Source: Firmicutes bacterium HGW-Firmicutes-11 (GTDB lineage Bacteria; Bacillota; Clostridia; Peptostreptococcales; Anaerovoracaceae). From it: 64,000 nucleotides of DNA. The DNA lies in the NCBI GenBank assembly GCA_002840285.1, contig PHAE01000009.1, forward strand, positions 1 to 64,000. The letters run 5' to 3'. Below are positions 1-64,000 of the stretch, piece by piece. The position numbers and the translations under genes were made by a program. The notes beneath the pieces are model-generated. The model worked only from the letters and a program-made list of their open reading frames with translations, did no database searches and was not told where the DNA came from. How positions within the stretch are numbered: the stretch's first letter is position 1; every line of letters starts with the position of its first letter.

Positions 1-6
1 AAACTC

Positions 7-68
7 TTGACAAAGCTTGTGCCATGATTTATATTTTACCATAGTTAATTATTTTAACTATGGTAAAA
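7..68 (+). promoter_or_regulatory. Promoter and palindromic operator of TetR gene
   Basis: A sigma-A-like promoter is visible: TTGACA at 7-12, a 17-base spacer, and TATATT at 30-35. Starting inside the -10 box is a perfect inverted repeat, TTTTACCATAGTTAA at 34-48 and its exact reverse complement at 54-68, with a 5-base centre. The repeat ends just before the ribosome binding site GGAGAAG of the TetR gene. The placement suggests autorepression by the TetR protein; that is an inference from position and symmetry. Confidence 0.75.
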
Positions 69-81
69 TCGGAGAAGTGTA

Positions 82-660
82 ATGAAACAATCCAAAAAAG
101 ACCGCATCCATCAGGAGATCTTACAGGCTGCTAAATGGATCGTTCACAACGAAGGCCATGGTGCGCTGACGGTTCGCCGTCTAGCGGAATCAACCGGTTA
201 TTCACATACACATCTGTATTATTACTTCAAAGATCTAAACGATCTTCAATGGAGTCTACGTCTGTCCATGATCGAAGACATGGTGGATGCACTTGCGTCC
301 GATCCTGTCTCAAACCCGGACCCGGTGGAAGAGGTCATAGAAGCTTTTTTTCGCTACATGGACTATTTCTTTATTAACCCCAACGTGTTCCGCTTTTTCT
401 ATTTCTGCACTTTCATCTCCCCAGAGGTCGATGTCCGGTACCAGGAGTTGGAACAGCGTCTACAATCGTTGTGGCAGTCGACGTTTTCCCGGGCGATTCG
501 GGAAGGTGTCATTGATTCAGCCGATCTCGAACTTACAGCGAAAACGATCATCTATGCGCTGCAGGGCATGCTCCTTCTGCACATGTCAGCAAATGGCAAC
601 GCAACGCAAGAACAATGTAAAGTGGAGCTGAAGCAGTTGATCCGATATATCTTAAAATAG
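82..660 (+). CDS. TetR family transcriptional regulator
   Basis: This 192-residue protein has the size and layout of the TetR family. An N-terminal three-helix DNA-binding domain has its helix-turn-helix at about residues 28-50, including the typical segment GYSHTHLYYYFKD. The helical C-terminal part, which in this family binds a small ligand, is not recognisable further. The start is supported by GGAGAAG about 7 bases upstream. A perfect palindrome directly upstream (34-68) is the likely operator. The next two genes follow closely on the same strand, so the protein probably represses an operon of itself, a membrane protein and an acetyltransferase. The inducing ligand is unknown. Confidence 0.9.
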   Translation: MKQSKKDRIHQEILQAAKWIVHNEGHGALTVRRLAESTGYSHTHLYYYFKDLNDLQWSLRLSMIEDMVDALASDPVSNPDPVEEVIEAFFRYMDYFFINPNVFRFFYFCTFISPEVDVRYQELEQRLQSLWQSTFSRAIREGVIDSADLELTAKTIIYALQGMLLLHMSANGNATQEQCKVELKQLIRYILK

Positions 661-687
661 AATCCCTATATCCAAGGAGGCACTATC

Positions 688-1377
688 ATGTCATACGTTT
701 GCTCATCCGAATTCCGACCATTATACCGCATCGCATGGTATCTCTCCTTTGCGATGCTTCTTCTGATCCCTGCCCAAATCGTTGTGTATGTGGTTTCTCC
801 TCCGCCAGTGACCATCGATGGTTTTTTCATGCTTTTTCAGAAAAATCCCTTTCTTGGGCTTTTGAGTCTGGACTTCCTTTACCTATTCAACAATGCCATC
901 ATCGCAGTGATCTACCTGGCTTTGTTTACGCTTCTATGGAAGGAACGTCCAGTGACTGTCCTCTTAGCTTTGACATTTGGTTTGATCGGCATTGCGACCT
1001 ATTACCCCTCTAATCCGGCCTTTGAAATGTTGTCCCTGAGCAGCAAGTATGTCCAGGCACCGGCAGCGCAACTCGATATATATCTGGCAGCCGGTGAAAC
1101 GCTCCTGGCTGGATATGTCGGCACCTCATTCAATGTTTACTACGTATTAAGCACGATTTGTCTGTTGTTGTTTTCCAATGCGATCCTCCGAAGCCAGCGT
1201 TTCAGCAAAGCAACCGGTCGGTGGGGTTTCGTCTCCGGTTGTTTTATGATCATTCCATCGACAGCTGGTACTCTGGGCATGATTTTCTCGTTTTTGTCCT
1301 TGATCCCCTGGGTCGTTTTCATCGTCTTGCTGATGATTCAATTCCGTGGTATCGTTACTACGGAGGTAACATCATGA
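688..1377 (+). CDS. Multi-pass membrane protein (DUF4386-like)
   Basis: The 229-residue protein is almost entirely hydrophobic, with about six predicted membrane segments and short loops, and no catalytic motif. It resembles the DUF4386-type membrane proteins often found with TetR regulators in Bacillota, but that assignment is from general appearance. The start has an AAGGAGG ribosome binding site 7 bases upstream. It lies 27 bases after the TetR gene, and its stop overlaps the next start (ATGA), so the two downstream genes are translationally coupled. The function is unknown; control by the TetR protein is inferred. Confidence 0.7.
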   Translation: MSYVCSSEFRPLYRIAWYLSFAMLLLIPAQIVVYVVSPPPVTIDGFFMLFQKNPFLGLLSLDFLYLFNNAIIAVIYLALFTLLWKERPVTVLLALTFGLIGIATYYPSNPAFEMLSLSSKYVQAPAAQLDIYLAAGETLLAGYVGTSFNVYYVLSTICLLLFSNAILRSQRFSKATGRWGFVSGCFMIIPSTAGTLGMIFSFLSLIPWVVFIVLLMIQFRGIVTTEVTS

Positions 1378-2159
1378 TCATCGTTTCTGCCAGCGAAAGA
1401 AGCCAAATTGCCCCGTTGTTCCAGGGAATCCAGGATTCCATGGTCATCGCCTATCTACAAGGATACATGGGAACTGGTTATGTGGACCAACTTCCGAACC
1501 CTACGGTCGGGTTGATCGTCAGCGGAGAATACAGCTTTTGGGTCGGGGATTCGACATCACCGGCTGCAAGGGAGATGGCGGAAACGATCTTCGATCATGT
1601 GGAGGGGGATCAAACGACCGCCATTTATGGGGAAGACGATCTTGGATGGCGAGACTTGTTGTTGTCCATTCCCAAAAACCACCCTGTAGAGACTCCACGA
1701 TACCGGATCGCACAGAAGGATTATGTTTTCGATCGGATAACACTACAGAATTTAATCGACGCGATCCCGAAGGAGTTCGACCTGCGCCGCTTTGACAACG
1801 AGCTGTATGCCCAAGCGATGGCGGAGGACTGGTCCAGGGAATTCTGCGAAACCTTCGCCTCGGCTGAAGAGTATCTGTCCCAAGGCTTTGGTTTTGGAGT
1901 GCTTCACAATGGCAAGCTTGTGGCCGGCGCATCCTCCATGACAGTCTATGATGGAGGTTTGGAAGTCCAGGTCGCCACGAAAAATGAGTTTCAAGGAATG
2001 GGGTTGGCCATGGGATGCGCTGCGGCGCTATTGTTGGAAGCCATGGATCGCAACGTGCGCCCCTGCTGGGATGCGGCCACCTTGGTCTCAAGACATATGG
2101 CGATAAAACTAGGCTACGAATACTTGGGAGAATACTCGACGGTGTATATGCATTTGTGA
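1374..2159 (+). CDS. GNAT family N-acetyltransferase
   Basis: The 261-residue protein has a C-terminal GNAT-like region at about 150-260. It contains a small, polar strand and the segment NEFQGMGLAMGCAAALL, which corresponds to the acetyl-CoA pyrophosphate-binding loop, followed by the family's typical ending (SRHMAIKLGYEYLGEY). The N-terminal half matches the longer two-part GNAT_acetyltran type seen in Bacillota. The frame is open further upstream, but the start at 1374 has GGAGG 6 bases before it and overlaps the previous stop as ATGA. The substrate is unknown. Co-transcription with the TetR and membrane protein genes is inferred. Confidence 0.8.
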   Translation: MIIVSASERSQIAPLFQGIQDSMVIAYLQGYMGTGYVDQLPNPTVGLIVSGEYSFWVGDSTSPAAREMAETIFDHVEGDQTTAIYGEDDLGWRDLLLSIPKNHPVETPRYRIAQKDYVFDRITLQNLIDAIPKEFDLRRFDNELYAQAMAEDWSREFCETFASAEEYLSQGFGFGVLHNGKLVAGASSMTVYDGGLEVQVATKNEFQGMGLAMGCAAALLLEAMDRNVRPCWDAATLVSRHMAIKLGYEYLGEYSTVYMHL

Positions 2160-2167
2160 ACGTCAGC

Positions 2168-2650
2168 TTAACTATCCTTGCAAAGTTCGATCGCTTGTTT
2201 TCCGGTGATATGTTCGACATCGATTGCGACGATGCATGCTCGTCCGCATCCTTCCACTTCTTTGTGTTGATCCTCTTCGGATTGATCGCCAGAATACTTC
2301 TTTACCATAGCCATAAAAGCATCTTGTCTTTCATCGCCCTCCACAATTCTGGCCTTGCCAAAAGCGATCACACTTCGGAAGTAAGAAGTGTACTCCTTGC
2401 TTATAATGGTATCTTTATCTATTACGGAAAATGAAACTTTGGAGTTTTGGGCTATGGCGTCCATCTTATATCCGGTTTTTGCAGAGTGAAAATATATTTT
2501 TTCATTCAAATAGACATAGCTCAACGGGACTGCATAAGGGTACCCTTCATCCCCTTGGCACGCCAAGACACCATTTGTGCATCTGTCCATAACAGCTGAT
2601 GTGTCTTCCCTTGATAATAGCTGCTTTCTTCTTTTCATTTCTCGAAACAT
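2168..2650 (-). CDS. Pyridoxamine 5'-phosphate oxidase family protein (Nim-like)
   Basis: This protein of about 160 residues has the FMN-binding split-barrel layout of the NimA/pyridoxamine-phosphate-oxidase-like family. The N-terminal FREMKRRKQLLS is a typical start for the family. It is followed by the strand GVLACQGDEGYPYAVPLSYV and the segment IYFHSAKTGYKMDAI. Some members reduce 5-nitroimidazoles, but most have unknown substrates. A start 36 bases further upstream (2686) is open and overlaps the previous stop. The one chosen has AGAGAGG 12 bases before it and matches the family. It is probably co-transcribed with the AlkD-like gene. Confidence 0.8.
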   Translation of the reverse strand: MFREMKRRKQLLSREDTSAVMDRCTNGVLACQGDEGYPYAVPLSYVYLNEKIYFHSAKTGYKMDAIAQNSKVSFSVIDKDTIISKEYTSYFRSVIAFGKARIVEGDERQDAFMAMVKKYSGDQSEEDQHKEVEGCGRACIVAIDVEHITGKQAIELCKDS

Positions 2651-2679
2651 GGATTCCCTTACCTCTCTTTTCTTATTAG

Positions 2680-3348
2680 CTAACATCGTACATGCTTACG
2701 TTTAAAGCCGAGTCGTCCTTTCGTCGCTGCTTTTTGGATTTCTTCTGCTGCTCCGGTTCCGATGGCTGTTGCTACAGACAACGCCTTTTCATGCAGTGGC
2801 AGATAAGAAACGCCAACAGCTACAAGAAAGCGATTCATGGCGACCTGCGCCCGGGCAGGGCTGGTGTGTATTGTTTTCCGAACAATCTCGAGCATGGCAT
2901 CCAGTTTTTCCGTCTCAAACTCCTCATCCTTGCGATTGCCGATCAGCCAGCAGTAGCAACTATATCCAGCTGATACATAGAGTTCTCTCCCGTCTGCGAT
3001 CCAGCGGTCAGAAACCGCCTGCGCAATCTCAGATTCAGAGAGGGTTACCGCCACGATAAAATCTGAAATCATATAGAAATACGCGCCTTCCATCCACCGG
3101 TCATAATCTTCTATTGTCATGGCTTTGGGATTTGCGATCATCCCAGCAAGGTACATGGCATCATAATTTCCTGTCGCGTACAACGCTTCTGCAATTTCTT
3201 GGTTGATCCCTATCTGTTTTAAAAATGGCTTCATCGCTCCCGTTGCGACACCATATAGCGGCTCGCGAGCGCCATTCTGCATGTATATTTTTTTTGTCCG
3301 CGGAGAACCTAACGACTCCAGTTCTTTCAATATCGATTGAACTTCCAT
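2680..3348 (-). CDS. DNA alkylation repair protein (AlkD-like HEAT repeats)
   Basis: The 222-residue protein consists of short paired helices of the HEAT/ARM type and matches the AlkD/DNA alkylation repair family, which excises positively charged N3- and N7-alkyl purines. Recognisable features are the N-terminal LKELESLGSPRTKKIY and GVATGAMKPFLKQIG, and the helical segment of the Trp-rich DNA-binding face (DRWIADGRELYVSAGYSCYCWL). The catalytic Asp/Trp pair was not assigned with certainty. Its end overlaps the open frame of the Nim-like gene. It is transcribed divergently from the second TetR gene. Confidence 0.8.
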   Translation of the reverse strand: MEVQSILKELESLGSPRTKKIYMQNGAREPLYGVATGAMKPFLKQIGINQEIAEALYATGNYDAMYLAGMIANPKAMTIEDYDRWMEGAYFYMISDFIVAVTLSESEIAQAVSDRWIADGRELYVSAGYSCYCWLIGNRKDEEFETEKLDAMLEIVRKTIHTSPARAQVAMNRFLVAVGVSYLPLHEKALSVATAIGTGAAEEIQKAATKGRLGFKRKHVRC

Positions 3349-3437
3349 GGCATCCCCTTTCTGCTAATACCTCTTCTAATCCTTATTATACTCCCATTCT
3401 TTCAATTGTTAATCAACATTTTTGCGCATCTCGGGTA

Positions 3438-3481
3438 TTGACATGACCACCTGGTCATGATATGGTGTGACCAGGTGGTCA
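3438..3481 (+). promoter_or_regulatory. Promoter with two embedded operators for the second TetR gene
   Basis: TTGACA (3438-3443) and TATGGT (3461-3466) are 17 bases apart. TGACCACCTGGTCA fills 3444-3457 inside the spacer, and its exact reverse complement TGACCAGGTGGTCA lies at 3468-3481, directly after the -10 box. Each copy is itself nearly palindromic (TGACCA-NN-TGGTCA), so two dimers could bind 24 bp apart, one blocking the -35/-10 interval and one the start site. Autorepression by the adjacent TetR is inferred. Confidence 0.8.
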
Positions 3482-3496
3482 TTGGAGGTGATACAG

Positions 3497-4099
3497 ATGC
3501 CCAAACAAACATTTTTCAATTTGGACGAGACGAAACGCAAGGCTATCGTAGAAGCAGCATTGAATGAATTCGCAAGCCGTCCATACAACGAAGCATCGCT
3601 CAATACGATCGTTGCAACGTCGAATATCTCGAAAGGTAGTCTTTACCAGTATTTTGATGACAAAAGGGATCTCTATCTGTACCTGATTGAGCGTGCCGGA
3701 GAAGTCAAGCTTCAGTACTTGCACAAGTATAATTCCACGTTGCTCTTTGACGATTTTTTCCAAGGATTTGGTGATCTCATGAAACATGGTGTGGAATTCA
3801 ACCTGGCGAATCCGCTGTACAGCAAACTGCTGAACAGCGCTTTCAATGGTCCGCTGATCGACGAAAGCATGGCAAAAATGAAGCAGATGAATGCCGTTTT
3901 TATGGACGGTCTGATTCAAGCGGCAATTGAAAAAGGACAAGTGCGAAGCGATGTGGATCACGAGCTCATCGTCTATGTCCTTAACGCGTTGACCACTGAT
4001 TTCTCCAAATATGTTGCTGTCAAGTCAAACCTTACTATCTCGGATGCGATCGACGACTTGATGGATCTGATCAAGCGCGGCCTCGCGATCTCCGGCTAA
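3497..4099 (+). CDS. TetR family transcriptional regulator
   Basis: The protein has 200 residues when started at 3497, where GGAGGTGAT lies 7 bases upstream; an upstream open extension would run through the operator. The beginning PKQTFFNLDETKRKAIVEAA is characteristic of a Bacillota TetR subgroup. The helix-turn-helix is clear (LNTIVATSNISKGSLYQYF). Twin operators overlap its promoter, so autoregulation is very likely. The following hydrolase gene, 26 bases downstream on the same strand, is the probable co-regulated target. The ligand is unknown. Confidence 0.9.
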   Translation: MPKQTFFNLDETKRKAIVEAALNEFASRPYNEASLNTIVATSNISKGSLYQYFDDKRDLYLYLIERAGEVKLQYLHKYNSTLLFDDFFQGFGDLMKHGVEFNLANPLYSKLLNSAFNGPLIDESMAKMKQMNAVFMDGLIQAAIEKGQVRSDVDHELIVYVLNALTTDFSKYVAVKSNLTISDAIDDLMDLIKRGLAISG

Positions 4100-4125
4100 G
4101 ATCAGCAAAGAAAGGTGGTGTTCGA

Positions 4126-5013
4126 ATGCATGCATTTATAGACAACTACAGCGTGGCGATGACCGCGTTGCTTACGAAAAACTACAGATGGTTCAGTGAC
4201 AGTATCGACAGCCCTGGTTTCCGTGACCAGTTGAGAGATATTGCTATAACTTTGCCCACAGTCGAAGGCGAGAGGTTTTATGAGATCGATGCCACTTCCT
4301 CAGAGGGACGTCTTGATCCTGCATTTCATGTCGTAAAATGGCACGGTCCGGAGTACCCCACGATCATTTATCATCACGGCAACAACGAGAATCCCTTCAA
4401 TTACGGGAGAGCGAGCAAGAACACCTTCAAATCGATCTTATATAAAAACAAAGATGAGATTGATGCCAATCTCATCTCATTGCGCGCCCCCTATCACAAC
4501 AACGATATGAAGTACTATTTTAAAAAAATGGCCAGGCTGTCTGAATTCACAGCCATGCTTTCCACCTCAGTTAACCTGGTTGAATCGTTGGTTCAAATGC
4601 TTCAAAATAGCGGCTGTAGTCGTGTTGCCGTTGCCGGTCTCAGCTTAGGAGGTTGGGTGACAAATCTGCATCGAAGCTTTTATAACAGTGCGAATCTATA
4701 TATTCCCATTTTTGCAGGAGCATCCCTCGGCGAATTGTTCCTGACCTCATGCTACCAGCAGCTTTCCAGCGATCTTGCCAAAGGAAACCCGGAAATAATA
4801 AGGACTTGTCTGAATTTCGATCAAGAGTTCAAGAAAATAGAAGACGATAACGTATATCCGCTATTAGCCAAATTCGATCAAATCATAGAGTACAATGTAC
4901 AAAGCTTATGCTATGAGAAACAGCAGGTTGCCGTCATCAACAAAGGTCACATCACTGGAGCTTTGTCGTCAGATGCACTGCGAGAGCATATATTGCGCTA
5001 TGCCCTCGCTTGA
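4126..5013 (+). CDS. Alpha/beta hydrolase-like protein
   Basis: The 295-residue protein has an alpha/beta-hydrolase core. A strand ends in IIYHHGNNENPF, equivalent to an oxyanion-hole HGN motif, and a nucleophile elbow GLSLGG lies at about residues 168-173, with Ser as the probable nucleophile. A late His in KGHITG may complete the triad. There is no signal peptide, so it is probably cytoplasmic. It starts behind AAAGGTGGTG and lies 26 bases after the TetR gene, suggesting joint induction. The substrate cannot be told; esterase or thioesterase activity is possible. Its end is 12 bases from the convergent end of the chromate transporter gene, with no clear terminator between. Confidence 0.7.
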   Translation: MHAFIDNYSVAMTALLTKNYRWFSDSIDSPGFRDQLRDIAITLPTVEGERFYEIDATSSEGRLDPAFHVVKWHGPEYPTIIYHHGNNENPFNYGRASKNTFKSILYKNKDEIDANLISLRAPYHNNDMKYYFKKMARLSEFTAMLSTSVNLVESLVQMLQNSGCSRVAVAGLSLGGWVTNLHRSFYNSANLYIPIFAGASLGELFLTSCYQQLSSDLAKGNPEIIRTCLNFDQEFKKIEDDNVYPLLAKFDQIIEYNVQSLCYEKQQVAVINKGHITGALSSDALREHILRYALA

Positions 5014-5025
5014 TCTGGCACTGAT

Positions 5026-6213
5026 TTATATAATAAATCCCGCGGCCAATGCGACCACGACGATCAGTGGCGCCGGGATTTTTTTCGTAAACAAAAGTGC
5101 TACTGTAACTAGCATCACAACAATATTATCGAGTACAAAACCACTTTTTTGCATCAGGATGATCGCAGCGACGGTGATCAATCCTCCCGCAATTGCAGTA
5201 ACACCTCTTAAAGATGCTTTTATTCCCTTGATCTCCTTGACCTTTTCCCAGATAGGGTATATGAAGTAAATCAAAAGAAGTCCAGGCAAAAATATGGCTA
5301 TGCCACCAGCTACAGCTCCGATCACTTGCGTCAATGCGCTCCCGCCACGCGCCGCCATTCCACCCGCGTATGCGCTAAAGCTGAACATAGGACCTGGCAG
5401 CCCTTGTACAAGTCCAAATCCCGTGAGGAATTCCTGATTTGTCATGTACTGGTTTACCTCTACCAATTCACTGTACATCAGCGGAACGACTACTTGTCCC
5501 CCGCCGATGACCAGATATCCATAGCGATAAAAGCTTTCAAACAAATGAATGATTTTGTCATCCCAAAGATACGTTGCAATAAGACTTCCCACGGCAAAAA
5601 TTGCGAAAGCGATCAGGTATCGCCAGGGAGGGTTTATTATTACGCGGTTCCATAGATCCTTTTCTTTTGAGGCGATTACAGTTACTACTCCTCCCAAGAC
5701 AAGGACCAACGGATAGATCCAAGGTTCACGAATAAAATAGGTCGTAACTCCTCCTGCGAGCAATAATAAAAATGTGATTCGATCCGTTACGACTTTGCGC
5801 CCAATGCGGTATGCGGCTGCTATGATAAACCCGACTGCCATTGGTCCAATGTAGCGCAGACCTTCTTGCGACACGTTCAATACATCGAGGAATTCGGCTA
5901 AAAACGACAGCAACGTCATGACGATCAAAACTGGCAATGCCCACACTAGCATAGTAAAAAGCGCCAGCAACGGTCCCCCTGTTTTATACCCAATAGCAAC
6001 GATGGTTTGCGTGCTGCTTGGTCCGGGTAAAATGCCGGTCAAAGCGATCAGTTCTACCAATTCTTCCTCTGTCAAATACTTCTTCTTTACTACCAATTGA
6101 TCCGTAAATACACCGTAATGTGCTTCCGGTCCCCCGTATGCGCCCAAGGAGCAGATGAAAACATCCTTCAGGAACGTCTTCCAAGGTACTTTCTGTTGTT
6201 GTTCCGGTGACAT
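5026..6213 (-). CDS. chrA: Chromate transporter, long form
   Basis: The 395-residue integral membrane protein belongs to the CHR family, which exports chromate using the membrane potential or has related anion-transport roles. It is the long two-domain form. The N-terminal copy has the signature GILPGPSSTQTIVAIGY and the C-terminal copy has GLVQGLPGPMFSFSAYAGG. About ten to twelve membrane segments are present. True chromate specificity is not proven by sequence, since many anaerobes carry such genes without chromate exposure. The DUF3795 gene ends only 3 bases upstream, so the two are an operon. Confidence 0.85.
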   Translation of the reverse strand: MSPEQQQKVPWKTFLKDVFICSLGAYGGPEAHYGVFTDQLVVKKKYLTEEELVELIALTGILPGPSSTQTIVAIGYKTGGPLLALFTMLVWALPVLIVMTLLSFLAEFLDVLNVSQEGLRYIGPMAVGFIIAAAYRIGRKVVTDRITFLLLLAGGVTTYFIREPWIYPLVLVLGGVVTVIASKEKDLWNRVIINPPWRYLIAFAIFAVGSLIATYLWDDKIIHLFESFYRYGYLVIGGGQVVVPLMYSELVEVNQYMTNQEFLTGFGLVQGLPGPMFSFSAYAGGMAARGGSALTQVIGAVAGGIAIFLPGLLLIYFIYPIWEKVKEIKGIKASLRGVTAIAGGLITVAAIILMQKSGFVLDNIVVMLVTVALLFTKKIPAPLIVVVALAAGFII

Positions 6214-6216
6214 TGT

Positions 6217-6663
6217 CTACTCCTCTCTCCAACGATATTTTTTATTCTGGCGCAATACTTCAAGATCACAATGCATGCACAGCCCGTTGTGACAGCAGAT
6301 CACGTCGCCGCAAGTAGAGCAGCGCCACTTTTCTTCTTCGCTTTTTAAAAATTCTTCCATGCCGTTTTCCTGAATGGATCTTAGGTTTTCGATCATACTC
6401 ATGTGGTATTTGTCGCGATATCGCTTGTCCAGAGATTTCAAACGCTTACAGGGAAACGATTCGCACTCAAAACAGAATCGCACCTTCCCTTTTCCAAGCA
6501 GTTCGCAACGGTCACCCATGTGGGTGCAGTGTTCCCCTCTTGGAACACAACCGGGGCAATATTTTCTACGCAATCCTTGTCTGTTCAGATCTTTTTCCCA
6601 ACACTGGTAGGCAATACACAAACTGCAATTCATACCGCAAGGGGCAATCAACTTTTCTTCCAT
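6217..6663 (-). CDS. DUF3795 cysteine-rich protein
   Basis: A soluble protein of about 148 residues with many cysteines. It opens with the DUF3795 signature LIAPCGMNCSLCIAY, followed by further Cys pairs (YCPGC, CFECESFPC) and a C-terminal knuckle WRCSTCGDVICCHNGLCMHC. These are probably zinc or Fe-S ligands; the function of the family is unknown. Of three ATG codons, the one at 6663 matches family starts and has GAGG about 9 bases upstream; ATG 6693 would add ten residues. It is directly upstream of the chromate transporter and likely co-transcribed with it. Confidence 0.75.
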   Translation of the reverse strand: MEEKLIAPCGMNCSLCIAYQCWEKDLNRQGLRRKYCPGCVPRGEHCTHMGDRCELLGKGKVRFCFECESFPCKRLKSLDKRYRDKYHMSMIENLRSIQENGMEEFLKSEEEKWRCSTCGDVICCHNGLCMHCDLEVLRQNKKYRWREE

Positions 6664-6710
6664 AATTTCAATCCTCATAATTGTATCTTCCATACTGCCC
6701 GTCCGGCATC

Positions 6711-7134
6711 TTAGCTTACTTCAATCTTTGGATCATAGCCTTTGTCAAGGAGTCCGAGCCATACATGGCAGGCGCATATTCCTATATCAACATTTGGGTG
6801 TTCCCATTTGAAGTGTTTGTAGCCCGGTGGCATCGCTATCGTGATCGTCTGGAAGGAATCTTCAAAAGCAAATCTCCACATTTGTGATAGAGATGGTGTC
6901 GGTTTTTGCAAGAAAAGCGACATTGTCCGGTGGAGACTTCATGAATGAGTAGAGGGTTTTTGTAGGGTCGGCGTGAAAGAACCGAATCTCAACGCTATGA
7001 TCAAAAGGAACCGGCATCGTTCCAGCAAAGTCTTTTACTGCGTCAATGACATCCTGAGCAACAGGTTCCATACGAAAACTGCGAGCTGACCTCCTTGCGT
7101 CGATCGTACTCTTGATCGGGAAATGAAACTCCAT
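6711..7134 (-). pseudogene. Nitroreductase-family gene remnant
   Basis: The first part (7134 to about 6862) encodes the start of a TM1586-type nitroreductase, with IDARRSARSFRMEPV as the FMN-binding Arg segment. It has a good ribosome binding site (AAGGAGGTG). It stops after 90 residues. The adjacent reading frame (6923-6711) continues with a matching family C-terminal part containing HPNVDIGICACHVWLGLLDKG, and then ends early. Together the parts span far fewer residues than the usual 200-250, so both a frameshift and a loss of the middle are likely. This is read as a decayed gene; expression of a 90-residue fragment cannot be excluded. Confidence 0.65.
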
Positions 7135-7227
7135 TCATGACACCTCCTTGAAAATGACGCAGCAACGACCCTGTAAAATGTCAGCAATGTAAAAATACTA
7201 AGCGGATTGCTTACAACTCGCCATAAA

Positions 7228-7434
7228 TTATTGGTGGGTTACATATGCAACATCAGCAAATGCCAAGGTGATCTCAATTCCAAAGGTCAGAATCGGTATA
7301 TACAGTATAATAAATAGCAGTAAAATAGCAACCTGTCCAACCATCAGAGAGACACTGTTATGAAACAACATATTCAAAGTGCTGTCAAATACGGATCTCA
7401 TGATTCTCAGTCTCATTTCAGTAAGGACGGTCAA
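7228..7434 (-). CDS. Small hypothetical membrane protein
   Basis: A 68-residue frame with one clear membrane segment (SLMVGQVAILLLFIILYIPI) starts inside the last codons of the preceding flavodoxin-like gene. A second possible start (MRLRIMRS) lies just behind that gene's stop. No Shine-Dalgarno sequence is visible, so it would depend on coupling with the upstream gene. It fills most of an otherwise gene-free stretch between 7135 and 7417. No homologue is recognised; it could be spurious or the remnant of a larger membrane protein. Confidence 0.3.
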   Translation of the reverse strand: MTVLTEMRLRIMRSVFDSTLNMLFHNSVSLMVGQVAILLLFIILYIPILTFGIEITLAFADVAYVTHQ

Positions 7435-8605
7435 ATCGCATGGTATATGCGTTATTTGCTTTCAGCTGCTGATCCCAGAAATAGTTTGAGACTCTCTTCC
7501 CAAACAAATTGTATAGAATTACGATACCCTTACCAAATCGAACGGGCCTGGCCAATCGGCTTATATCTACTGTATTGAAGCTCCCTTCGCGCGTTAAGTC
7601 CACAATGGTCTTTACCAGTGGTTCCATCATTTTCTCTTGCGCTGCAGGTGGCCGCATCTGCAAGCCTTCCATCCCGCCCTTAATGGCTGTGCCCAGGTAG
7701 GCTCTTCCTAGTCTGAGAGCCAATTGTTCGAAGTATGCCTCAAGATAATGGGACTGACTGCTTTCCGGAAAACCAGACTGTACAAAGAAGCTTATGCTCC
7801 CTTCGGAGGGTTGAAGTTTTTCAATAAACCCCATGACGTGGGAAGGCATTGCATGTACATATAGAGGCATGAAGAGAAGAACATCTTTCTCGTTTTTAAA
7901 CGACTCTGCCCACTCATCCCACCTGTCCCTTTCCTTTAAATCACGAATCTCGACCCTGTCACCAAGGGCTTCTGCAACTTTTGCTAAAATAAGTACAGAA
8001 TTGCTACCGCTCCTTCTGGGAGAACCGTTGTAAATCACTAGCTTTTCTATTGGTTCCGTTGATCCAAAGGGTGCTGTTTGATTCTTGGCTTTTCTGGATT
8101 CTAAAAGGCGCAGTTGGAGACTGCCGTCTTTTAGAATGCGGTAAGCATTGGACTTAAAATGGTAAGCAGTCCGATACAAATAATCCTCGATGATTTGCTC
8201 CTCATTCTTTGTCAACTCTTTCGCATCATAGTAAAACACCATATCCGGATAGCGCTCATATCTGGCAGCATGATGACATTCGCCATCTACCATTTCAATA
8301 TATGGATGATAATGGGGAATCGTCCGGTCAAGAAAAGCTTTGGCTTGATGGTTGATAAACCCTTGGGCTGTGTCCATGAGTAAAATTACGGTATGACTGT
8401 TGACGTAGTCTCTGTAGAGTTCAGACGTTTGGTCCTTCATCACACATCGTCCCGGGGTTTTGAGCCAACAGTTCCAACAGCCTATACACGCAGTAATGGG
8501 CTGTTCTCCCAAACGAATAACATTCAAGGGTTCTTCATATAGGTTTTGTATGGCCTCATAGAGTTCAACATCTTTTTTCGTTCTTAGATCAATCAATGCA
8601 TTCAT
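7418..8605 (-). CDS. Tandem flavodoxin-like NAD(P)H:FMN oxidoreductase family protein
   Basis: The 395-residue protein seems to be two flavodoxin-like halves. The C-terminal half starts near residue 190 with IYNGSPRRSGSNS, the phosphate-binding loop of NADPH-dependent FMN reductases, and continues with LLFMPLYVHAMPSHVMGF. The N-terminal half has the family's CIGCWNCWLKTPGRC cysteine segment and a second-strand motif, but lacks its own phosphate loop and may not bind FMN. A GAGGAG site precedes the ATG. It is the last secure gene of a minus-strand run that starts with an XRE regulator near 10.95 kb. The substrate is unknown. Confidence 0.75.
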   Translation of the reverse strand: MNALIDLRTKKDVELYEAIQNLYEEPLNVIRLGEQPITACIGCWNCWLKTPGRCVMKDQTSELYRDYVNSHTVILLMDTAQGFINHQAKAFLDRTIPHYHPYIEMVDGECHHAARYERYPDMVFYYDAKELTKNEEQIIEDYLYRTAYHFKSNAYRILKDGSLQLRLLESRKAKNQTAPFGSTEPIEKLVIYNGSPRRSGSNSVLILAKVAEALGDRVEIRDLKERDRWDEWAESFKNEKDVLLFMPLYVHAMPSHVMGFIEKLQPSEGSISFFVQSGFPESSQSHYLEAYFEQLALRLGRAYLGTAIKGGMEGLQMRPPAAQEKMMEPLVKTIVDLTREGSFNTVDISRLARPVRFGKGIVILYNLFGKRVSNYFWDQQLKANNAYTMRFDRPY

Positions 8606-8634
8606 AACTAGTTCTCCTCAAACTGCCAGTTTCA

Positions 8635-10071
8635 CTAACTATCTTTTGTGATTTTGATATTTTCTCCCCTTTGATGTATGACGGCACTTATTACGTTACC
8701 TTCCATATCTCTTATAAAGGATAATTGAATGTCCATTATTTCATGAATGAAAAAGTCTTTAGATGCAGGGTAGAACAATTGTTTAGAAGCATCTGAGGTG
8801 TCTACATAAAGACTCTCTCCATCGGTAGTAATTACTATGTCTATCTGCGGATGACTATATTTTCCTATATATTCATCATAATTCTCAGCATCTATGTGGA
8901 TTCTGGTGTATTGTTGTGATTCACTTGTTCCAAACTCCCTAACTACCATGGCTTTAACGACTTCAGGCGTATGCGTCGCGCGCGACTGCGTAAAATATAG
9001 GACCATTAATTTTTTCTCGGGTATCGCAAAGGCGATTGTCCCGTCAGACCCCCCATGGCCAAAATAGTCACCAATTTCCCAAAGATAGCCATACTTATCA
9101 TTGAAGTTCCCTGGAGTCAACGCATTGACCACCGATTCCTCTGATAGATACCGATGTGAATCTATACTGCCCTTGTTCATCCACATATATAGAAATTTAG
9201 CATAGTCCAATGGAGTTGAGTACATTCCACCGCTTGCTCTAAAATAATTTACTGCCTGTTTCTCTGAACTATCCCAGTACTTAACGTATTCGTTTCCTTC
9301 CCTGAAATAAGTCGCACTGATTCTGTCTCTAATCTCTTCATCTTCTACCAGATCACAAAATGTATCACTCATTTCTAACGGCGCTATAATCTTGTCTTCA
9401 ATGTATTTTTCTACAGGCATTCCTGACACTTCTGCGATTACCGCACCGAGTACTGCTACACCTGCATCACTATAGATATATCTGGTTCCTGGTTCAAATC
9501 GTGGTCCATGTGTACCGATATCGTCGACCACTTCTCTTAAACTGTTATATGTCTCATAATCTCTTGGAAATCCCGGTTGATCAAACCCACCGGTATGTGT
9601 CAAAAGTTGTTCGATAGTAACAGCTTCCGACGAGGGATTATCAAAAGATGGCAAGAATTTTGATACTGGATCAGATAAATGAAGCTTTCCTTCTTCTGCT
9701 AACATCAGCGCTGAAGTAGCAATAAAAGGCTTTGTCATTGACCGAATACGAAAAATCGTATTCTTTTTCATGGGAATTTCTTCTTCTTTATTCATCCATC
9801 CAAAGGTTTCGTGTACTACGATTTCTCGATTCTCAATCACCAACAATTCTGCGCCCACGACTTCACCAATATTCACCCAGTTGTCGATTTGGTTCAAAAT
9901 GGAATCAAACCTAATGCTACTATCATCCGCAGATGTACTATATTTAAATATTCCTGTATCAGTGCCTGCAGAATCCTGATTATTTGTTTTCAATAAGGCT
10001 AAAAAAATTATGCATATCAAAAATACTATGATTATCGCTATGACTATAACTTTTAAAGACTTGGCTTTCAT
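8635..10071 (-). CDS. Membrane-anchored serine hydrolase of the beta-lactamase fold
   Basis: The 478-residue protein has an N-terminal membrane anchor (about residues 7-29) and a penicillin-binding-protein/class C beta-lactamase-like domain at about 60-375. The three active-site elements are visible: SMTK (Ser-x-x-Lys) near 111, YSD in place of Tyr-x-Asn near 200, and HGGSDG near 350. A C-terminal extension of about 100 residues resembles the beta-strand domains that follow such domains in esterases and peptidases. It acts outside the membrane, probably as a peptidase or esterase. Drug resistance is not implied. The start overlaps the upstream stop (ATGA). Confidence 0.85.
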   Translation of the reverse strand: MKAKSLKVIVIAIIIVFLICIIFLALLKTNNQDSAGTDTGIFKYSTSADDSSIRFDSILNQIDNWVNIGEVVGAELLVIENREIVVHETFGWMNKEEEIPMKKNTIFRIRSMTKPFIATSALMLAEEGKLHLSDPVSKFLPSFDNPSSEAVTIEQLLTHTGGFDQPGFPRDYETYNSLREVVDDIGTHGPRFEPGTRYIYSDAGVAVLGAVIAEVSGMPVEKYIEDKIIAPLEMSDTFCDLVEDEEIRDRISATYFREGNEYVKYWDSSEKQAVNYFRASGGMYSTPLDYAKFLYMWMNKGSIDSHRYLSEESVVNALTPGNFNDKYGYLWEIGDYFGHGGSDGTIAFAIPEKKLMVLYFTQSRATHTPEVVKAMVVREFGTSESQQYTRIHIDAENYDEYIGKYSHPQIDIVITTDGESLYVDTSDASKQLFYPASKDFFIHEIMDIQLSFIRDMEGNVISAVIHQRGENIKITKDS

Positions 10072-10253
10072 TCATTATCCTCCTTGCTTTTCACAATATG
10101 CCCAACGATCGCGCCTAAAATAAGCCCTACGGCTGTACCGATCCCCGCCCAAATGACAGTGCCGGTTATAATAAGGCTTACGCCTGCCCCTATTGCCGTC
10201 CCGAAAACCAATCCGATTCCTGCATAAGGAATCTTTGCATTATACTTCGTCAT
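10068..10253 (-). CDS. Small glycine-rich membrane protein
   Basis: This 61-residue protein has two hydrophobic segments rich in Gly and Ala (AGIGLVFGTAIGAGVSLIITG and a following AGIGTAVGLILGAIVGHIV) and a charged tail ending KSKEDNE. Glycine-zipper-like helices of this sort pack in membranes; no function is known. It lies 22 bases downstream of the preceding membrane-protein gene, and its stop overlaps the start of the beta-lactamase-fold gene, so it is a genuine operon member. It may be a partner or immunity-like component of its neighbours, but nothing in the sequence proves this. Confidence 0.65.
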   Translation of the reverse strand: MTKYNAKIPYAGIGLVFGTAIGAGVSLIITGTVIWAGIGTAVGLILGAIVGHIVKSKEDNE

Positions 10254-10275
10254 GTTTTCACCTCATTCCCTCAAT

Positions 10276-10758
10276 TTATTCGTCGGAGTCAATGTATTTA
10301 GCATCCATTTGGTCTTGTCTTTTTTTGTTGATTATATAAAGAAGCTCAAAACCTATAAATGCAACAATTGCTCCACAAGCAAAAGTGATAAGAGTCGCCA
10401 TTGCAATACCAGTTGCTCCACCCATTTGTTCCAGGCCCAGATTTGTGGTATTCAGTGCTGTCGTTATAACTGCAATGGTTACACCGCAAACGATACTGTT
10501 CAATACGACAATTTTTTGGCCTTTGAAGGTCTCGGTGAAAAGATTGTTCCCCGCTATAATATTTCTGCTCACAACATAAATTGCTGCTATCATAACAAAG
10601 ATAAATTCTGCAGCGTATTGAGAAAATGGCGCATCAAACATAAATTGCTGTAGCAGGATCGAGGCGATCAATCCGAAATATACAATTCCAAAAGCATCGC
10701 TTCCTATCTTTCTTTTTTGAGTGACGATTCTCTCGTCTTGAATCTTAAAATTTTTCAT
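10276..10758 (-). CDS. Four-helix membrane protein next to XRE regulator (DUF6773-like)
   Basis: Started at 10758, where GGGAGGAACACT directly precedes the ATG, the protein has 160 residues. A short charged N-terminus (KIQDERIVTQKRKIG) is followed by four membrane segments and a polar tail. It resembles the DUF6773-type proteins of Clostridia, which are regularly encoded next to small XRE regulators. The name is from memory and the function is unknown. The start lies 14 bases inside the end of the XRE gene, indicating translational coupling. Confidence 0.7.
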   Translation of the reverse strand: MKNFKIQDERIVTQKRKIGSDAFGIVYFGLIASILLQQFMFDAPFSQYAAEFIFVMIAAIYVVSRNIIAGNNLFTETFKGQKIVVLNSIVCGVTIAVITTALNTTNLGLEQMGGATGIAMATLITFACGAIVAFIGFELLYIINKKRQDQMDAKYIDSDE

Positions 10759-10954
10759 AGTGTTCCTCCCAAAATAAATCATTCAATGTTTTATCCAATG
10801 CTTTGCAGATCGATATGCAAAGATTAAGTGTTGGATTATAATCACCAGCTTCGATCAGTCCGATCGTTTGCCTTGTTACACCAGCTTTTTTTGCCAAATC
10901 TTCTTGCTTCATGTCAAGTTCCATGCGTGCAATTTTCATACGTTTGTTTTTCAT
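10745..10954 (-). CDS. Small XRE-family (Cro/CI-like) regulator
   Basis: The 69-residue protein is little more than one helix-turn-helix domain: LDMKQEDLAKKAGVTRQTIG followed by IEAGDYNPTLNLCISICKALDKTLNDLFW. This compact type is common in Bacillota and typically represses a short adjacent operon encoding membrane proteins. It starts the minus-strand run that continues to about 7.4 kb with overlaps or gaps below 30 bases. A near-consensus promoter with a palindrome over its -35 box lies 23-50 bases upstream of the start, suggesting autoregulation. Confidence 0.85.
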   Translation of the reverse strand: MKNKRMKIARMELDMKQEDLAKKAGVTRQTIGLIEAGDYNPTLNLCISICKALDKTLNDLFWEEHYEKF

Positions 10955-10976
10955 AACCCACCTCGCAATAATGAAT

Positions 10977-11005
10977 ATTATAACGTAAACATTACATCAT
11001 GTAAA
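10977..11005 (-). promoter_or_regulatory. Promoter and operator of the XRE-led operon
   Basis: On the minus strand TTTACA (11005-11000), a 17-base spacer and TATAAT (10982-10977) form a near-consensus promoter. The perfect 6-1-6 palindrome TTACATCATGTAA (10992-11004) covers the -35 box. The related half-site GTAAACATTAC lies beside it. This is probably the operator of the XRE regulator encoded directly downstream. Confidence 0.7.
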
Positions 11006-11157
11006 GTATATATTGCATTTGCTAAAACTGAAGGCGCTTATTCATGTCCATCATTCATTTCGCATATAGGTTTTGGATGGCCTCATACCGTAAAATGGAA
11101 CTTTCTCCACTCCCGCTATGTCTAATCGATCACAAATAACATTTGGAGGTGTGTAGT

Positions 11158-12075
11158 ATGAAAGCTCAAAAAAAGGGATTCGCTTTCGCGTTGATCCTTA
11201 GTTTAACCTTGGTAGTGGCAAGCGTCGCTACACCAATGATGGCATTTGCTGATGCATCCGGCATCGAAGCGCCAAGTATATCCGATCAGCTCAAGGGTGA
11301 TGCAATTGTGAAAGTACCCCTGATCGATGATCAGCTGTTTGTCACTGTCAATGAGATGGATCTTGTTCTGAACATATCGGAAGAAACCCTGGTGATCGAT
11401 TCCAAGACAGGTCTGCCGGCATCTTTGGAAGACCTCAAAGCCGATGATGCTATTTTTGTCTATTACAGCGCAGCTATTATGAAAAGCTTGCCACCGCAAT
11501 CCCATGCGATTGCGATCGTTACCCAGGTAGAAAAGAATAAAATTCATGCGGAGCTCTTCACCGTCAAGGAGATCATCTCTGAGAAAGACGGTGAAATCCG
11601 CGCTCTCAACAAGGAAGGCGATCTTATTGTCGCCTTTTTAGAAGAAATCTCACTAACCCCTTTTAAAACGAAACAGATCGTAACCATCGATGACATCAAA
11701 ATTGGAACGCAACTCTTTATTTGGTACGACATCGTGGCTTTGAGCTATCCGGGTCAAACAGCTGCAACAAAAGCTGTGCTGGTTGGTCAATTGGATGAGA
11801 ATGGTTTCCTCACGCTCCCTTTGCGTGCCGTCGCTGAAAGCTTAGGTTTTCAGGTTACCTGGAATGGTGAAGAACGTAGCGTCCTTCTCGACGACGGTGT
11901 CGTGAAGACTACTCTCTTTATTGGTGAAGACAGCTATTTTAGAGCGAGTAGCCAGGCCATTGGAATCACACAGACGTTCCAACTGGGATCAGCGCCAACG
12001 ATCGTCGACAGTAGAACCTATGTGCCTGCATCGTTCTTTCGTTTCATTCACAGCGATAATGGTGAGGTTAAATAG
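11158..12075 (+). CDS. Secreted protein with copper-amine-oxidase-like (stalk) domain
   Basis: The protein has 305 residues when started at the ATG behind GGAGGTGTGTAGT. A signal peptide (about residues 1-33, ending near MMAFADA) is followed by two related segments of unknown type (about 45-215). The C-terminal domain contains LPLRAVAESLGFQVTWNGEERSV and ends near IVDSRTYVPASFFRF, the pattern of the copper amine oxidase N-terminal or stalk domain. That domain is a non-catalytic extracellular module in Bacillota. It stands alone with its own promoter region and ends in a strong shared terminator. The role is unknown. Confidence 0.75.
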   Translation: MKAQKKGFAFALILSLTLVVASVATPMMAFADASGIEAPSISDQLKGDAIVKVPLIDDQLFVTVNEMDLVLNISEETLVIDSKTGLPASLEDLKADDAIFVYYSAAIMKSLPPQSHAIAIVTQVEKNKIHAELFTVKEIISEKDGEIRALNKEGDLIVAFLEEISLTPFKTKQIVTIDDIKIGTQLFIWYDIVALSYPGQTAATKAVLVGQLDENGFLTLPLRAVAESLGFQVTWNGEERSVLLDDGVVKTTLFIGEDSYFRASSQAIGITQTFQLGSAPTIVDSRTYVPASFFRFIHSDNGEVK

Positions 12076-12112
12076 AACTCAAATAAAATCTTTCGGATTG
12101 CCCACGGTAAAG

Positions 12113-12153
12113 AAAAAGGCACCCTACGCAATATGACATAGGGTGCCTTTTTT
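12113..12153. terminator. Bidirectional rho-independent terminator
   Basis: A perfect 12-base stem (12115-12126 with 12139-12150, core GGCACCCTA) around a 12-base loop is flanked by A-runs on one side and T-runs on the other. It therefore serves both the secreted-protein gene ending at 12075 and the convergent AraC gene ending at 12153. Confidence 0.9.
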
Positions 12154-13067
12154 CATTTTGATTCAGATCGTTGTCTAACCGGTCTTGCTTCGATATACCC
12201 TCTGTATCCTTGCGGTTCAAGTTGAAATCTTGGACCATCATCGTCTGCCCATTCAAATCCATAAATCTCTGGATTGTAGGTTTTCATTATTTGCCACAAT
12301 TCATCAATCGCCTCTTCAAAGTTTTCATCCTCATAGGGTTCTCCTTGAAAAACCATCATCTTACATGGTTCAAGCTCGATAATCTCAAACCCTTCCGGAA
12401 TCTCTCCAGCATAATTTCGAGGCACTTCCACGCCCTGAACATACTGGGAAGTCCCTGCGTTTACCAACTTCTTGGGTAGCCACATACCAGCAGGTTCGTA
12501 CATAGCTTCTTTGATACTTGAAAGCACTCCCCACACATCGCAGCCTACTTCTTCGCAATACTCAAAATAGTGGGTTGCTTTGACGCCTCTTTTTAAAATT
12601 AGCTTTCTTGATGGCCTTTCCACCACCTGTACAAAAACGGTATGTGTGCTTTTCTTTTCTGACATTTCTGTATCTCCTTTTTGTAATGTAAGGTAAAAAT
12701 CCCGGATGCGATCGGGCATAAATAGCTGGATCGGTGTAGGATTATCACTGTACTTTTTCGGAGATAATCCAAATTGTTTTGTAAAAGCTCTGGTAAAACC
12801 TTCGTGAGAGTCAAAAACAAAATCAAATGCCACATCAATAATTTTGGGTTGATTGTCTCTTAATACCAGTGCAGCTTTGCTCAGTCTTAACGCTCTCAAA
12901 TAATCAAATGGCGACTTCCCTGTCAGTTCTTTAAATAGTCTTGCCGAATGCCATTGTGAATAACCAGCTGCTTTTGCAAGGTCACTCAGCGTAATTGCCG
13001 AATTGATGTTTTCATGCATATAATCTTGCATTCGCTGAACCGCTTTTATTATTTCCCATCGCTCCAT
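12153..13067 (-). CDS. AraC family regulator with GyrI-like effector domain
   Basis: The 304-residue protein starts with an AraC/XylS DNA-binding domain (about 8-110) with two helix-turn-helix motifs (LSDLAKAAGYSQWHSARLFK and IDVAFDFVFDSHEGFTRAFT). The C-terminal part (about 140-300) resembles the GyrI/effector-binding domain, in which small cationic or hydrophobic ligands bind (as in Rob and BmrR). The ending FEWADDDGPRFQLEPQGYRGYIEARPV is typical. AAGGAGGTG precedes the start. No obvious target gene is adjacent, so it may act on distant promoters. Its stop codon touches the terminator shared with the convergent gene. Confidence 0.85.
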   Translation of the reverse strand: MERWEIIKAVQRMQDYMHENINSAITLSDLAKAAGYSQWHSARLFKELTGKSPFDYLRALRLSKAALVLRDNQPKIIDVAFDFVFDSHEGFTRAFTKQFGLSPKKYSDNPTPIQLFMPDRIRDFYLTLQKGDTEMSEKKSTHTVFVQVVERPSRKLILKRGVKATHYFEYCEEVGCDVWGVLSSIKEAMYEPAGMWLPKKLVNAGTSQYVQGVEVPRNYAGEIPEGFEIIELEPCKMMVFQGEPYEDENFEEAIDELWQIMKTYNPEIYGFEWADDDGPRFQLEPQGYRGYIEARPVRQRSESK

Positions 13068-13149
13068 GTTTTCACCTCCTTTTACAGGATGCCATATTAT
13101 CTAAGATTTTTCTTGACTTGAATTGCTATAATGGATATCTAATCATTTG

Positions 13150-13854
13150 CTATTCATTTATGTTCGCCAAGAATTCCTTGATGGCTTCTACAGCGATGTC
13201 TTGTTGTTCTTCTCTTGAAATCGTTGCGTCGGTATCTCCCTTTTGCTTGCCGTAATTGCCGAACTGGGCATGGTTCCCGCCTTCTATGACGACAATATTT
13301 TTCGTATAATCGATCTTCTCTGCAACACTTGTGTTGAATGAGCCGTAAATTGTCAGCGCGTTTTCCTCCGGATAATCGCCATAGATGTAAGCGCCAAGCA
13401 AAATCAACCCTTTCACTTTGTCCTGATTCTTTGATGCATAATCACTGGCCATTGCGCCGCCCATGGAATGCCCTGCGATATACCAGTTCTTAATGTCAGG
13501 GAATTGATCCAAAATATCATCGGCAGTAGCTGGATCGAAAATGGCCATATTAAAGGGCATTTTGACTAAAATGCAAGTAATGCCAGCGCTTTGCTTGATT
13601 TTCTCCAGAATCGGCAGATAGGCGAAGTATTCCACCTTGGCACCGGGATAAAAGATCATCGCGGTGTCGACGGGCGTGGCTGGAGATAGAATAATGAGGT
13701 CGTCTTCCACTTGGGTGAGTGCTTCGCTTTGCATCGCTGCATTGGCCACATCATCTGCTCTGTAATAATCCGATGCATAGATCAGAAAGCCGACGACCAA
13801 AAAAATCACAAGCGATACGATCGAAATAAAAACTATTTTTAGTCTTTTTTTCAT
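13150..13854 (-). CDS. Membrane-anchored alpha/beta hydrolase
   Basis: The 234-residue protein has an N-terminal membrane anchor or uncleaved signal (about residues 5-27) and a compact alpha/beta-hydrolase domain. The oxyanion-hole strand reads AMIFYPGAKVEYFAY. The nucleophile elbow is GHSMGG near 134, and GGNHAQFG near 205 holds the probable catalytic His. This matches the family of small extracytoplasmic hydrolases seen in Bacillota (alpha/beta hydrolase 5 type). The substrate is unknown. It lies 13 bases downstream of the ferredoxin-domain gene on the same strand; a functional link is not evident. Confidence 0.75.
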   Translation of the reverse strand: MKKRLKIVFISIVSLVIFLVVGFLIYASDYYRADDVANAAMQSEALTQVEDDLIILSPATPVDTAMIFYPGAKVEYFAYLPILEKIKQSAGITCILVKMPFNMAIFDPATADDILDQFPDIKNWYIAGHSMGGAMASDYASKNQDKVKGLILLGAYIYGDYPEENALTIYGSFNTSVAEKIDYTKNIVVIEGGNHAQFGNYGKQKGDTDATISREEQQDIAVEAIKEFLANINE

Positions 13855-13867
13855 CGATATCCCACCT

Positions 13868-15139
13868 TCACCTTTTACTGGCCAACAATCGGTCCAAATA
13901 AATAGATTTAAACTGTTTACTCGCCATCATTTGTTTTAAAGGCGGTAGTTTGAGAATCACTCCAAGCACTGCCGCCATGGCACGATGGTTGGCAAATGCC
14001 TGGTTATCAAATATGAGGTTTTGAAGGGTTCCTTTTTCGATTGCCTGCAGTACGAATCTATGTGTACTATTCACCGGGGTAATGACTTGGATCTCTCTCC
14101 GTATCAATTCGATGGCTTTTGAGGGACAAACACGTACACATACCCCACAGCCAAGGCATACCTCATTATCAACTTGAGCTACCTTCTTGTCCTTACTGCT
14201 ATTTGTCATAGAGATTGCCAATACGGGACATACCTTCTCACATTTGCCGCATCCCGAACATTCTTTTAAAATGTTCGGAATATAATTTGTGGTAGCCACT
14301 GGTTGCATTGGACTAAATTTTCTTGCTGCCTGCAACGCTTCGCAGCAACAACCACAACAGTTGCAAATAAACGCCGGGGACTCACGAACATTTTCACCTA
14401 TTTGAACCAGATTCGCGTCATAAGAACGTTCCAATACATCCAATGCTTCCTTCTTATCAATCAATCTGGCATGCTGTCCGTTTTCCGCAAGCGAGCGGGC
14501 AACATTTCCCAACGTGAGGCAGACATCCAATGGCGCATTCATTTCGCAAAGCTGACTTGCATGCAACATCTTATGCCTGCAATAGCAAGTTCCAAGGCCG
14601 ATATAGGTTTCTTCCTCAATGATATGGCTGGCTCTTTCATAATCCAAGATATGAATTGTATTCTCATTGGTTAAAATTGGCTCTTGCACATAAACGCGTC
14701 CAAGATGTGTTTCGGTTGCAAAGAACAAGTCCTTCACAAAATCTTCTTCCACATTCATATACTGATAATACAATTCACTTAAAAACTTCTGATCGATGTC
14801 GCCTCTCGTACGCATCAGTGCAAATTCAATAAACCCGGCCATCGGCGGCGGCATTACGAATTGACGGGCTCCATGATAGAAAGAATCCACAAGCAAGGCT
14901 TTCTGGCAAAGGTTCTCTAAAAGAGCTTCTGCTTTTCCTTCGCTGGTATTCCAGATTTTTGCTGCTTTTTTCGCAGTAAAAGGGCGAACCGGTAATAAAG
15001 CAACCAATTTTGCTTCTTGTTCTGTGAATAGAACTTGCAAAATACGATATAGACTCTCGGTTGGTGGAGCTCCTTGTGTAAACCAGTTGATTCTTTCTTC
15101 TAAATTCTTATAGGCATCTTTGCTTGTGATATGTCCCAT
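13868..15139 (-). CDS. 4Fe-4S dicluster protein with N-terminal winged-helix-like part
   Basis: The protein has 423 residues from the start behind GAAGGTGA. The N-terminal 100 residues look like a winged-helix module ([29 protein letters not shown]). The middle part carries scattered Cys ([16 protein letters not shown]). Near 300-360 lie two classical ferredoxin motifs, [12 protein letters not shown] and [12 protein letters not shown], each binding one [4Fe-4S] cluster. The combination suggests an electron-carrying protein with a nucleic-acid or protein-binding module, as in other clostridial 4Fe-4S proteins of unknown role. A redox-sensing regulator is conceivable but not shown. Confidence 0.75.
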
Positions 15140-15190
15140 GAGTTCACCTTCCCACAATACTGCGCCGTCTTTACATCGTTATTATACACT

Positions 15191-15243
15191 TTATTAAAAA
15201 CCTCGTAAATTCCAACATGGCTTGGTGGAATTTACGAGGTTTT
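15191..15243 (-). terminator. Long hairpin terminator downstream of the DUF2769 gene
   Basis: An 18-base perfect stem (15197-15214 with 15226-15243) with an 11-base loop is followed on the minus strand by TTTT then AATAAAG. It lies 53 bases after the DUF2769 gene and should end its transcription before the ferredoxin gene. Read on the plus strand it also ends in TTTT, but no plus-strand gene precedes it. Confidence 0.8.
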
Positions 15244-15295
15244 ACAATTGTCTACTTTCGCTTACTGATCTTGAGCGTTTAAGAAGATAGGTGTT

Positions 15296-15574
15296 CTATT
15301 TTCCGCCTGCAGCCACGCAAAAGTATCCCTTCTCCAGCTGATACTCTTTATGGACTTCACAGTCTGCACAGATGCAACCTTTTTCTTCATCAATGCAATG
15401 GCTCTCTTCGTATGCGCAGAACATAGCCTCCGCATGGATCCTATAATCTGTACCGACCATCGTTAGAATCACATTGCTTGTCAACGATCTCTTTTTGCAG
15501 GCAAAGGCGTAGCTTGGGCATGTCATACAAATACATTTCTCGAGGTTTTCCTTCGTTCGATCGACTTTTGACAT
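15296..15574 (-). CDS. DUF2769 cysteine-rich protein
   Basis: This small protein of 92 residues has nine cysteines in pairs: CICMTCPSYAFACKK near the start, FCAYEESHC in the middle, and CICADCEVHKEY near the end. This matches DUF2769, a family of putative metal- or cluster-binding proteins found in anaerobes and archaea. The ATG at 15574 has GAGGAG about 7 bases upstream; a TTG two codons earlier is also open. It is a single-gene unit ended by a long hairpin. The function is unknown. Confidence 0.75.
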   Translation of the reverse strand: MSKVDRTKENLEKCICMTCPSYAFACKKRSLTSNVILTMVGTDYRIHAEAMFCAYEESHCIDEEKGCICADCEVHKEYQLEKGYFCVAAGGK

Positions 15575-15728
15575 ATTCAATCTCCTCTCTCTTTCCTAAC
15601 TGCCGTGGCATCACAATACATTAAATATTCATAATAATCTGTTAAATCAACTATATCACTAATGCATATTGCTGTAAAGTTTTGGGTACAAGTAACCAAA
15701 GTACGCAAATGTGAAAGGGGATGTAAAC

Positions 15729-16313
15729 ATGAATAAGACAATGAAAGGGCTTGCTATTGGTATTGTGATCGGAGCACTCTCAATGCTTCCCATAACTTCG
15801 CTTGCAAATTCATTCGCACAGTACATGTTGGTGGATGTCAAGTACCCAATTGTGGTTGACGATACTTTATACGAAGGCGATCTCCCTATACTTAATTATG
15901 AAGGTTACACCTATGTTCCCTTAAGAACGATGAGTGAGCTTCTCAATGTAAACATATTCTGGAACGAAACACTAAAACGGGTCGAAATCACTCATGGGAA
16001 TCCAACTCAGAATGTGGCGTTTCGTAATGTATCCATAACTGGTTCTCAAGGCGACTATGTTGTAACGGGAGAAGCGCGGATCTTCGAAGCCACTCTTCAA
16101 TACGAGGTGGAAGATGGACATAACGTTCTGCTTGCAGGCTTTGAAACTGCCAGTGCTGGCGCGCCGGCTTGGGGTACGTTCACCATCGACATCGATATCC
16201 CTGAGGCGGACTTACCGGAAAACGGAACACTGACGTTGATTTTGTTCGAAGCAAGCGCAAAGGACGGTACACCTGTGAATCAACTGTATGTGCCGCTTGA
16301 AACATTCAATTGA
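15729..16313 (+). CDS. Secreted protein with copper-amine-oxidase-like (stalk) domain
   Basis: The 194-residue protein begins with a signal peptide (about 1-26). A stalk-type copper-amine-oxidase-like domain follows at about 35-90, with LPILNYEGYTYVPLRTMSELLNVNIFWNETLKRVEI. The C-terminal half (about 100-194) is a beta-rich domain with GDYVVTGEARIFEA and GTLTLILFEASAKDGTP. This resembles the Gmad2-type immunoglobulin-like domain of Bacillota surface proteins. GGGGATG precedes the start. It is probably exported and wall-associated; nothing suggests an enzyme. It is unrelated in detail to the longer stalk-domain protein at 11.2-12.1 kb. Confidence 0.75.
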   Translation: MNKTMKGLAIGIVIGALSMLPITSLANSFAQYMLVDVKYPIVVDDTLYEGDLPILNYEGYTYVPLRTMSELLNVNIFWNETLKRVEITHGNPTQNVAFRNVSITGSQGDYVVTGEARIFEATLQYEVEDGHNVLLAGFETASAGAPAWGTFTIDIDIPEADLPENGTLTLILFEASAKDGTPVNQLYVPLETFN

Positions 16314-16320
16314 TCTCAGA

Positions 16321-16355
16321 AAAACTGTCGCCCTCTCTGACTGAGGGCGACAGTT
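16321..16355. terminator. Terminator between convergent genes
   Basis: A 13-base perfect stem (16323-16335 with 16343-16355) with a 7-base loop separates the secreted-protein gene and the methyltransferase gene. The T-run follows on the minus strand, so it mainly ends the methyltransferase gene, whose stop codon begins in the stem. Confidence 0.8.
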
Positions 16356-17119
16356 CAATACTTTTCTGCAACAACAAGCATTTCGTAATCTGTCGTTGCA
16401 AGTTTATCCTCTCTTGAATACGCACCGATTTTCGCACCGAAAATCTCAATCTTTTTATAACCCAAGGATGTAAGCAGCCATGTGATTTCGCTTGGTAAAT
16501 AGTACCGTTCATTACACTCAAGCTTATGCTCATTACCGTCATCATCCGTAAAAGCGGTGTTATTATGATCTCTCATGGTCATCAAATCAAAACCGTCGCT
16601 TTTATAGTGCGCGCCTACTTCATTCGCGCCCGCTTCATGAAAATCATCAATGGAATGAAATAGGGGAAACAAACCATTAAGCGTCGTAAAAATGAACTTG
16701 GCGGAACTCTTTAAAGATTTGGTTACGTTTTTCAAGATCTCAAAGTTCATTTCGTCCGTTTCCATCAATGGAAACCCACCTTCACAAAGCATAATGGCTA
16801 CATCAAACTGGTTTTCAAAAGGTAGATTTCTGGCATCATGCATTAAAAACTCGATCTCCAGGCTTTCTGTCTCAGCCTTTGTTTTCGCTTTTTTTAACTG
16901 TGATTCGGATAAATCAATTCCCGTAACGACGTAACCTCTTTTTGTAAGCTCAATGGAATGTCTACCGGTTCCACAGCCAACATCAATTATTTTTAATGAC
17001 TTATCGCCATTAAGCTCTTTCTCTATAAAATCACATTCACCTATCGTTCCTTGTGTGAAAGACTCTTTATCATACATCTCCCCATAATTCTCAAATAATA
17101 CTTCATACCATTGTTTCAT
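16355..17119 (-). CDS. Class I SAM-dependent methyltransferase
   Basis: The 254-residue protein carries the SAM-binding motifs of class I methyltransferases: IIDVGCGTGRHSIELTKRG (motif I, about 38-57), the acidic end of strand 2 in VTGIDLSESQL, then LMHDARNLPFENQFDVAIML. The acceptor substrate is not predictable; the family includes small-molecule methyltransferases. A GGAGG site precedes the ATG. Upstream on the same strand lie gene remnants, so it probably has its own promoter or read-through from them. Confidence 0.8.
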   Translation of the reverse strand: MKQWYEVLFENYGEMYDKESFTQGTIGECDFIEKELNGDKSLKIIDVGCGTGRHSIELTKRGYVVTGIDLSESQLKKAKTKAETESLEIEFLMHDARNLPFENQFDVAIMLCEGGFPLMETDEMNFEILKNVTKSLKSSAKFIFTTLNGLFPLFHSIDDFHEAGANEVGAHYKSDGFDLMTMRDHNNTAFTDDDGNEHKLECNERYYLPSEITWLLTSLGYKKIEIFGAKIGAYSREDKLATTDYEMLVVAEKY

Positions 17120-17145
17120 GATTCACTAGCCTCCTAGTTATCGCT

Positions 17146-17241
17146 TTATTTCATGCTCAAAGCTTCAATTGCTTGTTCTTCATCAGGCAGGAAGAATATA
17201 TCTTTTCCTTAATTGTTTTTTTCGACAGTTGTTATTTCCAT
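17146..17241 (-). pseudogene. Short coding remnant with in-frame stop
   Basis: Behind GAAGGAG an ATG opens a frame reading MEITTVEKNN, a TAA stop at 17211-17209, and then in the same frame GKDIFFLPDEEQAIEALSMK before a second stop. The second half looks like real protein sequence. It could be a gene remnant with a nonsense mutation or chance. It is reported with low confidence because it sits directly behind a gene that is clearly broken. Confidence 0.3.
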
Positions 17242-17255
17242 AATCGATTTCTCCT

Positions 17256-17590
17256 TCATAGTTGTTTCTTGTATTCTGCCAGAGTTGCCAAGTCTGAAAG
17301 TGGATTATCAGACCTTATTTCAAGCGTCAGTGGTATCAGCTTGCCCATCGGAGATGCTTCTGCCATTCGCTCCTTGATTTCATCTGCAATGGCAAGTTCT
17401 TGAATGCCTACGCGAGTCTTTTCTGTGAAAAACAGGCGTTATAGTAACGCCACTGAGTTTCGATGTCGATGTCTTTCAACAAGATGCAGAAGTGCTGATA
17501 GGCTGTGAACGCACTGCCAAGAGCGGCGGCGAGAACCGATTCGGAAGGATAAATACTCTCATCTCGTAGTAATTGGCTCACGTTTTCCAT
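17256..17590 (-). pseudogene. DUF3788 gene with internal deletion and frameshift
   Basis: The N-terminal part (from 17590) has the DUF3788 pattern: SVLAAALGSAFTAYQHF, then IDIETQWRYYNACF. It then runs out of frame. In the next frame, immediately at the join near 17440, the family's C-terminal part continues as FFTEKTRVGIQELAIADEI and ends properly with IPLTLEIRSDNPLSDL and AEYKKQL. The central segment that normally links these (the WRYYNDGKAW to FWLSVWDGFF region, roughly 30 residues) is missing. The ends are otherwise intact, so a single deletion of a length not divisible by three explains the state of the gene. Confidence 0.7.
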
Positions 17591-17695
17591 GGTATCGCTT
17601 CCTCCATTCGCATGTCGAGTAGATCCGTAATATTCACTTCAAGATGGCTTCGCATTCGCAATCATTATGTTGTCCACCGGACTATAAATTCGCAG

Positions 17696-18121
17696 TCAGT
17701 GGTTGATCGCCTCGATGCCAAGCCTCTTATGCTCCCTAAGGTATTCCCGCATTTTTTCTAATTCCTCTGGAGAGTGTCTCTGCCATTCCAAAACTTCGTC
17801 CAAAACTCGCAGAGGCGACTTTGTCCGATAAGACCTTGTCGGATTCCCCGGGAATTTCTTGTCAGTCAGATTAGGATCATTCTCGAAGGCGCCTGTAGGT
17901 TCCACACGATAGATCCGGCCGGGCTTGTCGCCAATCGCAAGCTCTGCTCCCCATATTGCGGCATCCATAGTTGCTGTCATATAGACGAAGTTCGCTTTCT
18001 TTTTTTCTCCATAATTTGAACTTAAGCCAGGCTCAAGCAAATCCCCTGGCTTTAAGTCGGCTTTTGTGCCGTGGAAGAATGGCCCGACGTCTTTCGGTCC
18101 ATTGCCATGCATCGTAGTCAA
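17696..18121 (-). CDS. arr: Rifampin ADP-ribosyltransferase (Arr family)
   Basis: The 141-residue protein matches Arr, which transfers ADP-ribose from NAD+ to the C23 hydroxyl of rifamycins and so inactivates them. Visible features are FFHGTKADLKPGDLLEPG near the start, with the His and neighbouring residues of the NAD site, followed by VYMTATMDAAIWGAELA, GRIYRVEPTGAFENDPN and FPGNPTRSYRTKSPLRV. The length is as expected. A TTG at 18121 has GAGG 9 bases upstream, whereas the ATG three codons later would be 18 bases away, so the TTG start is preferred. It stands alone in the accessory region; whether it confers resistance here is not known. Confidence 0.85.
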   Translation of the reverse strand: MTTMHGNGPKDVGPFFHGTKADLKPGDLLEPGLSSNYGEKKKANFVYMTATMDAAIWGAELAIGDKPGRIYRVEPTGAFENDPNLTDKKFPGNPTRSYRTKSPLRVLDEVLEWQRHSPEELEKMREYLREHKRLGIEAINH

Positions 18122-18167
18122 TTTTTATATCCTCATTGCATCTTTGATTGATGTATTACATCAATTT

Positions 18168-18938
18168 CTATTCGATGTCGACATCCGGCTGAAACTCCTC
18201 AAACAGGTTGGGAAAGACCTCTCTCATAGGGGTTATGGAACTGTAGTCTGTAATAGGATTGTTGGCGATCGAAAATTCTTTCAATTGTTTCACATTGGCA
18301 AGCGGACTGATATCTGTGATGAGATTGTCCGATATAAATACGCTCCAAAGCTTAGGCAATTCGCCTAGAACTGTTATGTCTTTGATTCCTGCACCCCGTA
18401 CCTCAAGCACCTCAAGCTGTTTCATGTCACTGATAAAATCCAGGTTTTCATAGCCGTTATGCCCCTGATCAGGTGCATAGCTCCAGTCAAATATTAGTGT
18501 CACCATATTGGAAAGGCCCTTCAATGGGGACAAATCGGTTACTCTAACACCGTTAAAAGTCAACGTTGTGAGCTTTGTCATTGATGCCAGCGGTGAGAAA
18601 TTTTGAATATCGTTGAAGTCCAAATGCAATTCCGTTACATTCGTAAAGTAAATAAGATCACTGATGTCTTTGATCCCACCATTTTCTGCATTCATTGCAT
18701 CCCAATCCTGATTGCTTAAATCAAGCGCAGTGACTGCCTCGGCATCGCTGATCGTGATGTCACCAGTGGGCATTTTCATCGCAGCACGGATACCCTCTTC
18801 AAGATATGGATCAGAAAAATCAATAATTACGGGATCGTTTACTTGAGGCTGCTCTGCTTCTTGTGGCGAAGCTTCTGAGCAGGCAGAAAGTGACGCTAAA
18901 AGAGCAACGACCAGCAAAATGATGGCAGCTTTTTTCAT
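18168..18938 (-). CDS. Leucine-rich-repeat lipoprotein
   Basis: The 256-residue protein starts with a lipoprotein signal peptide (lipobox LSAC, Cys near residue 20) and a low-complexity linker. Leucine-rich repeats of about 22 residues of the internalin type follow (units such as LTTLTFNGVRVTDLSPLKGL and LWSVFISDNLITDISPLANV), running from about 70 to 240. It should be attached to the outer face of the membrane and bind another protein or polymer. It is 12 bases downstream of rlmD, but nothing ties its role to rRNA methylation. GAAAGG precedes the ATG. Confidence 0.85.
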   Translation of the reverse strand: MKKAAIILLVVALLASLSACSEASPQEAEQPQVNDPVIIDFSDPYLEEGIRAAMKMPTGDITISDAEAVTALDLSNQDWDAMNAENGGIKDISDLIYFTNVTELHLDFNDIQNFSPLASMTKLTTLTFNGVRVTDLSPLKGLSNMVTLIFDWSYAPDQGHNGYENLDFISDMKQLEVLEVRGAGIKDITVLGELPKLWSVFISDNLITDISPLANVKQLKEFSIANNPITDYSSITPMREVFPNLFEEFQPDVDIE

Positions 18939-18950
18939 AGTGTTTTCCTT

Positions 18951-20348
18951 TCAGTCGCTTTGCGACTTCGTAAGCAGGGCTACGACTTCTATGTTCCCGG
19001 CATGGGGGAAGAGGTCGACTGGTTGGGCCTCGACCATCTCATAACCGTGGGCTGCGAGGTACTTCAGGTCCCGGGCCAGGGTGGCCGGGTCGCAGGAGAC
19101 GTAGATGATTTTCGGCGGGCCGGCCTCGGCCACGGCGGCGAGCAGAGCAAGGTCGCAGCCGGAGCGTGGCGGATCCAGGACGATCAGGTCGGGCTGGATC
19201 CCCTGGCCGGTCAGTTTGGGAAGCTCTTCTTCCGCTTTTCCGTGTATGAACTCCGCATTGACACAGCCGTTGAGGACTGCATTGCGATTGGCGTCCATCA
19301 CTGCTTTCTTTTGGGATTCGATGCCGATGACGCGCTTTGCTTTGTCTGCCAAAAAAAGTCCAATGGTGCCAACGCCGCAGTAGAGGTCAAGGACGGTTTC
19401 CGTACCTTTCAGTTCGGCGTACTCGATCACCTTTTGATAGAGTTTTTCTGTCTGGGTCGGATTCACCTGGTAGAAGGACAGAGCAGATATCTCAAACTGC
19501 TTTCCCATCATCTCGTCGATGATCGTCGGATTGCCTCCCAGGGTAATGCATTCGGTGCCCATGATTTCTCCGCGCTTTGTTCGGTTTACATTGAGGATCA
19601 TGCTCTCGAAGCTGTATCCTTCCATATCCTCCAGCGCTTCGCTGATTTTAGCAGCCAACCATTCTGCTCCCGGGATCCTGCGTGCGGTGGCGACAAAGAT
19701 CACCATGACGTCGCCGGTTCCATATGCGGTTTTGACGATCAGGTGACGCAGCAGTCCGGTCCCTGTCTTGGAATCGTATACCGGCACTTTGAACTCTTTG
19801 ACGTAATTTCTGACCACTTCTGCAATACGGTTCGCGGCTTCCGTTTGGATCGGACAGTGGTCGATGTCGATCGCTTCGTGGGTCCTCGCCCGGTGGAATC
19901 CCACCGTACACGCCCGGAGCTTTTTTTCTTCTCCTGTCACACGCGCAACTACGTATTGGGCCTTATTGCGATATATGACTGGATCTTCCATAGGTATCAC
20001 ATCATGCACAACGGGGTTTTCTATTCCACCGATTCGAGAGAGGCGATCCTTGACCCATTTTTTCTTGATGATCAACTGCCCGTCGTAACGGATCGACTGT
20101 AGTCCGCAGCCACCGCAGTTCCCCTCGTATTTGCAGAACGGTTTGATGCGATAAGGGGACGGTGTAATGATTTCTTCTACGATCCCTCTTGCAATGCTCT
20201 TCTTGTGCTCTGCGATACGCACTTTGACGGTTTCCCCGGGAATGGCCCCGGGAACGAAGATCGCCAGTCCTTCAACTTTGCCGATTCCTTCTCCATGCGT
20301 GCTAAGATCTACGATCTCCATTTCATATCGTTCATCGGTATTAAACAT
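18951..20348 (-). CDS. rlmD: 23S rRNA (uracil-C5)-methyltransferase, RlmD/RlmCD type
   Basis: The 465-residue enzyme uses SAM to methylate C5 of a uridine in 23S rRNA (U1939 and/or U747 type). A TRAM domain occupies about residues 1-60. Cysteines C72, C78 and C81 (CKYEGNCGGC) plus one near 169 ligate an Fe-S cluster. The catalytic part has YQVNPTQTEKLY, motif I DLYCGVGTIGLFLA, DPPRSGC, and the nucleophilic Cys in YVSCDPATLARDL. Gram-positive homologues can modify both positions, so the exact target is open. It is 45 bases downstream of the methyltransferase of the AmmeMemoRadiSam group and has a clear AAAGGAG site. Confidence 0.92.
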   Translation of the reverse strand: MFNTDERYEMEIVDLSTHGEGIGKVEGLAIFVPGAIPGETVKVRIAEHKKSIARGIVEEIITPSPYRIKPFCKYEGNCGGCGLQSIRYDGQLIIKKKWVKDRLSRIGGIENPVVHDVIPMEDPVIYRNKAQYVVARVTGEEKKLRACTVGFHRARTHEAIDIDHCPIQTEAANRIAEVVRNYVKEFKVPVYDSKTGTGLLRHLIVKTAYGTGDVMVIFVATARRIPGAEWLAAKISEALEDMEGYSFESMILNVNRTKRGEIMGTECITLGGNPTIIDEMMGKQFEISALSFYQVNPTQTEKLYQKVIEYAELKGTETVLDLYCGVGTIGLFLADKAKRVIGIESQKKAVMDANRNAVLNGCVNAEFIHGKAEEELPKLTGQGIQPDLIVLDPPRSGCDLALLAAVAEAGPPKIIYVSCDPATLARDLKYLAAHGYEMVEAQPVDLFPHAGNIEVVALLTKSQSD

Positions 20349-20393
20349 TTCTTCTCCTTTGTTTTCTTGGAAGCAAGCTTTATGCTAGCGTCC

Positions 20394-20972
20394 TTACAGC
20401 CGGCAGATGTACCAAGCTGATCGAGGGCCTACGTCTTCCATCTGCAGGTTATGAAAGTAGTCATTGAGCTCAGAATCAACATTTTTTATGAATCCGGGAT
20501 AGTCGCCGCCTTCCATTCGTTCAACGATGTCGGTCAACAACGATCGGTTTTGGTTGTAATCGTGAAGGATGACCAGACTCTTTGAAACTCTGGACATTTC
20601 ACCATAGAGGCGAGTGCGCTGCTCTGGCTGCATGCCATGGGCAACGAAAGCGGAAATGGCGATATCAAAACTCTTGTCCGGAAATGGAAGGCCGTCTATA
20701 GCATCCGCCAGTACGAATCTGATGGTCTTGTTCTCTTCCTTGTTTCTGCCCACTGCCATCATTCGTTCGATACGCTCTGTGCAAGTCACGGCAAAACCGG
20801 CTTCGTTGAACACAGAGCAGAGAGCTCCGGTACCGCCTCCCACATCGATCATCGTTTCAAAGGAATGCAGATCAAGGATCTTTGACATCTTACCAACGAC
20901 GCGGCGATATTCTCGCTTTTGTCGTTGGTAAAACAAGCTGTAGATCGGCGCGATCCGATGGAATTTATCCAT
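20394..20972 (-). CDS. Class I SAM-dependent methyltransferase coupled to AmmeMemoRadiSam genes
   Basis: The 192-residue protein has motif I METMIDVGGGTGALC-like sequence (here FETMIDVGGGTGALC), an acidic strand-2 end (CTERIERM), DAIDGLPFPDKSFDIAISAF and a later HDYNQN. It resembles the UbiE/COQ5-like methyltransferase-11 group; the substrate is unknown. Its ATG overlaps the stop of the radical SAM gene by one base (TGATG), so translation is coupled. This makes it a candidate fourth component of the AmmeMemoRadiSam group, an inference from position only. Confidence 0.8.
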   Translation of the reverse strand: MDKFHRIAPIYSLFYQRQKREYRRVVGKMSKILDLHSFETMIDVGGGTGALCSVFNEAGFAVTCTERIERMMAVGRNKEENKTIRFVLADAIDGLPFPDKSFDIAISAFVAHGMQPEQRTRLYGEMSRVSKSLVILHDYNQNRSLLTDIVERMEGGDYPGFIKNVDSELNDYFHNLQMEDVGPRSAWYICRL

Positions 20973-21790
20973 CACAGGTTGCCCTCATATACATATTGCA
21001 AAGATTCCCGGGCGATTTCGGCTAGCCGGAGTATCCGGTCAACCGGGGTTGCCGGGCGGTCCTTCATATTGAAGTTTGGGAAAAAACGGGACACATGGAG
21101 CGGAATGCCCGGATCCACTGATGCCAGCCATTTGGTCAACTGCCGCATCTCCTCGTCGCTATCGTTTTCCCCCGGGATCACAAGGGTCGTGACCTCCACA
21201 TGTGAAACTGTTGCAGCCAGTGTTATCGTCTGCTTGACGGTTTTCACATCTCCGCCGATCCTTCGATAAAAATCATCGGAAAAGCTCTTCAGATCTATGT
21301 TCCAAGCATCGATCAACGGCAGTAGTTCAGACAGTGGCTCCTGATTGATGTAGCCATTGGTCACCACAACATTTTTCATGCCCTGTTCGGCAATAATAAT
21401 AGCACAATCCCGGACGAACTCATATGCGATCAATGGCTCGTTGTAGGTGTAGGCCAAACCAATGTTCCCGTTCTTCTTGAACTCTGCTGCTTTCTCTGAT
21501 AATTCTATTGGAGAAAGTTTGACATATTGCTCCGGTTTTCTGACCATCGAGATATGATGATTCTGGCAGAAGGAGCACCTCAGGTTACAGCCGTAGCTAC
21601 CGGCGGAAAGTATGTTGCTCCCGGGGAAAAATCGGCGCAGCGGTTTCTTTTCAATGGGATCCAGAGACAGTGCCGTTACGATTCCGTAGCTGTCACATCG
21701 GATCTCGCCGTCAAGATTGATCCTCGCTCCGCAGACGCCATACTGTCCCGGCTTGATCTCGCAGTGTCTGGGACAAACCTCGCACTTCAT
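20972..21790 (-). CDS. amrS: AmmeMemoRadiSam system radical SAM enzyme
   Basis: The 272-residue radical SAM protein has Cys C68, C72 and C75 (CNLRCSFC) for the [4Fe-4S] cluster that cleaves SAM. An N-terminal Cys group (CEVCPRHC and GVCG) is characteristic of the AmmeMemoRadiSam branch near pyruvate-formate-lyase activases. Conserved context such as YTYNEPLIAYEF, VTNGYINQEPL and DLKSFSDDFYRRIGG agrees. The reaction is unknown; these proteins always occur with Memo-like and AMMECR1-like partners. The start overlaps the stop of the fused partner gene (ATGA). The gene symbol follows usage for this family and is not certain. Confidence 0.88.
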   Translation of the reverse strand: MKCEVCPRHCEIKPGQYGVCGARINLDGEIRCDSYGIVTALSLDPIEKKPLRRFFPGSNILSAGSYGCNLRCSFCQNHHISMVRKPEQYVKLSPIELSEKAAEFKKNGNIGLAYTYNEPLIAYEFVRDCAIIIAEQGMKNVVVTNGYINQEPLSELLPLIDAWNIDLKSFSDDFYRRIGGDVKTVKQTITLAATVSHVEVTTLVIPGENDSDEEMRQLTKWLASVDPGIPLHVSRFFPNFNMKDRPATPVDRILRLAEIARESLQYVYEGNL

Positions 21791-23172
21791 TTGTGACGCA
21801 CCACCTCAAAACGTTCCATCCGAAAGTCGTCTTTGGGATCGATACCAGCCTTTTGCAAAGCGATCTCAACCTGTTGCTGCGGTGTCCGGACTCCTTCAAG
21901 GTTCGGCAGCAACAGTCCCCGTTTTCTTCCCTTGCTAACGATAACACCGTAGCGGATCACGTCCAACTGGGACAGATCTTCGATCGGCTCCGCTTTGCCC
22001 AGCACATCGACACTGTAGACCAGCTCCGGCAATTCTTTTTTGGTCACGGGATCAAACCTTGGATCTCCCACACCGGCGCTAATTGCATTGCGAATGATCT
22101 CGTCTGCGATACAAGCTTCCACTGGCTCGATGGTGCCGATGCAGCCACGAAGCTGGCCGTCTTTTTTCAAAGAAACAAATACACCTGCCTTCTCCTCTGT
22201 CAATGGCACAGAGAGGTCGGTCGGCCGTTCGATGGTCTTTCGGCTCGTGACGTAAGTCTCCAGCGCTCGTCTTGCGAGTCGTACATACTCGCTCTCCTCT
22301 GACTTGAGTTTAGCGAGTTCCTGTGTAAGACTTGATTCTTTTTGAAGATCAAAGCATCTTTCCCGGGAAACACCGGTGACAAGAAAGGATGCAACCGCAT
22401 ACCCGACACCAAAAGTACCTTCATAGGAAAGTAGTCGCGGCTCAACCGTGTGACCGTCCAAAGCGCCGGCCATGATTTGAATTGATCGGAGTCCGCATTC
22501 GCCAGCGGCTTCGCAGAATTCCTCCGGGAAACTTAAGAATTTCAAAAAATCGCCGCTTTCCATAGCCGCGGTCACTTCCTGGTCAAACACCGGACCTTCT
22601 TCGGAAAAGTCATACGGCCCCTGATCCGAAAGCCGGTGAGACAGATCACCGCTAGCCACTACAACGACCCGACGATCCAGATCTGCAGCCACTTCTGCGA
22701 TGCATTTTCCGAAGCGGTAATGATCCAGCGCCGAAAGACCGGAGATCGAAGTACGAACCCATTGGACGTCTTTCAGCTCTTGCTGTAAAAACCATAGAGG
22801 TACGAGGATTCCATGATCCAGGTTTTTATCTTTTTCTCCCAACGATCCTGCAGGTATACCGTTTCTGGCGGCGCAAATGCCGAGTTCGTTTACCAGCTCC
22901 TGGTCATAAGAGATACGAAGTTCGGTTTTTGTGTCGCCGAACCGCTTAAGATCTCCCCTGGCTGATGCCCCGGGAGAAACGTGGATATAGTCCCGGTACA
23001 TGATGCTGTGTGGTGTTGCCACCACAATGGTGTCTGGTGCAAGGTCCCGGATCTCTGCAGCAATTGTTTGATAGGCATCGATCGTCTTTTGTATCTTATG
23101 TTCCTGCCCGCCGCCGACATCGGGCACGATCAGTGGCGGATGAGGAACGATATAACCGGCCAGCACTGACAT
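21787..23172 (-). CDS. Fused Memo-like / AMMECR1 protein of the AmmeMemoRadiSam system
   Basis: The 461-residue protein joins two conserved domains. Residues 1 to about 270 resemble the class III extradiol dioxygenase-like Memo domain, with metal-binding His candidates in YIVPHPPLIVP, ATPHSIMYRDY and LDHGILVPLWFL, and VVVASGDLSHRLS. Residues about 285-461 are an AMMECR1 domain with the signature LRGCIGTIEP and GDPRFDPVTKKELPEL. Elsewhere the two domains are often separate genes. The start at 23172 has AGGAGGGG 6 bases before it. The whiA stop lies just upstream, so the genes are tightly linked. The joint biochemical role with the radical SAM enzyme is unknown. Confidence 0.88.
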   Translation of the reverse strand: MSVLAGYIVPHPPLIVPDVGGGQEHKIQKTIDAYQTIAAEIRDLAPDTIVVATPHSIMYRDYIHVSPGASARGDLKRFGDTKTELRISYDQELVNELGICAARNGIPAGSLGEKDKNLDHGILVPLWFLQQELKDVQWVRTSISGLSALDHYRFGKCIAEVAADLDRRVVVVASGDLSHRLSDQGPYDFSEEGPVFDQEVTAAMESGDFLKFLSFPEEFCEAAGECGLRSIQIMAGALDGHTVEPRLLSYEGTFGVGYAVASFLVTGVSRERCFDLQKESSLTQELAKLKSEESEYVRLARRALETYVTSRKTIERPTDLSVPLTEEKAGVFVSLKKDGQLRGCIGTIEPVEACIADEIIRNAISAGVGDPRFDPVTKKELPELVYSVDVLGKAEPIEDLSQLDVIRYGVIVSKGRKRGLLLPNLEGVRTPQQQVEIALQKAGIDPKDDFRMERFEVVRHK

Positions 23173-23174
23173 GA

Positions 23175-24137
23175 TCACCCCTCCTTTGGAACGGAAGACC
23201 GCAGTTGATCTGCGATTTCTCCTATTTTTCTAAATCTGTGATTGATTCCCGATTTCTTCAAGGGCGGCTCCGTCAGCTCTCCCAGTTCCATCAAGCTCGC
23301 TTCCGGGTGAGCCAGACGTAGCCGGGCAACCACCGCCAATTTGTCCGGCAATGTTGCCAAACCCCGTCGCTTCTCGATCAATCGGATGTCGTCGATCTGC
23401 CTTGCCGCACTGTTGATGGTCTTGTCCATATTTGCATTTTCGCAGTTTACGATACGATTGGTTTTGTTTCGCAATTCCTTTATTATGCGCACATTTTCAA
23501 AGGCCAGCAAATGAGTGTGGGCTCCGAGGATGGCGAGAAGGTCGCTGATCTGCTCTCCCTCCTTTAGATAAACGATATAGTTTTGCTTTCTGGCGACCAC
23601 TTTTGCTTTCAGACCAAATCCGTTGATCAACCGCTTCAGATCCTGCGCGAGAGTCTCGCTGTTTGCCACGATCTCCAGATGGTATCCCTTTTCCGGATCG
23701 CTGATCGTTCCTGCACCTATGAATGCTCCTCTGAGAAAAGCTTTTCTGCAACATTTGGTCTTTATGATGTCGGAAGAGATCTCGTCGGGAAAGTAATTGC
23801 ACCCTTCCTTCACCTTGAGTATACCGGTTTCTCTGAGGATCTGCTCTGACTTGTCTTCCGTGCCGATGGTAAGCTCGTAGACGTGTCCCTTCTTGGACAA
23901 TGCGCTCTGCCCGATGGCAAGGTCGGCGCCAACGCCGAAATACACTTTGATCCTCTTCAGAAAAAGGCGTGCAATGGCAGGGTTCTCTGTTGAGATTTTA
24001 AGGTCGACCCGGCCTCCGCCGGACAACTTCACCGTTCCGCACATTCTTACAAATCCTGCGATCTCAGCCAGCATGCAGCACTTTTTTTCAGTTTCGATCC
24101 TAGCCAGTTCTTGTTTGATATCGGAAGAAAAGGACAT
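23175..24137 (-). CDS. whiA: DNA-binding regulator WhiA
   Basis: The 320-residue protein is WhiA, a bacterial regulator with a degenerate LAGLIDADG homing-endonuclease-like N-terminal domain (about 1-210) and a C-terminal helix-turn-helix. Recognisable parts are SFSSDIKQELARIE, CCRKAFLRGAFIGAGTISDPEKGYHLE, NCENANMDKTINSAARQIDDI and the HTH region LRLAHPEASLMELGELTEPPLKKSGINHR. It affects cell division or chromosome-related processes in Gram-positive bacteria. The usual yvcK gene between rapZ and whiA is missing here; only 32 bases separate the two. Confidence 0.95.
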   Translation of the reverse strand: MSFSSDIKQELARIETEKKCCMLAEIAGFVRMCGTVKLSGGGRVDLKISTENPAIARLFLKRIKVYFGVGADLAIGQSALSKKGHVYELTIGTEDKSEQILRETGILKVKEGCNYFPDEISSDIIKTKCCRKAFLRGAFIGAGTISDPEKGYHLEIVANSETLAQDLKRLINGFGLKAKVVARKQNYIVYLKEGEQISDLLAILGAHTHLLAFENVRIIKELRNKTNRIVNCENANMDKTINSAARQIDDIRLIEKRRGLATLPDKLAVVARLRLAHPEASLMELGELTEPPLKKSGINHRFRKIGEIADQLRSSVPKEG

Positions 24138-24169
24138 AGCGCCTCCTGAACATGCTTATTTGTAAACTC

Positions 24170-25015
24170 TTACAGATCCCGATGGATCGGGATCACGCGC
24201 CACCCGTCGGCGCGAAACAGCTCGGTAAAAACGTTTGCCAGCGCCACGGATCGATGTTGACCGCCGGTACAACCAAGAGCCAGTACCAGTTGGGGCTTTC
24301 CCTCTCGTATGTAGGACGGTATCAGGTCGTTGATCAAACGGTGGACCTGATCGATGAATGGCTGGGTCTCCGGCTGTCGCAGCACGTAGTCTTTCACTTT
24401 TTTACTGTTGCCGGTCAGATGTTTCAAGCTTGCGAGGTAAAACGGATTTGGTATGAATCGCAGGTCGAATACCATATCAGCATCCAAAGGGATCCCCTTC
24501 TTGTAGCCGAAAGATAGTATGGTCAGTGTGAAGCGGGACGCATCGGGACTTGCCATCAGGTTTCGGATCTCTTCCGAAAGCTGCGCAGATTTCATGTTGG
24601 AGGTGTCCAATATATAGTCCGCTTCCCTGCGGATCGCTGCGAGTCGCTCTTTCTCTGCTGCGATGCCTTCCTGGATGGACCCGTTGACCGACATCGGGTG
24701 GACGCGTCTCGTTTCCTTATACCGTCGAAGAAGGACCTCGTCGGAGGCTTCCAGAAACAGGATCTTGTAGGAAACGCCCACTCGTTTCAGATCATCCAAC
24801 CCTTTGAGCAAATCGTCGAAAAACTCTCCCCCCCGAATGTCGATCACAAAAGCGACCTTGCGGATCCCTGTTCTCTCCTTCACAGACAAGTCGATGAAGT
24901 TTCGGATCAATGCGGGCGGCATGTTGTCGATACAGTAGTACCCCAGATCTTCCAGGCAGTGCATCGCCTGGCTTTTCCCCGCTCCGGAAAACCCGGTCAC
25001 GATGATGAGTTCCAT
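24170..25015 (-). CDS. rapZ: RapZ/YvcJ nucleotide-binding protein
   Basis: The 281-residue protein binds GTP or ATP through the Walker A motif GFSGAGKS (residues 8-15). It has the conserved YKETRRVHPM segment and the C-terminal block LVLALGCTGGQHRSVALAN. In Escherichia coli RapZ directs RNase E to the GlmZ small RNA and binds glucosamine-6-phosphate. In Bacillota the homologue YvcJ has a less defined role in competence and nucleotide signalling. Its ATG follows the upstream stop directly (TGAATG), with GGAGGAATG overlapping that stop. Confidence 0.95.
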   Translation of the reverse strand: MELIIVTGFSGAGKSQAMHCLEDLGYYCIDNMPPALIRNFIDLSVKERTGIRKVAFVIDIRGGEFFDDLLKGLDDLKRVGVSYKILFLEASDEVLLRRYKETRRVHPMSVNGSIQEGIAAEKERLAAIRREADYILDTSNMKSAQLSEEIRNLMASPDASRFTLTILSFGYKKGIPLDADMVFDLRFIPNPFYLASLKHLTGNSKKVKDYVLRQPETQPFIDQVHRLINDLIPSYIREGKPQLVLALGCTGGQHRSVALANVFTELFRADGWRVIPIHRDL

Positions 25016-25783
25016 TCAGCATTCCTCCAAATTCACGATCCTTGCCGGATCGATTCCGGCTGCGAGGGCGCGTTCCAGTCCCGGTAGAAATGTCCCGACT
25101 CGGTCCGGGCTGTGGGCATCGCTGCTTATGATAAAGGATACCTGCTCCTTTGCCAGATGCTTCAATTCGTCGTTCATCGGCGCTTCGTGCCAGGTGCTGA
25201 TCTCCATCAAGGTTCCGGTCTCGACGCAGGCTCTGGCAATGGGAAGCAGGTCGAACCGTCCCTTGTCGCCAGGATGTGTCAGCGCCTTGATCTTGTTCTC
25301 GTGAAGCGCTTTGATCACAAGTTCCGTGTTGATCTTTCGCTGTCCTTTGTCACCGGTAGCCGGTGAACCCCACTCGGTTCTTCTGCCCTTGATGTAGTTG
25401 GCGACCAGGTTGACCGCGTGAGTTTTAAATGCTCTGACCGGTGCTTCACCGAAGATGCCATAGTGATATCCAGCAAGCACATAGTCGAAATAAGACAATT
25501 CCTCTGTCCAGATGTCAAGTGTTCCGGAGGGGTTGATGATGTTGGCCTCCACTCCCAGTGTGATTCGAATTTCTGGATACATAGGCTGTAAACGATCGAT
25601 CTCTTTACGCATCACCGGGAAATTTTTGTGCTTGACTCCATAGGTCAAGTGACCGGGACCGTGGTCTGCGATGCCGATCTCTTTCAGCCCTTTGGCGATC
25701 GCTGCCTTGACGTTGTCTTCGATGGACCCGGTGCCATGGGAAAATGTGGTATGTGTATGGATATCATAGATCATTCGCATCAT
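25016..25783 (-). CDS. PHP-domain phosphatase (YcdX-like)
   Basis: The 255-residue protein is a PHP-domain metallohydrolase. The N-terminal YDIHTHTTFSHGTGSIEDNV gives the first metal-binding His pair, IGIADHGPGHL and GVEANIINPSG further ligands, and LTHPGDKGRF and IISSDAHSPDRVG the last His/Asp residues. Family members hydrolyse phosphate esters such as histidinol phosphate or nucleotide phosphates; the substrate here is unknown. It overlaps murB by four bases (ATGA). The murB-PHP-rapZ-whiA order is typical for Clostridia, apart from the absent yvcK. Confidence 0.85.
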   Translation of the reverse strand: MMRMIYDIHTHTTFSHGTGSIEDNVKAAIAKGLKEIGIADHGPGHLTYGVKHKNFPVMRKEIDRLQPMYPEIRITLGVEANIINPSGTLDIWTEELSYFDYVLAGYHYGIFGEAPVRAFKTHAVNLVANYIKGRRTEWGSPATGDKGQRKINTELVIKALHENKIKALTHPGDKGRFDLLPIARACVETGTLMEISTWHEAPMNDELKHLAKEQVSFIISSDAHSPDRVGTFLPGLERALAAGIDPARIVNLEEC

Positions 25784-26700
25784 GATTCTTCACCGATGAT
25801 CCGGATCTCCGGCTCCAGATGCACACCTGAGTTTAGAAAGACTTGTTCCTGGACGAACCGCATCAATCCTATGATATCTTTCGCAGTCGCGTTGTTTTCA
25901 TTGACTAAAAACCCGGCGTGCTTGGTCGAGATCGCCGCACCGCCTATCGACGCGCCCTTAAGCCCGGCATCTTCAATCAGTTTTCCTGCATAGTTTCCCG
26001 GAGGACGTTTGAAAAAGCTGCCTGCGCTGGGCATATCCAATGGTTGTTTTTCCCGGCGCTTTGCGGACAACTCTTCCATCCGGCTTCGGATCGCTTCCCT
26101 ATCTTTTGTGACAAGCGAAAATGCTGCGGAAACTACGATTCCTCCGTTTCCCATCAAAGCACTTTTTCGGTAGCCGTAATCCATGTCGGTGTTGCTCATC
26201 TCGGTGATCCGTTCTCCGTCACTTGACATGACCTGGACAAATCCAACGATTCCCTTCATTTCTCCATCATATGCTCCAGCATTCATAAAAACCGCTCCGC
26301 CGACGCTGCCGGGTATCCCGGAGGCGAATTCAAAGCCGCCAAGTCCGCGGGAGAGTGCTTCCGCTGCTGCATCTTTCAGCAGTGCTCCGGCGCCGGCAAC
26401 CAGTATATTCTCTTTTGTTTCAAAGTGTCCCAAGTCCCTGCCGATCTTTACGATCGCACCTCGGTATCCGCCATCCAAAATCAAGAGGTTGGTACCGTTT
26501 CCCATGATCAGAGTGTCCACATCATGAAAGGCAAGTATTTTTAAAGTCGAAGACAGTTCCTCCACTGAGCCGGGAATGATGAGCAGATCGGCTCTTCCTC
26601 CTGCCTGAAATGAGGTGTGCTCTCTCATCGACGCGTTTCTTAAAATTCTGCTCGGAGTGAATCGCTTCGAAAACTCCTGGTATGCACCTTCCTGTGACAA
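25780..26700 (-). CDS. murB: UDP-N-acetylenolpyruvoylglucosamine reductase MurB
   Basis: The 306-residue flavoprotein reduces UDP-GlcNAc-enolpyruvate to UDP-MurNAc with NADPH, the second committed step of peptidoglycan synthesis. FAD-binding elements are MGNGTNLLILDGG and GIPGSVGGAVFMNAGAYDGEM. The catalytic Ser lies in MPSAGSFFKRPPG and the Glu in LEPEIRIIGE. The layout is type II (no extra Tyr loop). The first codon is TTG with GGAGG 7 bases upstream. It heads a long minus-strand operon and is divergent from argG. A possible TATAAT lies at 26743-26738 with a poor -35 box. Confidence 0.95.
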   Translation of the reverse strand: MSQEGAYQEFSKRFTPSRILRNASMREHTSFQAGGRADLLIIPGSVEELSSTLKILAFHDVDTLIMGNGTNLLILDGGYRGAIVKIGRDLGHFETKENILVAGAGALLKDAAAEALSRGLGGFEFASGIPGSVGGAVFMNAGAYDGEMKGIVGFVQVMSSDGERITEMSNTDMDYGYRKSALMGNGGIVVSAAFSLVTKDREAIRSRMEELSAKRREKQPLDMPSAGSFFKRPPGNYAGKLIEDAGLKGASIGGAAISTKHAGFLVNENNATAKDIIGLMRFVQEQVFLNSGVHLEPEIRIIGEES

Positions 26701-26772
26701 ATGACTTCCTCCATGAACTGCCGCATTCTTTTCTTCTATTATATGATAATAAGGGGGGTAAAGTAAATAGAG

Positions 26773-26843
26773 TGCATATTTATCAATATTTTTGCATATT
26801 TATAATATTTTCTCTTGCAAACCTCATTGGTCGATGCTATACT
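26773..26843 (+). promoter_or_regulatory. argG promoter with ARG-box-like direct repeats
   Basis: TTGCAA (26815-26820) and TATACT (26838-26843) are 17 bases apart, giving a good promoter 31 bases before argG. Upstream, TGCATATTTAT occurs twice (26773-26783 and 26793-26803) at a 20-base period, each followed by an (A)ATATT half. The AT-rich, partly palindromic sites, two helical turns apart, resemble paired ArgR operators. Regulation by arginine through ArgR is inferred. Confidence 0.55.
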
Positions 26844-26874
26844 CAATCCCATAGTGAAAATGGAGGAAACGACG

Positions 26875-28143
26875 ATGAACAAAGAAAAAATTGTACTTGC
26901 ATATTCCGGTGGTCTTGATACATCGGTGATCATGAAGTGGCTCAAAGAAAACTACGATTACGATGTGATTGCCGTATGTCTCAACGCGGGACAGGATGAA
27001 GATTTTGAAGCGATCGAAAAGAAGGCGTACGCGACAGGCGCATCCAAATCCTATGTGATCGACATCAAGGAAGAATTCGTGACGGATTACATCTGGCCAA
27101 CATTGAAAGCCGGCGCTGTTTATGAGGGCGATTATCTGCTTGGCACTTCAATGGCGAGACCTTTGATGGCAAAAAAGCTCGTCGAGGTCGCTGAAGCAGA
27201 GGGTGCTTTTTCCATTGCTCATGGCTGTACGGGAAAAGGAAACGATCAGGTTCGTTTCGAGGCCACTATCAAAGCTTTGAATCCATCGATCAGCATCATC
27301 GCCCCCTGGCGGATCTGGGATCTCACCTCCCGAGAAGACTGTATCGCTTATGCGAAAAAATACGAAATCCCCATCGCCCAGACGGAGGAGGACATTTATA
27401 GCCGAGATCAGAACATTTGGCACATCAGTCACGAAGGCGGTAACCTGGAAAGCCCATGGAACGAACATCTTGACAGTATCCATGTCATGAGCGTCCCGCC
27501 GGAAAAGGCGCCTGACGTCGCCACTTATGTGGAAATCGACTTTGAGGCAGGCATTCCCGTCGCCATTGACGGCGTTGCCATGGGTCCTGTCGATCTGCTT
27601 TATAAGCTGAACAAGCTCGGTGGAGACAATGGCGTCGGAACCATCGATATCATCGAGAACCGTCTGGTGGGCATGAAATCCAGGGGCGTGTACGAAACAC
27701 CAGGAGGAACGATCCTCTACAAGGCACATGCTGCCCTTGAGAAGCTGATACTCGACAGGGAAACCATGGCCTATAAGAACATCGTCGCACAGAAGTATTC
27801 ACAGTTGGTTTATGACGGCCTCTGGTTCACACCTCTTCGGGAGGCCATCGACGCTTTCGTCAATTCCACCCAGTCCTTGATAAGCGGGACGGTTCGAGTT
27901 AAACTGTATAAAGGAAATGCGACACCGGTGGCGACAAAATCAGAGAACTCTCTTTACAGCGAAGAATTTGCCACCTTCAGCAAAGACGAAGTATACAATC
28001 AAAAGGATGCAGAAGGGTTTATCAATCTCTTCGCCCTGTCGCTCAAGATCCGGGCAATCCTGAAGCAGAACAAAGAGGGAGGGATCAAGAAAGATGAAAC
28101 TCTGGAAAGGCAGGTTCTCAAAGGAGGCGACTTCATCCGCTGA
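26875..28143 (+). CDS. argG: Argininosuccinate synthase
   Basis: The 422-residue enzyme condenses citrulline and aspartate with ATP to argininosuccinate. The N-type ATP pyrophosphatase loop [15 protein letters not shown] lies at residues 8-22. [15 protein letters not shown] and the [16 protein letters not shown] region are conserved. The start has GGAGG 8 bases upstream. The C-terminus runs about 15-20 residues beyond many homologues and overlaps the first 50 bases of argH, so the two genes share sequence and are probably co-translated. ARG-box-like repeats lie upstream. Confidence 0.95.
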
Positions 28144-29392
28144 TGCGTTCAACGCATCCATCGGTTTTGATCAGCGACTATATAAGCAAGATATCCTTGG
28201 GAGCATCGCTCATGCGGCGATGCTGGGGAAACAGGGTATCATAACAAGCAAAGAAGCCGAAGAGATTCGGCTTTCTTTGCTTGAACTTCTCCATGAGATC
28301 GAGGCGGGTGACGTGGAGTTCACCGTGGAACGGGAAGACATCCACATGAACATCGAAAGCATCCTGACCGAACGGATCGGCGATGCGGGCAAGCGGCTTC
28401 ATACCGCCCGGAGCCGGAACGACCAGGTCGCAACCGACCTGCGCCTCTATCAAAAGGAGATCATCGACGAGATCCTGTCGCTGCTTTCCCGGCTATCAGA
28501 AACGCTAAGAGAGTTGTCTCAGCGACATAAGGAAACCGTTATGCCCGGCTATACCCACCTTCAGCGGGCTCAACCGGTGACTCTTTCGCTCCACCTGCTC
28601 GCATATGATCAGATGTTTTCCCGTGATATCGATCGTTTCCGGGATTGCAGAAAGCGCACCGATTCTCTGCCTTTGGGTTCTGGGGCTTTGGCCGGTACGA
28701 CCTATCCGATCGATCGTGCCTACGTCGCCAAGGAATTGGGTTTTTCTGCTATCTGTGAGAATACGATGGATGCAGTCAGTGACCGTGATTTCGCCATCGA
28801 GTTCATCAGTTGCTGCGCCATGACGATGATGCACTTGTCCCGCTTCTGCGAAGAGCTGGTTCTCTGGAGTTCAACCGAGTTTGGATTCATAGAGATGGAT
28901 GACGCATTCAGCACCGGAAGCAGCATCATGCCCCAAAAGAAAAACCCGGATATGGCGGAGCTGATCCGGGGGAAAACCGGCCGGGTCTACGGCGACCTTA
29001 TGGCCTTGCTGACGATCATGAAATCCTTGCCCCTTGCCTACAACAAGGACATGCAAGAGGACAAGCCGCCGCTCTTTGACGCTGGTGATACACTGCGTGA
29101 CTGTCTGTCGATCTTCATCGACGTTATTTCGACTATGGATGTCTGCACCGCAAGGATGGAGGTAGCCGCCAAGTCCGGCTTTATGAATGCCACTGACGCC
29201 GCCGACTACCTGGTGAAAAAGGGCCTTCCCTTTCGGGACTGCCACGAGATCATCGGCCGCATGGTCCTCTCCTGCATCGAAACCAACAAAGCCATCGATG
29301 AGATGACACTTGCGGAATTTGCCGAGTTTTCCGAGCTGTTCGAGGAGGACATCTTCGAAGCCATCGACATCCGCAAACGAGCCACAAGGTAG
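28094..29392 (+). CDS. argH: Argininosuccinate lyase, apparently C-terminally shortened
   Basis: The 432-residue enzyme splits argininosuccinate into arginine and fumarate. The start [37 protein letters not shown] and the fumarase-superfamily signature [20 protein letters not shown] are all present, so the catalytic core is intact. The protein ends with [14 protein letters not shown], where homologues of about 455-465 residues normally continue for 25-30 more. No continuation is visible in other frames. A long palindrome begins 30 bases after the stop. Activity of the short form is likely but unproven. It overlaps argG by 50 bases. Confidence 0.92.
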
Positions 29393-29421
29393 AAACAGAT
29401 CACTATATGGTTGTTCTTAAA

Positions 29422-29494
29422 GGCGATCCCTATGGCTGTTTCAGAAACCGTCCGAGCGAAGCGAGCGGTTTCTGAAACAGCCATAGGGATCGCC
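29422..29494. repeat. 29+29 bp perfect inverted repeat after argH
   Basis: Bases 29422-29450 (starting GGCGATCCCTATGGC) are the exact reverse complement of 29466-29494, separated by TCCGAGCGAAGCGAG. It lies between the convergent argH and Fic-fold genes. It lacks a T-run and is longer than ordinary terminators, so it may be a REP- or MITE-like palindromic element that also works as a bidirectional terminator. No target duplication is obvious. Confidence 0.8.
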
Positions 29495-29500
29495 CTTATA

Positions 29501-30220
29501 CTATTGCCTTACAGTGATCTGCATCATGACTTCCATTTTGTTGTAGACGCCTCGTTCGATCACATCGTTGATCGGGCCGGCGTCTTCCTTTTTCAAATAA
29601 AGACGGATGGCGTCGTAATACTCCGGTTCACTTATATTCCATTGGATCGGCGGAAAGCCGTTGACCATCAAGTGGTACTGGGCTGCCATCCGCGCCATCG
29701 CTTCGGATCCGGTTTCAAAGGGATAGATCTCGATCATTTTATTGTGAATGTAAGCTGCCTTCTCGATCGGATTGTTGGAATAAAGATCGCTGTGAAGCCA
29801 GCCGAAAAACAATGACATCTGCTCTTCGATCTCTTTGAAGTGCGGCGGATTGTAATCCAGCATCCGCAGCACCGGATTGCTTTTTCGGTATTCCGGCAAT
29901 GCGGGTTTCACCAGCGCGCCATAGGCTTTAAGTAAAAGCGACTCAGACAGATACATATTCATGTCGACCATATCCGTCAAGAGATGGATCGCCTCCTGGT
30001 AGTTGCCGATCATCGCATGGTTGCTCACGCTTACCTCGACCAGAAATTCGCCGCGAAGGATCCGCTCCACCGTTTCTTTGGAAAGATTGCTTCCATCCAG
30101 GCGTAGAGAGGAATGGATCCAGTCTGCCAGGTTCAGCTCCGCAAGATAACTCACCGCCTCTTCTTTATAAGGTTTTCGGTTTTCCAGGATAATCTTCCGT
30201 TTTTTGATTTCACGAAACAC
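29501..30220 (-). CDS. Fic-fold protein with degenerate active site
   Basis: The 239-residue protein has a Fic-domain architecture. The N-terminal helix SSLRLDGS (37-44) corresponds to the auto-inhibitory [S/T]xxxE[G/N] motif, with Asp replacing Glu, and is followed by LSKETVERILRGE and the helices of the Fic core. The canonical catalytic loop HPFxxGNGRxxR appears at about 166-177 as YPFETGSEAMAR: the catalytic His is Tyr, Asn is Ser, and the next Gly-Arg is lost. AMP transfer by the usual mechanism is therefore unlikely. GTG is the first codon, with GGAGAAG before it. No antitoxin-like neighbour is seen. Confidence 0.75.
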   Translation of the reverse strand: MFREIKKRKIILENRKPYKEEAVSYLAELNLADWIHSSLRLDGSNLSKETVERILRGEFLVEVSVSNHAMIGNYQEAIHLLTDMVDMNMYLSESLLLKAYGALVKPALPEYRKSNPVLRMLDYNPPHFKEIEEQMSLFFGWLHSDLYSNNPIEKAAYIHNKMIEIYPFETGSEAMARMAAQYHLMVNGFPPIQWNISEPEYYDAIRLYLKKEDAGPINDVIERGVYNKMEVMMQITVRQ

Positions 30221-30231
30221 GTCGCTTCTCC

Positions 30232-30260
30232 TTTACCTTCTTCTTTTTTTTTCGTATACT
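30232..30260 (+). promoter_or_regulatory. Promoter of the MgtC-like gene
   Basis: TTTACC (30232-30237), a 17-base spacer and TATACT (30255-30260) precede the MgtC-like gene by 28 bases. No Mg2+-responsive leader is seen in the short 5' region. Confidence 0.45.
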
Positions 30261-30288
30261 GAATTTACAGAGCAGGGAGGAATGGCAT

Positions 30289-30972
30289 ATGGAATGGCTG
30301 CATGATATCAATTTTTATTCCGTCACACTCCGTCTGGTTCTCGCGGTTTTGTTTGGCGGGATCATCGGGTTGGAACGCGGAGCGAACAAGCACCAGGCAG
30401 GACTTCGAACCCACATTTTGGTCTGTGTTGGAGCGACGCTGGCGATGCTGACGAATGCTTATATCTTTGAGGAGATCACAAGGATCGCCGATCCCGCCCG
30501 ACTGGGGGCGCAGGTCATCAGTGGAATTGGGTTTTTGGGTGCCGGTCTGATCCTGGTCACCAGCAGGAACAAAGTCAAAGGCCTGACCACAGCTGCCGGC
30601 CTTTGGGCATCGGCATGCATCGGACTTGCCCTTGGGATCGGGTTTTACGAAGGCGCTTTGATTGCAGGTATCTTGGTTTTTATCGTGTTGGCCTTTCTTC
30701 CCCGGCTTGAAGCTTACGTCTACGACCGCTCGCGGCTTATGAATGTGTTCGTGGAGCTAGACTCGATGAATAATCTTCGCAGATTCATCAACAGTGCCCG
30801 GAGCCAGGATTTCATCATTGTAGAGACTCAGGTCAGCAAATCCGACAATATAGTGGATCACGGCTACAACCTGAACCTGTCCTTTCGGATCCCCAAGCAG
30901 ATCTCTCATGATGATGTCTTGCGATCGCTTTCCAAGTGCGATGGCGTGTTTCTCGTGGAAGAACTGGAATAG
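30289..30972 (+). CDS. MgtC/SapB family membrane protein
   Basis: The 227-residue protein has about five membrane segments in its first 150 residues and the MgtC signature LFGGIIGLERGANKHQAGLR followed by ISGIGFLGAGLILV and TTAAGLWASACIGLALG. The C-terminal soluble part (about 150-227) resembles an ACT-like domain. MgtC proteins influence magnesium homeostasis and ATP synthase activity in pathogens; in soil and gut Bacillota the role is unclear. GGGAGG lies 8 bases before the ATG. A strong hairpin follows the gene. Confidence 0.88.
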   Translation: MEWLHDINFYSVTLRLVLAVLFGGIIGLERGANKHQAGLRTHILVCVGATLAMLTNAYIFEEITRIADPARLGAQVISGIGFLGAGLILVTSRNKVKGLTTAAGLWASACIGLALGIGFYEGALIAGILVFIVLAFLPRLEAYVYDRSRLMNVFVELDSMNNLRRFINSARSQDFIIVETQVSKSDNIVDHGYNLNLSFRIPKQISHDDVLRSLSKCDGVFLVEELE

Positions 30973-30987
30973 TAAATAAGGATACGC

Positions 30988-31030
30988 AAAAGGACGCGGC
31001 CGGGCATTGCCCGCGACTGCGTCCTTTTTT
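30988..31030. terminator. Bidirectional terminator
   Basis: A 10-base outer stem (30988-30997, AAAAGGACGC, with 31019-31028) encloses an inner GGGC-ATT-GCCC hairpin and ends in T-runs on both strands. It separates the convergent MgtC-like and carboxyltransferase genes. Confidence 0.9.
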
Positions 31031-31032
31031 AA

Positions 31033-32430
31033 TTAAACCGGATATACCATTTCTTCTTCCATCAGGAGATCGGAATCGATCTGGTACCGTTTGGCGTTGC
31101 GATACTGGAAGAAGTCGATGGATGGCTTCGGGAACATGGCCCGTGTGAGGATATCCTCGTCTTGCTCGACATATTGGGCGATTTCACGTTTTATGCTCTC
31201 CATCTCCGGCGGAATCAAATCTGCCGGACGGCAGGTGATCTGTTCTTCTTCGCTGATGATCTTCTTCACGATCTCTTCTTTGATTGGAACTGTCGTCTTC
31301 CCATACATGCCCTTCACTAGTTGTTTCACCTCGTTGGGAACCATCTTATAACGCTCCCCGGCGACGACGTTGAGCACTGCCTGGGTGCCGACGATTTGAC
31401 TGGTCGGTGTGACTAGCGGGGGATAACCGAGATCCTCACGTACTCTTGGAACCTCGTTCAGCACCTCTTCGAATTTGTCCATGGCGTTCTGCTGTTTGAG
31501 CTGAGAGACCAGGTTGGACAGCATGCCTCCCGGAACTTGATATTTGAGAGTATTGATATCGACACCCATCAGTTTGGGATCTAAAAGTCCATCCTCGATG
31601 TATCTCTCTCGAATCGGACGGAAGTATTCGGCAACTTCATTGAGTCTGTCCATGTTAAGATCGGTGGCGTACTCTGTTCCGGCCAGTGTTGCCACCATAG
31701 GCTCTGTGGATGGTTGTGACGTTCCTTCACCAAAGGGAGAAATGGCCGTGTCAATGATGTCTGCGCCAGCTTCGATCGCTTTTAGTAAGGCCATGCTGCC
31801 CATACCACTGGTTGCATGGGTATGGACTTCCAACGGGATCTTGATCTTGCTCTTAAGATCCTTGACAAGGGAGTAGGTGCCGTAAGGATCCAGCAATCCC
31901 GCCATGTCTTTGATGCAGATCGAATCTGCGCCCATGTTCTCAAATTCCAATGCCAGATCGATGAAAACCTGATGGGTATGGACCGGGCTAATGGTATAGG
32001 ACATCGCCGCCTGCGCGTGTCCTCCTTCTTTCTTGATCGCTTCGATGGATTTGCTCAAATTTCTCGGGTCGTTCAGGGCATCAAACACTCTGACGATATC
32101 GATGCCATTGTCGTGGGCCTTTTTTACAAATTCCACAACGACATCGTCTGCGTAATGCTTGTATCCCAATAGATTTTGCCCGCGAAGAAGCATCTGCAAC
32201 TTCGTGTTCTTGATGTGCTTGCGAATGATTCTGAGTCTCTCCCATGGATCCTCGTTCAAGAATCGGAGACACGCGTCAAAGGTTGCTCCACCCCAAACCT
32301 CCATAGCGTGGTAGCCGACCTGATCCATGGTCGCAAGGATCGGCAACATCTCTTCTGTCGTCATCCGGGTCGCGATCAGGGATTGGTGGCCGTCGCGCAA
32401 TACAGTCTCTGTTACTTTCACTTTAGTCAA
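31033..32430 (-). CDS. Biotin-dependent carboxyltransferase subunit (oxaloacetate decarboxylase alpha / PycB type)
   Basis: The 465-residue protein is a carboxyltransferase domain of the HMGL-like TIM-barrel family. ETVLRDGHQSLIATRM holds the metal-binding Asp, VEVHTHATSGMG (here PLEVHTHATSGMG) the His-x-His ligands, and FVKKAHDNGIDIVRVFDALND is conserved. The conserved C-terminal region ends at residue 465 without a biotinyl (MKM) domain, so it needs a separate biotin carrier not present in this window. It could be oxaloacetate decarboxylase alpha, pyruvate carboxylase B, or the 5S subunit of methylmalonyl-CoA carboxyltransferase. GGAGG precedes the TTG/ATG start region. Confidence 0.85.
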   Translation of the reverse strand: MTKVKVTETVLRDGHQSLIATRMTTEEMLPILATMDQVGYHAMEVWGGATFDACLRFLNEDPWERLRIIRKHIKNTKLQMLLRGQNLLGYKHYADDVVVEFVKKAHDNGIDIVRVFDALNDPRNLSKSIEAIKKEGGHAQAAMSYTISPVHTHQVFIDLALEFENMGADSICIKDMAGLLDPYGTYSLVKDLKSKIKIPLEVHTHATSGMGSMALLKAIEAGADIIDTAISPFGEGTSQPSTEPMVATLAGTEYATDLNMDRLNEVAEYFRPIRERYIEDGLLDPKLMGVDINTLKYQVPGGMLSNLVSQLKQQNAMDKFEEVLNEVPRVREDLGYPPLVTPTSQIVGTQAVLNVVAGERYKMVPNEVKQLVKGMYGKTTVPIKEEIVKKIISEEEQITCRPADLIPPEMESIKREIAQYVEQDEDILTRAMFPKPSIDFFQYRNAKRYQIDSDLLMEEEMVYPV

Positions 32431-32455
32431 TGGAATCCTCCTGGTAAAAATATTG

Positions 32456-32483
32456 TTACTTCAAATGGGAAATACGGTATAAT
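32456..32483 (+). promoter_or_regulatory. Promoter of the TspO-related gene
   Basis: TATAAT at 32478-32483 is preceded by TTACTT at 32456-32461 (16-base spacer, counting the overlapping TTGTTA as an alternative). It lies 67 bases before the TspO-related start and diverges from the carboxyltransferase gene. Confidence 0.45.
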
Positions 32484-32550
32484 GTTATTATTATATATGA
32501 CAACGAAAAAATTACAACCCAAGATTGCCGGAACGTGAAAGGAGATGCCT

Positions 32551-33354
32551 ATGTCATCCAAGAAGCGCAGCGGTCCATTGAACATCCTAGTTGGAATATC
32601 ATTTGTGACCATGATCACGGTGAACGCGCTGGCGAACATCCTTCCGATCAATGGTATTGGAACCGGACAGGTCTCCGACTCTTATCCCAATCTTTTTGCC
32701 CCAACGGGTCTCACATTTGGAATATGGGGAGTGATTTACCTGTTGCTCGCGGCTTATCTGCTATTTCAGTTTGGTTTGTTCCACGACGGGAAAGAGCGCA
32801 TCTCCTCAGAGTCATCGACTCGTACAGCCCTCCTTTTTTCATTGTCCTCCTTTGCCAACGCAGCTTGGATTTTTTGCTGGCACTACGGGCAAATCGGGTT
32901 GTCTCTGATTCTGATGCTCATCATTCTTGTTTCCCTTATCGGTATTGTTACCGGTTTTCGCGGACGTTCAATCAGCAAGAGAGAACGATATTTTGTACGC
33001 CTGCCTTTCTCGGTCTATTTTGGATGGATCACCGTAGCGACCATCGCCAATGTGACAACGCTGCTCGTGGATCTCGGCTGGAGCGGTTTTGGAATCAGCG
33101 AAGCGACCTGGACCATCGTGATCCTGATCGTTGGCGCTGCCATCGGCATCGCCACCATACGGACGAACAGAGATGTGGCATACGGTCTGGTCCTTTTGTG
33201 GGCTTATTTGGGAATCTGGCTGAAGCATACCTCCTATGATGGATTTCGCAGTCAATACCCGATGGTCATCATCACGGTGATCAGCTGTTTTGTTTTGATC
33301 GTTCTGGTTGAATTTTCATTGCTGTTGGCAAGACGCACGAAAAGGGAGGCATAA
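32551..33354 (+). CDS. TspO/MBR-related membrane protein
   Basis: The 267-residue protein has about seven to eight membrane segments. Its opening resembles the tryptophan-rich sensory protein TspO, with FAPTGLTFGIWGVIYLLLA matching the PPGWVFGPVWTILY-like element of that family, though the protein is nearly twice as long. It matches the longer TspO-related proteins of Bacillota, whose ligand is unknown. Of two in-frame ATGs the second (32551) is at a proper distance from AAAGGAG. The following DAK2-DegV gene starts one base after its stop, so both are on one transcript. Confidence 0.7.
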   Translation: MSSKKRSGPLNILVGISFVTMITVNALANILPINGIGTGQVSDSYPNLFAPTGLTFGIWGVIYLLLAAYLLFQFGLFHDGKERISSESSTRTALLFSLSSFANAAWIFCWHYGQIGLSLILMLIILVSLIGIVTGFRGRSISKRERYFVRLPFSVYFGWITVATIANVTTLLVDLGWSGFGISEATWTIVILIVGAAIGIATIRTNRDVAYGLVLLWAYLGIWLKHTSYDGFRSQYPMVIITVISCFVLIVLVEFSLLLARRTKREA

Positions 33355-33355
33355 C

Positions 33356-35140
33356 GTGGACAGCAACAAAGCCAAAGTCACCATCGACGGCAACGATCTG
33401 TTCAATTGGTTTCACTCAGGAGCCAGGGAAGTGAGTTCCACGAAGGGATATCTCAACTCCATCAACGTGTTTCCTGTTGCCGACGGCGACACTGGAACGA
33501 ACTTGTCCTTGACATTAGGTGCCATGGTAGAGCAAACCGAAGCGCAACCTTCCTTTTCTAACGCGATCAAGCGATTGTCGGAATCCGGTCTTGCATCGGC
33601 CAGAGGTAATTCCGGCATCATTTTCGCATCTTATGTCAACGGACTTGCTGTCAATGGTGCCGATTACGACACTGTTGGTCTGGCGGAATTCTCCGGTATC
33701 GCCAACAAAGCAGTGGAACACCTGTACGAGGCCGTCGAGGAGCCGGTCGAGGGTACGATGGTCAGCGTTATCCGGGAATGGGCTGATTTTTTGTTCCACA
33801 ATCACCATCGTTTCGACTCGTTTCAGAGTCTCATGGAGGCCGCTTATCGATTTGCCGGCAAAGCGTTGGAGGACACCACCGCTCAGCTTGCAGTCCTTAG
33901 GAAGTACAAGGTCGTCGATTCCGGCGCCGCGGGTTTTGTTGGATTTCTCAATGGGATCAATCATTTCTTTGCCGGAGCACCTGCAGACGTGATCGAGGCC
34001 GATGGTTCCGTTCCTCATGAAGTCATCGAAGAGTCGGCTGCAGAATATCCATTCTGCACGGAGATTTTTCTTACCGCCAACCACAAAGATCCCTCACACT
34101 TTCATCATCTCCTGCACGGTCACGGAGATTCTCTGATCGTGACTTCTGCGGGAGACAAGGTCAAGATCCACATTCACACAGATCGTCCGGAAGAGATCGT
34201 TTCTATTTTAAAGGAGGAGGGTACGCTATTGAACCAGAAAGTGGATGACACGAGATTGCAGAGCAGTGTTGCAGCAGAGCGAAGGCACAGTGTAGGTATC
34301 CTAACCGATTCTATAGCCGATATACCGGAAACATTTAAGCTGGAACATCAGATCCACACGATCCCGCTTGGTCTGATTCTAGACGACGTCGTTTATTTGG
34401 ACAAACAAACCATTCATCTCGCACAACTGTTTCGGGAGATTCCCAATTCCAAGGTCTATCCTACCAGTTCCCAACCGGAGCCGGGGAGAATACGGAGCAC
34501 CCTGATCGAGCTGCTCGATCACTACGATTCTCTGATCGTCATCACTATCGCTTCCAAGCTGTCAGGAACAAATCAAGCCTTCCGTCAGGAACTGAAGCGA
34601 ATCGACACCCAGGGCAAAAGAGTCACCGTGATCGACAGTCGTTTGAATTCAGGAGCTGAAGGGCTTCTGGTCGCAAGGGCAGCCCATCTTCTTGACCAGG
34701 GCAAGAGCCACGACGAAGTGGTCGCCGAAGTAGAATCCATGATTCCACGCACAAAAATATATGTGTGCCTGGAAACCTTGGAATACGCTGCGAAAGGCGG
34801 CCGTGTTCCCAATTCCGTCGGCAAGATCGGTATGATGATCGGTCTTCGCCCCATCATGACCCTGGACGAAACAGGAAAAGGTGCCACCTTCGGTATGGGA
34901 CTATCTCAAAAATCGATCACCGGAAAAATTCTGAAGCTGGTTCGTTCTGCAATGGCTGGCAAAGGCATCGAAGCATACAGCATCGTCCACGCGGACAATC
35001 TGCCGCTGGCACTTGAATATAAGGAATCGCTTACGAAAATCATTGGAAAGGAACCGGAATTCATCAGCGAGATCTCATCCATCATCGCCATCCATTCCGG
35101 ACCTGGCTCTGTCGCTGTCTGCGTGACGGAACGGCCATAA
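33356..35140 (+). CDS. DAK2 (DhaL-like)-DegV fusion protein
   Basis: The 594-residue protein starts at GTG behind GGGAGG. Residues 1 to about 200 form a DhaL/DAK2 ATP-binding domain with [30 protein letters not shown] and [15 protein letters not shown] middle part (about 215-300) resembles the FakA linker domain ([23 protein letters not shown]). From about 305 a complete DegV/FakB fatty-acid-binding domain follows ([37 protein letters not shown]). In most bacteria FakA and FakB are separate, and phosphorylate exogenous fatty acids. Here kinase and carrier appear joined. That the fusion is a fatty acid kinase is inferred from domain content. Confidence 0.85.
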
Positions 35141-35172
35141 CGTTTGCAGATCAAGGCATTGGAGGTTGTTTT

Positions 35173-35937
35173 ATGGACGCTGCAATTTTGATCTTTATTT
35201 ATTTTCTCATCTTTTTCATCGCGGGAACCGCAATCAAAAACAATTCTATCGTCGATATGGGTTGGGGCGTTGGATTTGTGATCGTTGCCTGGTTTGTGCT
35301 TACTTCGACACCGACCGCTCCCATCCCGTTGATCATTATGACCGTTCTCATTTCGATCTGGGGCCTCCGGCTGTTTTATCATATCCTGAAGCGAAACGTC
35401 GGAAAACCCGAGGATTTCCGCTATGCGACCTGGCGGAAGGAGTGGGGAAGCTGGGTGATCCCCAGGGCGTTTTTTCAGGTGTATATGCTTCAGGGCTTTT
35501 TCATGTTTGTGATTTCCACACCCCTTCTATTGACCAGAGACTCCAACATTCCTCCTATCACTGTACTTTTATACCTCGGCATCCTGGTCTGGGTGATCGG
35601 TTTCTTCTTTGAAGCTGTGGGCGACTACCAGCTGAAGGTCTTCATCCGGAACCCGGACAACAGGGGCAAACTCATGACCACGGGATTGTGGGCATTCACA
35701 CGCCATCCCAATTACTTTGGCGAGGCAACCATGTGGTGGGGCATCTTCCTGATTGCCCTGAGTGCAGGAGCATCCCTGTTGGCGATCGTAAGCCCTCTGA
35801 CGATCACACTTTTGCTTCTCTTTGTCTCCGGCGTTCCCCTATTGGAAGCTTCAATGAAAAAGAAACCCGGATATGAAGAGTACGCCCGAAAGACAAGCGT
35901 CTTCGTCCCTTGGTTTCCAAAGAAGGAGAAACAATGA
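35173..35937 (+). CDS. DUF1295 / steroid 5-alpha-reductase-like membrane protein
   Basis: The 254-residue integral membrane protein has about six membrane segments and the DUF1295 signature: [29 protein letters not shown], the NADPH-binding region [34 protein letters not shown] and the ending [27 protein letters not shown]. Family members are probable NADPH-dependent reductases or isoprenylcysteine methyltransferase-like enzymes of lipids. The substrate is unknown. TGGAGG precedes the ATG. The stop overlaps the next start (ATGA). Confidence 0.85.
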
Positions 35938-36356
35938 TGGAATCCTTTTTTACGATCGCCACGTTGAAACACTACGTTGTGGCCCTGGTGATCTTCCTGA
36001 TCATTGACATGATGTGGCTCACCGTGATCGCGAAAAATTTATACAGTAAATACCTTGGATATCTGATGGCTCCCAATGTGAATTTCGCCGCAGCAGCGAT
36101 CTTCTATTTGATCTTCATCGTCGGCCTGCTCTTCTTCGTCATCGACCCGGCTCTCCGTATGGAGAGTCTATCGTATGCTCTGTTTGCAGGGTTGTTTTTT
36201 GGATTCGTCACCTACGCAACCTACGACCTGACGAATCTGGCAACCGTAAAAGATTGGCCGATCACGATCACGATCATCGATCTGATCTGGGGAAGCGCTC
36301 TGGGCGCAATGACCTCCGTGTTTAGCTACCTTCTCATTCGGGTATTGAACTGGTAA
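35934..36356 (+). CDS. DUF2177 membrane protein
   Basis: The 140-residue protein has four membrane segments and matches DUF2177: [20 protein letters not shown] at the start, [20 protein letters not shown] in the middle, and [18 protein letters not shown] near the end. The function is unknown; it often accompanies DUF1295 and cyclopropane-fatty-acid or photolyase-type genes in other bacteria. The ATG at 35934 overlaps the previous stop and has AAGGAG before it, so it is coupled to the DUF1295 gene. Confidence 0.85.
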
Positions 36357-36374
36357 TGAAAAAGGAGGTGCTCA

Positions 36375-36860
36375 ATGAAGCTTTATGATTTTGTTGTGAA
36401 GGACGAAATGGGTGACGATGTACCCATGAGTCGATACAAGGGCAAAGTTCTTTTGATCGTAAACACGGCCAGTAAATGCGGTTTTACGCCGCAATACGAA
36501 GGTTTGCAACAGTTGTACGATCATTTTGGAAACGATAGATTTGAGATTTTAGCATTCCCCTGCAATCAGTTTGCCGGGCAAGAGCCGGGTGACATGGAAG
36601 AGATCAAAAGTTTCTGTTCCTTGAACTACGGTGTCAACTTTCCGATTTTTCAAAAAATCGACGTCAACGGCAGTAAAGCGGAACCGCTGTTCAACTACCT
36701 GAAAGACTCTTCGCCCAGCGTTCTGGGTAAAGCGATCAAATGGAATTTTACTAAATTTCTCGTCGACAGCGAAGGAAACGTGGTCGGTCGCTTTGCTCCC
36801 AAGACCGAGCCGGCGGAATTAAAAGAAAAAATACAGGCCTTGATCGACAAGGCCTTTTGA
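36375..36860 (+). CDS. Glutathione peroxidase family thiol peroxidase
   Basis: The 161-residue protein matches the Cys-type glutathione peroxidases, which in bacteria mostly use thioredoxin to reduce lipid and other hydroperoxides. The peroxidatic Cys is C35 in NTASKCGFTPQYEGLQ. The Gln and Trp of the catalytic tetrad lie in FPCNQFAGQEPGD (near 70) and IKWNFTKFLVD (near 125). Cytoplasmic location is expected. AAAGGAGGTG precedes the start. It is the last gene of the run that begins with the TspO-related gene. Confidence 0.92.
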   Translation: MKLYDFVVKDEMGDDVPMSRYKGKVLLIVNTASKCGFTPQYEGLQQLYDHFGNDRFEILAFPCNQFAGQEPGDMEEIKSFCSLNYGVNFPIFQKIDVNGSKAEPLFNYLKDSSPSVLGKAIKWNFTKFLVDSEGNVVGRFAPKTEPAELKEKIQALIDKAF

Positions 36861-36868
36861 TTCTTGAG

Positions 36869-37126
36869 CTATTTCTTCCTTTTGACTGCAGTCTTGCTTT
36901 TGACTGCAGTTTTATTTTTTTGTCTGTTTTGTTCGTACATTTTTGACTTCGCCGCCGCCCGGTGAGAGGTGGCGTAAATCATATTGATCCCAATATAAAG
37001 CACAGTAGCCAACGCGATGATCACGATCATCGTTTTTCCATCGTCTGCAAAACCAAATATCTTGGCGGCCAGTAGCACGAACACGATGAAGATCCAGTAG
37101 TACATAACGACACTGACTTTACTCAC
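36869..37126 (-). CDS. Small two-helix membrane protein with basic repeat tail
   Basis: The 85-residue protein has two membrane segments (YYWIFIVFVLLAAKIFGF and TMIVIIALATVLYIGINMIY) and a strongly basic cytoplasmic tail ending in a duplicated hexamer, TAVKSK TAVKRK. The corresponding DNA is a direct repeat of CTTTTGACTGCAGT with an 18-base period (36879-36892 and 36897-36910). GTG is the start with GGAGGTAGATC before it. It is 13 bases downstream of typA and has no recognised homologue by eye. Confidence 0.7.
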   Translation of the reverse strand: MSKVSVVMYYWIFIVFVLLAAKIFGFADDGKTMIVIIALATVLYIGINMIYATSHRAAAKSKMYEQNRQKNKTAVKSKTAVKRKK

Positions 37127-37139
37127 GATCTACCTCCAC

Positions 37140-38942
37140 TTATCTGGCACTTCTTCTTCGGTCCGCTTCGGACAGTATCTTTTTCCGCAGGCGGATGTCA
37201 CCCGGAACGATTTCCACAAGTTCGTCATCGTTGACAAATTCCAGCGCTTCCTCCAGCGTGAATGTTTTCGGCGGGGTCAAGCGAATGGCATCGTCGTTAC
37301 CGGCTGCACGCATGTTGGTCGTCTTCTTCGCCTTGCACGGATTCACTGCCATATCTTCGTTTCTGCTGTTCATCCCCACGATCATGCCGGCATAGACCTT
37401 TGTTCCGGGAGACAGAAACATGGTGGCACGTTCTCCGATGTTAGAAAGTGCGTATCCCGTCGCAATGCCCTCTTCTATGGAAACGATAGCACCATTGGCT
37501 CTCTGGGGTATTTCACCCTTGTGTTCTTCAAAGGCCTCGAAGCGTCGCACCAATGTGCCTTCGCCTCGCGTATCATTGATGAATTCCGTCCGATATCCCA
37601 GCAATCCTCTTGTCGGCACCAAGTATTCCATTCTGGAATATCCTTCCTTGCCGGTCATGGAGTGCATGATTCCCTTTCTCTGGTTGAGCTTGGCGATGAC
37701 TACCCCCGAGTACTCGTCCGGTACGCTGATGATCACCCGTTCCATCGGTTCCAAAAGCTTCCCGTTCTCCCGGTGAAGTATGACCTCCGGTTTGGATACA
37801 GCGATCTCGTATCCTTCCCGTCTCATATTTTCCAGCAATACGGACAGATGAAGCTCTCCCCGTCCGGACACTTTAAAGCCGTCGGTCGTATCCAATGGTT
37901 CGATCAGAAGCCCGACGTTGACTTCCAGTTCCCGTTCCAGTCGTTCTTTCAGATGGCGGGACGTGACGTATTTCCCCGTTTTTCCTGCAAAAGGAGATGT
38001 ATTGACCATGAAGTTCATGGAGAGGGTCGGTTCTTCGATGTGAATGGACTCCATCGGCAGCGGTTGCTTCTCTAAGCAGATGGTCTCACCGATAGAGATG
38101 TCACTGATTCCAGAAACCACGACGATATCTCCGCTTTCCGCCAATTCCACAGGCACGCGAAGCAAGCCCTTATAGACGAAGACCTGGTTGATCTTTTTGA
38201 TTGCCACCGAACCGTCGGCGCGGCATACGGATACCACCTGTCCCGGTCGCATGGTGCCGGCAAAAATCCTGCCGATGCCAAGCCGTCCGATATAGTCGTC
38301 ATACCCCAGAGCGGAAACCTGCATTTGCAGAGGTTCATTGTCCCTGTCAGGGTAAGAATCGACGTGGGAAATGATAGTGTCAAAAAGGGGTGAGATATCG
38401 ACACCTTCCTCCAGCGGATCCAACTGTGCAATGCCGTGCTTTGCTATGCCGAAGAGCACAGGAAAATCCAACTGATCTCCCTGGGCGTCCAGTTCAAGGA
38501 ATAAGTCTTCGGTCAACTCTACCACTTCCAGCGCACGCTGATCTTTTTTGTCGATCTTGTTTATGAGAAGTATGGGACGAAGACCGATTTCCAATGCCTT
38601 TTGAAGTACGAATCTGGTTTGCGGCATTGGGCCCTCACTGGAGTCAACCAGAAGAATGACTGTATCTACCGTACGTATGATCCGTTCGACTTCAGAAGAA
38701 AAATCCGCATGGCCGGGTGTGTCAACGATGTTTATTTTAACTCCCTCGTGCATGACTGAGCAATTTTTGGAGTAGATCGTGATCCCTCGTTCCCGCTCGA
38801 TATCGTTGCTGTCCATGATGCATTCGACGACTTCTTCGTTTTCACGAAACACGCCGCTTTGCGAGAGTAGTGCGTCCACCAGCGTGGACTTTCCTGCGTC
38901 TACATGTGCAATGACTGCAATGTTGATGATCTTTTGTTTCAA
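37140..38942 (-). CDS. typA: Ribosome-associated GTPase TypA/BipA
   Basis: The 600-residue translational GTPase matches TypA, which binds the ribosome and helps 50S assembly or stress adaptation. G-domain motifs are AHVDAGKST (G1), RGITI (G2), DTPGH (G3), NKID (G4). The C-terminal TypA-specific block RGLLGYRTEFINDTRGEGTL and PRANGAIVSIEEGIATGYAL confirm the family. G1 reads HVDAGKST, the wording usual in TetM-type and EF-G-like factors, where TypA normally has HVDHGKTT. The first codon is TTG with AGGA 6 bases upstream. Confidence 0.93.
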   Translation of the reverse strand: MKQKIINIAVIAHVDAGKSTLVDALLSQSGVFRENEEVVECIMDSNDIERERGITIYSKNCSVMHEGVKINIVDTPGHADFSSEVERIIRTVDTVILLVDSSEGPMPQTRFVLQKALEIGLRPILLINKIDKKDQRALEVVELTEDLFLELDAQGDQLDFPVLFGIAKHGIAQLDPLEEGVDISPLFDTIISHVDSYPDRDNEPLQMQVSALGYDDYIGRLGIGRIFAGTMRPGQVVSVCRADGSVAIKKINQVFVYKGLLRVPVELAESGDIVVVSGISDISIGETICLEKQPLPMESIHIEEPTLSMNFMVNTSPFAGKTGKYVTSRHLKERLERELEVNVGLLIEPLDTTDGFKVSGRGELHLSVLLENMRREGYEIAVSKPEVILHRENGKLLEPMERVIISVPDEYSGVVIAKLNQRKGIMHSMTGKEGYSRMEYLVPTRGLLGYRTEFINDTRGEGTLVRRFEAFEEHKGEIPQRANGAIVSIEEGIATGYALSNIGERATMFLSPGTKVYAGMIVGMNSRNEDMAVNPCKAKKTTNMRAAGNDDAIRLTPPKTFTLEEALEFVNDDELVEIVPGDIRLRKKILSEADRRRSAR

Positions 38943-38981
38943 TTGAATTCCTGCTTCCTGTTTGATTTATTATTTGTGTGT

Positions 38982-40871
38982 TTACCAGCCACCGCCGCCT
39001 CCGCCTCCCATTCCGCCACCGGAGAAACCGCCGCCGCCGGAAAATCCGCCGCCGCCGAAGCCGCCCTTTCCCGAACTTGGAGGTACTGCTATGCTGCTTT
39101 GCATGGCGCGGGTGTAATGGTTGAAGGTGTTGAGAAACAACAATGTGTTGAATCGGTTGTTGTAATAACTGGTCTTATACCAATCCGGTTGCGGTACGGA
39201 AATGGCTTCAAATTTTTCAGCCCACCGCTCTGCGAGTCCGAACACGTAAGCATAGGGAAGGACACGGTAGAAATATTGAGGATCTTCTTCTGCCAGCACT
39301 CGGATTCGGTCCAATTCGGCCTTTCGTATAAACTCCTTGAATCCAAGGATCTTGCCCAACAGCGCTGCGCTTTCTTTCGTTCTTCGTTTCATCCTTGCCG
39401 CCATCAGGAAGCACACGAAGGATGCTGCGATGGTAAAAACAGCGTACAGCAGCAGCTTCAGAATGAACAGTCCATAAGCGAGGATGCCGATATAGCAAAG
39501 AATCAGAGCAATGCCAGCGACGATTCGTCCAACGGTTTTCTTTCCGGTGGAAATGCTGTGCATTCGATCGTAGATATTGATCAGTGCGAAATAAGCGACC
39601 AAAGTTCCTAATATGACCGGAAGGATCAAAAATCCGTACGTGAACATCTGCATCGAGTATCCGGTGCCGAAAAATACAAACGCCGCTAAAGGAATGGCCA
39701 TGATCAAAATGGACAATCCCCTGGAAAACAAGGATTGTTGCGTAAATATCCGGCGAGTCTTCGTTTTTGCATAGTACTGGTACAACTGCTTTTGCGCCCG
39801 GGCAAAATCCGGATAAAAAGTGCCTTTCAGCTCTTCGGAACGAATCCGGTCGCCCAAACCAAATAAGCCGTCAAACATGGTTCTCTCGTATGGCCTTGCA
39901 GTATCCGGAAGATCCTTTACTTTTTCGAGGATGAAGTCGTCCTCTGTCTCTTCCTCGATCGTGAGATATCCTTGATCAGCAAAGTGAATGATCATGGATA
40001 CCATATCCTTGCTGTCGACGACGCCATCGATGATGTACCCGACCTCAGCCGGCCCGGCACCTTCCGGTGGATAAAACTCGACTGTCTTTACCACTTTGGG
40101 GTCTCTGCCGAAGAAATACCATAGTAGTATACTGCAAAGAGGCGCAGCAATCAATAGAAACATCAATACCAGAAGCATCCAGTCGTTGGTGGGTTGCCCA
40201 CTGAAATACCCGTCGGGCAAGACAACACGAATCGTCACGCCTTCACCCTGCTCCAGTTGACGATTTGTGGATCCATAAATCACAGTATCGCGAACCGTCC
40301 AGTCGACTGCACTGGTGTCCGTTGAGCCATAACGCCCGGATAAAAATTCCACTGCGCTTTCGTCAAATGATTTCGGCATCGTGATACGAAAAGATGCGCT
40401 TTCCACTGAAGTGTTCCATCCTGTAGGCATGAGGCCCCAGTAAAATTGATCCATCTCGTCGATTCGGTCGTCGAATGCTGTGACCAAATAGGTGATCCGA
40501 TAGGTGATCGGTCCATATACATATCGATCAGGGTCTCCGATTTTCAGCAGCAAGTTGTTGTTCTCAAAACTTCGCTCAAAAGGAAATCCCGGGACATCGG
40601 TATCGGTTATTTTGACACGATAAGGCATCTCGATCGCTTCCCCGTCCTGTTCAAAATAAATGGAACCGGCATAGGGAATATAACGAAAGATCCCATGGCT
40701 GTCCTCCAGGAACTCCATCGTAATGGTTTCCGTAACTTTAAAACTGTGATCCTCGCCTACGTCCACGGAAACATCGAAGCGCTTGGTCTGATAACTGGCC
40801 GCGCTTGCGATACCGGTAGACAAAGTCAATAAGAGAACGATGATCAACACCGTACCCGCGAATCGTTTCAT
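38982..40871 (-). CDS. DUF2207 membrane protein with glycine-rich tail
   Basis: The 629-residue protein has a signal peptide (about 1-25), an extracellular DUF2207 beta-domain (about 28-220, with VTETITMEFLEDSHGIFRYIPY and ITYRITYLVTAF), a membrane helix near 235, a cytoplasmic insert, two to four further helices (about 385-490), and an extreme Gly-rich C-terminus (repeats of GFGGGGFSGGGG). This fits the YciQ/DUF2207 family, which regularly pairs with LemA proteins. The role is unknown, probably envelope-related. It is 31 bases downstream of the LemA gene. Confidence 0.88.
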   Translation of the reverse strand: MKRFAGTVLIIVLLLTLSTGIASAASYQTKRFDVSVDVGEDHSFKVTETITMEFLEDSHGIFRYIPYAGSIYFEQDGEAIEMPYRVKITDTDVPGFPFERSFENNNLLLKIGDPDRYVYGPITYRITYLVTAFDDRIDEMDQFYWGLMPTGWNTSVESASFRITMPKSFDESAVEFLSGRYGSTDTSAVDWTVRDTVIYGSTNRQLEQGEGVTIRVVLPDGYFSGQPTNDWMLLVLMFLLIAAPLCSILLWYFFGRDPKVVKTVEFYPPEGAGPAEVGYIIDGVVDSKDMVSMIIHFADQGYLTIEEETEDDFILEKVKDLPDTARPYERTMFDGLFGLGDRIRSEELKGTFYPDFARAQKQLYQYYAKTKTRRIFTQQSLFSRGLSILIMAIPLAAFVFFGTGYSMQMFTYGFLILPVILGTLVAYFALINIYDRMHSISTGKKTVGRIVAGIALILCYIGILAYGLFILKLLLYAVFTIAASFVCFLMAARMKRRTKESAALLGKILGFKEFIRKAELDRIRVLAEEDPQYFYRVLPYAYVFGLAERWAEKFEAISVPQPDWYKTSYYNNRFNTLLFLNTFNHYTRAMQSSIAVPPSSGKGGFGGGGFSGGGGFSGGGMGGGGGGGW

Positions 40872-40902
40872 GCACTCTCACCTCTGGCCGCGATGGTTCT
40901 GT

Positions 40903-41469
40903 TTAGAACTTGACGGAGACTGCTTCTCTCTGGCTCTCTTCCGAAACTTCAAACATCGGCTTGCGTACAAATTTGAAAATGCCGGCAATGATGTTTGCGG
41001 GGAACATTTCGGTCTTTGTGTTATATTCTTTCACGACGGCATTGTAATACTTTCTGGAGTTGGCGATATCCTCTTCCACTCGCTGCAGTTGCGTCTGAAG
41101 ATCGAGGAAGTTTGTATTCGCCTTCAGATCAGGATAGGATTCCGCCAATGCGAACAAGCTTTTTAAAGCACCGGTCAGCATATTTTCTCCCTGGATCCTG
41201 TCTTCCATCGTAGAAGCTCCCTGGGCTGCGTTTCTCGCCTGTACCACCTTTTCAAAAGTTGACGACTCGTGGGCTGCATATCCCTTGACCGTCTCCACCA
41301 AATTGGGGATCAGATCATAGCGCTTTTTCAGATACACATCCATGGTGGCAAAACCCTCTTCCACCATGTTTCTCAGTTTCACGAATCCGTTATAGGCGCC
41401 GATGACCCAAAGAACAATGATCGCCGCAATGGCTAGTACGATAATGAGAATTATAGTTCCCGGTTCCAT
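40903..41469 (-). CDS. lemA: LemA family protein
   Basis: The 188-residue protein has one N-terminal membrane helix (IILIIVLAIAAIIVLWVIGAY) and a long alpha-helical domain facing outward. Conserved elements are YNGFVKLRNMVEEGFATMDVYLKKRYDLIPNL and VEEDIANSRKYYNAVVKEYN. The function is unknown; LemA and DUF2207/TPM-type proteins form a common operon. The ATG at 41469 has AAGGAGG 7 bases before it. Confidence 0.9.
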   Translation of the reverse strand: MEPGTIILIIVLAIAAIIVLWVIGAYNGFVKLRNMVEEGFATMDVYLKKRYDLIPNLVETVKGYAAHESSTFEKVVQARNAAQGASTMEDRIQGENMLTGALKSLFALAESYPDLKANTNFLDLQTQLQRVEEDIANSRKYYNAVVKEYNTKTEMFPANIIAGIFKFVRKPMFEVSEESQREAVSVKF

Positions 41470-41502
41470 TTTTATTTCCTCCTTCATACACTTGACAACA
41501 GC

Positions 41503-42168
41503 TTATTGGATTCTCCAGTCCACCGGTGTGGTGAAGCTCTGCAAAAAAGCGTTGGCTTTGGAAAAATGCTTGCATCCATAAAATCCGTTATAAGCGGACA
41601 GCGGGCTGGGGTGTGCTGCCGTCAGCACCAAATGCGGGCTTTCGGTCAACAGAGGAGCTTTTGATTTCGCATTGGCTCCCCAAAGCAGGAATACCATCGG
41701 TTCTTCTCTCTGCCCCAGAAGCTGTATGATCCGGTCCGTAAAGATTTCCCAGCCTTTTCCCTTGTGGGAGTTAGCTTCTCCTGCCCGGACCGTCAGTACG
41801 GTGTTCAGAAGCAAAACTCCCTGATCCGCCCACTGAGTCAGACATCCATGAGAAGGGACGGGAATTCCAAGGTCTTCCTTGAGTTCCTTGTAAATGTTCC
41901 CCAGCGATGGCGGAGATGGAATGCCTTCTCTGACAGAAAAACAGAGACCATGTGCTTGTCCGGGGCCGTGGTATGGGTCCTGCCCGAGGATCACGACCTT
42001 CACCTTGTGGTAAGGCGTATGCCGCAATGCATTGAAAATATCGTGCATCGGCGGATACACCGTCCCTGAGCGGTACTCAGCAATCAGAAACTGTCTGAGA
42101 TCTCTATAGTAATCCTGCTCAAACTCTTCTTTCAGCAATCGATCCCAGTCGTTCCCAAGTTTCACCAT
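41503..42168 (-). CDS. ung: Uracil-DNA glycosylase
   Basis: The 221-residue enzyme removes uracil from DNA (family 1 UDG). The water-activating motif [18 protein letters not shown] (catalytic Asp) is intact. The uracil pocket [11 protein letters not shown] and the minor-groove loop [13 protein letters not shown] are present. The start at 42168 has GGAGG 8 bases upstream; an upstream in-frame extension of ten codons has no signal. It is near mutY on the same strand, giving a small base-excision-repair pair. Confidence 0.95.
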
Positions 42169-42251
42169 AGGAAATACCTCCGCGCAACTATCATACATCA
42201 GATAGCAGCGAAAATCTATAAAAAACGATGAAGACCCGGAAATGGAGGGAG

Positions 42252-43310
42252 TTAGAAGAAGGACGGCCGATAGGCATTGAAGGCCGATGGCAAGGCGATT
42301 TCGTGAGACAATCTCTCTTGGTCAGCGCAGATCCATATAGCATCATCTTCCTTAAGAAAGGATGCTTCCGCTTCGATCTTATAAGCTTTCATGCGCCATT
42401 CGACATGACTGAAGATGTGGCGGGACGGGGGAAGCTCTTCCATCGAACGGATCCGATACCCCCAGGATTCCAGTAATGGTTCCAATTCATCCTCTGACAG
42501 CAACCGGTCGGTTCCCGGCAGTTCCCACTGGCCAGCTAACAATCCCTTGTCCTCTCGCTTTCGAAGGAGGATGCAGCTGCCGATTTTTAAAACAAAGATC
42601 GTTCGCTCTGTAATCGTTCGATCTGGCTTTTTCCTTTTTGATGGGATCTCTGCGGTCACTTTTTTCATGTGAGCGATGCACTGGCCGGCCAGCGGGCAAA
42701 GGTCGCAACGGGGCATGCCGTTTGGTATGCAAACGAGAGCCCCCAGTTCCATCAGCGCCTGGTTGAAGTCTCCTGGTCGGTGACTTGGCATGATCGAAGC
42801 AATCGATTCGCTGTAGAAGCGTTTTACAGCCTCCGATCTGATGTCAGATCGGTCCCCGGTGACCCTTGCGACCACTCTCAGCACGTTTCCGTCCACTGCA
42901 GGGACCGGAAGTTGAAACGCGATCGAGCCAATTGCGCCAGCAGTATACGGTCCGATCCCCGGAAGTGAGAGTAGCTGTTCGAATGTCTCCGGAATTTTAC
43001 CGCTGTACTGTTCCATCACAACGCCGGCTGCTTTTTTCAGATTTCTTGCCCGGTTGTAATAGCCAAGGCCCTCCCAGAGCTTCATCAGTTTGGATTCCTC
43101 CACATTGGCCAGTGCCTCCACATCCGGCAACGCTTCGACCCAACGCAGAAAATAAGACCGCCCTGCCTCGACCCTGGTCTGCTGAAGCATGATTTCTGAT
43201 ATCCAGACTTTGTAGGGGGTGGGATCGCTGCGCCAGGGCATCGATCTGGCGTTTTCACCGAACCATTCAAGAAGCGGCGAAACGATGTTCTTCAAGGTGT
43301 TTTTGTTCAT
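42252..43310 (-). CDS. mutY: A/G-specific adenine glycosylase MutY
   Basis: The 352-residue enzyme removes adenine opposite 8-oxoguanine. The N-terminal catalytic domain has the Glu segment [17 protein letters not shown], the helix-hairpin-helix [17 protein letters not shown] and the catalytic Asp in [10 protein letters not shown]. An Fe-S cluster loop follows ([18 protein letters not shown]). Its cysteine spacing is C-x7-C-x2-C-x5-C, one residue longer in the first interval than the usual x6. A Nudix-like C-terminal domain for 8-oxoG recognition occupies about 230-350 ([25 protein letters not shown]). The start overlaps the ABC transporter gene stop by four bases. Confidence 0.95.
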
Positions 43311-45052
43311 CCGCTGTACATCCGATATAAATGGGCGTAGACACCGTCCTTCGCCAACAGGGCTTCATGGCTGCCCTGCTCCTCGATGCCGTTTTCCGTC
43401 AGCACCAGGATGACCGAGGCATTTTTAATGGTAGTCAGACGATGGGCGATGGTGAAGGTGGTCCGGCCTTTGGCAAGGCGGGCCAACGATTGCTTCACCA
43501 TGGCCTCGCTTTCATTGTCCAATGCGGATGTTGCTTCATCCAGGATCAGGATCGGCGGGTTCTTCAGGAAGACCCGTGCGATGCTGACTCTCTGCTTTTG
43601 CCCGCCGGACAGTTTGACTCCACGCTCGCCCACATACGTATCATACCCCTGGGGCAATGCGATGATGAACTCGTGGGCGTCAGCATTTTTTGCCGCTTCC
43701 TCCACTTCTTCCCGGCTGGCGCCGGGCTTGCCGTAGGCGATGTTTTCCAACACCGTGCCGGAAAATAAATAGACGTCCTGCTGGACGATACCGATCTGGG
43801 ATCGCAGCGACTGGATCGTGACTCCCTTGATATCATGGCCGTCGATGAGGACCCGTCCGTCGGTCACATCGTAAAACCGGGGGATCAGGTTGCAGAGGGT
43901 GGTCTTTCCGCTACCGGACGGACCGACCAGAGCAACGTTTTCTCCTTCCTTTACCACGAGGTCAATGTTGGATAGGATATGGCGGTTATTGTCCGAATAC
44001 TTGAAGCTCACCTTGTCGAAGCGAACTTCGCCCCGCACCGCCGGCAGCGGCACAGCATCCGGTGCGTCGTCGATCTCTACCGGTTCATCCATGATCTCGG
44101 CGAACCTCTCGATGCCGGTCATCCCCCGCTGGAACTGTTCGGTGAACTCGACGATCCTTCGGATCGACTGAAGAAGCATGGAAACATACAAAAGGTAGGC
44201 AACCAGATCCGGAGCGCCGATCCGCCTTTCCACCATGAAGAGTGCGCCGACGATCACGACGACGATATACATGACTCCGTCGAAAAACCGGATCGTGCTG
44301 AAAAATCCGGCCATGTAGCGGTATGCCTCTCTCTTTATCTCCAGAAAACCTTCGTTCCCTTTCCTGAATTTCTCTTCTTCTACGTCCTCATTTGCGAAGG
44401 ACTTGACCACCCGCATTCCCAAAAGGCTATCTTCCACTTGGGCGTTGAGTTCGCCGATCTGGTTCCGGGAGCGTTTGAATGCGTCCCGCATTTTGCCGTT
44501 GAATTTCATCGAAGCAAGGAGCATCAAAGGAAGAAGTGCAAAAACCAGGATCGTGAGCAACGGATCGGTCTGGGCCAGTATAGTGAATGAAACACCGATC
44601 TTCAATGCCGCAATAAAGTACTCTTCCGGGCAGTGGTGAGCAAACTCGGTCACGTCGAACAGGTCGCTGGTGATCCGAGCCATGATCTGACCGATCTTGG
44701 TATTGTCGTAATAAGAATAAGACAGATTCTGCAGGTGAGAAAACAGGTCTTTCCGCATATCGGTCTCGATCTTGGCCCCCATCATGTGTCCTACATTGGC
44801 CATGAAATAATTGGCCACTAAATCCACTACCCGCAGGCCAAGGTAGAATGCTCCCAACAACAGGATCCGCTCAACTGTCAGCGCCTCGATGTCATTCATG
44901 CCCATGTCGGTGAGGTAGCGTATGATCAGCGGAAGCGTCAGCTCACAGACCGTCGTCAGGGCTGCGCAAAAAAGATCGAGAACCAGGATCCATTTATATT
45001 TCTTAAAATATGGAGCAAAGCGTAGAAGCAGCTTCCGGTTCCGTTCATTCAT
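43307..45052 (-). CDS. ABC exporter, fused permease and ATPase
   Basis: The 581-residue half-transporter has a six-helix type I exporter domain (about 20-310) and a nucleotide-binding domain. Walker A is VALVGPSGSGKTT, the Q-loop is in QQDVYLFSGTVLENIAYG, the signature is LSGGQKQRVSIARVF, Walker B is ILILDEATSAL, and the H-loop is AHRLTTI. It should act as a homodimer, exporting a lipid, polymer precursor or drug. It overlaps the WecG/TagA-type gene by four bases (ATGA), which suggests that the cargo is an envelope glycolipid, an inference from context. Confidence 0.9.
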   Translation of the reverse strand: MNERNRKLLLRFAPYFKKYKWILVLDLFCAALTTVCELTLPLIIRYLTDMGMNDIEALTVERILLLGAFYLGLRVVDLVANYFMANVGHMMGAKIETDMRKDLFSHLQNLSYSYYDNTKIGQIMARITSDLFDVTEFAHHCPEEYFIAALKIGVSFTILAQTDPLLTILVFALLPLMLLASMKFNGKMRDAFKRSRNQIGELNAQVEDSLLGMRVVKSFANEDVEEEKFRKGNEGFLEIKREAYRYMAGFFSTIRFFDGVMYIVVVIVGALFMVERRIGAPDLVAYLLYVSMLLQSIRRIVEFTEQFQRGMTGIERFAEIMDEPVEIDDAPDAVPLPAVRGEVRFDKVSFKYSDNNRHILSNIDLVVKEGENVALVGPSGSGKTTLCNLIPRFYDVTDGRVLIDGHDIKGVTIQSLRSQIGIVQQDVYLFSGTVLENIAYGKPGASREEVEEAAKNADAHEFIIALPQGYDTYVGERGVKLSGGQKQRVSIARVFLKNPPILILDEATSALDNESEAMVKQSLARLAKGRTTFTIAHRLTTIKNASVILVLTENGIEEQGSHEALLAKDGVYAHLYRMYSG

Positions 45053-45804
45053 CGCCGATCCGCCTTTCCCCTGCCAAGAAGGATCATGACCATGAAGCGA
45101 GGCAGCGCCGCCGCCCGCTTGATCCTTGCCGGCTGTTGGGCTAAACGGTAAAGCCATTCCAACCCATGCTCCCTATAAAAACGGGGCGCCCGTTTCACTT
45201 CACCGGAAAAAACGTCGAAGCTACCGCCGACACCGACGGCTGTGTTCACAGCAAGCCGAGTTTTGTTGCGAGCGATAAAAAATTCCTGTTTGGGCGCGCC
45301 CAAAGCGACGCAGAGCAATACAGCTCCGGAAGCGTTGATCATCTCGACCACTTCCTCTTCTCTCATTGGGTCGAAATAGCCGTCAGCCGCGCCAGCCACC
45401 ACCAGTCCCGGGTACTTTGCTTCCATCGCAGTCGCGGCCTTCACTGCCACTCCAGGCTTCCCGCCCAAAAAATAAACCGACTGCCCGGTGGTTGCCAGGC
45501 GCGATAGTGCCCTTTCCAGGAAGTCGATTCCCGTCACTCTTTGTTTGAGTGGTTTGCGTAGTAAGTGCGACGCATAAACTAGCCCGATTCCGTCAGGTAT
45601 CACCAGATCTGCTGAGAGGATCACATCTTTGAATGCAGGATCTTTTTCTGCTACAGTGATGATCTCAGAGTTTGGAGTCACGATCAGACTGCAACCCGGC
45701 GACGCGAGGAGTTCTTCGAAGATCTCCAGTGCCATCTCCATGTCCACCCGGTCGATCGGCACACCTAAAATATCGATCCGTTCTCTGTAATTTTTGTCTT
45801 CCAT
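45049..45804 (-). CDS. tagA: WecG/TagA/CpsF family glycosyltransferase
   Basis: The 251-residue protein matches the GT26 family, which adds N-acetylmannosamine (or its uronate) to undecaprenyl-PP-GlcNAc at the start of wall teichoic acid or secondary wall polymer synthesis. Visible are ILGVPIDRVDMEMALE, the TPNSEII segment, IPDGIGLVYASHLLRKPL with the catalytic Asp, and VALGAPKQEFFIARNK, GVGGSFDVFSGEVKRAP. The ATG at 45804 has AGGTGA 7 bases before it; a TTG two codons earlier is also open. It is divergent from the UDP-ManNAc dehydrogenase gene, which fits a ManNAc/ManNAcA-containing polymer. Confidence 0.88.
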   Translation of the reverse strand: MEDKNYRERIDILGVPIDRVDMEMALEIFEELLASPGCSLIVTPNSEIITVAEKDPAFKDVILSADLVIPDGIGLVYASHLLRKPLKQRVTGIDFLERALSRLATTGQSVYFLGGKPGVAVKAATAMEAKYPGLVVAGAADGYFDPMREEEVVEMINASGAVLLCVALGAPKQEFFIARNKTRLAVNTAVGVGGSFDVFSGEVKRAPRFYREHGLEWLYRLAQQPARIKRAAALPRFMVMILLGRGKADRR

Positions 45805-45831
45805 TTCCAATTCACCTACAGCTATCTCGCC

Positions 45832-45885
45832 TTTACTTCCTTACAAATTTATGCTAATCTGAAAGCGATGTCAACCCTGGGTTGA
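45832..45885 (+). promoter_or_regulatory. Probable wecC promoter with 7-1-7 palindrome
   Basis: TTTACT (45832-45837) and TAATCT (45855-45860) are 17 bases apart. Ten bases downstream, TCAACCCTGGGTTGA (45871-45885) is a perfect palindrome around its central base, placed over the probable start site. It ends 10 bases before the ribosome binding site and may be an operator of an unidentified regulator. Confidence 0.45.
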
Positions 45886-45910
45886 CCGAACTTATTTATG
45901 GAGAAAAGCT

Positions 45911-47161
45911 ATGAAATTATGCGTTATCGGGTTGGGATATATCGGTCTTCCGACGGCAGCGATGTTTGCTTCCGCAGGGCATCAAGTGGTCGGCGTCGAC
46001 AAAAACGAGGCGGTTCTATCTGCCTTAATGGAAGGTCGCATCGTAATTGAAGAAGAGGGCTTGGGACAGCTTGTAAACGACGTGGTCTCACAGGGTCTTC
46101 TCTCCGGGTCTCCGGTTCCGGTGGAAGCAGATGTGTTTCTGATCGCCGTTCCTACACCGATACAAGAAAATAAGGGTGCGGACCTTTCCTGCGTGATCGC
46201 AGCCACCGAGAGCATCGTTCCCTTTCTTCGCAAAGGCAACATTGTGATCCTGGAATCCACTTCACCCGTCGGCACCGTGGACGAATGCATGGTGCCTCTG
46301 CTGGAATCCTCAGGTCTTTCTGTCGGCGAAGACCTTTATGTCGGCCACTCTCCCGAGCGTGTCATACCCGGCCAGATCCTGAAAGAACTGGTGAATAACA
46401 GCCGGATCGCAGGTGGTGTAAATCCTGCTTCGGCAGAGAAGATCGCCGAAGTCTACCGGACCTTCGTCAAGGGTGAGATCTTTCTGACTGACACTCGCAC
46501 CGCCGAGCTCTGTAAACTGGCAGAGAATACGTTCCGCGACGTCAATATCGCCTTTGCCAACGAACTCGCCATTTTGTGTGAAAACTTCGGGATCAATGTC
46601 TGGGAAGCGATCGCGCTGTGCAACAAGCATCCCCGGGTCAATATCCATCAGCCGGGTCCCGGCGTGGGTGGCCACTGCATCGCGGTGGATCCCTGGTTTA
46701 TCGTAGAAAAACAGCCGGAAACGGCTGTGATCATAGCGACTTGCCGAAAGACCAACGACAGCATGCCGGCCTATGTCGCCACCCGCGTAGATGGACTGCT
46801 GGACGGCATCGACGATCCCAAGGTCACCATGCTTGGCATAACCTATAAACCCAATGTGGGTGATGTGCGGGAAAGCCCGATCCTTCATCTGATGGAACTA
46901 CTGAAAGAAAATGGGATCGAAGTCTCTGCATACGACCCCTTCGTCAGCGGCAGAGACGATCTTGATGAAGACATTATGAATGCGGCGAAGGATTCGGATC
47001 TTCTGATTTTGGGCGTCCATCACGATCGTTTCCGTGATCTTCCCTTACAGCAGTTGGGAGCCGTTATGCGCCGGAAACAGATCCTGGATACAAGAAACGC
47101 CATCCAACGAATCGACGCGGAACGCGCTGGTTTTTTCTACGCTCTGCTTGGAGAAAAATAA
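45911..47161 (+). CDS. wecC: UDP-N-acetyl-D-mannosamine dehydrogenase
   Basis: The 416-residue NAD+-dependent enzyme oxidises UDP-ManNAc to UDP-ManNAcA, or a related nucleotide sugar to its uronate. The Rossmann motif GLGYIGLPTAAMFASAGH opens the protein. STSPVGTVDE, FRDVNIAFANELAILCE and the active-site loop PGPGVGGHCIAVDPWF with its Cys (near 257) are conserved, as is the C-terminal NAD-binding part. It is alone on the plus strand inside an envelope gene block; its last 25 bases overlap the end of the convergent ligase-like gene. The epimerase WecB is not in the window. Confidence 0.9.
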   Translation: MKLCVIGLGYIGLPTAAMFASAGHQVVGVDKNEAVLSALMEGRIVIEEEGLGQLVNDVVSQGLLSGSPVPVEADVFLIAVPTPIQENKGADLSCVIAATESIVPFLRKGNIVILESTSPVGTVDECMVPLLESSGLSVGEDLYVGHSPERVIPGQILKELVNNSRIAGGVNPASAEKIAEVYRTFVKGEIFLTDTRTAELCKLAENTFRDVNIAFANELAILCENFGINVWEAIALCNKHPRVNIHQPGPGVGGHCIAVDPWFIVEKQPETAVIIATCRKTNDSMPAYVATRVDGLLDGIDDPKVTMLGITYKPNVGDVRESPILHLMELLKENGIEVSAYDPFVSGRDDLDEDIMNAAKDSDLLILGVHHDRFRDLPLQQLGAVMRRKQILDTRNAIQRIDAERAGFFYALLGEK

Positions 47162-48720
47162 CCCCGGTAGATGACCATGGCAGCCAGTCCCCAAAAGTAT
47201 GCCACCATGTAGGGTTCTTCAAAGATGTTTTCAAAATAGCAGTGAGCGAGGACGCCGCAAAGACCTGAAAAAATGCCGACCGTCAACAGTTTTGGATCAC
47301 CAACGGCCCGCATGAGCGGGTCTTTTTTTGCTTCCGACATCTGGTCCTCGACGATCCGGTTGCTGCTGCGATGGATCGCACGGAGTCCGAAGACAAGCAA
47401 AGCGGCAATGAGCAACAGGAAAAAAGCAATACCGATGTATCCCATTTCGACCATGGTCTTAAGATAGTAATTGTCCATATAAAAGTAACGAAACTCCAGG
47501 GTCTCGTCCAGCAGTTTGTTGTTCATGGCAACCGCGCCGCCGAATCGGCCCAACCCAAAGCCAAGCCAGGGATTGTTTTCGGTCACCAGCATTCGGCCGA
47601 TCTCCCACCGCAGCGCCCGTCCGCCGATCGCCGAGGCCTCTGCGTAGTCGCTGGTAAACAAGTAGGTCAACCGACTGGTGATAGAGGGAACAAAGACCAA
47701 CACGGAAGCAACTGCCACTCCCATCAGTCCCAGCAGGCGACGATCCACATAAAGAGAGAAGAGGGTCACGGCAACGATCATGCCGATCCATGCGCCTCTG
47801 GAAAAAGTGAAGAGCAAAGCGAGGACCATCGTTCCTGTGACAGCAAAAAGCAGGAACTTCTGCCACTTCGACTTTAGATAATACATCAGCGCGGCAGCCA
47901 TCGGCGCCAGCATCACTATGAGAGATCCGAAGATATTAGGGCTCCCGGTCAATGAAAAAACCCGGGTCCTGACTCCCATTTCGGTTTGACTCACCCAGGA
48001 TGCGGGAATTGGGACCGCTACGATGAACTGATAGATCCCATGCAGACAAAGAAGCGCGCCGAGAATGACAAACCCGGCATACGCAACCGAGAAGTCTTTT
48101 TCGTCTTCGATCAGACGAACCATCAGGAAGAACCAGATCATGTATTGGACCACTGCCCGATATCCGGCCCATGCAACAGCTGGATAGGGATTCACTGCGG
48201 ACATCAACAACAGGCCGACTGCCATGAACAACAGAATATACCCATCGAGAGGGGTCTCTCTTGCAATAGCCTTCGACTGTCTCAACCCTCTCCGCCAAAA
48301 CAGAAATAACACCGCCACCATCATGAAAGCTTCTTCCCAAACGGAAGCGATCACCGAATAGGCAAGCCGGTCACGGATCATGTACTCGATCGGTAGGTAG
48401 AATACAAACGCCAAGAGCAGCCACTGGCCCAGACGAAGCCGATGTAAAAGGGAAAAAACAAGACTGCCCTCTGTCACACGGAAATAGAGATCTCTCAGCC
48501 ATGACAGCGCTTTATAAAACCTGCTTTGCAGGATCCATCCTCCGATGATCAGAAGGATCCAACGGAGCCCATCCATCAATGATCCATAAATGGAGTTTCT
48601 CGTGTGATCCGGGGCGCTGCAAAACCGGTTCCAGATCTGACTGGAAACCGAGATGCGTCCATATTCACCAAGCTTGCGAAACATAGCAAGCAAGGCGCTG
48701 TTGTTCCAGCATCGTTCCAT
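47137..48720 (-). CDS. O-antigen ligase/polymerase-like membrane protein
   Basis: The 527-residue protein has a soluble N-terminal part of about 60 residues and about twelve membrane segments. A large extracellular loop and the Wzy/WaaL family motif LLFTFSRGAWIGMIVAV lie near 305-320, with GFGLGRFGGAVAMNN in the loop. Such proteins polymerise or ligate lipid-linked sugar chains at the outer face of the membrane. In this Gram-positive setting a role in the secondary wall polymer or exopolysaccharide is likely. It is 3 bases downstream of the DUF4330 gene. Confidence 0.85.
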   Translation of the reverse strand: MERCWNNSALLAMFRKLGEYGRISVSSQIWNRFCSAPDHTRNSIYGSLMDGLRWILLIIGGWILQSRFYKALSWLRDLYFRVTEGSLVFSLLHRLRLGQWLLLAFVFYLPIEYMIRDRLAYSVIASVWEEAFMMVAVLFLFWRRGLRQSKAIARETPLDGYILLFMAVGLLLMSAVNPYPAVAWAGYRAVVQYMIWFFLMVRLIEDEKDFSVAYAGFVILGALLCLHGIYQFIVAVPIPASWVSQTEMGVRTRVFSLTGSPNIFGSLIVMLAPMAAALMYYLKSKWQKFLLFAVTGTMVLALLFTFSRGAWIGMIVAVTLFSLYVDRRLLGLMGVAVASVLVFVPSITSRLTYLFTSDYAEASAIGGRALRWEIGRMLVTENNPWLGFGLGRFGGAVAMNNKLLDETLEFRYFYMDNYYLKTMVEMGYIGIAFFLLLIAALLVFGLRAIHRSSNRIVEDQMSEAKKDPLMRAVGDPKLLTVGIFSGLCGVLAHCYFENIFEEPYMVAYFWGLAAMVIYRGYFSPSRA

Positions 48721-48723
48721 CGA

Positions 48724-49227
48724 TCAGTCTCCGATCTCCACGTAGCGGATCGTTCCACTGCATTCAAATGTCTGAGTTTTCAGGATGAATGTCTTGCCGG
48801 CCCGTACTTCCTGACTTCCTATTTTAGGACTGGGCGTTCCCTGCGGGACCTTTGCAGTTATCTTGACCACAACGTCTTTTTTGCTGGGGTCGGTGGCATC
48901 CACGATGATCCCATCGTCCCGGATCGCCTGCATGACGTAATCCTCGAGCCATACGTCAGTGACTGTGGCATTCATGTATTCGTTCCCCGAAACCAAGCGC
49001 TCTCCGATCAGGTCCTGACGGATGATCTCCTCGACCAGCCGGGGGGCGGTTCCGATGATCACGACCTCAGCCGTCATGTCCACCTGCGGCGATACCGCAT
49101 TGTTGACCTGAGTTCCAAAGAGCTGCCAGGCAATCGCTCCCACGACAGCCAACACCGCCACTAAAAGCAGCAAGTCCACCACATTGATCCATCCGAACAG
49201 TTTGCCCTTTTCATTTACAAGTTTCAT
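48724..49227 (-). CDS. DUF4330 membrane-anchored protein
   Basis: The 167-residue protein has a short basic N-terminus (KLVNEKGKLFGWINVVDL), one membrane helix (about 18-40) and an extracytoplasmic domain with repeats of beta strands. It matches DUF4330, which is found in wall-polysaccharide clusters of Clostridia next to O-antigen-ligase-like genes. The function is unknown. The start has GGAGG 4 to 5 bases upstream and overlaps the upstream glycosyltransferase stop by four bases. Confidence 0.8.
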   Translation of the reverse strand: MKLVNEKGKLFGWINVVDLLLLVAVLAVVGAIAWQLFGTQVNNAVSPQVDMTAEVVIIGTAPRLVEEIIRQDLIGERLVSGNEYMNATVTDVWLEDYVMQAIRDDGIIVDATDPSKKDVVVKITAKVPQGTPSPKIGSQEVRAGKTFILKTQTFECSGTIRYVEIGD

Positions 49228-50375
49228 TCTGACCTCCATTCCTGCGGGAGGATCTCCTCCATCTGCCGTACCCGTTCCTCCCAGGAACAGGCCTTTCCAT
49301 ATTCCATTCGTCGTTGTCTCTTTTCCGGGCCCCTTTCTCTCAGGGCTTCCTCACATTTTACCACAAAATCCGCGGGTGTATCAGCTATATATACGACATC
49401 GCTGTAGTCCAGCACCTGAAGTGGCATTCTTGTGCTGACGATAGGTTTTCCGGTTGCAAGATATTCATAAAATTTCAACGGACTCACATCCTTTGCCAGG
49501 TCTCCATCCCGGAAAAGATTGAGACAAACATCAAAATTGCGGATATGGTCTGGCAGTTCGGTTTGTGGCAGTAGCCCCATCTGCCGGATGTTGGGATACT
49601 TGGACAATGCGGTGAGATCCACCCCTGGCAACGCTTTTCCGATCAACACGATCGATGCCTCTGGTTTGGCTGCCGCCAATGCCTCGATGCAATCGTAGTC
49701 GATGCATTCCTGCAGCATTCCGACAAAGCCAAAGACCGGTTGCTTCCCTTCTGCTTCTTCTTTGTCGTTGTCGAAGGGTATGGCTGCCCTGGAAAACAGT
49801 TCATATGCGGCACCGTTGGGGATCAGAGTTGTCGAAGCATTGAAGGGTTTCAGACGATCGTAAAGCCCTTGGGCAGTGCAGAAGACCTGCAACGCCTTTT
49901 GTGCGAGATCTTCTTCCATCCGGTCCACCACCATCGGATCGATCATACCTTTATAGGCGGAGTGTCGGTCGACACAATCGTAAATGATACCTTTTGATGG
50001 GATATATTCCACCAGGTCGCAGGATGTCGGAGAATAACACCAGAGATAAGGATCGTGAAATCCATGTCTCCCCAGGCGTCGTTTCAAATGGCCAGCCAGG
50101 ATCCTCTGATTGATTCGGTTGATCCATCGGTATCGGTTAAAAAATGGAATGACCGGTGGAGGAGCGTAAACAGTTATGTTTTCCTGCGCCTTGACTCCCT
50201 TTTTGAGAAAAGCGAACAGCCTCGGAAACGTATGGATATCCTTAAGTGGCGCCAATAAGGAAACCGGCGGATCGATGTAGAGGATCTCCGCATCTTTGAG
50301 CCGGGTCATCACATTCTGCTTTCTCGTGGGGATCGGATAAAAATTGGAAGTGGAGACACAAATGATCTGTTTCAT
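49224..50375 (-). CDS. Glycosyltransferase family 1/4 (TuaH-like)
   Basis: The 383-residue protein is a GT-B glycosyltransferase. An N-terminal acceptor-side domain includes VSTSNFYPIPTRKQNVMTRL and YDCVDRHSAYKGM. The C-terminal donor domain has VFGFVGMLQECIDY, RQMGLLPQTELPDHIRNFDVCLNLFR and the donor-binding segment SPLKFYEYLATGKPIVST with the conserved Glu. It resembles TuaH-type transferases. The start overlaps the stop of the GT4-CsaB fusion gene. It probably adds a sugar to the wall polymer; donor and acceptor are unknown. Confidence 0.85.
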   Translation of the reverse strand: MKQIICVSTSNFYPIPTRKQNVMTRLKDAEILYIDPPVSLLAPLKDIHTFPRLFAFLKKGVKAQENITVYAPPPVIPFFNRYRWINRINQRILAGHLKRRLGRHGFHDPYLWCYSPTSCDLVEYIPSKGIIYDCVDRHSAYKGMIDPMVVDRMEEDLAQKALQVFCTAQGLYDRLKPFNASTTLIPNGAAYELFSRAAIPFDNDKEEAEGKQPVFGFVGMLQECIDYDCIEALAAAKPEASIVLIGKALPGVDLTALSKYPNIRQMGLLPQTELPDHIRNFDVCLNLFRDGDLAKDVSPLKFYEYLATGKPIVSTRMPLQVLDYSDVVYIADTPADFVVKCEEALRERGPEKRQRRMEYGKACSWEERVRQMEEILPQEWRSE

Positions 50376-52576
50376 CCCGAGGTCGTCCTTTCTTCGGCAA
50401 GCAAGCGTTTGACCGCATCGCCGTTGATTTTTTCGGCTTCTCGCAAGATCCTTGCCGCTTCCGCCGCATAGTCTTTGCCGTGCTCCATCGCCCGATCGAT
50501 CTCTTTGCACAGTTCCTGAACTGACAGTTCTTCCAGTGGTATGCACGCAGTGTGACCGATGTCCTTGACAAAACTGTCCACCTTGACGTCATAGGAAATA
50601 CCGATCACCGGAGATCCTCCCGTAGTTGCAAAGATCAAAGAATGAAGTCGCATCCCGACCACCGCTTCCATGGAACCCAGCATACCGATCATGTCCTCGA
50701 CCGGATGCTTTTTTGAGCAGGTGTAGTAAGGACTCTTCATATGAGCCACCACACGATGGGCTGCCGATACGTCCTTTGGGATCTCGATGGGAAGAAACAC
50801 CGGCGTGGCGCCATAGGTTTCGTAGGCATAATCAGCAGCTTTTGCGATGTATTCCGGATGAGTGAAGGTCTGCCAATTTCGCAGACAAAAGCCGATTTTT
50901 TTCAGATCTGCCGGTATCCCCTCCGAAAGGAACGCAGCTTCCACTGCGATAGGTCCCGACTTTTCAATGTTCACCGTCGGATCAGCAGCCAATTGGATCT
51001 CAGGCTTAGCGACTCCCATTTCCTTCAGGACTTCCAGGGAGATGCTGTCTCGCAAAGTGATGATGTCCGGCGTGCTGTCCAATACCTTGGCGGATATGCG
51101 TCGATTCATTGCCGAATCGATGGGACCGATCCCACAGCCGTACATTATGATTTTACAGCCCCACCACTTCGCGGCCTTCAAGGTGAAAAGATAGAAATAC
51201 AGCGACCGTGAGGAGGTGACGTCCTGGATCAGACTACCTCCTCCGTTGACAAAAATCTCAGCTTTTTTAAGACTTCTAAAAAAGGAAACCACGTTAAATA
51301 TATACATGGAACGCGTCTTGCTGACTAATCTGGTTTCTTTTTTGTTTCTTGTCATGACGCAGAAAGGCATATCCGGGTCGATCTTTCTAAGCTGCCCCAG
51401 AATCGCCTTCAAGATGGCCTCGTCCCCTGCGTTTCCGCGGCCGTAAGCACCGCAGATCACCGCCCCCTGACGTCCTTTTCTCTCTCGGCGGCGCATGATG
51501 GTCTGGTAGACCTTTTCCTGATCTTCTCTCATCCGCTCCAGAGAAAAATCGGCTTTTGCTCGTAGAAAGAGATTCTCAGCCAACCGGTGTCGGAGTTCTT
51601 CATCGACGGACAATCGGTAGATGTAATCGCTGAAGGTTTCCGTATCTCCAGCTTCAAAAAGGAAGCCGTTTTCCCCATGCCGTATCAAAGCCGGTATTCC
51701 GCCAACCCTTGTTGCGATCGCCGGACAATGTTCGTAAGCTCCTTCAAGAAGGGAATAGGGGAATGTCTCTGAAAGAGAAGCCAGGACATTGATGTCGACC
51801 CCGGAAAAGAATCCCTGGATATCGCTGATCCAGCCGGCAAACTCCACCCGGTCCGCGATCTTTAAGCTCTTTGCCAAAGACCGGAGTTCTTCCTCATCCT
51901 CACCGGTACCGGCAATGGACAGGCGTAGCTTCGGGTTTTTCTCATATGCCATGGAAAAGGCGCGTATCACAGTACCGATGTCCTTGATCGGTGTCAGTCG
52001 CGCGGCAATACCGACGACGATATCGTCGTTTTCCAATTTCTGTTTCTTAGGTCTCGTATCAGCTTTGGAAAAATCAAGACCGTTGAATATAGTAAAGATT
52101 CTCCAGGGATCAAATCCGCGTTCGATCAGGTTCTGCTCCATGCGGTCTGCGACTGCCATATAAAAATCCATGTTTCGAAGAGCGATGGCATTGATCAATC
52201 CGAAGGTGTATTGCTTCAGCGGATTGCCCATGTAGTCCAGTTTCGGATCTGAATGGACCGTCGTCATGACAGGGATCGACCTGAGTTTTTTCACGAGAAC
52301 TCCCAGCATGTTTGCCTTTGCTCCATGACAATGGATCACATCGGGACGAAACCGGTCGACCGCAGCAAGAGCCATCCGCATGTCGGAAAACACGTTCCAG
52401 CCATTGTCCATGACCTGCACGTCCAATCCCATTTCCCTTCCTTCTTCTGACAGCACGCCTTTACGGAAACTGACCAGCAAAAGATCATTGCTGGCCGATA
52501 GTTCCCTTGCGAGGGAGAGGATATGGGTTTTACCGCCACCGATGTCGCCACCGGCGGCGAAGAGCATGATCTTCAT
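50372..52576 (-). CDS. csaB: Fused GT4 glycosyltransferase and polysaccharide pyruvyl transferase CsaB
   Basis: The 734-residue protein has two enzymes in line. Residues 1 to about 370 are a GT4 glycosyltransferase (GGDIGGGKTHILSLAREL, IHCHGAKANMLG, VGIAARLTPIKDIGTVI, ASLSETFPYSLLEGAYEH). Residues about 378-734 are CsaB, which transfers pyruvate from PEP to ManNAc of the wall polymer, creating the ligand for SLH domains (ICGAYGRGNAGDEAILKAIL, NGGGSLIQDVTSSRSLYFYL, GMRLHSLIFAT). Homologues without the GT4 part also exist. The neighbouring SLH-domain protein, 13 bases upstream in the operon, fits this role exactly. Confidence 0.92.
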   Translation of the reverse strand: MKIMLFAAGGDIGGGKTHILSLARELSASNDLLLVSFRKGVLSEEGREMGLDVQVMDNGWNVFSDMRMALAAVDRFRPDVIHCHGAKANMLGVLVKKLRSIPVMTTVHSDPKLDYMGNPLKQYTFGLINAIALRNMDFYMAVADRMEQNLIERGFDPWRIFTIFNGLDFSKADTRPKKQKLENDDIVVGIAARLTPIKDIGTVIRAFSMAYEKNPKLRLSIAGTGEDEEELRSLAKSLKIADRVEFAGWISDIQGFFSGVDINVLASLSETFPYSLLEGAYEHCPAIATRVGGIPALIRHGENGFLFEAGDTETFSDYIYRLSVDEELRHRLAENLFLRAKADFSLERMREDQEKVYQTIMRRRERKGRQGAVICGAYGRGNAGDEAILKAILGQLRKIDPDMPFCVMTRNKKETRLVSKTRSMYIFNVVSFFRSLKKAEIFVNGGGSLIQDVTSSRSLYFYLFTLKAAKWWGCKIIMYGCGIGPIDSAMNRRISAKVLDSTPDIITLRDSISLEVLKEMGVAKPEIQLAADPTVNIEKSGPIAVEAAFLSEGIPADLKKIGFCLRNWQTFTHPEYIAKAADYAYETYGATPVFLPIEIPKDVSAAHRVVAHMKSPYYTCSKKHPVEDMIGMLGSMEAVVGMRLHSLIFATTGGSPVIGISYDVKVDSFVKDIGHTACIPLEELSVQELCKEIDRAMEHGKDYAAEAARILREAEKINGDAVKRLLAEERTTSG

Positions 52577-52589
52577 AAAAGACCTCCGA

Positions 52590-55500
52590 TCAGTTGAGAT
52601 TGGTTATGATCGTTGCGACCTGTGCCCTGGTCACAGGGTTTTTTGGCCACAGTTTGTTATCGTAGCCAGAAACCACACCTTGTTGCACCAAAGTTTTGAC
52701 GTAAGGCAATGCCCATGCGGAAACCTGACTGTTATCTGCAAAGGTGACGAGATCATTTTCCGTAAAGCCCCTCTGCTGTGTCCTGCCGATGATGGTCATC
52801 ACCTCTTCCCGGCTGATGGGACTGGCCGGATTGAAATAGACCGATCCGTTCTTTTCAACACCGCTGATGATCCCCATGCCGTACATCGCCTTGGCTGCCG
52901 GTACTGCCCAGGCGGGTATCGAGCCGGCATCCGCGAAAGGAAGCAGTATCTGATCGAATCCCGCAGCCTCATCGCCGATCCAATTTGCCATCAATACGGA
53001 AAACTCTGCCCGTGTGATCTGGTTGTCCGGACGGAAAGATACTCCGGTATCGGTCGGCATGCCGCTGACGATACCCAATGTGTACAAATAGGATGTGCTG
53101 TCAGAGGACCAGTGACCGTTCATGTCCTGGAAGGGTCGTTCCATAGAATCTCCCGGTATGGTCAACGCGCTTCGTCCCAGGTTGCCGCTCCGGTCTGCTG
53201 CGATCACGGCGACCCTGTGCATCAGTCCATCTGGAGCCGGTAGCGCTGACGTCAATGTTTTGGAGGGTCGGTCATAAGTGAAGGGCAATCGGGTTCCGTC
53301 ATACGTCACCGCCAGATCCGCCGGCGAAAGATCGCTGTCGATCCCGTCGGCCACGATAGCTGACAACGACTGTCCGGTAATGCTCATCGTGATCACGGGA
53401 GGATCTGTGTCGATGTAGTAGCCGATCCCGCCCATGATCTGGTCGAGATAGAGAACTCCGCTGCTTTTAGATCCCGTTTGGGTCAGTATGATCCCATTCA
53501 ATCCGGTGGCTCCCTTGGGAACCGGTACGATCATTTGTTGCCAGCCAGTGAAGCTGATAGCAGATCCAGTGACTTCCTTGATCCCTTCCGGTGTCGAAAA
53601 TGCCAGTTGCAGGGTATTGCCTGACTGGTCTCCGTACACCCAAAAACTCAATTGACTGAAGCTTTTGGAGAATCCGAGGGAAACTGGCAAAACGATACTG
53701 CCGGATCCAGTTGCTCCAAAGTCATACTGGATCCTGCCGCTTCCATATCCGTAGCGTACTTTTGTAAGGTCTGTGCTACGATCCACGACGGCTCCATGAG
53801 CAAATATATTCTTTAAAATGTGATCGTCTCCTTCAAAGGATTCCAATCGGGTTCCTTCACTGGTCACGTTGACCGTCATCGTTGCGGTGGTGCCTCCTGC
53901 AGACACCGACACGGTTCCTGTGCCGTTGGTGATGTTGCCAATGGTCAACAGTCCGTTTTCATCTATGGTACCGATGTTTCCGGTCACTGTCCAGGTGAAG
54001 TTTTTATCCTGGGACACCAGAGGCATGCGGTTGTATACTGCCTGGGCCGCCAAGTCGACGGATGCTCCTGCGGAGGATGACAAGGTCGTTACGACCGCTC
54101 CTGTCGCCTGATCGATCAGTTGGATACTGCTGGGTTTGGCGATCACATCAACTTTTGCCATTCCAGCGATCCTCGAATTGTAGCGCACTGAAACTTCGCC
54201 GCTTTTTGTTGCGCTCCCGGCGGAAAAAATGCCGCTTCCATCAAAGGTTCCCAATCCGCTAGTGGCACTGTATGTGAACGAGGAAGGTGCTGCTACGGAA
54301 TAATAATATCGATCGCTGGCCTTCATGGTAAAGGTCTGGGTTGCTCCGGCAAGCATTTGAACGTGATAGGGATACACATGAAGGTTCTCCAAAACGCCGG
54401 TGGGTGCTGCGGTATTGACCAAAAGAATGTAATTGCCGCAGTTCCGCAAAGAACCCTGCGCCGGACGGTTTATGTTCGTCGCTGCGCTGTCTCCGGGATA
54501 AACCGAATGGATTGCGGTGGATCCGCCGCCATCCATATTGATGCCTTCGACGCATCCTAACTCCAGAAGCCGGTCAGCGAGTTGGGACAAGGTCAACCCC
54601 TTGCTGTGGCCAGCCAATCTGCCATCCACAGTATAAAAGATAGTGGTACCATCGGCTTTGATACCGATGGCAGATCTGGGATGGATCTCTCCCCCTGCGG
54701 CTACGACCTTCGCTCCGGCAGTCAACAGCTTCTCACCGCCGCCGACCCCATAAAGTACATTGTTCCAAGCCTCGTTTCCAGTGAAAGAAATAGTTACCGG
54801 ATCTCCGGCATTCAATGCTCTGAGCTGAGTCAGGGTGCCGGGGTAAGCGGTCCCGACCGATATGCTTAGCATCAGTTTCCCTTCCGGTATCACCGCCGGC
54901 ACAGCAGAATCTGCGACCGATGCGACGGAAGCTTCGATCACCCCGTTGATTCTTGCTTCGCCGGATAGAACATCCAGCACCACGTTGAATGTCGGGATCG
55001 GGGCTTTATTCGTATCGTCATCAGCAAAATCCGTCGTGTAAAGCATCACGCCGGAGGTTGCCGTCACCGTCTTGTTCATATGGATCAGGCCAATACCGGA
55101 ACCCAATGTCGGACCATCGGCACGAATATTGAGGCCAGCCCTTCCAATGATCGCTGTTCCGTTTTCCAGGAATCCAACCGCCGGGTTAGCTGTGCTTTCC
55201 GATGTACGCAAGATCCCGTCCTTGATCGTCATACCGACGGCGACTCCATTGGCAGTATTGAAGTAATCCCCATTCATACCTGCCACTACATAGTCCCCTT
55301 TGGCAGCAGCCTTCGCTGCTACTGCGTTGAAGCTGGCGGCGCCAACGATGTCATTGCCGTACGATATTTTAGGTACCACCGTTGCTCCCGGTTGATAAAC
55401 GATATAGTTCTCTGTGTTTTTTTCGCTGTATGATGAATTCCAATACACTCCGCTCGCCAGCGTCAGATTTTCTCCCACAGTTATGCTTTTACTGAATAAA

Positions 55501-55601
55501 AGATCTCCGAGGCTGGCTCCGAACGCAGTCAGTCCGCCAAGCGGCGTGATCGCCATAGCTGTGGCAACGAAATATGCAATTGCTTTTCTTCTGAATCTCA
55601 T
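52590..55601 (-). CDS. Secreted phosphodiester glycosidase with three SLH repeats
   Basis: The 1003-residue exported protein has a signal peptide (about 1-29) and an N-terminal phosphodiester glycosidase (NAGPA) domain to about 390, with YVVAGMNGDYFNTANGVAVGM, GRLAGHSKGLTLSQLADRL and the signature VEGINMDGGGSTAIHS. Two Ig-like/Big domains follow (about 405-590), then a carbohydrate-binding-like beta domain (about 600-740). Three SLH repeats close the protein (from about 820), with TRAE-type motifs ITRAEF, ISREEV and VTRAQV. The SLH repeats bind pyruvylated wall polymer, the product of the adjacent csaB. The natural substrate is unknown; teichoic or phosphoglycan linkages are plausible. Confidence 0.9.
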   Translation of the reverse strand: MRFRRKAIAYFVATAMAITPLGGLTAFGASLGDLLFSKSITVGENLTLASGVYWNSSYSEKNTENYIVYQPGATVVPKISYGNDIVGAASFNAVAAKAAAKGDYVVAGMNGDYFNTANGVAVGMTIKDGILRTSESTANPAVGFLENGTAIIGRAGLNIRADGPTLGSGIGLIHMNKTVTATSGVMLYTTDFADDDTNKAPIPTFNVVLDVLSGEARINGVIEASVASVADSAVPAVIPEGKLMLSISVGTAYPGTLTQLRALNAGDPVTISFTGNEAWNNVLYGVGGGEKLLTAGAKVVAAGGEIHPRSAIGIKADGTTIFYTVDGRLAGHSKGLTLSQLADRLLELGCVEGINMDGGGSTAIHSVYPGDSAATNINRPAQGSLRNCGNYILLVNTAAPTGVLENLHVYPYHVQMLAGATQTFTMKASDRYYYSVAAPSSFTYSATSGLGTFDGSGIFSAGSATKSGEVSVRYNSRIAGMAKVDVIAKPSSIQLIDQATGAVVTTLSSSAGASVDLAAQAVYNRMPLVSQDKNFTWTVTGNIGTIDENGLLTIGNITNGTGTVSVSAGGTTATMTVNVTSEGTRLESFEGDDHILKNIFAHGAVVDRSTDLTKVRYGYGSGRIQYDFGATGSGSIVLPVSLGFSKSFSQLSFWVYGDQSGNTLQLAFSTPEGIKEVTGSAISFTGWQQMIVPVPKGATGLNGIILTQTGSKSSGVLYLDQIMGGIGYYIDTDPPVITMSITGQSLSAIVADGIDSDLSPADLAVTYDGTRLPFTYDRPSKTLTSALPAPDGLMHRVAVIAADRSGNLGRSALTIPGDSMERPFQDMNGHWSSDSTSYLYTLGIVSGMPTDTGVSFRPDNQITRAEFSVLMANWIGDEAAGFDQILLPFADAGSIPAWAVPAAKAMYGMGIISGVEKNGSVYFNPASPISREEVMTIIGRTQQRGFTENDLVTFADNSQVSAWALPYVKTLVQQGVVSGYDNKLWPKNPVTRAQVATIITNLN

Positions 55602-55619
55602 TCTGTCTCCCTGTGTGTG

Positions 55620-56048
55620 CTACTGAATCGTATAGCTTCCCTTAACCATGACCCAAAGATCGGATCCCGCTTCTAAACCTCGTCCATCGGCTCTTGGAAC
55701 GAGCAATAAATGATTTGCCGTGATCGTCACGCCACCTTTCAGGTCTTTTGCAGAAGTGACATCGGAAAGCCCGTCAACACCGTTGTCGATCGCATAGGCA
55801 TCGCCACTTCGGAGGATCAGTTCTGTACCGGCTCCACCGATCAGTTTTTGGCCGGCCTTTACATTGATCGGTTCGAACACACTTGCGGTGCCGCCGGTTT
55901 TTAAGGCAGCAATCTGGGCATCTACATAACTCTTGGTCACCACCGGATCCTCTGCCGAGCCGGGATCATAAGTTTCTGCGAAAACTGCTGCAGTTGCCAG
56001 CACCAAAACCAGAATCGTGATCAAAACTGAAATTCTATTCTTTTTCAT
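55620..56048 (-). CDS. Small secreted protein of unknown function
   Basis: The 142-residue protein has a signal peptide (about 1-25, ending near VFAET) followed by AEDPVVTKSYVDAQI and a compact beta-rich domain (VKAGQKLIGGAGTELILRSG, GLSDVTSAKDL, HLLLVPRADGRGL). This type is seen beside SLH and wall genes in Clostridia, but no family name could be recalled with certainty. It begins within the end of nnrD (14 bases of overlap) behind GGAGG and precedes the SLH protein gene by 18 bases. It probably acts in the wall. Confidence 0.7.
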   Translation of the reverse strand: MKKNRISVLITILVLVLATAAVFAETYDPGSAEDPVVTKSYVDAQIAALKTGGTASVFEPINVKAGQKLIGGAGTELILRSGDAYAIDNGVDGLSDVTSAKDLKGGVTITANHLLLVPRADGRGLEAGSDLWVMVKGSYTIQ

Positions 56049-56922
56049 TCCCTACCTCCTGTTGCCGGATCTGATTGCCGGCGATCTCCATGATTGCTCT
56101 TCCTGTCATGGCCGCAACGTCCGACGCGACCAATCCATATTCACCCAAAGCAGCTGCACCCAAGTCTCCTGCAAGTCCGTGGATGAAGACTCCTGCCAAT
56201 GCAGCATTGATTCCCGTAAGGCCTTGCGCCGCAAGTCCTCCGATGATTCCAGCGAGGACATCGCCGGTTCCGCCGGTGGCCATTCCGGGATTTCCTGTCG
56301 TATTTATATATATTTCTTGCGAAGGAGCGGTCACGATCGTCCCCGCTCCTTTTAAGACGATGATCGCCCCGGTTTGTTCCGCAAGCATCCTTGCCGCACC
56401 CGGTCTGTCACGATTGATGTCCATTGCGGTGCATCGAAGCAATCTGGCGGCTTCTCCCGGATGAGGCGTGAGTATGACAGTTCCTTTTGCCTCTTTTACC
56501 CGATCCTGCAATTGCCTGTTCACTGCCATTCGGTTGAGGCAGTCAGCGTCCAGTAGCACGATGCCCCCGCTGCATTCCAGCACGTTTCGAATCGGTCCCT
56601 CGTCAAAATCGACACCCAAACCAGGACCTGCAACGATCGCTGAGTATCCGGACAATTCTTTGCGATCCAATGTGCGGGGGCGGCATACTGCTTCCGGTAC
56701 TGCCGTTTGCATGATCGGAAACAGCTCAGGAAGAATGGAGACCCGCACCAGTCCCGCTCCGCTTCGCAGGGCGCCTCTTGCGCATAACACTGCAGCCCCC
56801 GCCATACCAACACTGCCGGCAATGACAAGAACTGTGCCATAACTTCCCTTGTGGGCAAAAGGATCTCTTCGTTTCAGCAACGTTTCTGCCATTGCTCTGT
56901 CTATTTTATTATTTTCGTTCAT
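56035..56922 (-). CDS. nnrD: ADP-dependent NAD(P)H-hydrate dehydratase
   Basis: The 295-residue protein is the dehydratase part of the NAD(P)HX repair system. It restores NADH or NADPH from its hydrated form at the expense of ADP or ATP. Ribokinase-like motifs are SYGTVLVIAGSVGMAGAAVL, AIVAGPGLGVD, VILTPHPGEAARLL and the nucleotide/catalytic segment MATGGTGDVLAGIIGGLAAQG. The N-terminal epimerase domain (NnrE) often fused in bacteria is absent. Of two ATGs, 56922 has GGAGG at a proper 6 bases. Confidence 0.92.
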   Translation of the reverse strand: MNENNKIDRAMAETLLKRRDPFAHKGSYGTVLVIAGSVGMAGAAVLCARGALRSGAGLVRVSILPELFPIMQTAVPEAVCRPRTLDRKELSGYSAIVAGPGLGVDFDEGPIRNVLECSGGIVLLDADCLNRMAVNRQLQDRVKEAKGTVILTPHPGEAARLLRCTAMDINRDRPGAARMLAEQTGAIIVLKGAGTIVTAPSQEIYINTTGNPGMATGGTGDVLAGIIGGLAAQGLTGINAALAGVFIHGLAGDLGAAALGEYGLVASDVAAMTGRAIMEIAGNQIRQQEVGNEKE

Positions 56923-56953
56923 CGGCATCCTCCAATGTGTTCTTGCACGGCTT

Positions 56954-57628
56954 CTATTTTAAATCTTTTAGGATGCTCTGCCAAGGGGTTTGCTCCAGAA
57001 TGGCCACGAGATCTGTGATCTGGTCGAGATTGTATTGTGCCATTCCATATCGAGTGCCATCTCCAATTGCGGCGCAGTCCATTCCGGCCGCAAGCGCAGC
57101 TTCTATACCGACTTTTGCGTCTTCGACGACCAGGCAATCCTCGGGCTGAACCCCCATTTGACTCGCTGCTCTCAAAAAAATTTCCGGGTCCGGTTTTGCT
57201 TTTGTGATTCCATTCCCATCCGATATGGCATCAAAGGCGTCCGCCAGTCCAAGACGCTCTAATATATATTTCGTGTTCTTGCTTGAGGAGCCGATCGCCA
57301 TAAGAATCCCCATCTTCCTCACGACAGAAAGCGTCTCAGTAACTCCTGGATCGAGATTCTCTGGTGTCAAAGTTTTCAGCGACTCACGATAGCGTTGATT
57401 TTTTTGGTCGGACCAGTGTTTCTTTTCGGCTTCTTCCATTTCCTCATCATGAGACTCCAGCATGATCTCCAGGCTCTCCCGTCGGCTAACGCCGCGTAAC
57501 CTGTCGTTTACGGTTCGATCAAAGGTAATGCCAAGACTGTCGGCCACCGATTTCCATGCCTGATAATGGTTCTCATCCGTATGACAGATGACGCCATCTA
57601 AATCAAAGATCACTGCTTTGTACTTCAT
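56954..57628 (-). CDS. pgmB: Beta-phosphoglucomutase
   Basis: The 224-residue HAD-family enzyme converts beta-glucose-1-phosphate to glucose-6-phosphate. The nucleophile motif is FDLDGVICHTDENHYQAWK, followed by LRGVSRRESLEIML in the cap domain, AIGSSSKNTKYILERLGL (motif II Ser), and EDCLVVEDAKVGIEAALAAG (motif IV). It follows and overlaps by 26 bases the GH65 phosphorylase gene, whose product would be its substrate. GGAGG lies 8 bases before the ATG. Confidence 0.93.
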   Translation of the reverse strand: MKYKAVIFDLDGVICHTDENHYQAWKSVADSLGITFDRTVNDRLRGVSRRESLEIMLESHDEEMEEAEKKHWSDQKNQRYRESLKTLTPENLDPGVTETLSVVRKMGILMAIGSSSKNTKYILERLGLADAFDAISDGNGITKAKPDPEIFLRAASQMGVQPEDCLVVEDAKVGIEAALAAGMDCAAIGDGTRYGMAQYNLDQITDLVAILEQTPWQSILKDLK

Positions 57629-59918
57629 GATGATTTCCTCCGAGAGGAACCGCAAGGCGGTCCCTGAGCCAATATTCTTCTCCGTAAATGTTTATGTTTT
57701 GCGCACTGCCCTTTTCCAGCAAAAACACGCATTCATGCTGATTGACACTTACCAAGATACGACTTCCCTTATACAATACGGCGAATCGATACGCATTCCA
57801 GGTCCCCGGCAGCATCGGAGCAAACCAGATGCCCGATTCCTTGAGCCGGAGGCCTCCAAAACCATAAACGATCGCCATGTAGCTGCCACCCATGTTAGCG
57901 GTGTGAACCCCGTACTTTGTGTTTTTATACAGATCCAACAGATCAAGCTTTGCCGTGTTGCCAAAATAGTCCGCTGCCTTTTCTTTCATGCCCAGCTTGG
58001 CTGCCATGATGCTAAAGATACACGTGGATAGCGAGGAATCGTGTGTTGTGATCTTTTCATAATAGGCAAAAGAATGCCGCATCGTTTCACGGGTTTGAGC
58101 ATCCTCCAGCAAGAAATGAGCCAGTATCGTGTCCGCCTGTTTACAAATCTGATGCCGGTATAAATGCATCGGGTGATAATGCAAAAGCAAGGGGAAATTT
58201 TCCTTTGGAATATCATCGATCGGCCATTCCCCCTTCTGGAGAAAGGAGTCATCCTGCGGATTGATACGTAGCCCGCTGTCGTAGGGAAGGTACATGTTGT
58301 CCGCAGCACGTTTGAATTCTCTGACCTCGATATCGCGAAGCCCCAGACGTCGCATGATCTTGTTGAACTGGCCGGTGACCTTCAGCATATCATAGAATTT
58401 CACCGCCCATCGAAGATGGTATTGAGCGATGGCATTGGTATAGTAGTTGTTATTGACCATGCAGGTATATTCATCAGGACCTGTGATGCCATTGATCTGG
58501 AATGTACCGCGATGGTAATTTCCTACATCGATCCAAAGTCGAGCGGTCTCAAAGATGATCTCCGCTCCTTTTTCCTGTATAAATGCAATGTCGTTCGTCG
58601 CCAGATAATAAGCGATGACCGAATAGGCAATGTCGCCGTTGATGTGATACTGCGCGGCTCCTGCGGGAAAATACCCGGAACACTCTTTTCCCATGATCGT
58701 TCGCCAAGGGTAAAGCGCACCTTGACTATGCCCCAGAAGCGTAGCGTTTTCTTTCGCCATATCGAGCGTCTCGTAACGGTACTCGATGAGATCCTTTGCA
58801 ATGAGAGGATTGGTGATCGTAAAAAATGGTTGTATATAGATTTCCGCATCCCAGAAGTAATGGCCTTCGTAGCCTTCTCCGCTCAGTCCTTTTGGAGCGA
58901 TGCTGCTATACTGGTCTTTGCCCACCGACTGGATCAGCTGAAACAGGTTGTAGCGGACGGCCAGATTCATTTCATCGTCGCCGTCGATCTCAACGTGGCA
59001 GTTTTTCCAGTAGTCGGTCATGTATTGTTTTTGGTTCTCGTAATGCTCATCGATCGAAAGGGAAAGTGCCGCTTCCAATTCCAGAGCTGCTTGCTCCCTG
59101 CTGTTGTCGCAACGTATCGAATCGCAAAAAACTGCATATTTGATCAGTCGCATCGTCTCTCCCCGCGTTAGAGTCGTGGTCAAATGACAGACCGCATTGT
59201 TGTCATCTACTACGAAGTGATGGGAGGATTCCTGAAAGATGTGGTTTTTTACGCTGCTGCAGACTTCGATTCCTGACCGGGAGGTACAGGAAGTGATGTA
59301 TGAGGCATCCTCTTTGATCTCACAGCAAGAAGGTGTCAAATATCGATTTTTCTCATCTGCCATTCGAGGGTCTTGCGGATCGTTATAATTGTATACGTTT
59401 CCATCGTGACCGGATTCGATCTGAACTTCGCAGGAAAAATTGATCGGTGTGACCTGGTAGTCAATGGTAAACAAAGAAAGCTGTTGAAAGGAGGCCATCC
59501 GGACAACAGTCAGCTCCAGTTCCTTTCCTTTCGGCGAACGCCAGACGACTTGTCGTCCTGTGATACCAAGATCAGTATCGATCCAGCGCTTTCCGGACAG
59601 GATCTCTCCTTCAAAGACGTTGAAGGTTTCATCCTCCAGTGTCAATCGGATCGTCTGTGTGTCGGATACGTTGACCAGCGTCTGTTTTTCTTCAACAAAC
59701 CCGTATAATCTTTCTGCCTGGTGAACCGGAGTAAAATCATAGACTCCGTTGAGGTATTGCCCTTTCATCGAAGGGATGTCGTCCGGATATCCTTCTTCAA
59801 AGACGGAACGGACACCGATGTAGCCATTCGCATTGTGGAACAAAGCTTCGTTGCTCAACAAACGTTCCGCTTCCAGTTCCAGTTCCGGCACGACATAAAC
59901 CGATTCTTTTTTGATCAT
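57603..59918 (-). CDS. GH65 disaccharide phosphorylase (probably trehalose or maltose type)
   Basis: The 771-residue enzyme belongs to glycoside hydrolase family 65, which splits alpha-glucosides with phosphate to give beta-glucose-1-phosphate. The catalytic Glu lies in ITGPDEYTCMVNNNYYTNA (near 482). GYEGHYFWDAEIYIQPFFTITNP and HYHPMHLYRHQICKQADTIL are conserved. Family members use maltose, trehalose, trehalose-6-phosphate or kojibiose; sequence alone does not decide by eye. Lying between a trehalose-6-phosphate synthase/phosphatase gene and beta-phosphoglucomutase, trehalose is the most likely substrate. Confidence 0.85.
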   Translation of the reverse strand: MIKKESVYVVPELELEAERLLSNEALFHNANGYIGVRSVFEEGYPDDIPSMKGQYLNGVYDFTPVHQAERLYGFVEEKQTLVNVSDTQTIRLTLEDETFNVFEGEILSGKRWIDTDLGITGRQVVWRSPKGKELELTVVRMASFQQLSLFTIDYQVTPINFSCEVQIESGHDGNVYNYNDPQDPRMADEKNRYLTPSCCEIKEDASYITSCTSRSGIEVCSSVKNHIFQESSHHFVVDDNNAVCHLTTTLTRGETMRLIKYAVFCDSIRCDNSREQAALELEAALSLSIDEHYENQKQYMTDYWKNCHVEIDGDDEMNLAVRYNLFQLIQSVGKDQYSSIAPKGLSGEGYEGHYFWDAEIYIQPFFTITNPLIAKDLIEYRYETLDMAKENATLLGHSQGALYPWRTIMGKECSGYFPAGAAQYHINGDIAYSVIAYYLATNDIAFIQEKGAEIIFETARLWIDVGNYHRGTFQINGITGPDEYTCMVNNNYYTNAIAQYHLRWAVKFYDMLKVTGQFNKIMRRLGLRDIEVREFKRAADNMYLPYDSGLRINPQDDSFLQKGEWPIDDIPKENFPLLLHYHPMHLYRHQICKQADTILAHFLLEDAQTRETMRHSFAYYEKITTHDSSLSTCIFSIMAAKLGMKEKAADYFGNTAKLDLLDLYKNTKYGVHTANMGGSYMAIVYGFGGLRLKESGIWFAPMLPGTWNAYRFAVLYKGSRILVSVNQHECVFLLEKGSAQNINIYGEEYWLRDRLAVPLGGNHHEVQSSDL

Positions 59919-59951
59919 ATCTTCTCTCCTTTCGAAAAGAGCAGGAGATAC

Positions 59952-62150
59952 CTATCTCGTTTCTTCGCTGATTTCTGCGAACTTTCTCAGCAGATGCCGC
60001 ATGGATTTCCATGATTTCAAGTAGTAGTTCGCGTGGGTCGCTCCGATCCCTATCTTGATGGAAAATGCTTTCTTCGGCAAAGCGGTGAAAAGATCTTCAT
60101 CGGTGAAATCATCTCCCGCGCCAAAGACAAGGTCATAGTGCTCATCCTGAAGGAACGGTTGGATGCCGAACCCCTTGTTGATCCGGTTGTCTTTGATCTC
60201 CAGAACCTTGTTCCCCTCCTGGATCCCCAGGTTCATCGTAGCGGTCATGGATAAGATCGCTTCCCGGATATCGCCAAGTTTCTTTACTACCATGTCCGGC
60301 TCGCACTGACGATAGTGAAATGCCAGAGAGTACTCTTTTTCTTCCACAAGGGAACCCGGCATCCGGTTGGCATACCAGTCAAGAATGTTTCGTATGGATT
60401 CTTTCCATTCATTGTCCAGCATCATCGACATGGACCATTCTTCTCCCGGATGTCGCCGCCATAGACCGTGTGCCGCCAAGAAATGCAGGTTCATGTCCCC
60501 AAACCAGGTATCCAGTATCTTTCGGTCTCTTCCGGAAACGATGACGACGGTATTCCTGGGATCGGCGATCACCCGCTTCAGCACATCCTTCAAATCCGGG
60601 TCTGGCTTTGCTTGTTCCGGTATTGCCCGAAACCCCACCAGCGTTCCGTCGTAATCGAGGAATAAGATTCGCTTTTGCGCCTTGCGGTAAGCCTTCTCGA
60701 TCCTCGGTCGCTCCTTTTCTAGATTGCGGGTTTTAGCATGAACGTCGTCTACGTTCAAGCGGGCCAAAGCGCCGAGAAATTCGTCTGCCCAGTATTCAAC
60801 ATTGTAGCGGCGAAGACGCTCTTTGATGATCCGGTTGATCGCGATTTTTTCTTCTGTTGGCATTTCAAGCGCCTGTTGGATGCCTTCTGCCATGGCTTCG
60901 ATATCGTTGGGATTGACAACAACGGTCTCTCCCAGTTCATTTGCTGCACCGGCGGTCTCGCTGATCACGATCATTCCCTCATCGTCGATCCTCGCAGACA
61001 TATATTCCTTGGCGACCAGATTCATACCGTCCCGGATCGGTGTGACCAGCATCACGTCTGAATGACGGTAAAAGGCGATCAGCATCTCCTGGGAAAACGA
61101 TTGGAACAAGAACCAGATGGGCATCCAGCGGATCGTGCCGTATTTACCGTTGATCTCGCTGACCAATTCTGCAATTTCACGACGCAGATGGGCATACGAC
61201 ACTACCTCGATTCGGGAAGGCGCCACGATCATATTCAGCCGTACCTTGCCCCGATACTCAGGATGTCTGGATAAAAAGGTATCATACGCTTTCAAGCGTT
61301 CCGGGATGCCCTTCGTATAATCCAGCCGATCGATGGAAAGAATGGTTTTTGTATCATCTTTCGCCCGGATGACCTCAGCTTCCCATCGAAGATATTCTTC
61401 ATCATCATAGTCCCGGGAGAATCGTTCGTAGTCAATGCCCATGGGGAAGGCATCCACTTGAATGAATCGGTCTTCGAATGTGATTCGGTTCAGGTTCTGA
61501 TCCAGTCCCAAGATCCTTCTTGAGCTGCTGAGAAAATGACGAACGTAATCGTAAGTGTGAAGTCCAATGAGGTCAGCTCCAAGAAGACCGCGAAGAATTT
61601 CTTCCCGCCAAATAAGTGAGCGGAACACTTCGAAAGAAGGAAACGGGATATGTAGAAAAAATCCAATTTTTGCATTTGGGAAACGCTCCTTCAGCATTTG
61701 GGGAAGAAGCATCAACTGGTAGTCATGGACCCAGATCGTGTCACCATCCTCGACCACTGTCTCCGCTACCCGGAAAAAGTCTTCGTTCACCTTGCGGTAC
61801 GCTTCCCAGGTCTCTGTGTTGAACTCCGCATGATTAGAGAAGTAATGGAACAATGGCCAAATGGTCCGGTTGCAAAAGCCGTGATAGTAAAGCTCCACCT
61901 CGTCGGCTGATAAAAAAACAGGGATGCATTTGTGTTCGTCTTTCAAGTCCCGAAGAATGTCCTCCCTGTCCGTATTTGTCATGTCTTCATCTGCCATTCC
62001 AGGCCAGCCGATCCAAAGGCTGCCGGATCTTTGATGATATCCGGAAAGCCCTGTCGCCAGACCTCCGATGCTCTTATTGTATTGCAGTGCACCTTCGATT
62101 TTGCCAACGGTGACTGGCAGACGATTGGATATAAATATCATTTTACTCAT
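59952..62150 (-). CDS. otsAB: Bifunctional trehalose-6-phosphate synthase/phosphatase
   Basis: The 732-residue fusion makes trehalose from UDP-glucose and glucose-6-phosphate. Residues 1 to about 470 form the GT20 synthase (ISNRLPVTV, IGGLATGLSG, IWVHDYQLMLLPQML, IDRLDYTKGIPERLKAYD, PIRDGMNLVAKEYMSAR). From about 490 a HAD-type phosphatase follows, with nucleophile motif RILFLDYDGTLVGF, VIVSGRDRKILDTWF and GAGDDFTDEDLFTAL. The fused form is also known in Bacteroidota and other Clostridia. It heads the minus-strand trehalose-envelope run behind AAAGGAG. Confidence 0.93.
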   Translation of the reverse strand: MSKMIFISNRLPVTVGKIEGALQYNKSIGGLATGLSGYHQRSGSLWIGWPGMADEDMTNTDREDILRDLKDEHKCIPVFLSADEVELYYHGFCNRTIWPLFHYFSNHAEFNTETWEAYRKVNEDFFRVAETVVEDGDTIWVHDYQLMLLPQMLKERFPNAKIGFFLHIPFPSFEVFRSLIWREEILRGLLGADLIGLHTYDYVRHFLSSSRRILGLDQNLNRITFEDRFIQVDAFPMGIDYERFSRDYDDEEYLRWEAEVIRAKDDTKTILSIDRLDYTKGIPERLKAYDTFLSRHPEYRGKVRLNMIVAPSRIEVVSYAHLRREIAELVSEINGKYGTIRWMPIWFLFQSFSQEMLIAFYRHSDVMLVTPIRDGMNLVAKEYMSARIDDEGMIVISETAGAANELGETVVVNPNDIEAMAEGIQQALEMPTEEKIAINRIIKERLRRYNVEYWADEFLGALARLNVDDVHAKTRNLEKERPRIEKAYRKAQKRILFLDYDGTLVGFRAIPEQAKPDPDLKDVLKRVIADPRNTVVIVSGRDRKILDTWFGDMNLHFLAAHGLWRRHPGEEWSMSMMLDNEWKESIRNILDWYANRMPGSLVEEKEYSLAFHYRQCEPDMVVKKLGDIREAILSMTATMNLGIQEGNKVLEIKDNRINKGFGIQPFLQDEHYDLVFGAGDDFTDEDLFTALPKKAFSIKIGIGATHANYYLKSWKSMRHLLRKFAEISEETR

Positions 62151-62193
62151 GTTCTTTCTCCTTTCCTTACTTATCAGTATACCATAATTCGTC

Positions 62194-62222
62194 TTGAAGT
62201 TTCCTCCGTTTCTTGTTATAAT
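62194..62222 (+). promoter_or_regulatory. mgtE promoter
   Basis: TTGAAG (62194-62199), a 17-base spacer and TATAAT (62217-62222) form a strong promoter divergent from the trehalose operon. It implies a 5' leader of about 215 bases before mgtE, which contains the short ORF at 62277-62384 and no M-box signature. Confidence 0.75.
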
Positions 62223-62276
62223 TCATGAGTTAGAATTGCAAGTCGATTCCACCAACCACAAAGGAGAGGAGAAAGC

Positions 62277-62384
62277 ATGGATACCAACCCCGGCCCCAGT
62301 CCCAGTCGATACGATCACGGTAGTTTCGTTGTTCCGGCTTTCCCTGATGTCCAAGGATGCAGTTCTGTTCCCAGAATCTGCTGA
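62277..62384 (+). CDS. Candidate Mg2+-responsive leader peptide of mgtE
   Basis: A 35-codon ORF with a strong ribosome binding site (GGAGAGGAG ending 5 bases before the ATG) lies between the mgtE promoter and mgtE. It begins MDTNPGPSPSRYDHGSF and ends with SSVPRIC. The N-terminal pattern, an acidic residue at 2 and prolines at 5, 7 and 9 before an Arg at 11, matches that of the enterobacterial leader peptide MgtL ([17 protein letters not shown]). MgtL's acidic/proline-rich nascent chain destabilises ribosomes at low Mg2+ and thereby switches on mgtA. Equivalent control of mgtE is an inference; homology between the two leaders is not claimed. Confidence 0.55.
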   Translation: MDTNPGPSPSRYDHGSFVVPAFPDVQGCSSVPRIC

Positions 62385-62446
62385 GGTTCTTGTCGGGTTT
62401 CTGATCCGGAACGCGTGTGCCGAATAACAAAAGGAGGTACAGCCCA

Positions 62447-63826
62447 ATGGAGTATGAACTTGACAAGATGATCGACGACACCATTCCCCGCATCATCGAA
62501 CTCATCGAAGAAAAAAAATATGTCAAAGCCAGAGAGCTTTTACTGGAGTTCAGCGAAGTCGACATCGCGGAGATCCTGGAAGAAATCATGGAAGTTCTTG
62601 GCGTGGAAAAGACGATCATCATGTTTCGAACCTTGCCGAAGGACGTCAATGTGGAAGTCTTTTCCTACCTTGACAGTGACGAGCAGGTCGCGATCATCAA
62701 CAGCATCACCGACAAAGAGATCCACTACATCATCGACGAGCTCCCCTTCGACGATATGATCGACGTGCTGGAGGAACTTCCTGCGAACATCGTTGACAAG
62801 ATCCTTGAAAAGGCAACGAAAGAAGAACGAAAGCAGATCAATTCCTTCCTCCATTATCCGGAATACAGTGCGGGTACCCTGATGACACCGGAGTACATCA
62901 GTCTGCACAAGGATATGACGGTTGAGCAGGCACTGGCTCACATAAAAAAAGAAGGTATGGATAGTGAGACGGTCTATACCTGCTACGTGAAAGATACCGG
63001 GCGAACACTTCTTGGTATCGTTTCACTCAGAACTCTTGTCGTTTCTGAAAATGATGTGATGGTCCGTGACATCATGCGAACTGATTACGTATGCGCCAAT
63101 GTACACGCTGATCAGGAAGAGGTGTCCAATCTCTTCAAGAAGTACGGATTTCTGGCTATACCGGTCGTGGACAACGAGCACCGTCTGGTCGGCATCATCA
63201 CCGTCGATGATATCCTTGATATCATCGAAGAGGAGATCACCGAGGACTTTCAGAAAATGGCCGGCGTTGCCGCATCAACGGAAGAATACCTTGATATGAG
63301 CGTGTGGAAACACGTGAGAAACCGTTTCCCCTGGCTCTTGTTCCTGATGTTCTCTCTCATGGTCACCGGATTGATCATAAACCAGTTTGAAGACCTGCTC
63401 TCAAAAGCGATCGTACTCGTCGCCTACCTTCCTCTGCTCATGGGAACCGGTGGAAATTCCGGCTCACAGTCCGCCACACTTGTCATCCGGAGTATGGCGG
63501 TGGGTGATATCGAACTGAAGGATTCCGTAAAAGTTCTTTGGAAAGAAGTCCGGGTCAGTTTTTTGATCGGCTTTTCCCTCAGTGTTCTGAATTTTGCCAA
63601 GATCTTGCTGATCGACGGCGAAAGTCCTTTCATCGCATTGACGGTTTGCGGTTCCATGCTGATCATCATCACGATGGCAAAGACCATCGGCGGAATGTTG
63701 CCTTTGCTGGCAAAAAAACTGAAGATCGACCCGGCATTGATGGCAAGCCCCATGATCGCTTCTCTGACCGATATGGTTTCTGTTGTCACTTATTTTTTCC
63801 TTGCAAGCTTGATTCTTGGTATTTAA
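62447..63826 (+). CDS. mgtE: Magnesium transporter MgtE
   Basis: The 459-residue Mg2+ channel has the standard parts: an N-terminal superhelical Mg2+-sensing domain (about 10-130, ELPANIVDKILEKATKEERKQIN), a CBS pair (about 135-255, SAGTLMTPEYISLHKDM and VPVVDNEHRLVGIITVDDILDII-like residues), the plug helix, and five membrane segments (about 285-459) with the pore signature GTGGNSGSQSATLVIRSMAVGDI. AAGGAGGT lies 8 bases before the ATG at 62447. It is preceded by a 215-base leader with a proline-rich short ORF. Confidence 0.95.
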   Translation: MEYELDKMIDDTIPRIIELIEEKKYVKARELLLEFSEVDIAEILEEIMEVLGVEKTIIMFRTLPKDVNVEVFSYLDSDEQVAIINSITDKEIHYIIDELPFDDMIDVLEELPANIVDKILEKATKEERKQINSFLHYPEYSAGTLMTPEYISLHKDMTVEQALAHIKKEGMDSETVYTCYVKDTGRTLLGIVSLRTLVVSENDVMVRDIMRTDYVCANVHADQEEVSNLFKKYGFLAIPVVDNEHRLVGIITVDDILDIIEEEITEDFQKMAGVAASTEEYLDMSVWKHVRNRFPWLLFLMFSLMVTGLIINQFEDLLSKAIVLVAYLPLLMGTGGNSGSQSATLVIRSMAVGDIELKDSVKVLWKEVRVSFLIGFSLSVLNFAKILLIDGESPFIALTVCGSMLIIITMAKTIGGMLPLLAKKLKIDPALMASPMIASLTDMVSVVTYFFLASLILGI

Positions 63827-63847
63827 CAACAAACGGAGGTACCGACC

Positions 63848-64000
63848 ATGATGACAAAAAGTGTTCAAACCACCATCGAAAACCTGAAGCGAAATGGATT
63901 CGATGTCCGCTATCACGAAACTGAAGCTGAGGCAAAAGCCGCGATCCTTGCAGACATTGGGCAAGAGGAGAGTGTCGGTTTCGGTGGATCGATGACTTTG
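63848..64000 (+). CDS. LUD-domain protein, N-terminal part only
   Basis: The frame starts behind GGAGGTACCGACC, 21 bases after mgtE, and runs off the end of the window after 51 codons. The beginning TKSVQTTIENLKRNGFDVRYHETEAEAKAAIL followed by VGFGGSMTL is typical of the LUD (lactate utilisation, LutB/LutC or DUF162) family, where GGS/GSMT contacts a cofactor or substrate. The full function cannot be judged from this fragment. Confidence 0.8.
   Translation, partial: MMTKSVQTTIENLKRNGFDVRYHETEAEAKAAILADIGQEESVGFGGSMTL

Follow-up and report, generated by a model that had tools for sequence, protein, structure and literature searches.

Does a methyltransferase gene that overlaps the radical SAM gene of an AmmeMemoRadiSam locus reveal what this system acts on? 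Conservation of the AMMECR1 and Memo proteins extends from archaea to humans, and human MEMO1 has been linked to iron handling. We know of no reaction for AMMECR1 or Memo proteins, and to our knowledge both the substrate and the reaction of the AmmeMemoRadiSam system are unsolved. The system is named in few open papers, as our literature search revealed, and genomic evidence that points reliably to the substrate of AMMECR1/Memo would be valuable. Here, we analyzed a stretch of 64,000 nucleotides of DNA from Firmicutes bacterium HGW-Firmicutes-11 (contig PHAE01000009.1; "the window" in the following). A preliminary description of the locus, made from the sequence alone, had taken the coupling of a class I methyltransferase gene (MT) to the amr genes as a hint that MT may act on the same substrate.

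The gene string and its AmmeMemoRadiSam core

The locus forms a string of genes that is confined to the minus strand throughout. It starts with murB (25780-26700, NF010480), followed by genes for a PHP-domain protein (25016-25783, NF006702) and RapZ (24170-25015, NF003828), by whiA (23175-24137, TIGR00647), and by the gene for a fused LigB/Memo-like and AMMECR1 protein (AmrB-AmrA fusion, 21787-23172). Downstream are amrS, which encodes the AmmeMemoRadiSam radical SAM enzyme (20972-21790), the gene for the SAM-dependent MT (20394-20975, PF08241, 55 bits) and, 45 bp 3' of it, rlmD for the 23S rRNA uracil-5 methyltransferase (18951-20348, TIGR00479, 420 bits). The same-strand continuation on both sides, from whiA up to murB and down to rlmD, was absent from the preliminary description. 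WhiA is encoded directly 5' of the fusion gene, as it also is in the relatives G031 and G007. The gap between rapZ and whiA measures just 32 bp in the window (24138-24169), and the locus L197 of a relative carries an unidentified gene for 273 amino acids at this position. Further minus-strand genes of the window encode a rifampin ADP-ribosyltransferase (Arr, PF12120, 164.5 bits; 17696-18121, TTG start) and a leucine-rich-repeat protein with a lipoprotein-like N-terminus (18168-18938).

The fusion protein comprises 461 amino acids from an ATG that is preceded, 7 nt 5', by a GGAGG Shine-Dalgarno motif; the reading frame is open from GTG 23178. Its 3' end overlaps amrS by four bases (ATGA), just as the preliminary description had stated. 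The one-base overlap that it gave for amrS and MT applies only with the start it had chosen, ATG 20972 (192 amino acids). With GTG 20975 (193 amino acids), whose ribosome site, a GAGG motif 7 nt 5', is the better spaced one, the overlap is four bases. A chance reading frame or an assembly chimera as simple explanations of the locus are excluded by the overlapping starts and the conserved domains.

Profile searches confirmed that a single protein unites a LigB/Memo-type N-terminal domain with a C-terminal AMMECR1 domain. Pfam places LigB (PF02900, 146 bits) at residues 9-262 and AMMECR1 (PF01871, 157 bits) at residues 299-460, and it ranks LigB over Memo for the N-terminal domain, the Memo family (PF01875) scoring only 21 bits, below its cut-off. 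The AMMECR1-type protein A passes its NCBIfam model clearly (TIGR04335, 132.1 bits vs. a cut-off of 99), and the Memo-type protein B marginally (TIGR04336, 30.4 bits vs. 26). In an alignment of 99 fusions, His13 was conserved in 98, and both His57 and Cys228 in all 99. LigB-type extradiol dioxygenases use two His and one Glu as ligands; the fusion retains the two His, but Glu227, the neighbor of Cys228, is Glu in only 88 of the 99 proteins and Gln in the remaining 11. The iron ligands of MEMO1 are H49, H81, and C244 (PMC11081632), and an hhalign profile comparison matched Cys228 to the Cys in stand-alone Memo proteins. Judged from this alignment, the metal site is most likely of the Memo type with the ligands His13, His57, and Cys228, because Cys228 is invariant while Glu227 varies, both His residues are conserved, and Cys228 pairs with the Memo Cys (C244 in MEMO1). 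Cys228 is likewise the likelier metal ligand when compared with Glu227. In the AMMECR1 domain, the RGCxG motif is invariant.

AmrS is a short form of 272 amino acids. It scores 274.9 bits against TIGR04337 (cut-off 220), carries the CX3CX2C motif as C68/C72/C75, and covers positions 12-285 of the 349 model positions, so that the C-terminal part of the model is missing. Such short versions are frequent; of 108 recognised AmrS frames, 64 comprised 260-299 amino acids. AmrS was present in 36 of 60 relatives, nearly always adjacent to the fusion, and open frames of fusion length (454-494 amino acids) recurred in the class-wide sample. Among 120 amr loci (80 class-wide and 40 from the window's order), we found a recognised AmrS in 109, a fusion of more than 420 amino acids in 98, and both side by side in 97. 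A fusion next to AmrS is thus the standard clostridial layout, and the core of the locus is ordinary. A rare separation was seen in the relative G014, whose fusion (C1:172578-174026) and AmrS (378183-378998) are encoded approximately 200 kb apart.

Position and family of the methyltransferase

MT belongs to a coherent family, with orthologues scoring above 140 bits, mostly at 41-53% identity, and paralogues below 40 bits. None of the curated NCBIfam equivalog cut-offs was reached. The AlphaFold model, built on an alignment of 55 sequences, has a mean pLDDT of 93.1; as modelled, MT has a minimal class I fold that is nearest to small-molecule methyltransferases. The best structural match is PH0226 (1ve3, Z 20.9), and the solved structures indicate a general small-molecule class I fold without pointing to any particular substrate. 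We found members in 22 of the 297 order-level genomes and in 10 of the 343 from the class. Roughly 60 loci from named genomes of Bacillota, Mycoplasmatota, Spirochaetota, and a few other groups also carry the family. The tree groups the window's sequence with Gudongella, but on a long branch and with weak support, so that no clear donor can be named. The GC content of the MT gene (0.49) is inconspicuous. Another class I methyltransferase, which is UbiG-like and scores below every curated cut-off, is encoded 3 kb 3' of MT (16355-17119, minus strand); it shares just 35% identity with MT over 73 residues.

We surveyed the adjacency of MT and amr genes in the 60 relatives, the 297 order-level genomes, and the approximately 60 loci of other genomes. 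Flanks of 1.5 to 8 kb, as far as the contigs extended, were searched at 85 MT loci outside the window, a few of which represent genomes sampled twice; neither AmrS nor the fusion was encoded beside MT at any of them. Conversely, MT did not occur within two genes of amr at any of the 120 amr loci. Within the order sample, the window's genome is the only one in which a contig carries both MT and AmrS. In G031, the nearest relative, the gene order is whiA, fusion, amrS, tlp, two further genes, and rlmD, which lies 3' of amrS here as well (locus L194); three other genes thus take the place of MT, and the MT gene of G031 is on a different contig from the amr block. Methyltransferases in general are not common amr neighbors: the 25 most frequent Pfam families among 142 flanking genes include none, and none was common among 23 genes downstream of amr in relatives.

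We therefore reject a conserved physical linkage of MT and amr, the adjacency being found in the window's genome only. It is best regarded as a local event, because amr lies beside MT at none of the other surveyed loci and because the block of G031 lacks MT. The preliminary description had proposed precisely such a neighborhood survey, and the gene coupling did not hold up as a functional clue. Since MT never stands beside amr at the surveyed loci outside the window, both findings named there as speaking against the idea, a neighbor confined to this genome and one that is otherwise found away from the system, were obtained for the physical linkage. We consider it likely that the locus represents a typical clostridial AmmeMemoRadiSam core, that a free-standing MT gene ended up between amrS and rlmD, and that little can be concluded on its function from this position. 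The overlapping start of MT runs against this interpretation in that it could reflect selection for co-expression.

Co-occurrence of MT and AmrS across genomes

A second observation against MT as a mere passenger is that AmrS is enriched in MT carriers, which is unexpected unless lineage and ecology explain it. In the order, 18 of 21 MT carriers possess AmrS, compared to 96 of 275 other genomes (Fisher, 5.8e-6; window's genome left out), and the corresponding numbers are 16/18 vs. 45/116 for genera (6.9e-5) and 8/9 vs. 109/333 for the class (0.001; window's genome left out). In a broad set of 50 MT carriers, AmrS exceeded the cut-off in 44 and was present as fragments in 3 more; the order, class, and broad samples overlap in part. 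Both genes also occur in the cultured Thermoanaerobacter wiegelii (MT at locus L163, AmrS in G366). As an ecological control, nifH carriers contained AmrS in 20 of 36 cases, which is below the rate of the MT carriers.

These numbers would fit an MT that is a genuine, though mostly unlinked, accessory of AmmeMemoRadiSam, methylating the product or a substrate of the AmrS-fusion pair and standing in one operon with them here by chance. Stratifying the 60 relatives by family left an excess of MT with AmrS at a one-sided p of 0.044. Yet the missing linkage at the 85 MT and 120 amr loci stands against this explanation, as do six sampled MT carriers without AmrS (three order-level, three from the broad set); one of the six, G037, consists of a single contig and lacks the fusion as well. 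Moreover, MT is missing from 96 of the 114 AmrS genomes of the order, and the AmrS baseline in the class Spirochaetia is already 45/69. AMMECR1 is in any case a strong marker of anaerobes, occurring in 50.66% of anaerobes and 3.38% of aerobes (PMC13386939). The excess is at least partly lineage-driven; its support is weak after family stratification, and we treat it as a lead only. We regard the accessory explanation as rather unlikely. The proposal of the preliminary description that MT acts on the amr substrate thus lost its argument from conserved gene coupling, whereas a shared substrate is still conceivable, because MT genomes carry AmrS elsewhere far above background. That the MT family is a conserved, genetically unlinked partner of AmmeMemoRadiSam appears unlikely to us. 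If true, the operon would be one of the rare instances in which a methylation step of an unsolved and very widespread pathway of anaerobes becomes visible.

Alternatively, MT might belong to a different process, for instance iron-sulfur or metal handling, with amr only as a second Fe-S-rich correlate. NapH-like 4Fe-4S proteins, CDGSH iron-sulfur proteins, and SO_0444/SaoE-like permease pieces indeed occur among the neighbors at 84 MT loci, but each in at most 6 of the 84, and no context dominates. We consider this connection quite improbable. One MT locus (L034:7567-10902) resembles a metal-resistance cluster, with a second methyltransferase, SO_0444/SaoE-efflux-like permease pieces, and a NapH-like ferredoxin.

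Recurrent neighbors, proposed working, and comparison with known systems

Other genes accompany the amr core repeatedly. The genes for the diadenylate cyclase CdaA and for CdaR follow amrS at 18 of 80 class loci in 10 of 34 families, 16 times directly, and cwlD precedes the fusion gene at 11 of 80 class loci in 4 families, both counts being uncorrected for shared ancestry of gene order. The 18 cdaA-cdaR loci (L266-L269, L271, L272, L275, L278, L280, L285, L289-L291, L294, L301, L307, L310, and L312) include three in which glmM is the third gene after amrS. In Clostridia, cdaA-cdaR is a stronger amr neighbor than MT. A search of the accessible literature revealed no paper linking AMMECR1 to diadenylate cyclase. 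Together with murB and rapZ at the present locus, cdaA-cdaR, glmM, and cwlD suggest a substrate or role of the amr proteins in cell-envelope or amino-sugar metabolism. In the window's own order, CdaA was not encoded after amrS at any of 40 loci, which weighs against our favored interpretation of the locus as a whole.

According to that interpretation, AmrS would generate a 5'-deoxyadenosyl radical at the cluster bound by its CX3CX2C motif, as expected from motif and family, and AmrS would act on a substrate bound by the fusion. The latter would contribute the Memo-type His-His-Cys metal site and the RGCxG motif of AMMECR1, both of which are conserved. The MT gene would have ended up between amrS and rlmD in this genome and would be translationally coupled there; MT has a minimal fold, and its substrate is probably a small molecule, modified in a step that is separate or optional. 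MT at this locus thus offers no clean clue to the substrate, and the survey leaves two testable leads, namely the cdaA-cdaR neighborhood in Clostridia and the AmrS excess in carriers of the MT family.

Compared with known systems, MT shares its fold and SAM motif with UbiE/UbiG-like and other small-molecule class I methyltransferases, but is only ~8-20% identical to its structural matches. The fusion belongs to the same superfamily as MEMO1 and the Memo proteins (hhalign probability 97.7%) and has the equivalent His, His, and Cys; it differs from them in being merely 12% identical over the aligned columns and in the Glu that mostly precedes the Cys. This dioxygenase/Memo superfamily is reportedly the subject of Burroughs et al. 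2019 (JBC), as cited in PMC7159879. With respect to the AmmeMemoRadiSam model itself, all three families (TIGR04335 for A, TIGR04336 for B, and TIGR04337 for rS) are present in adjoining and overlapping genes, with A and rS well over their cut-offs. The locus departs from the model in that B is fused to A and matches LigB better than Memo, and in that AmrS is C-terminally shortened; the B-A fusion, the LigB-like B, and the short AmrS are all common in Clostridia.
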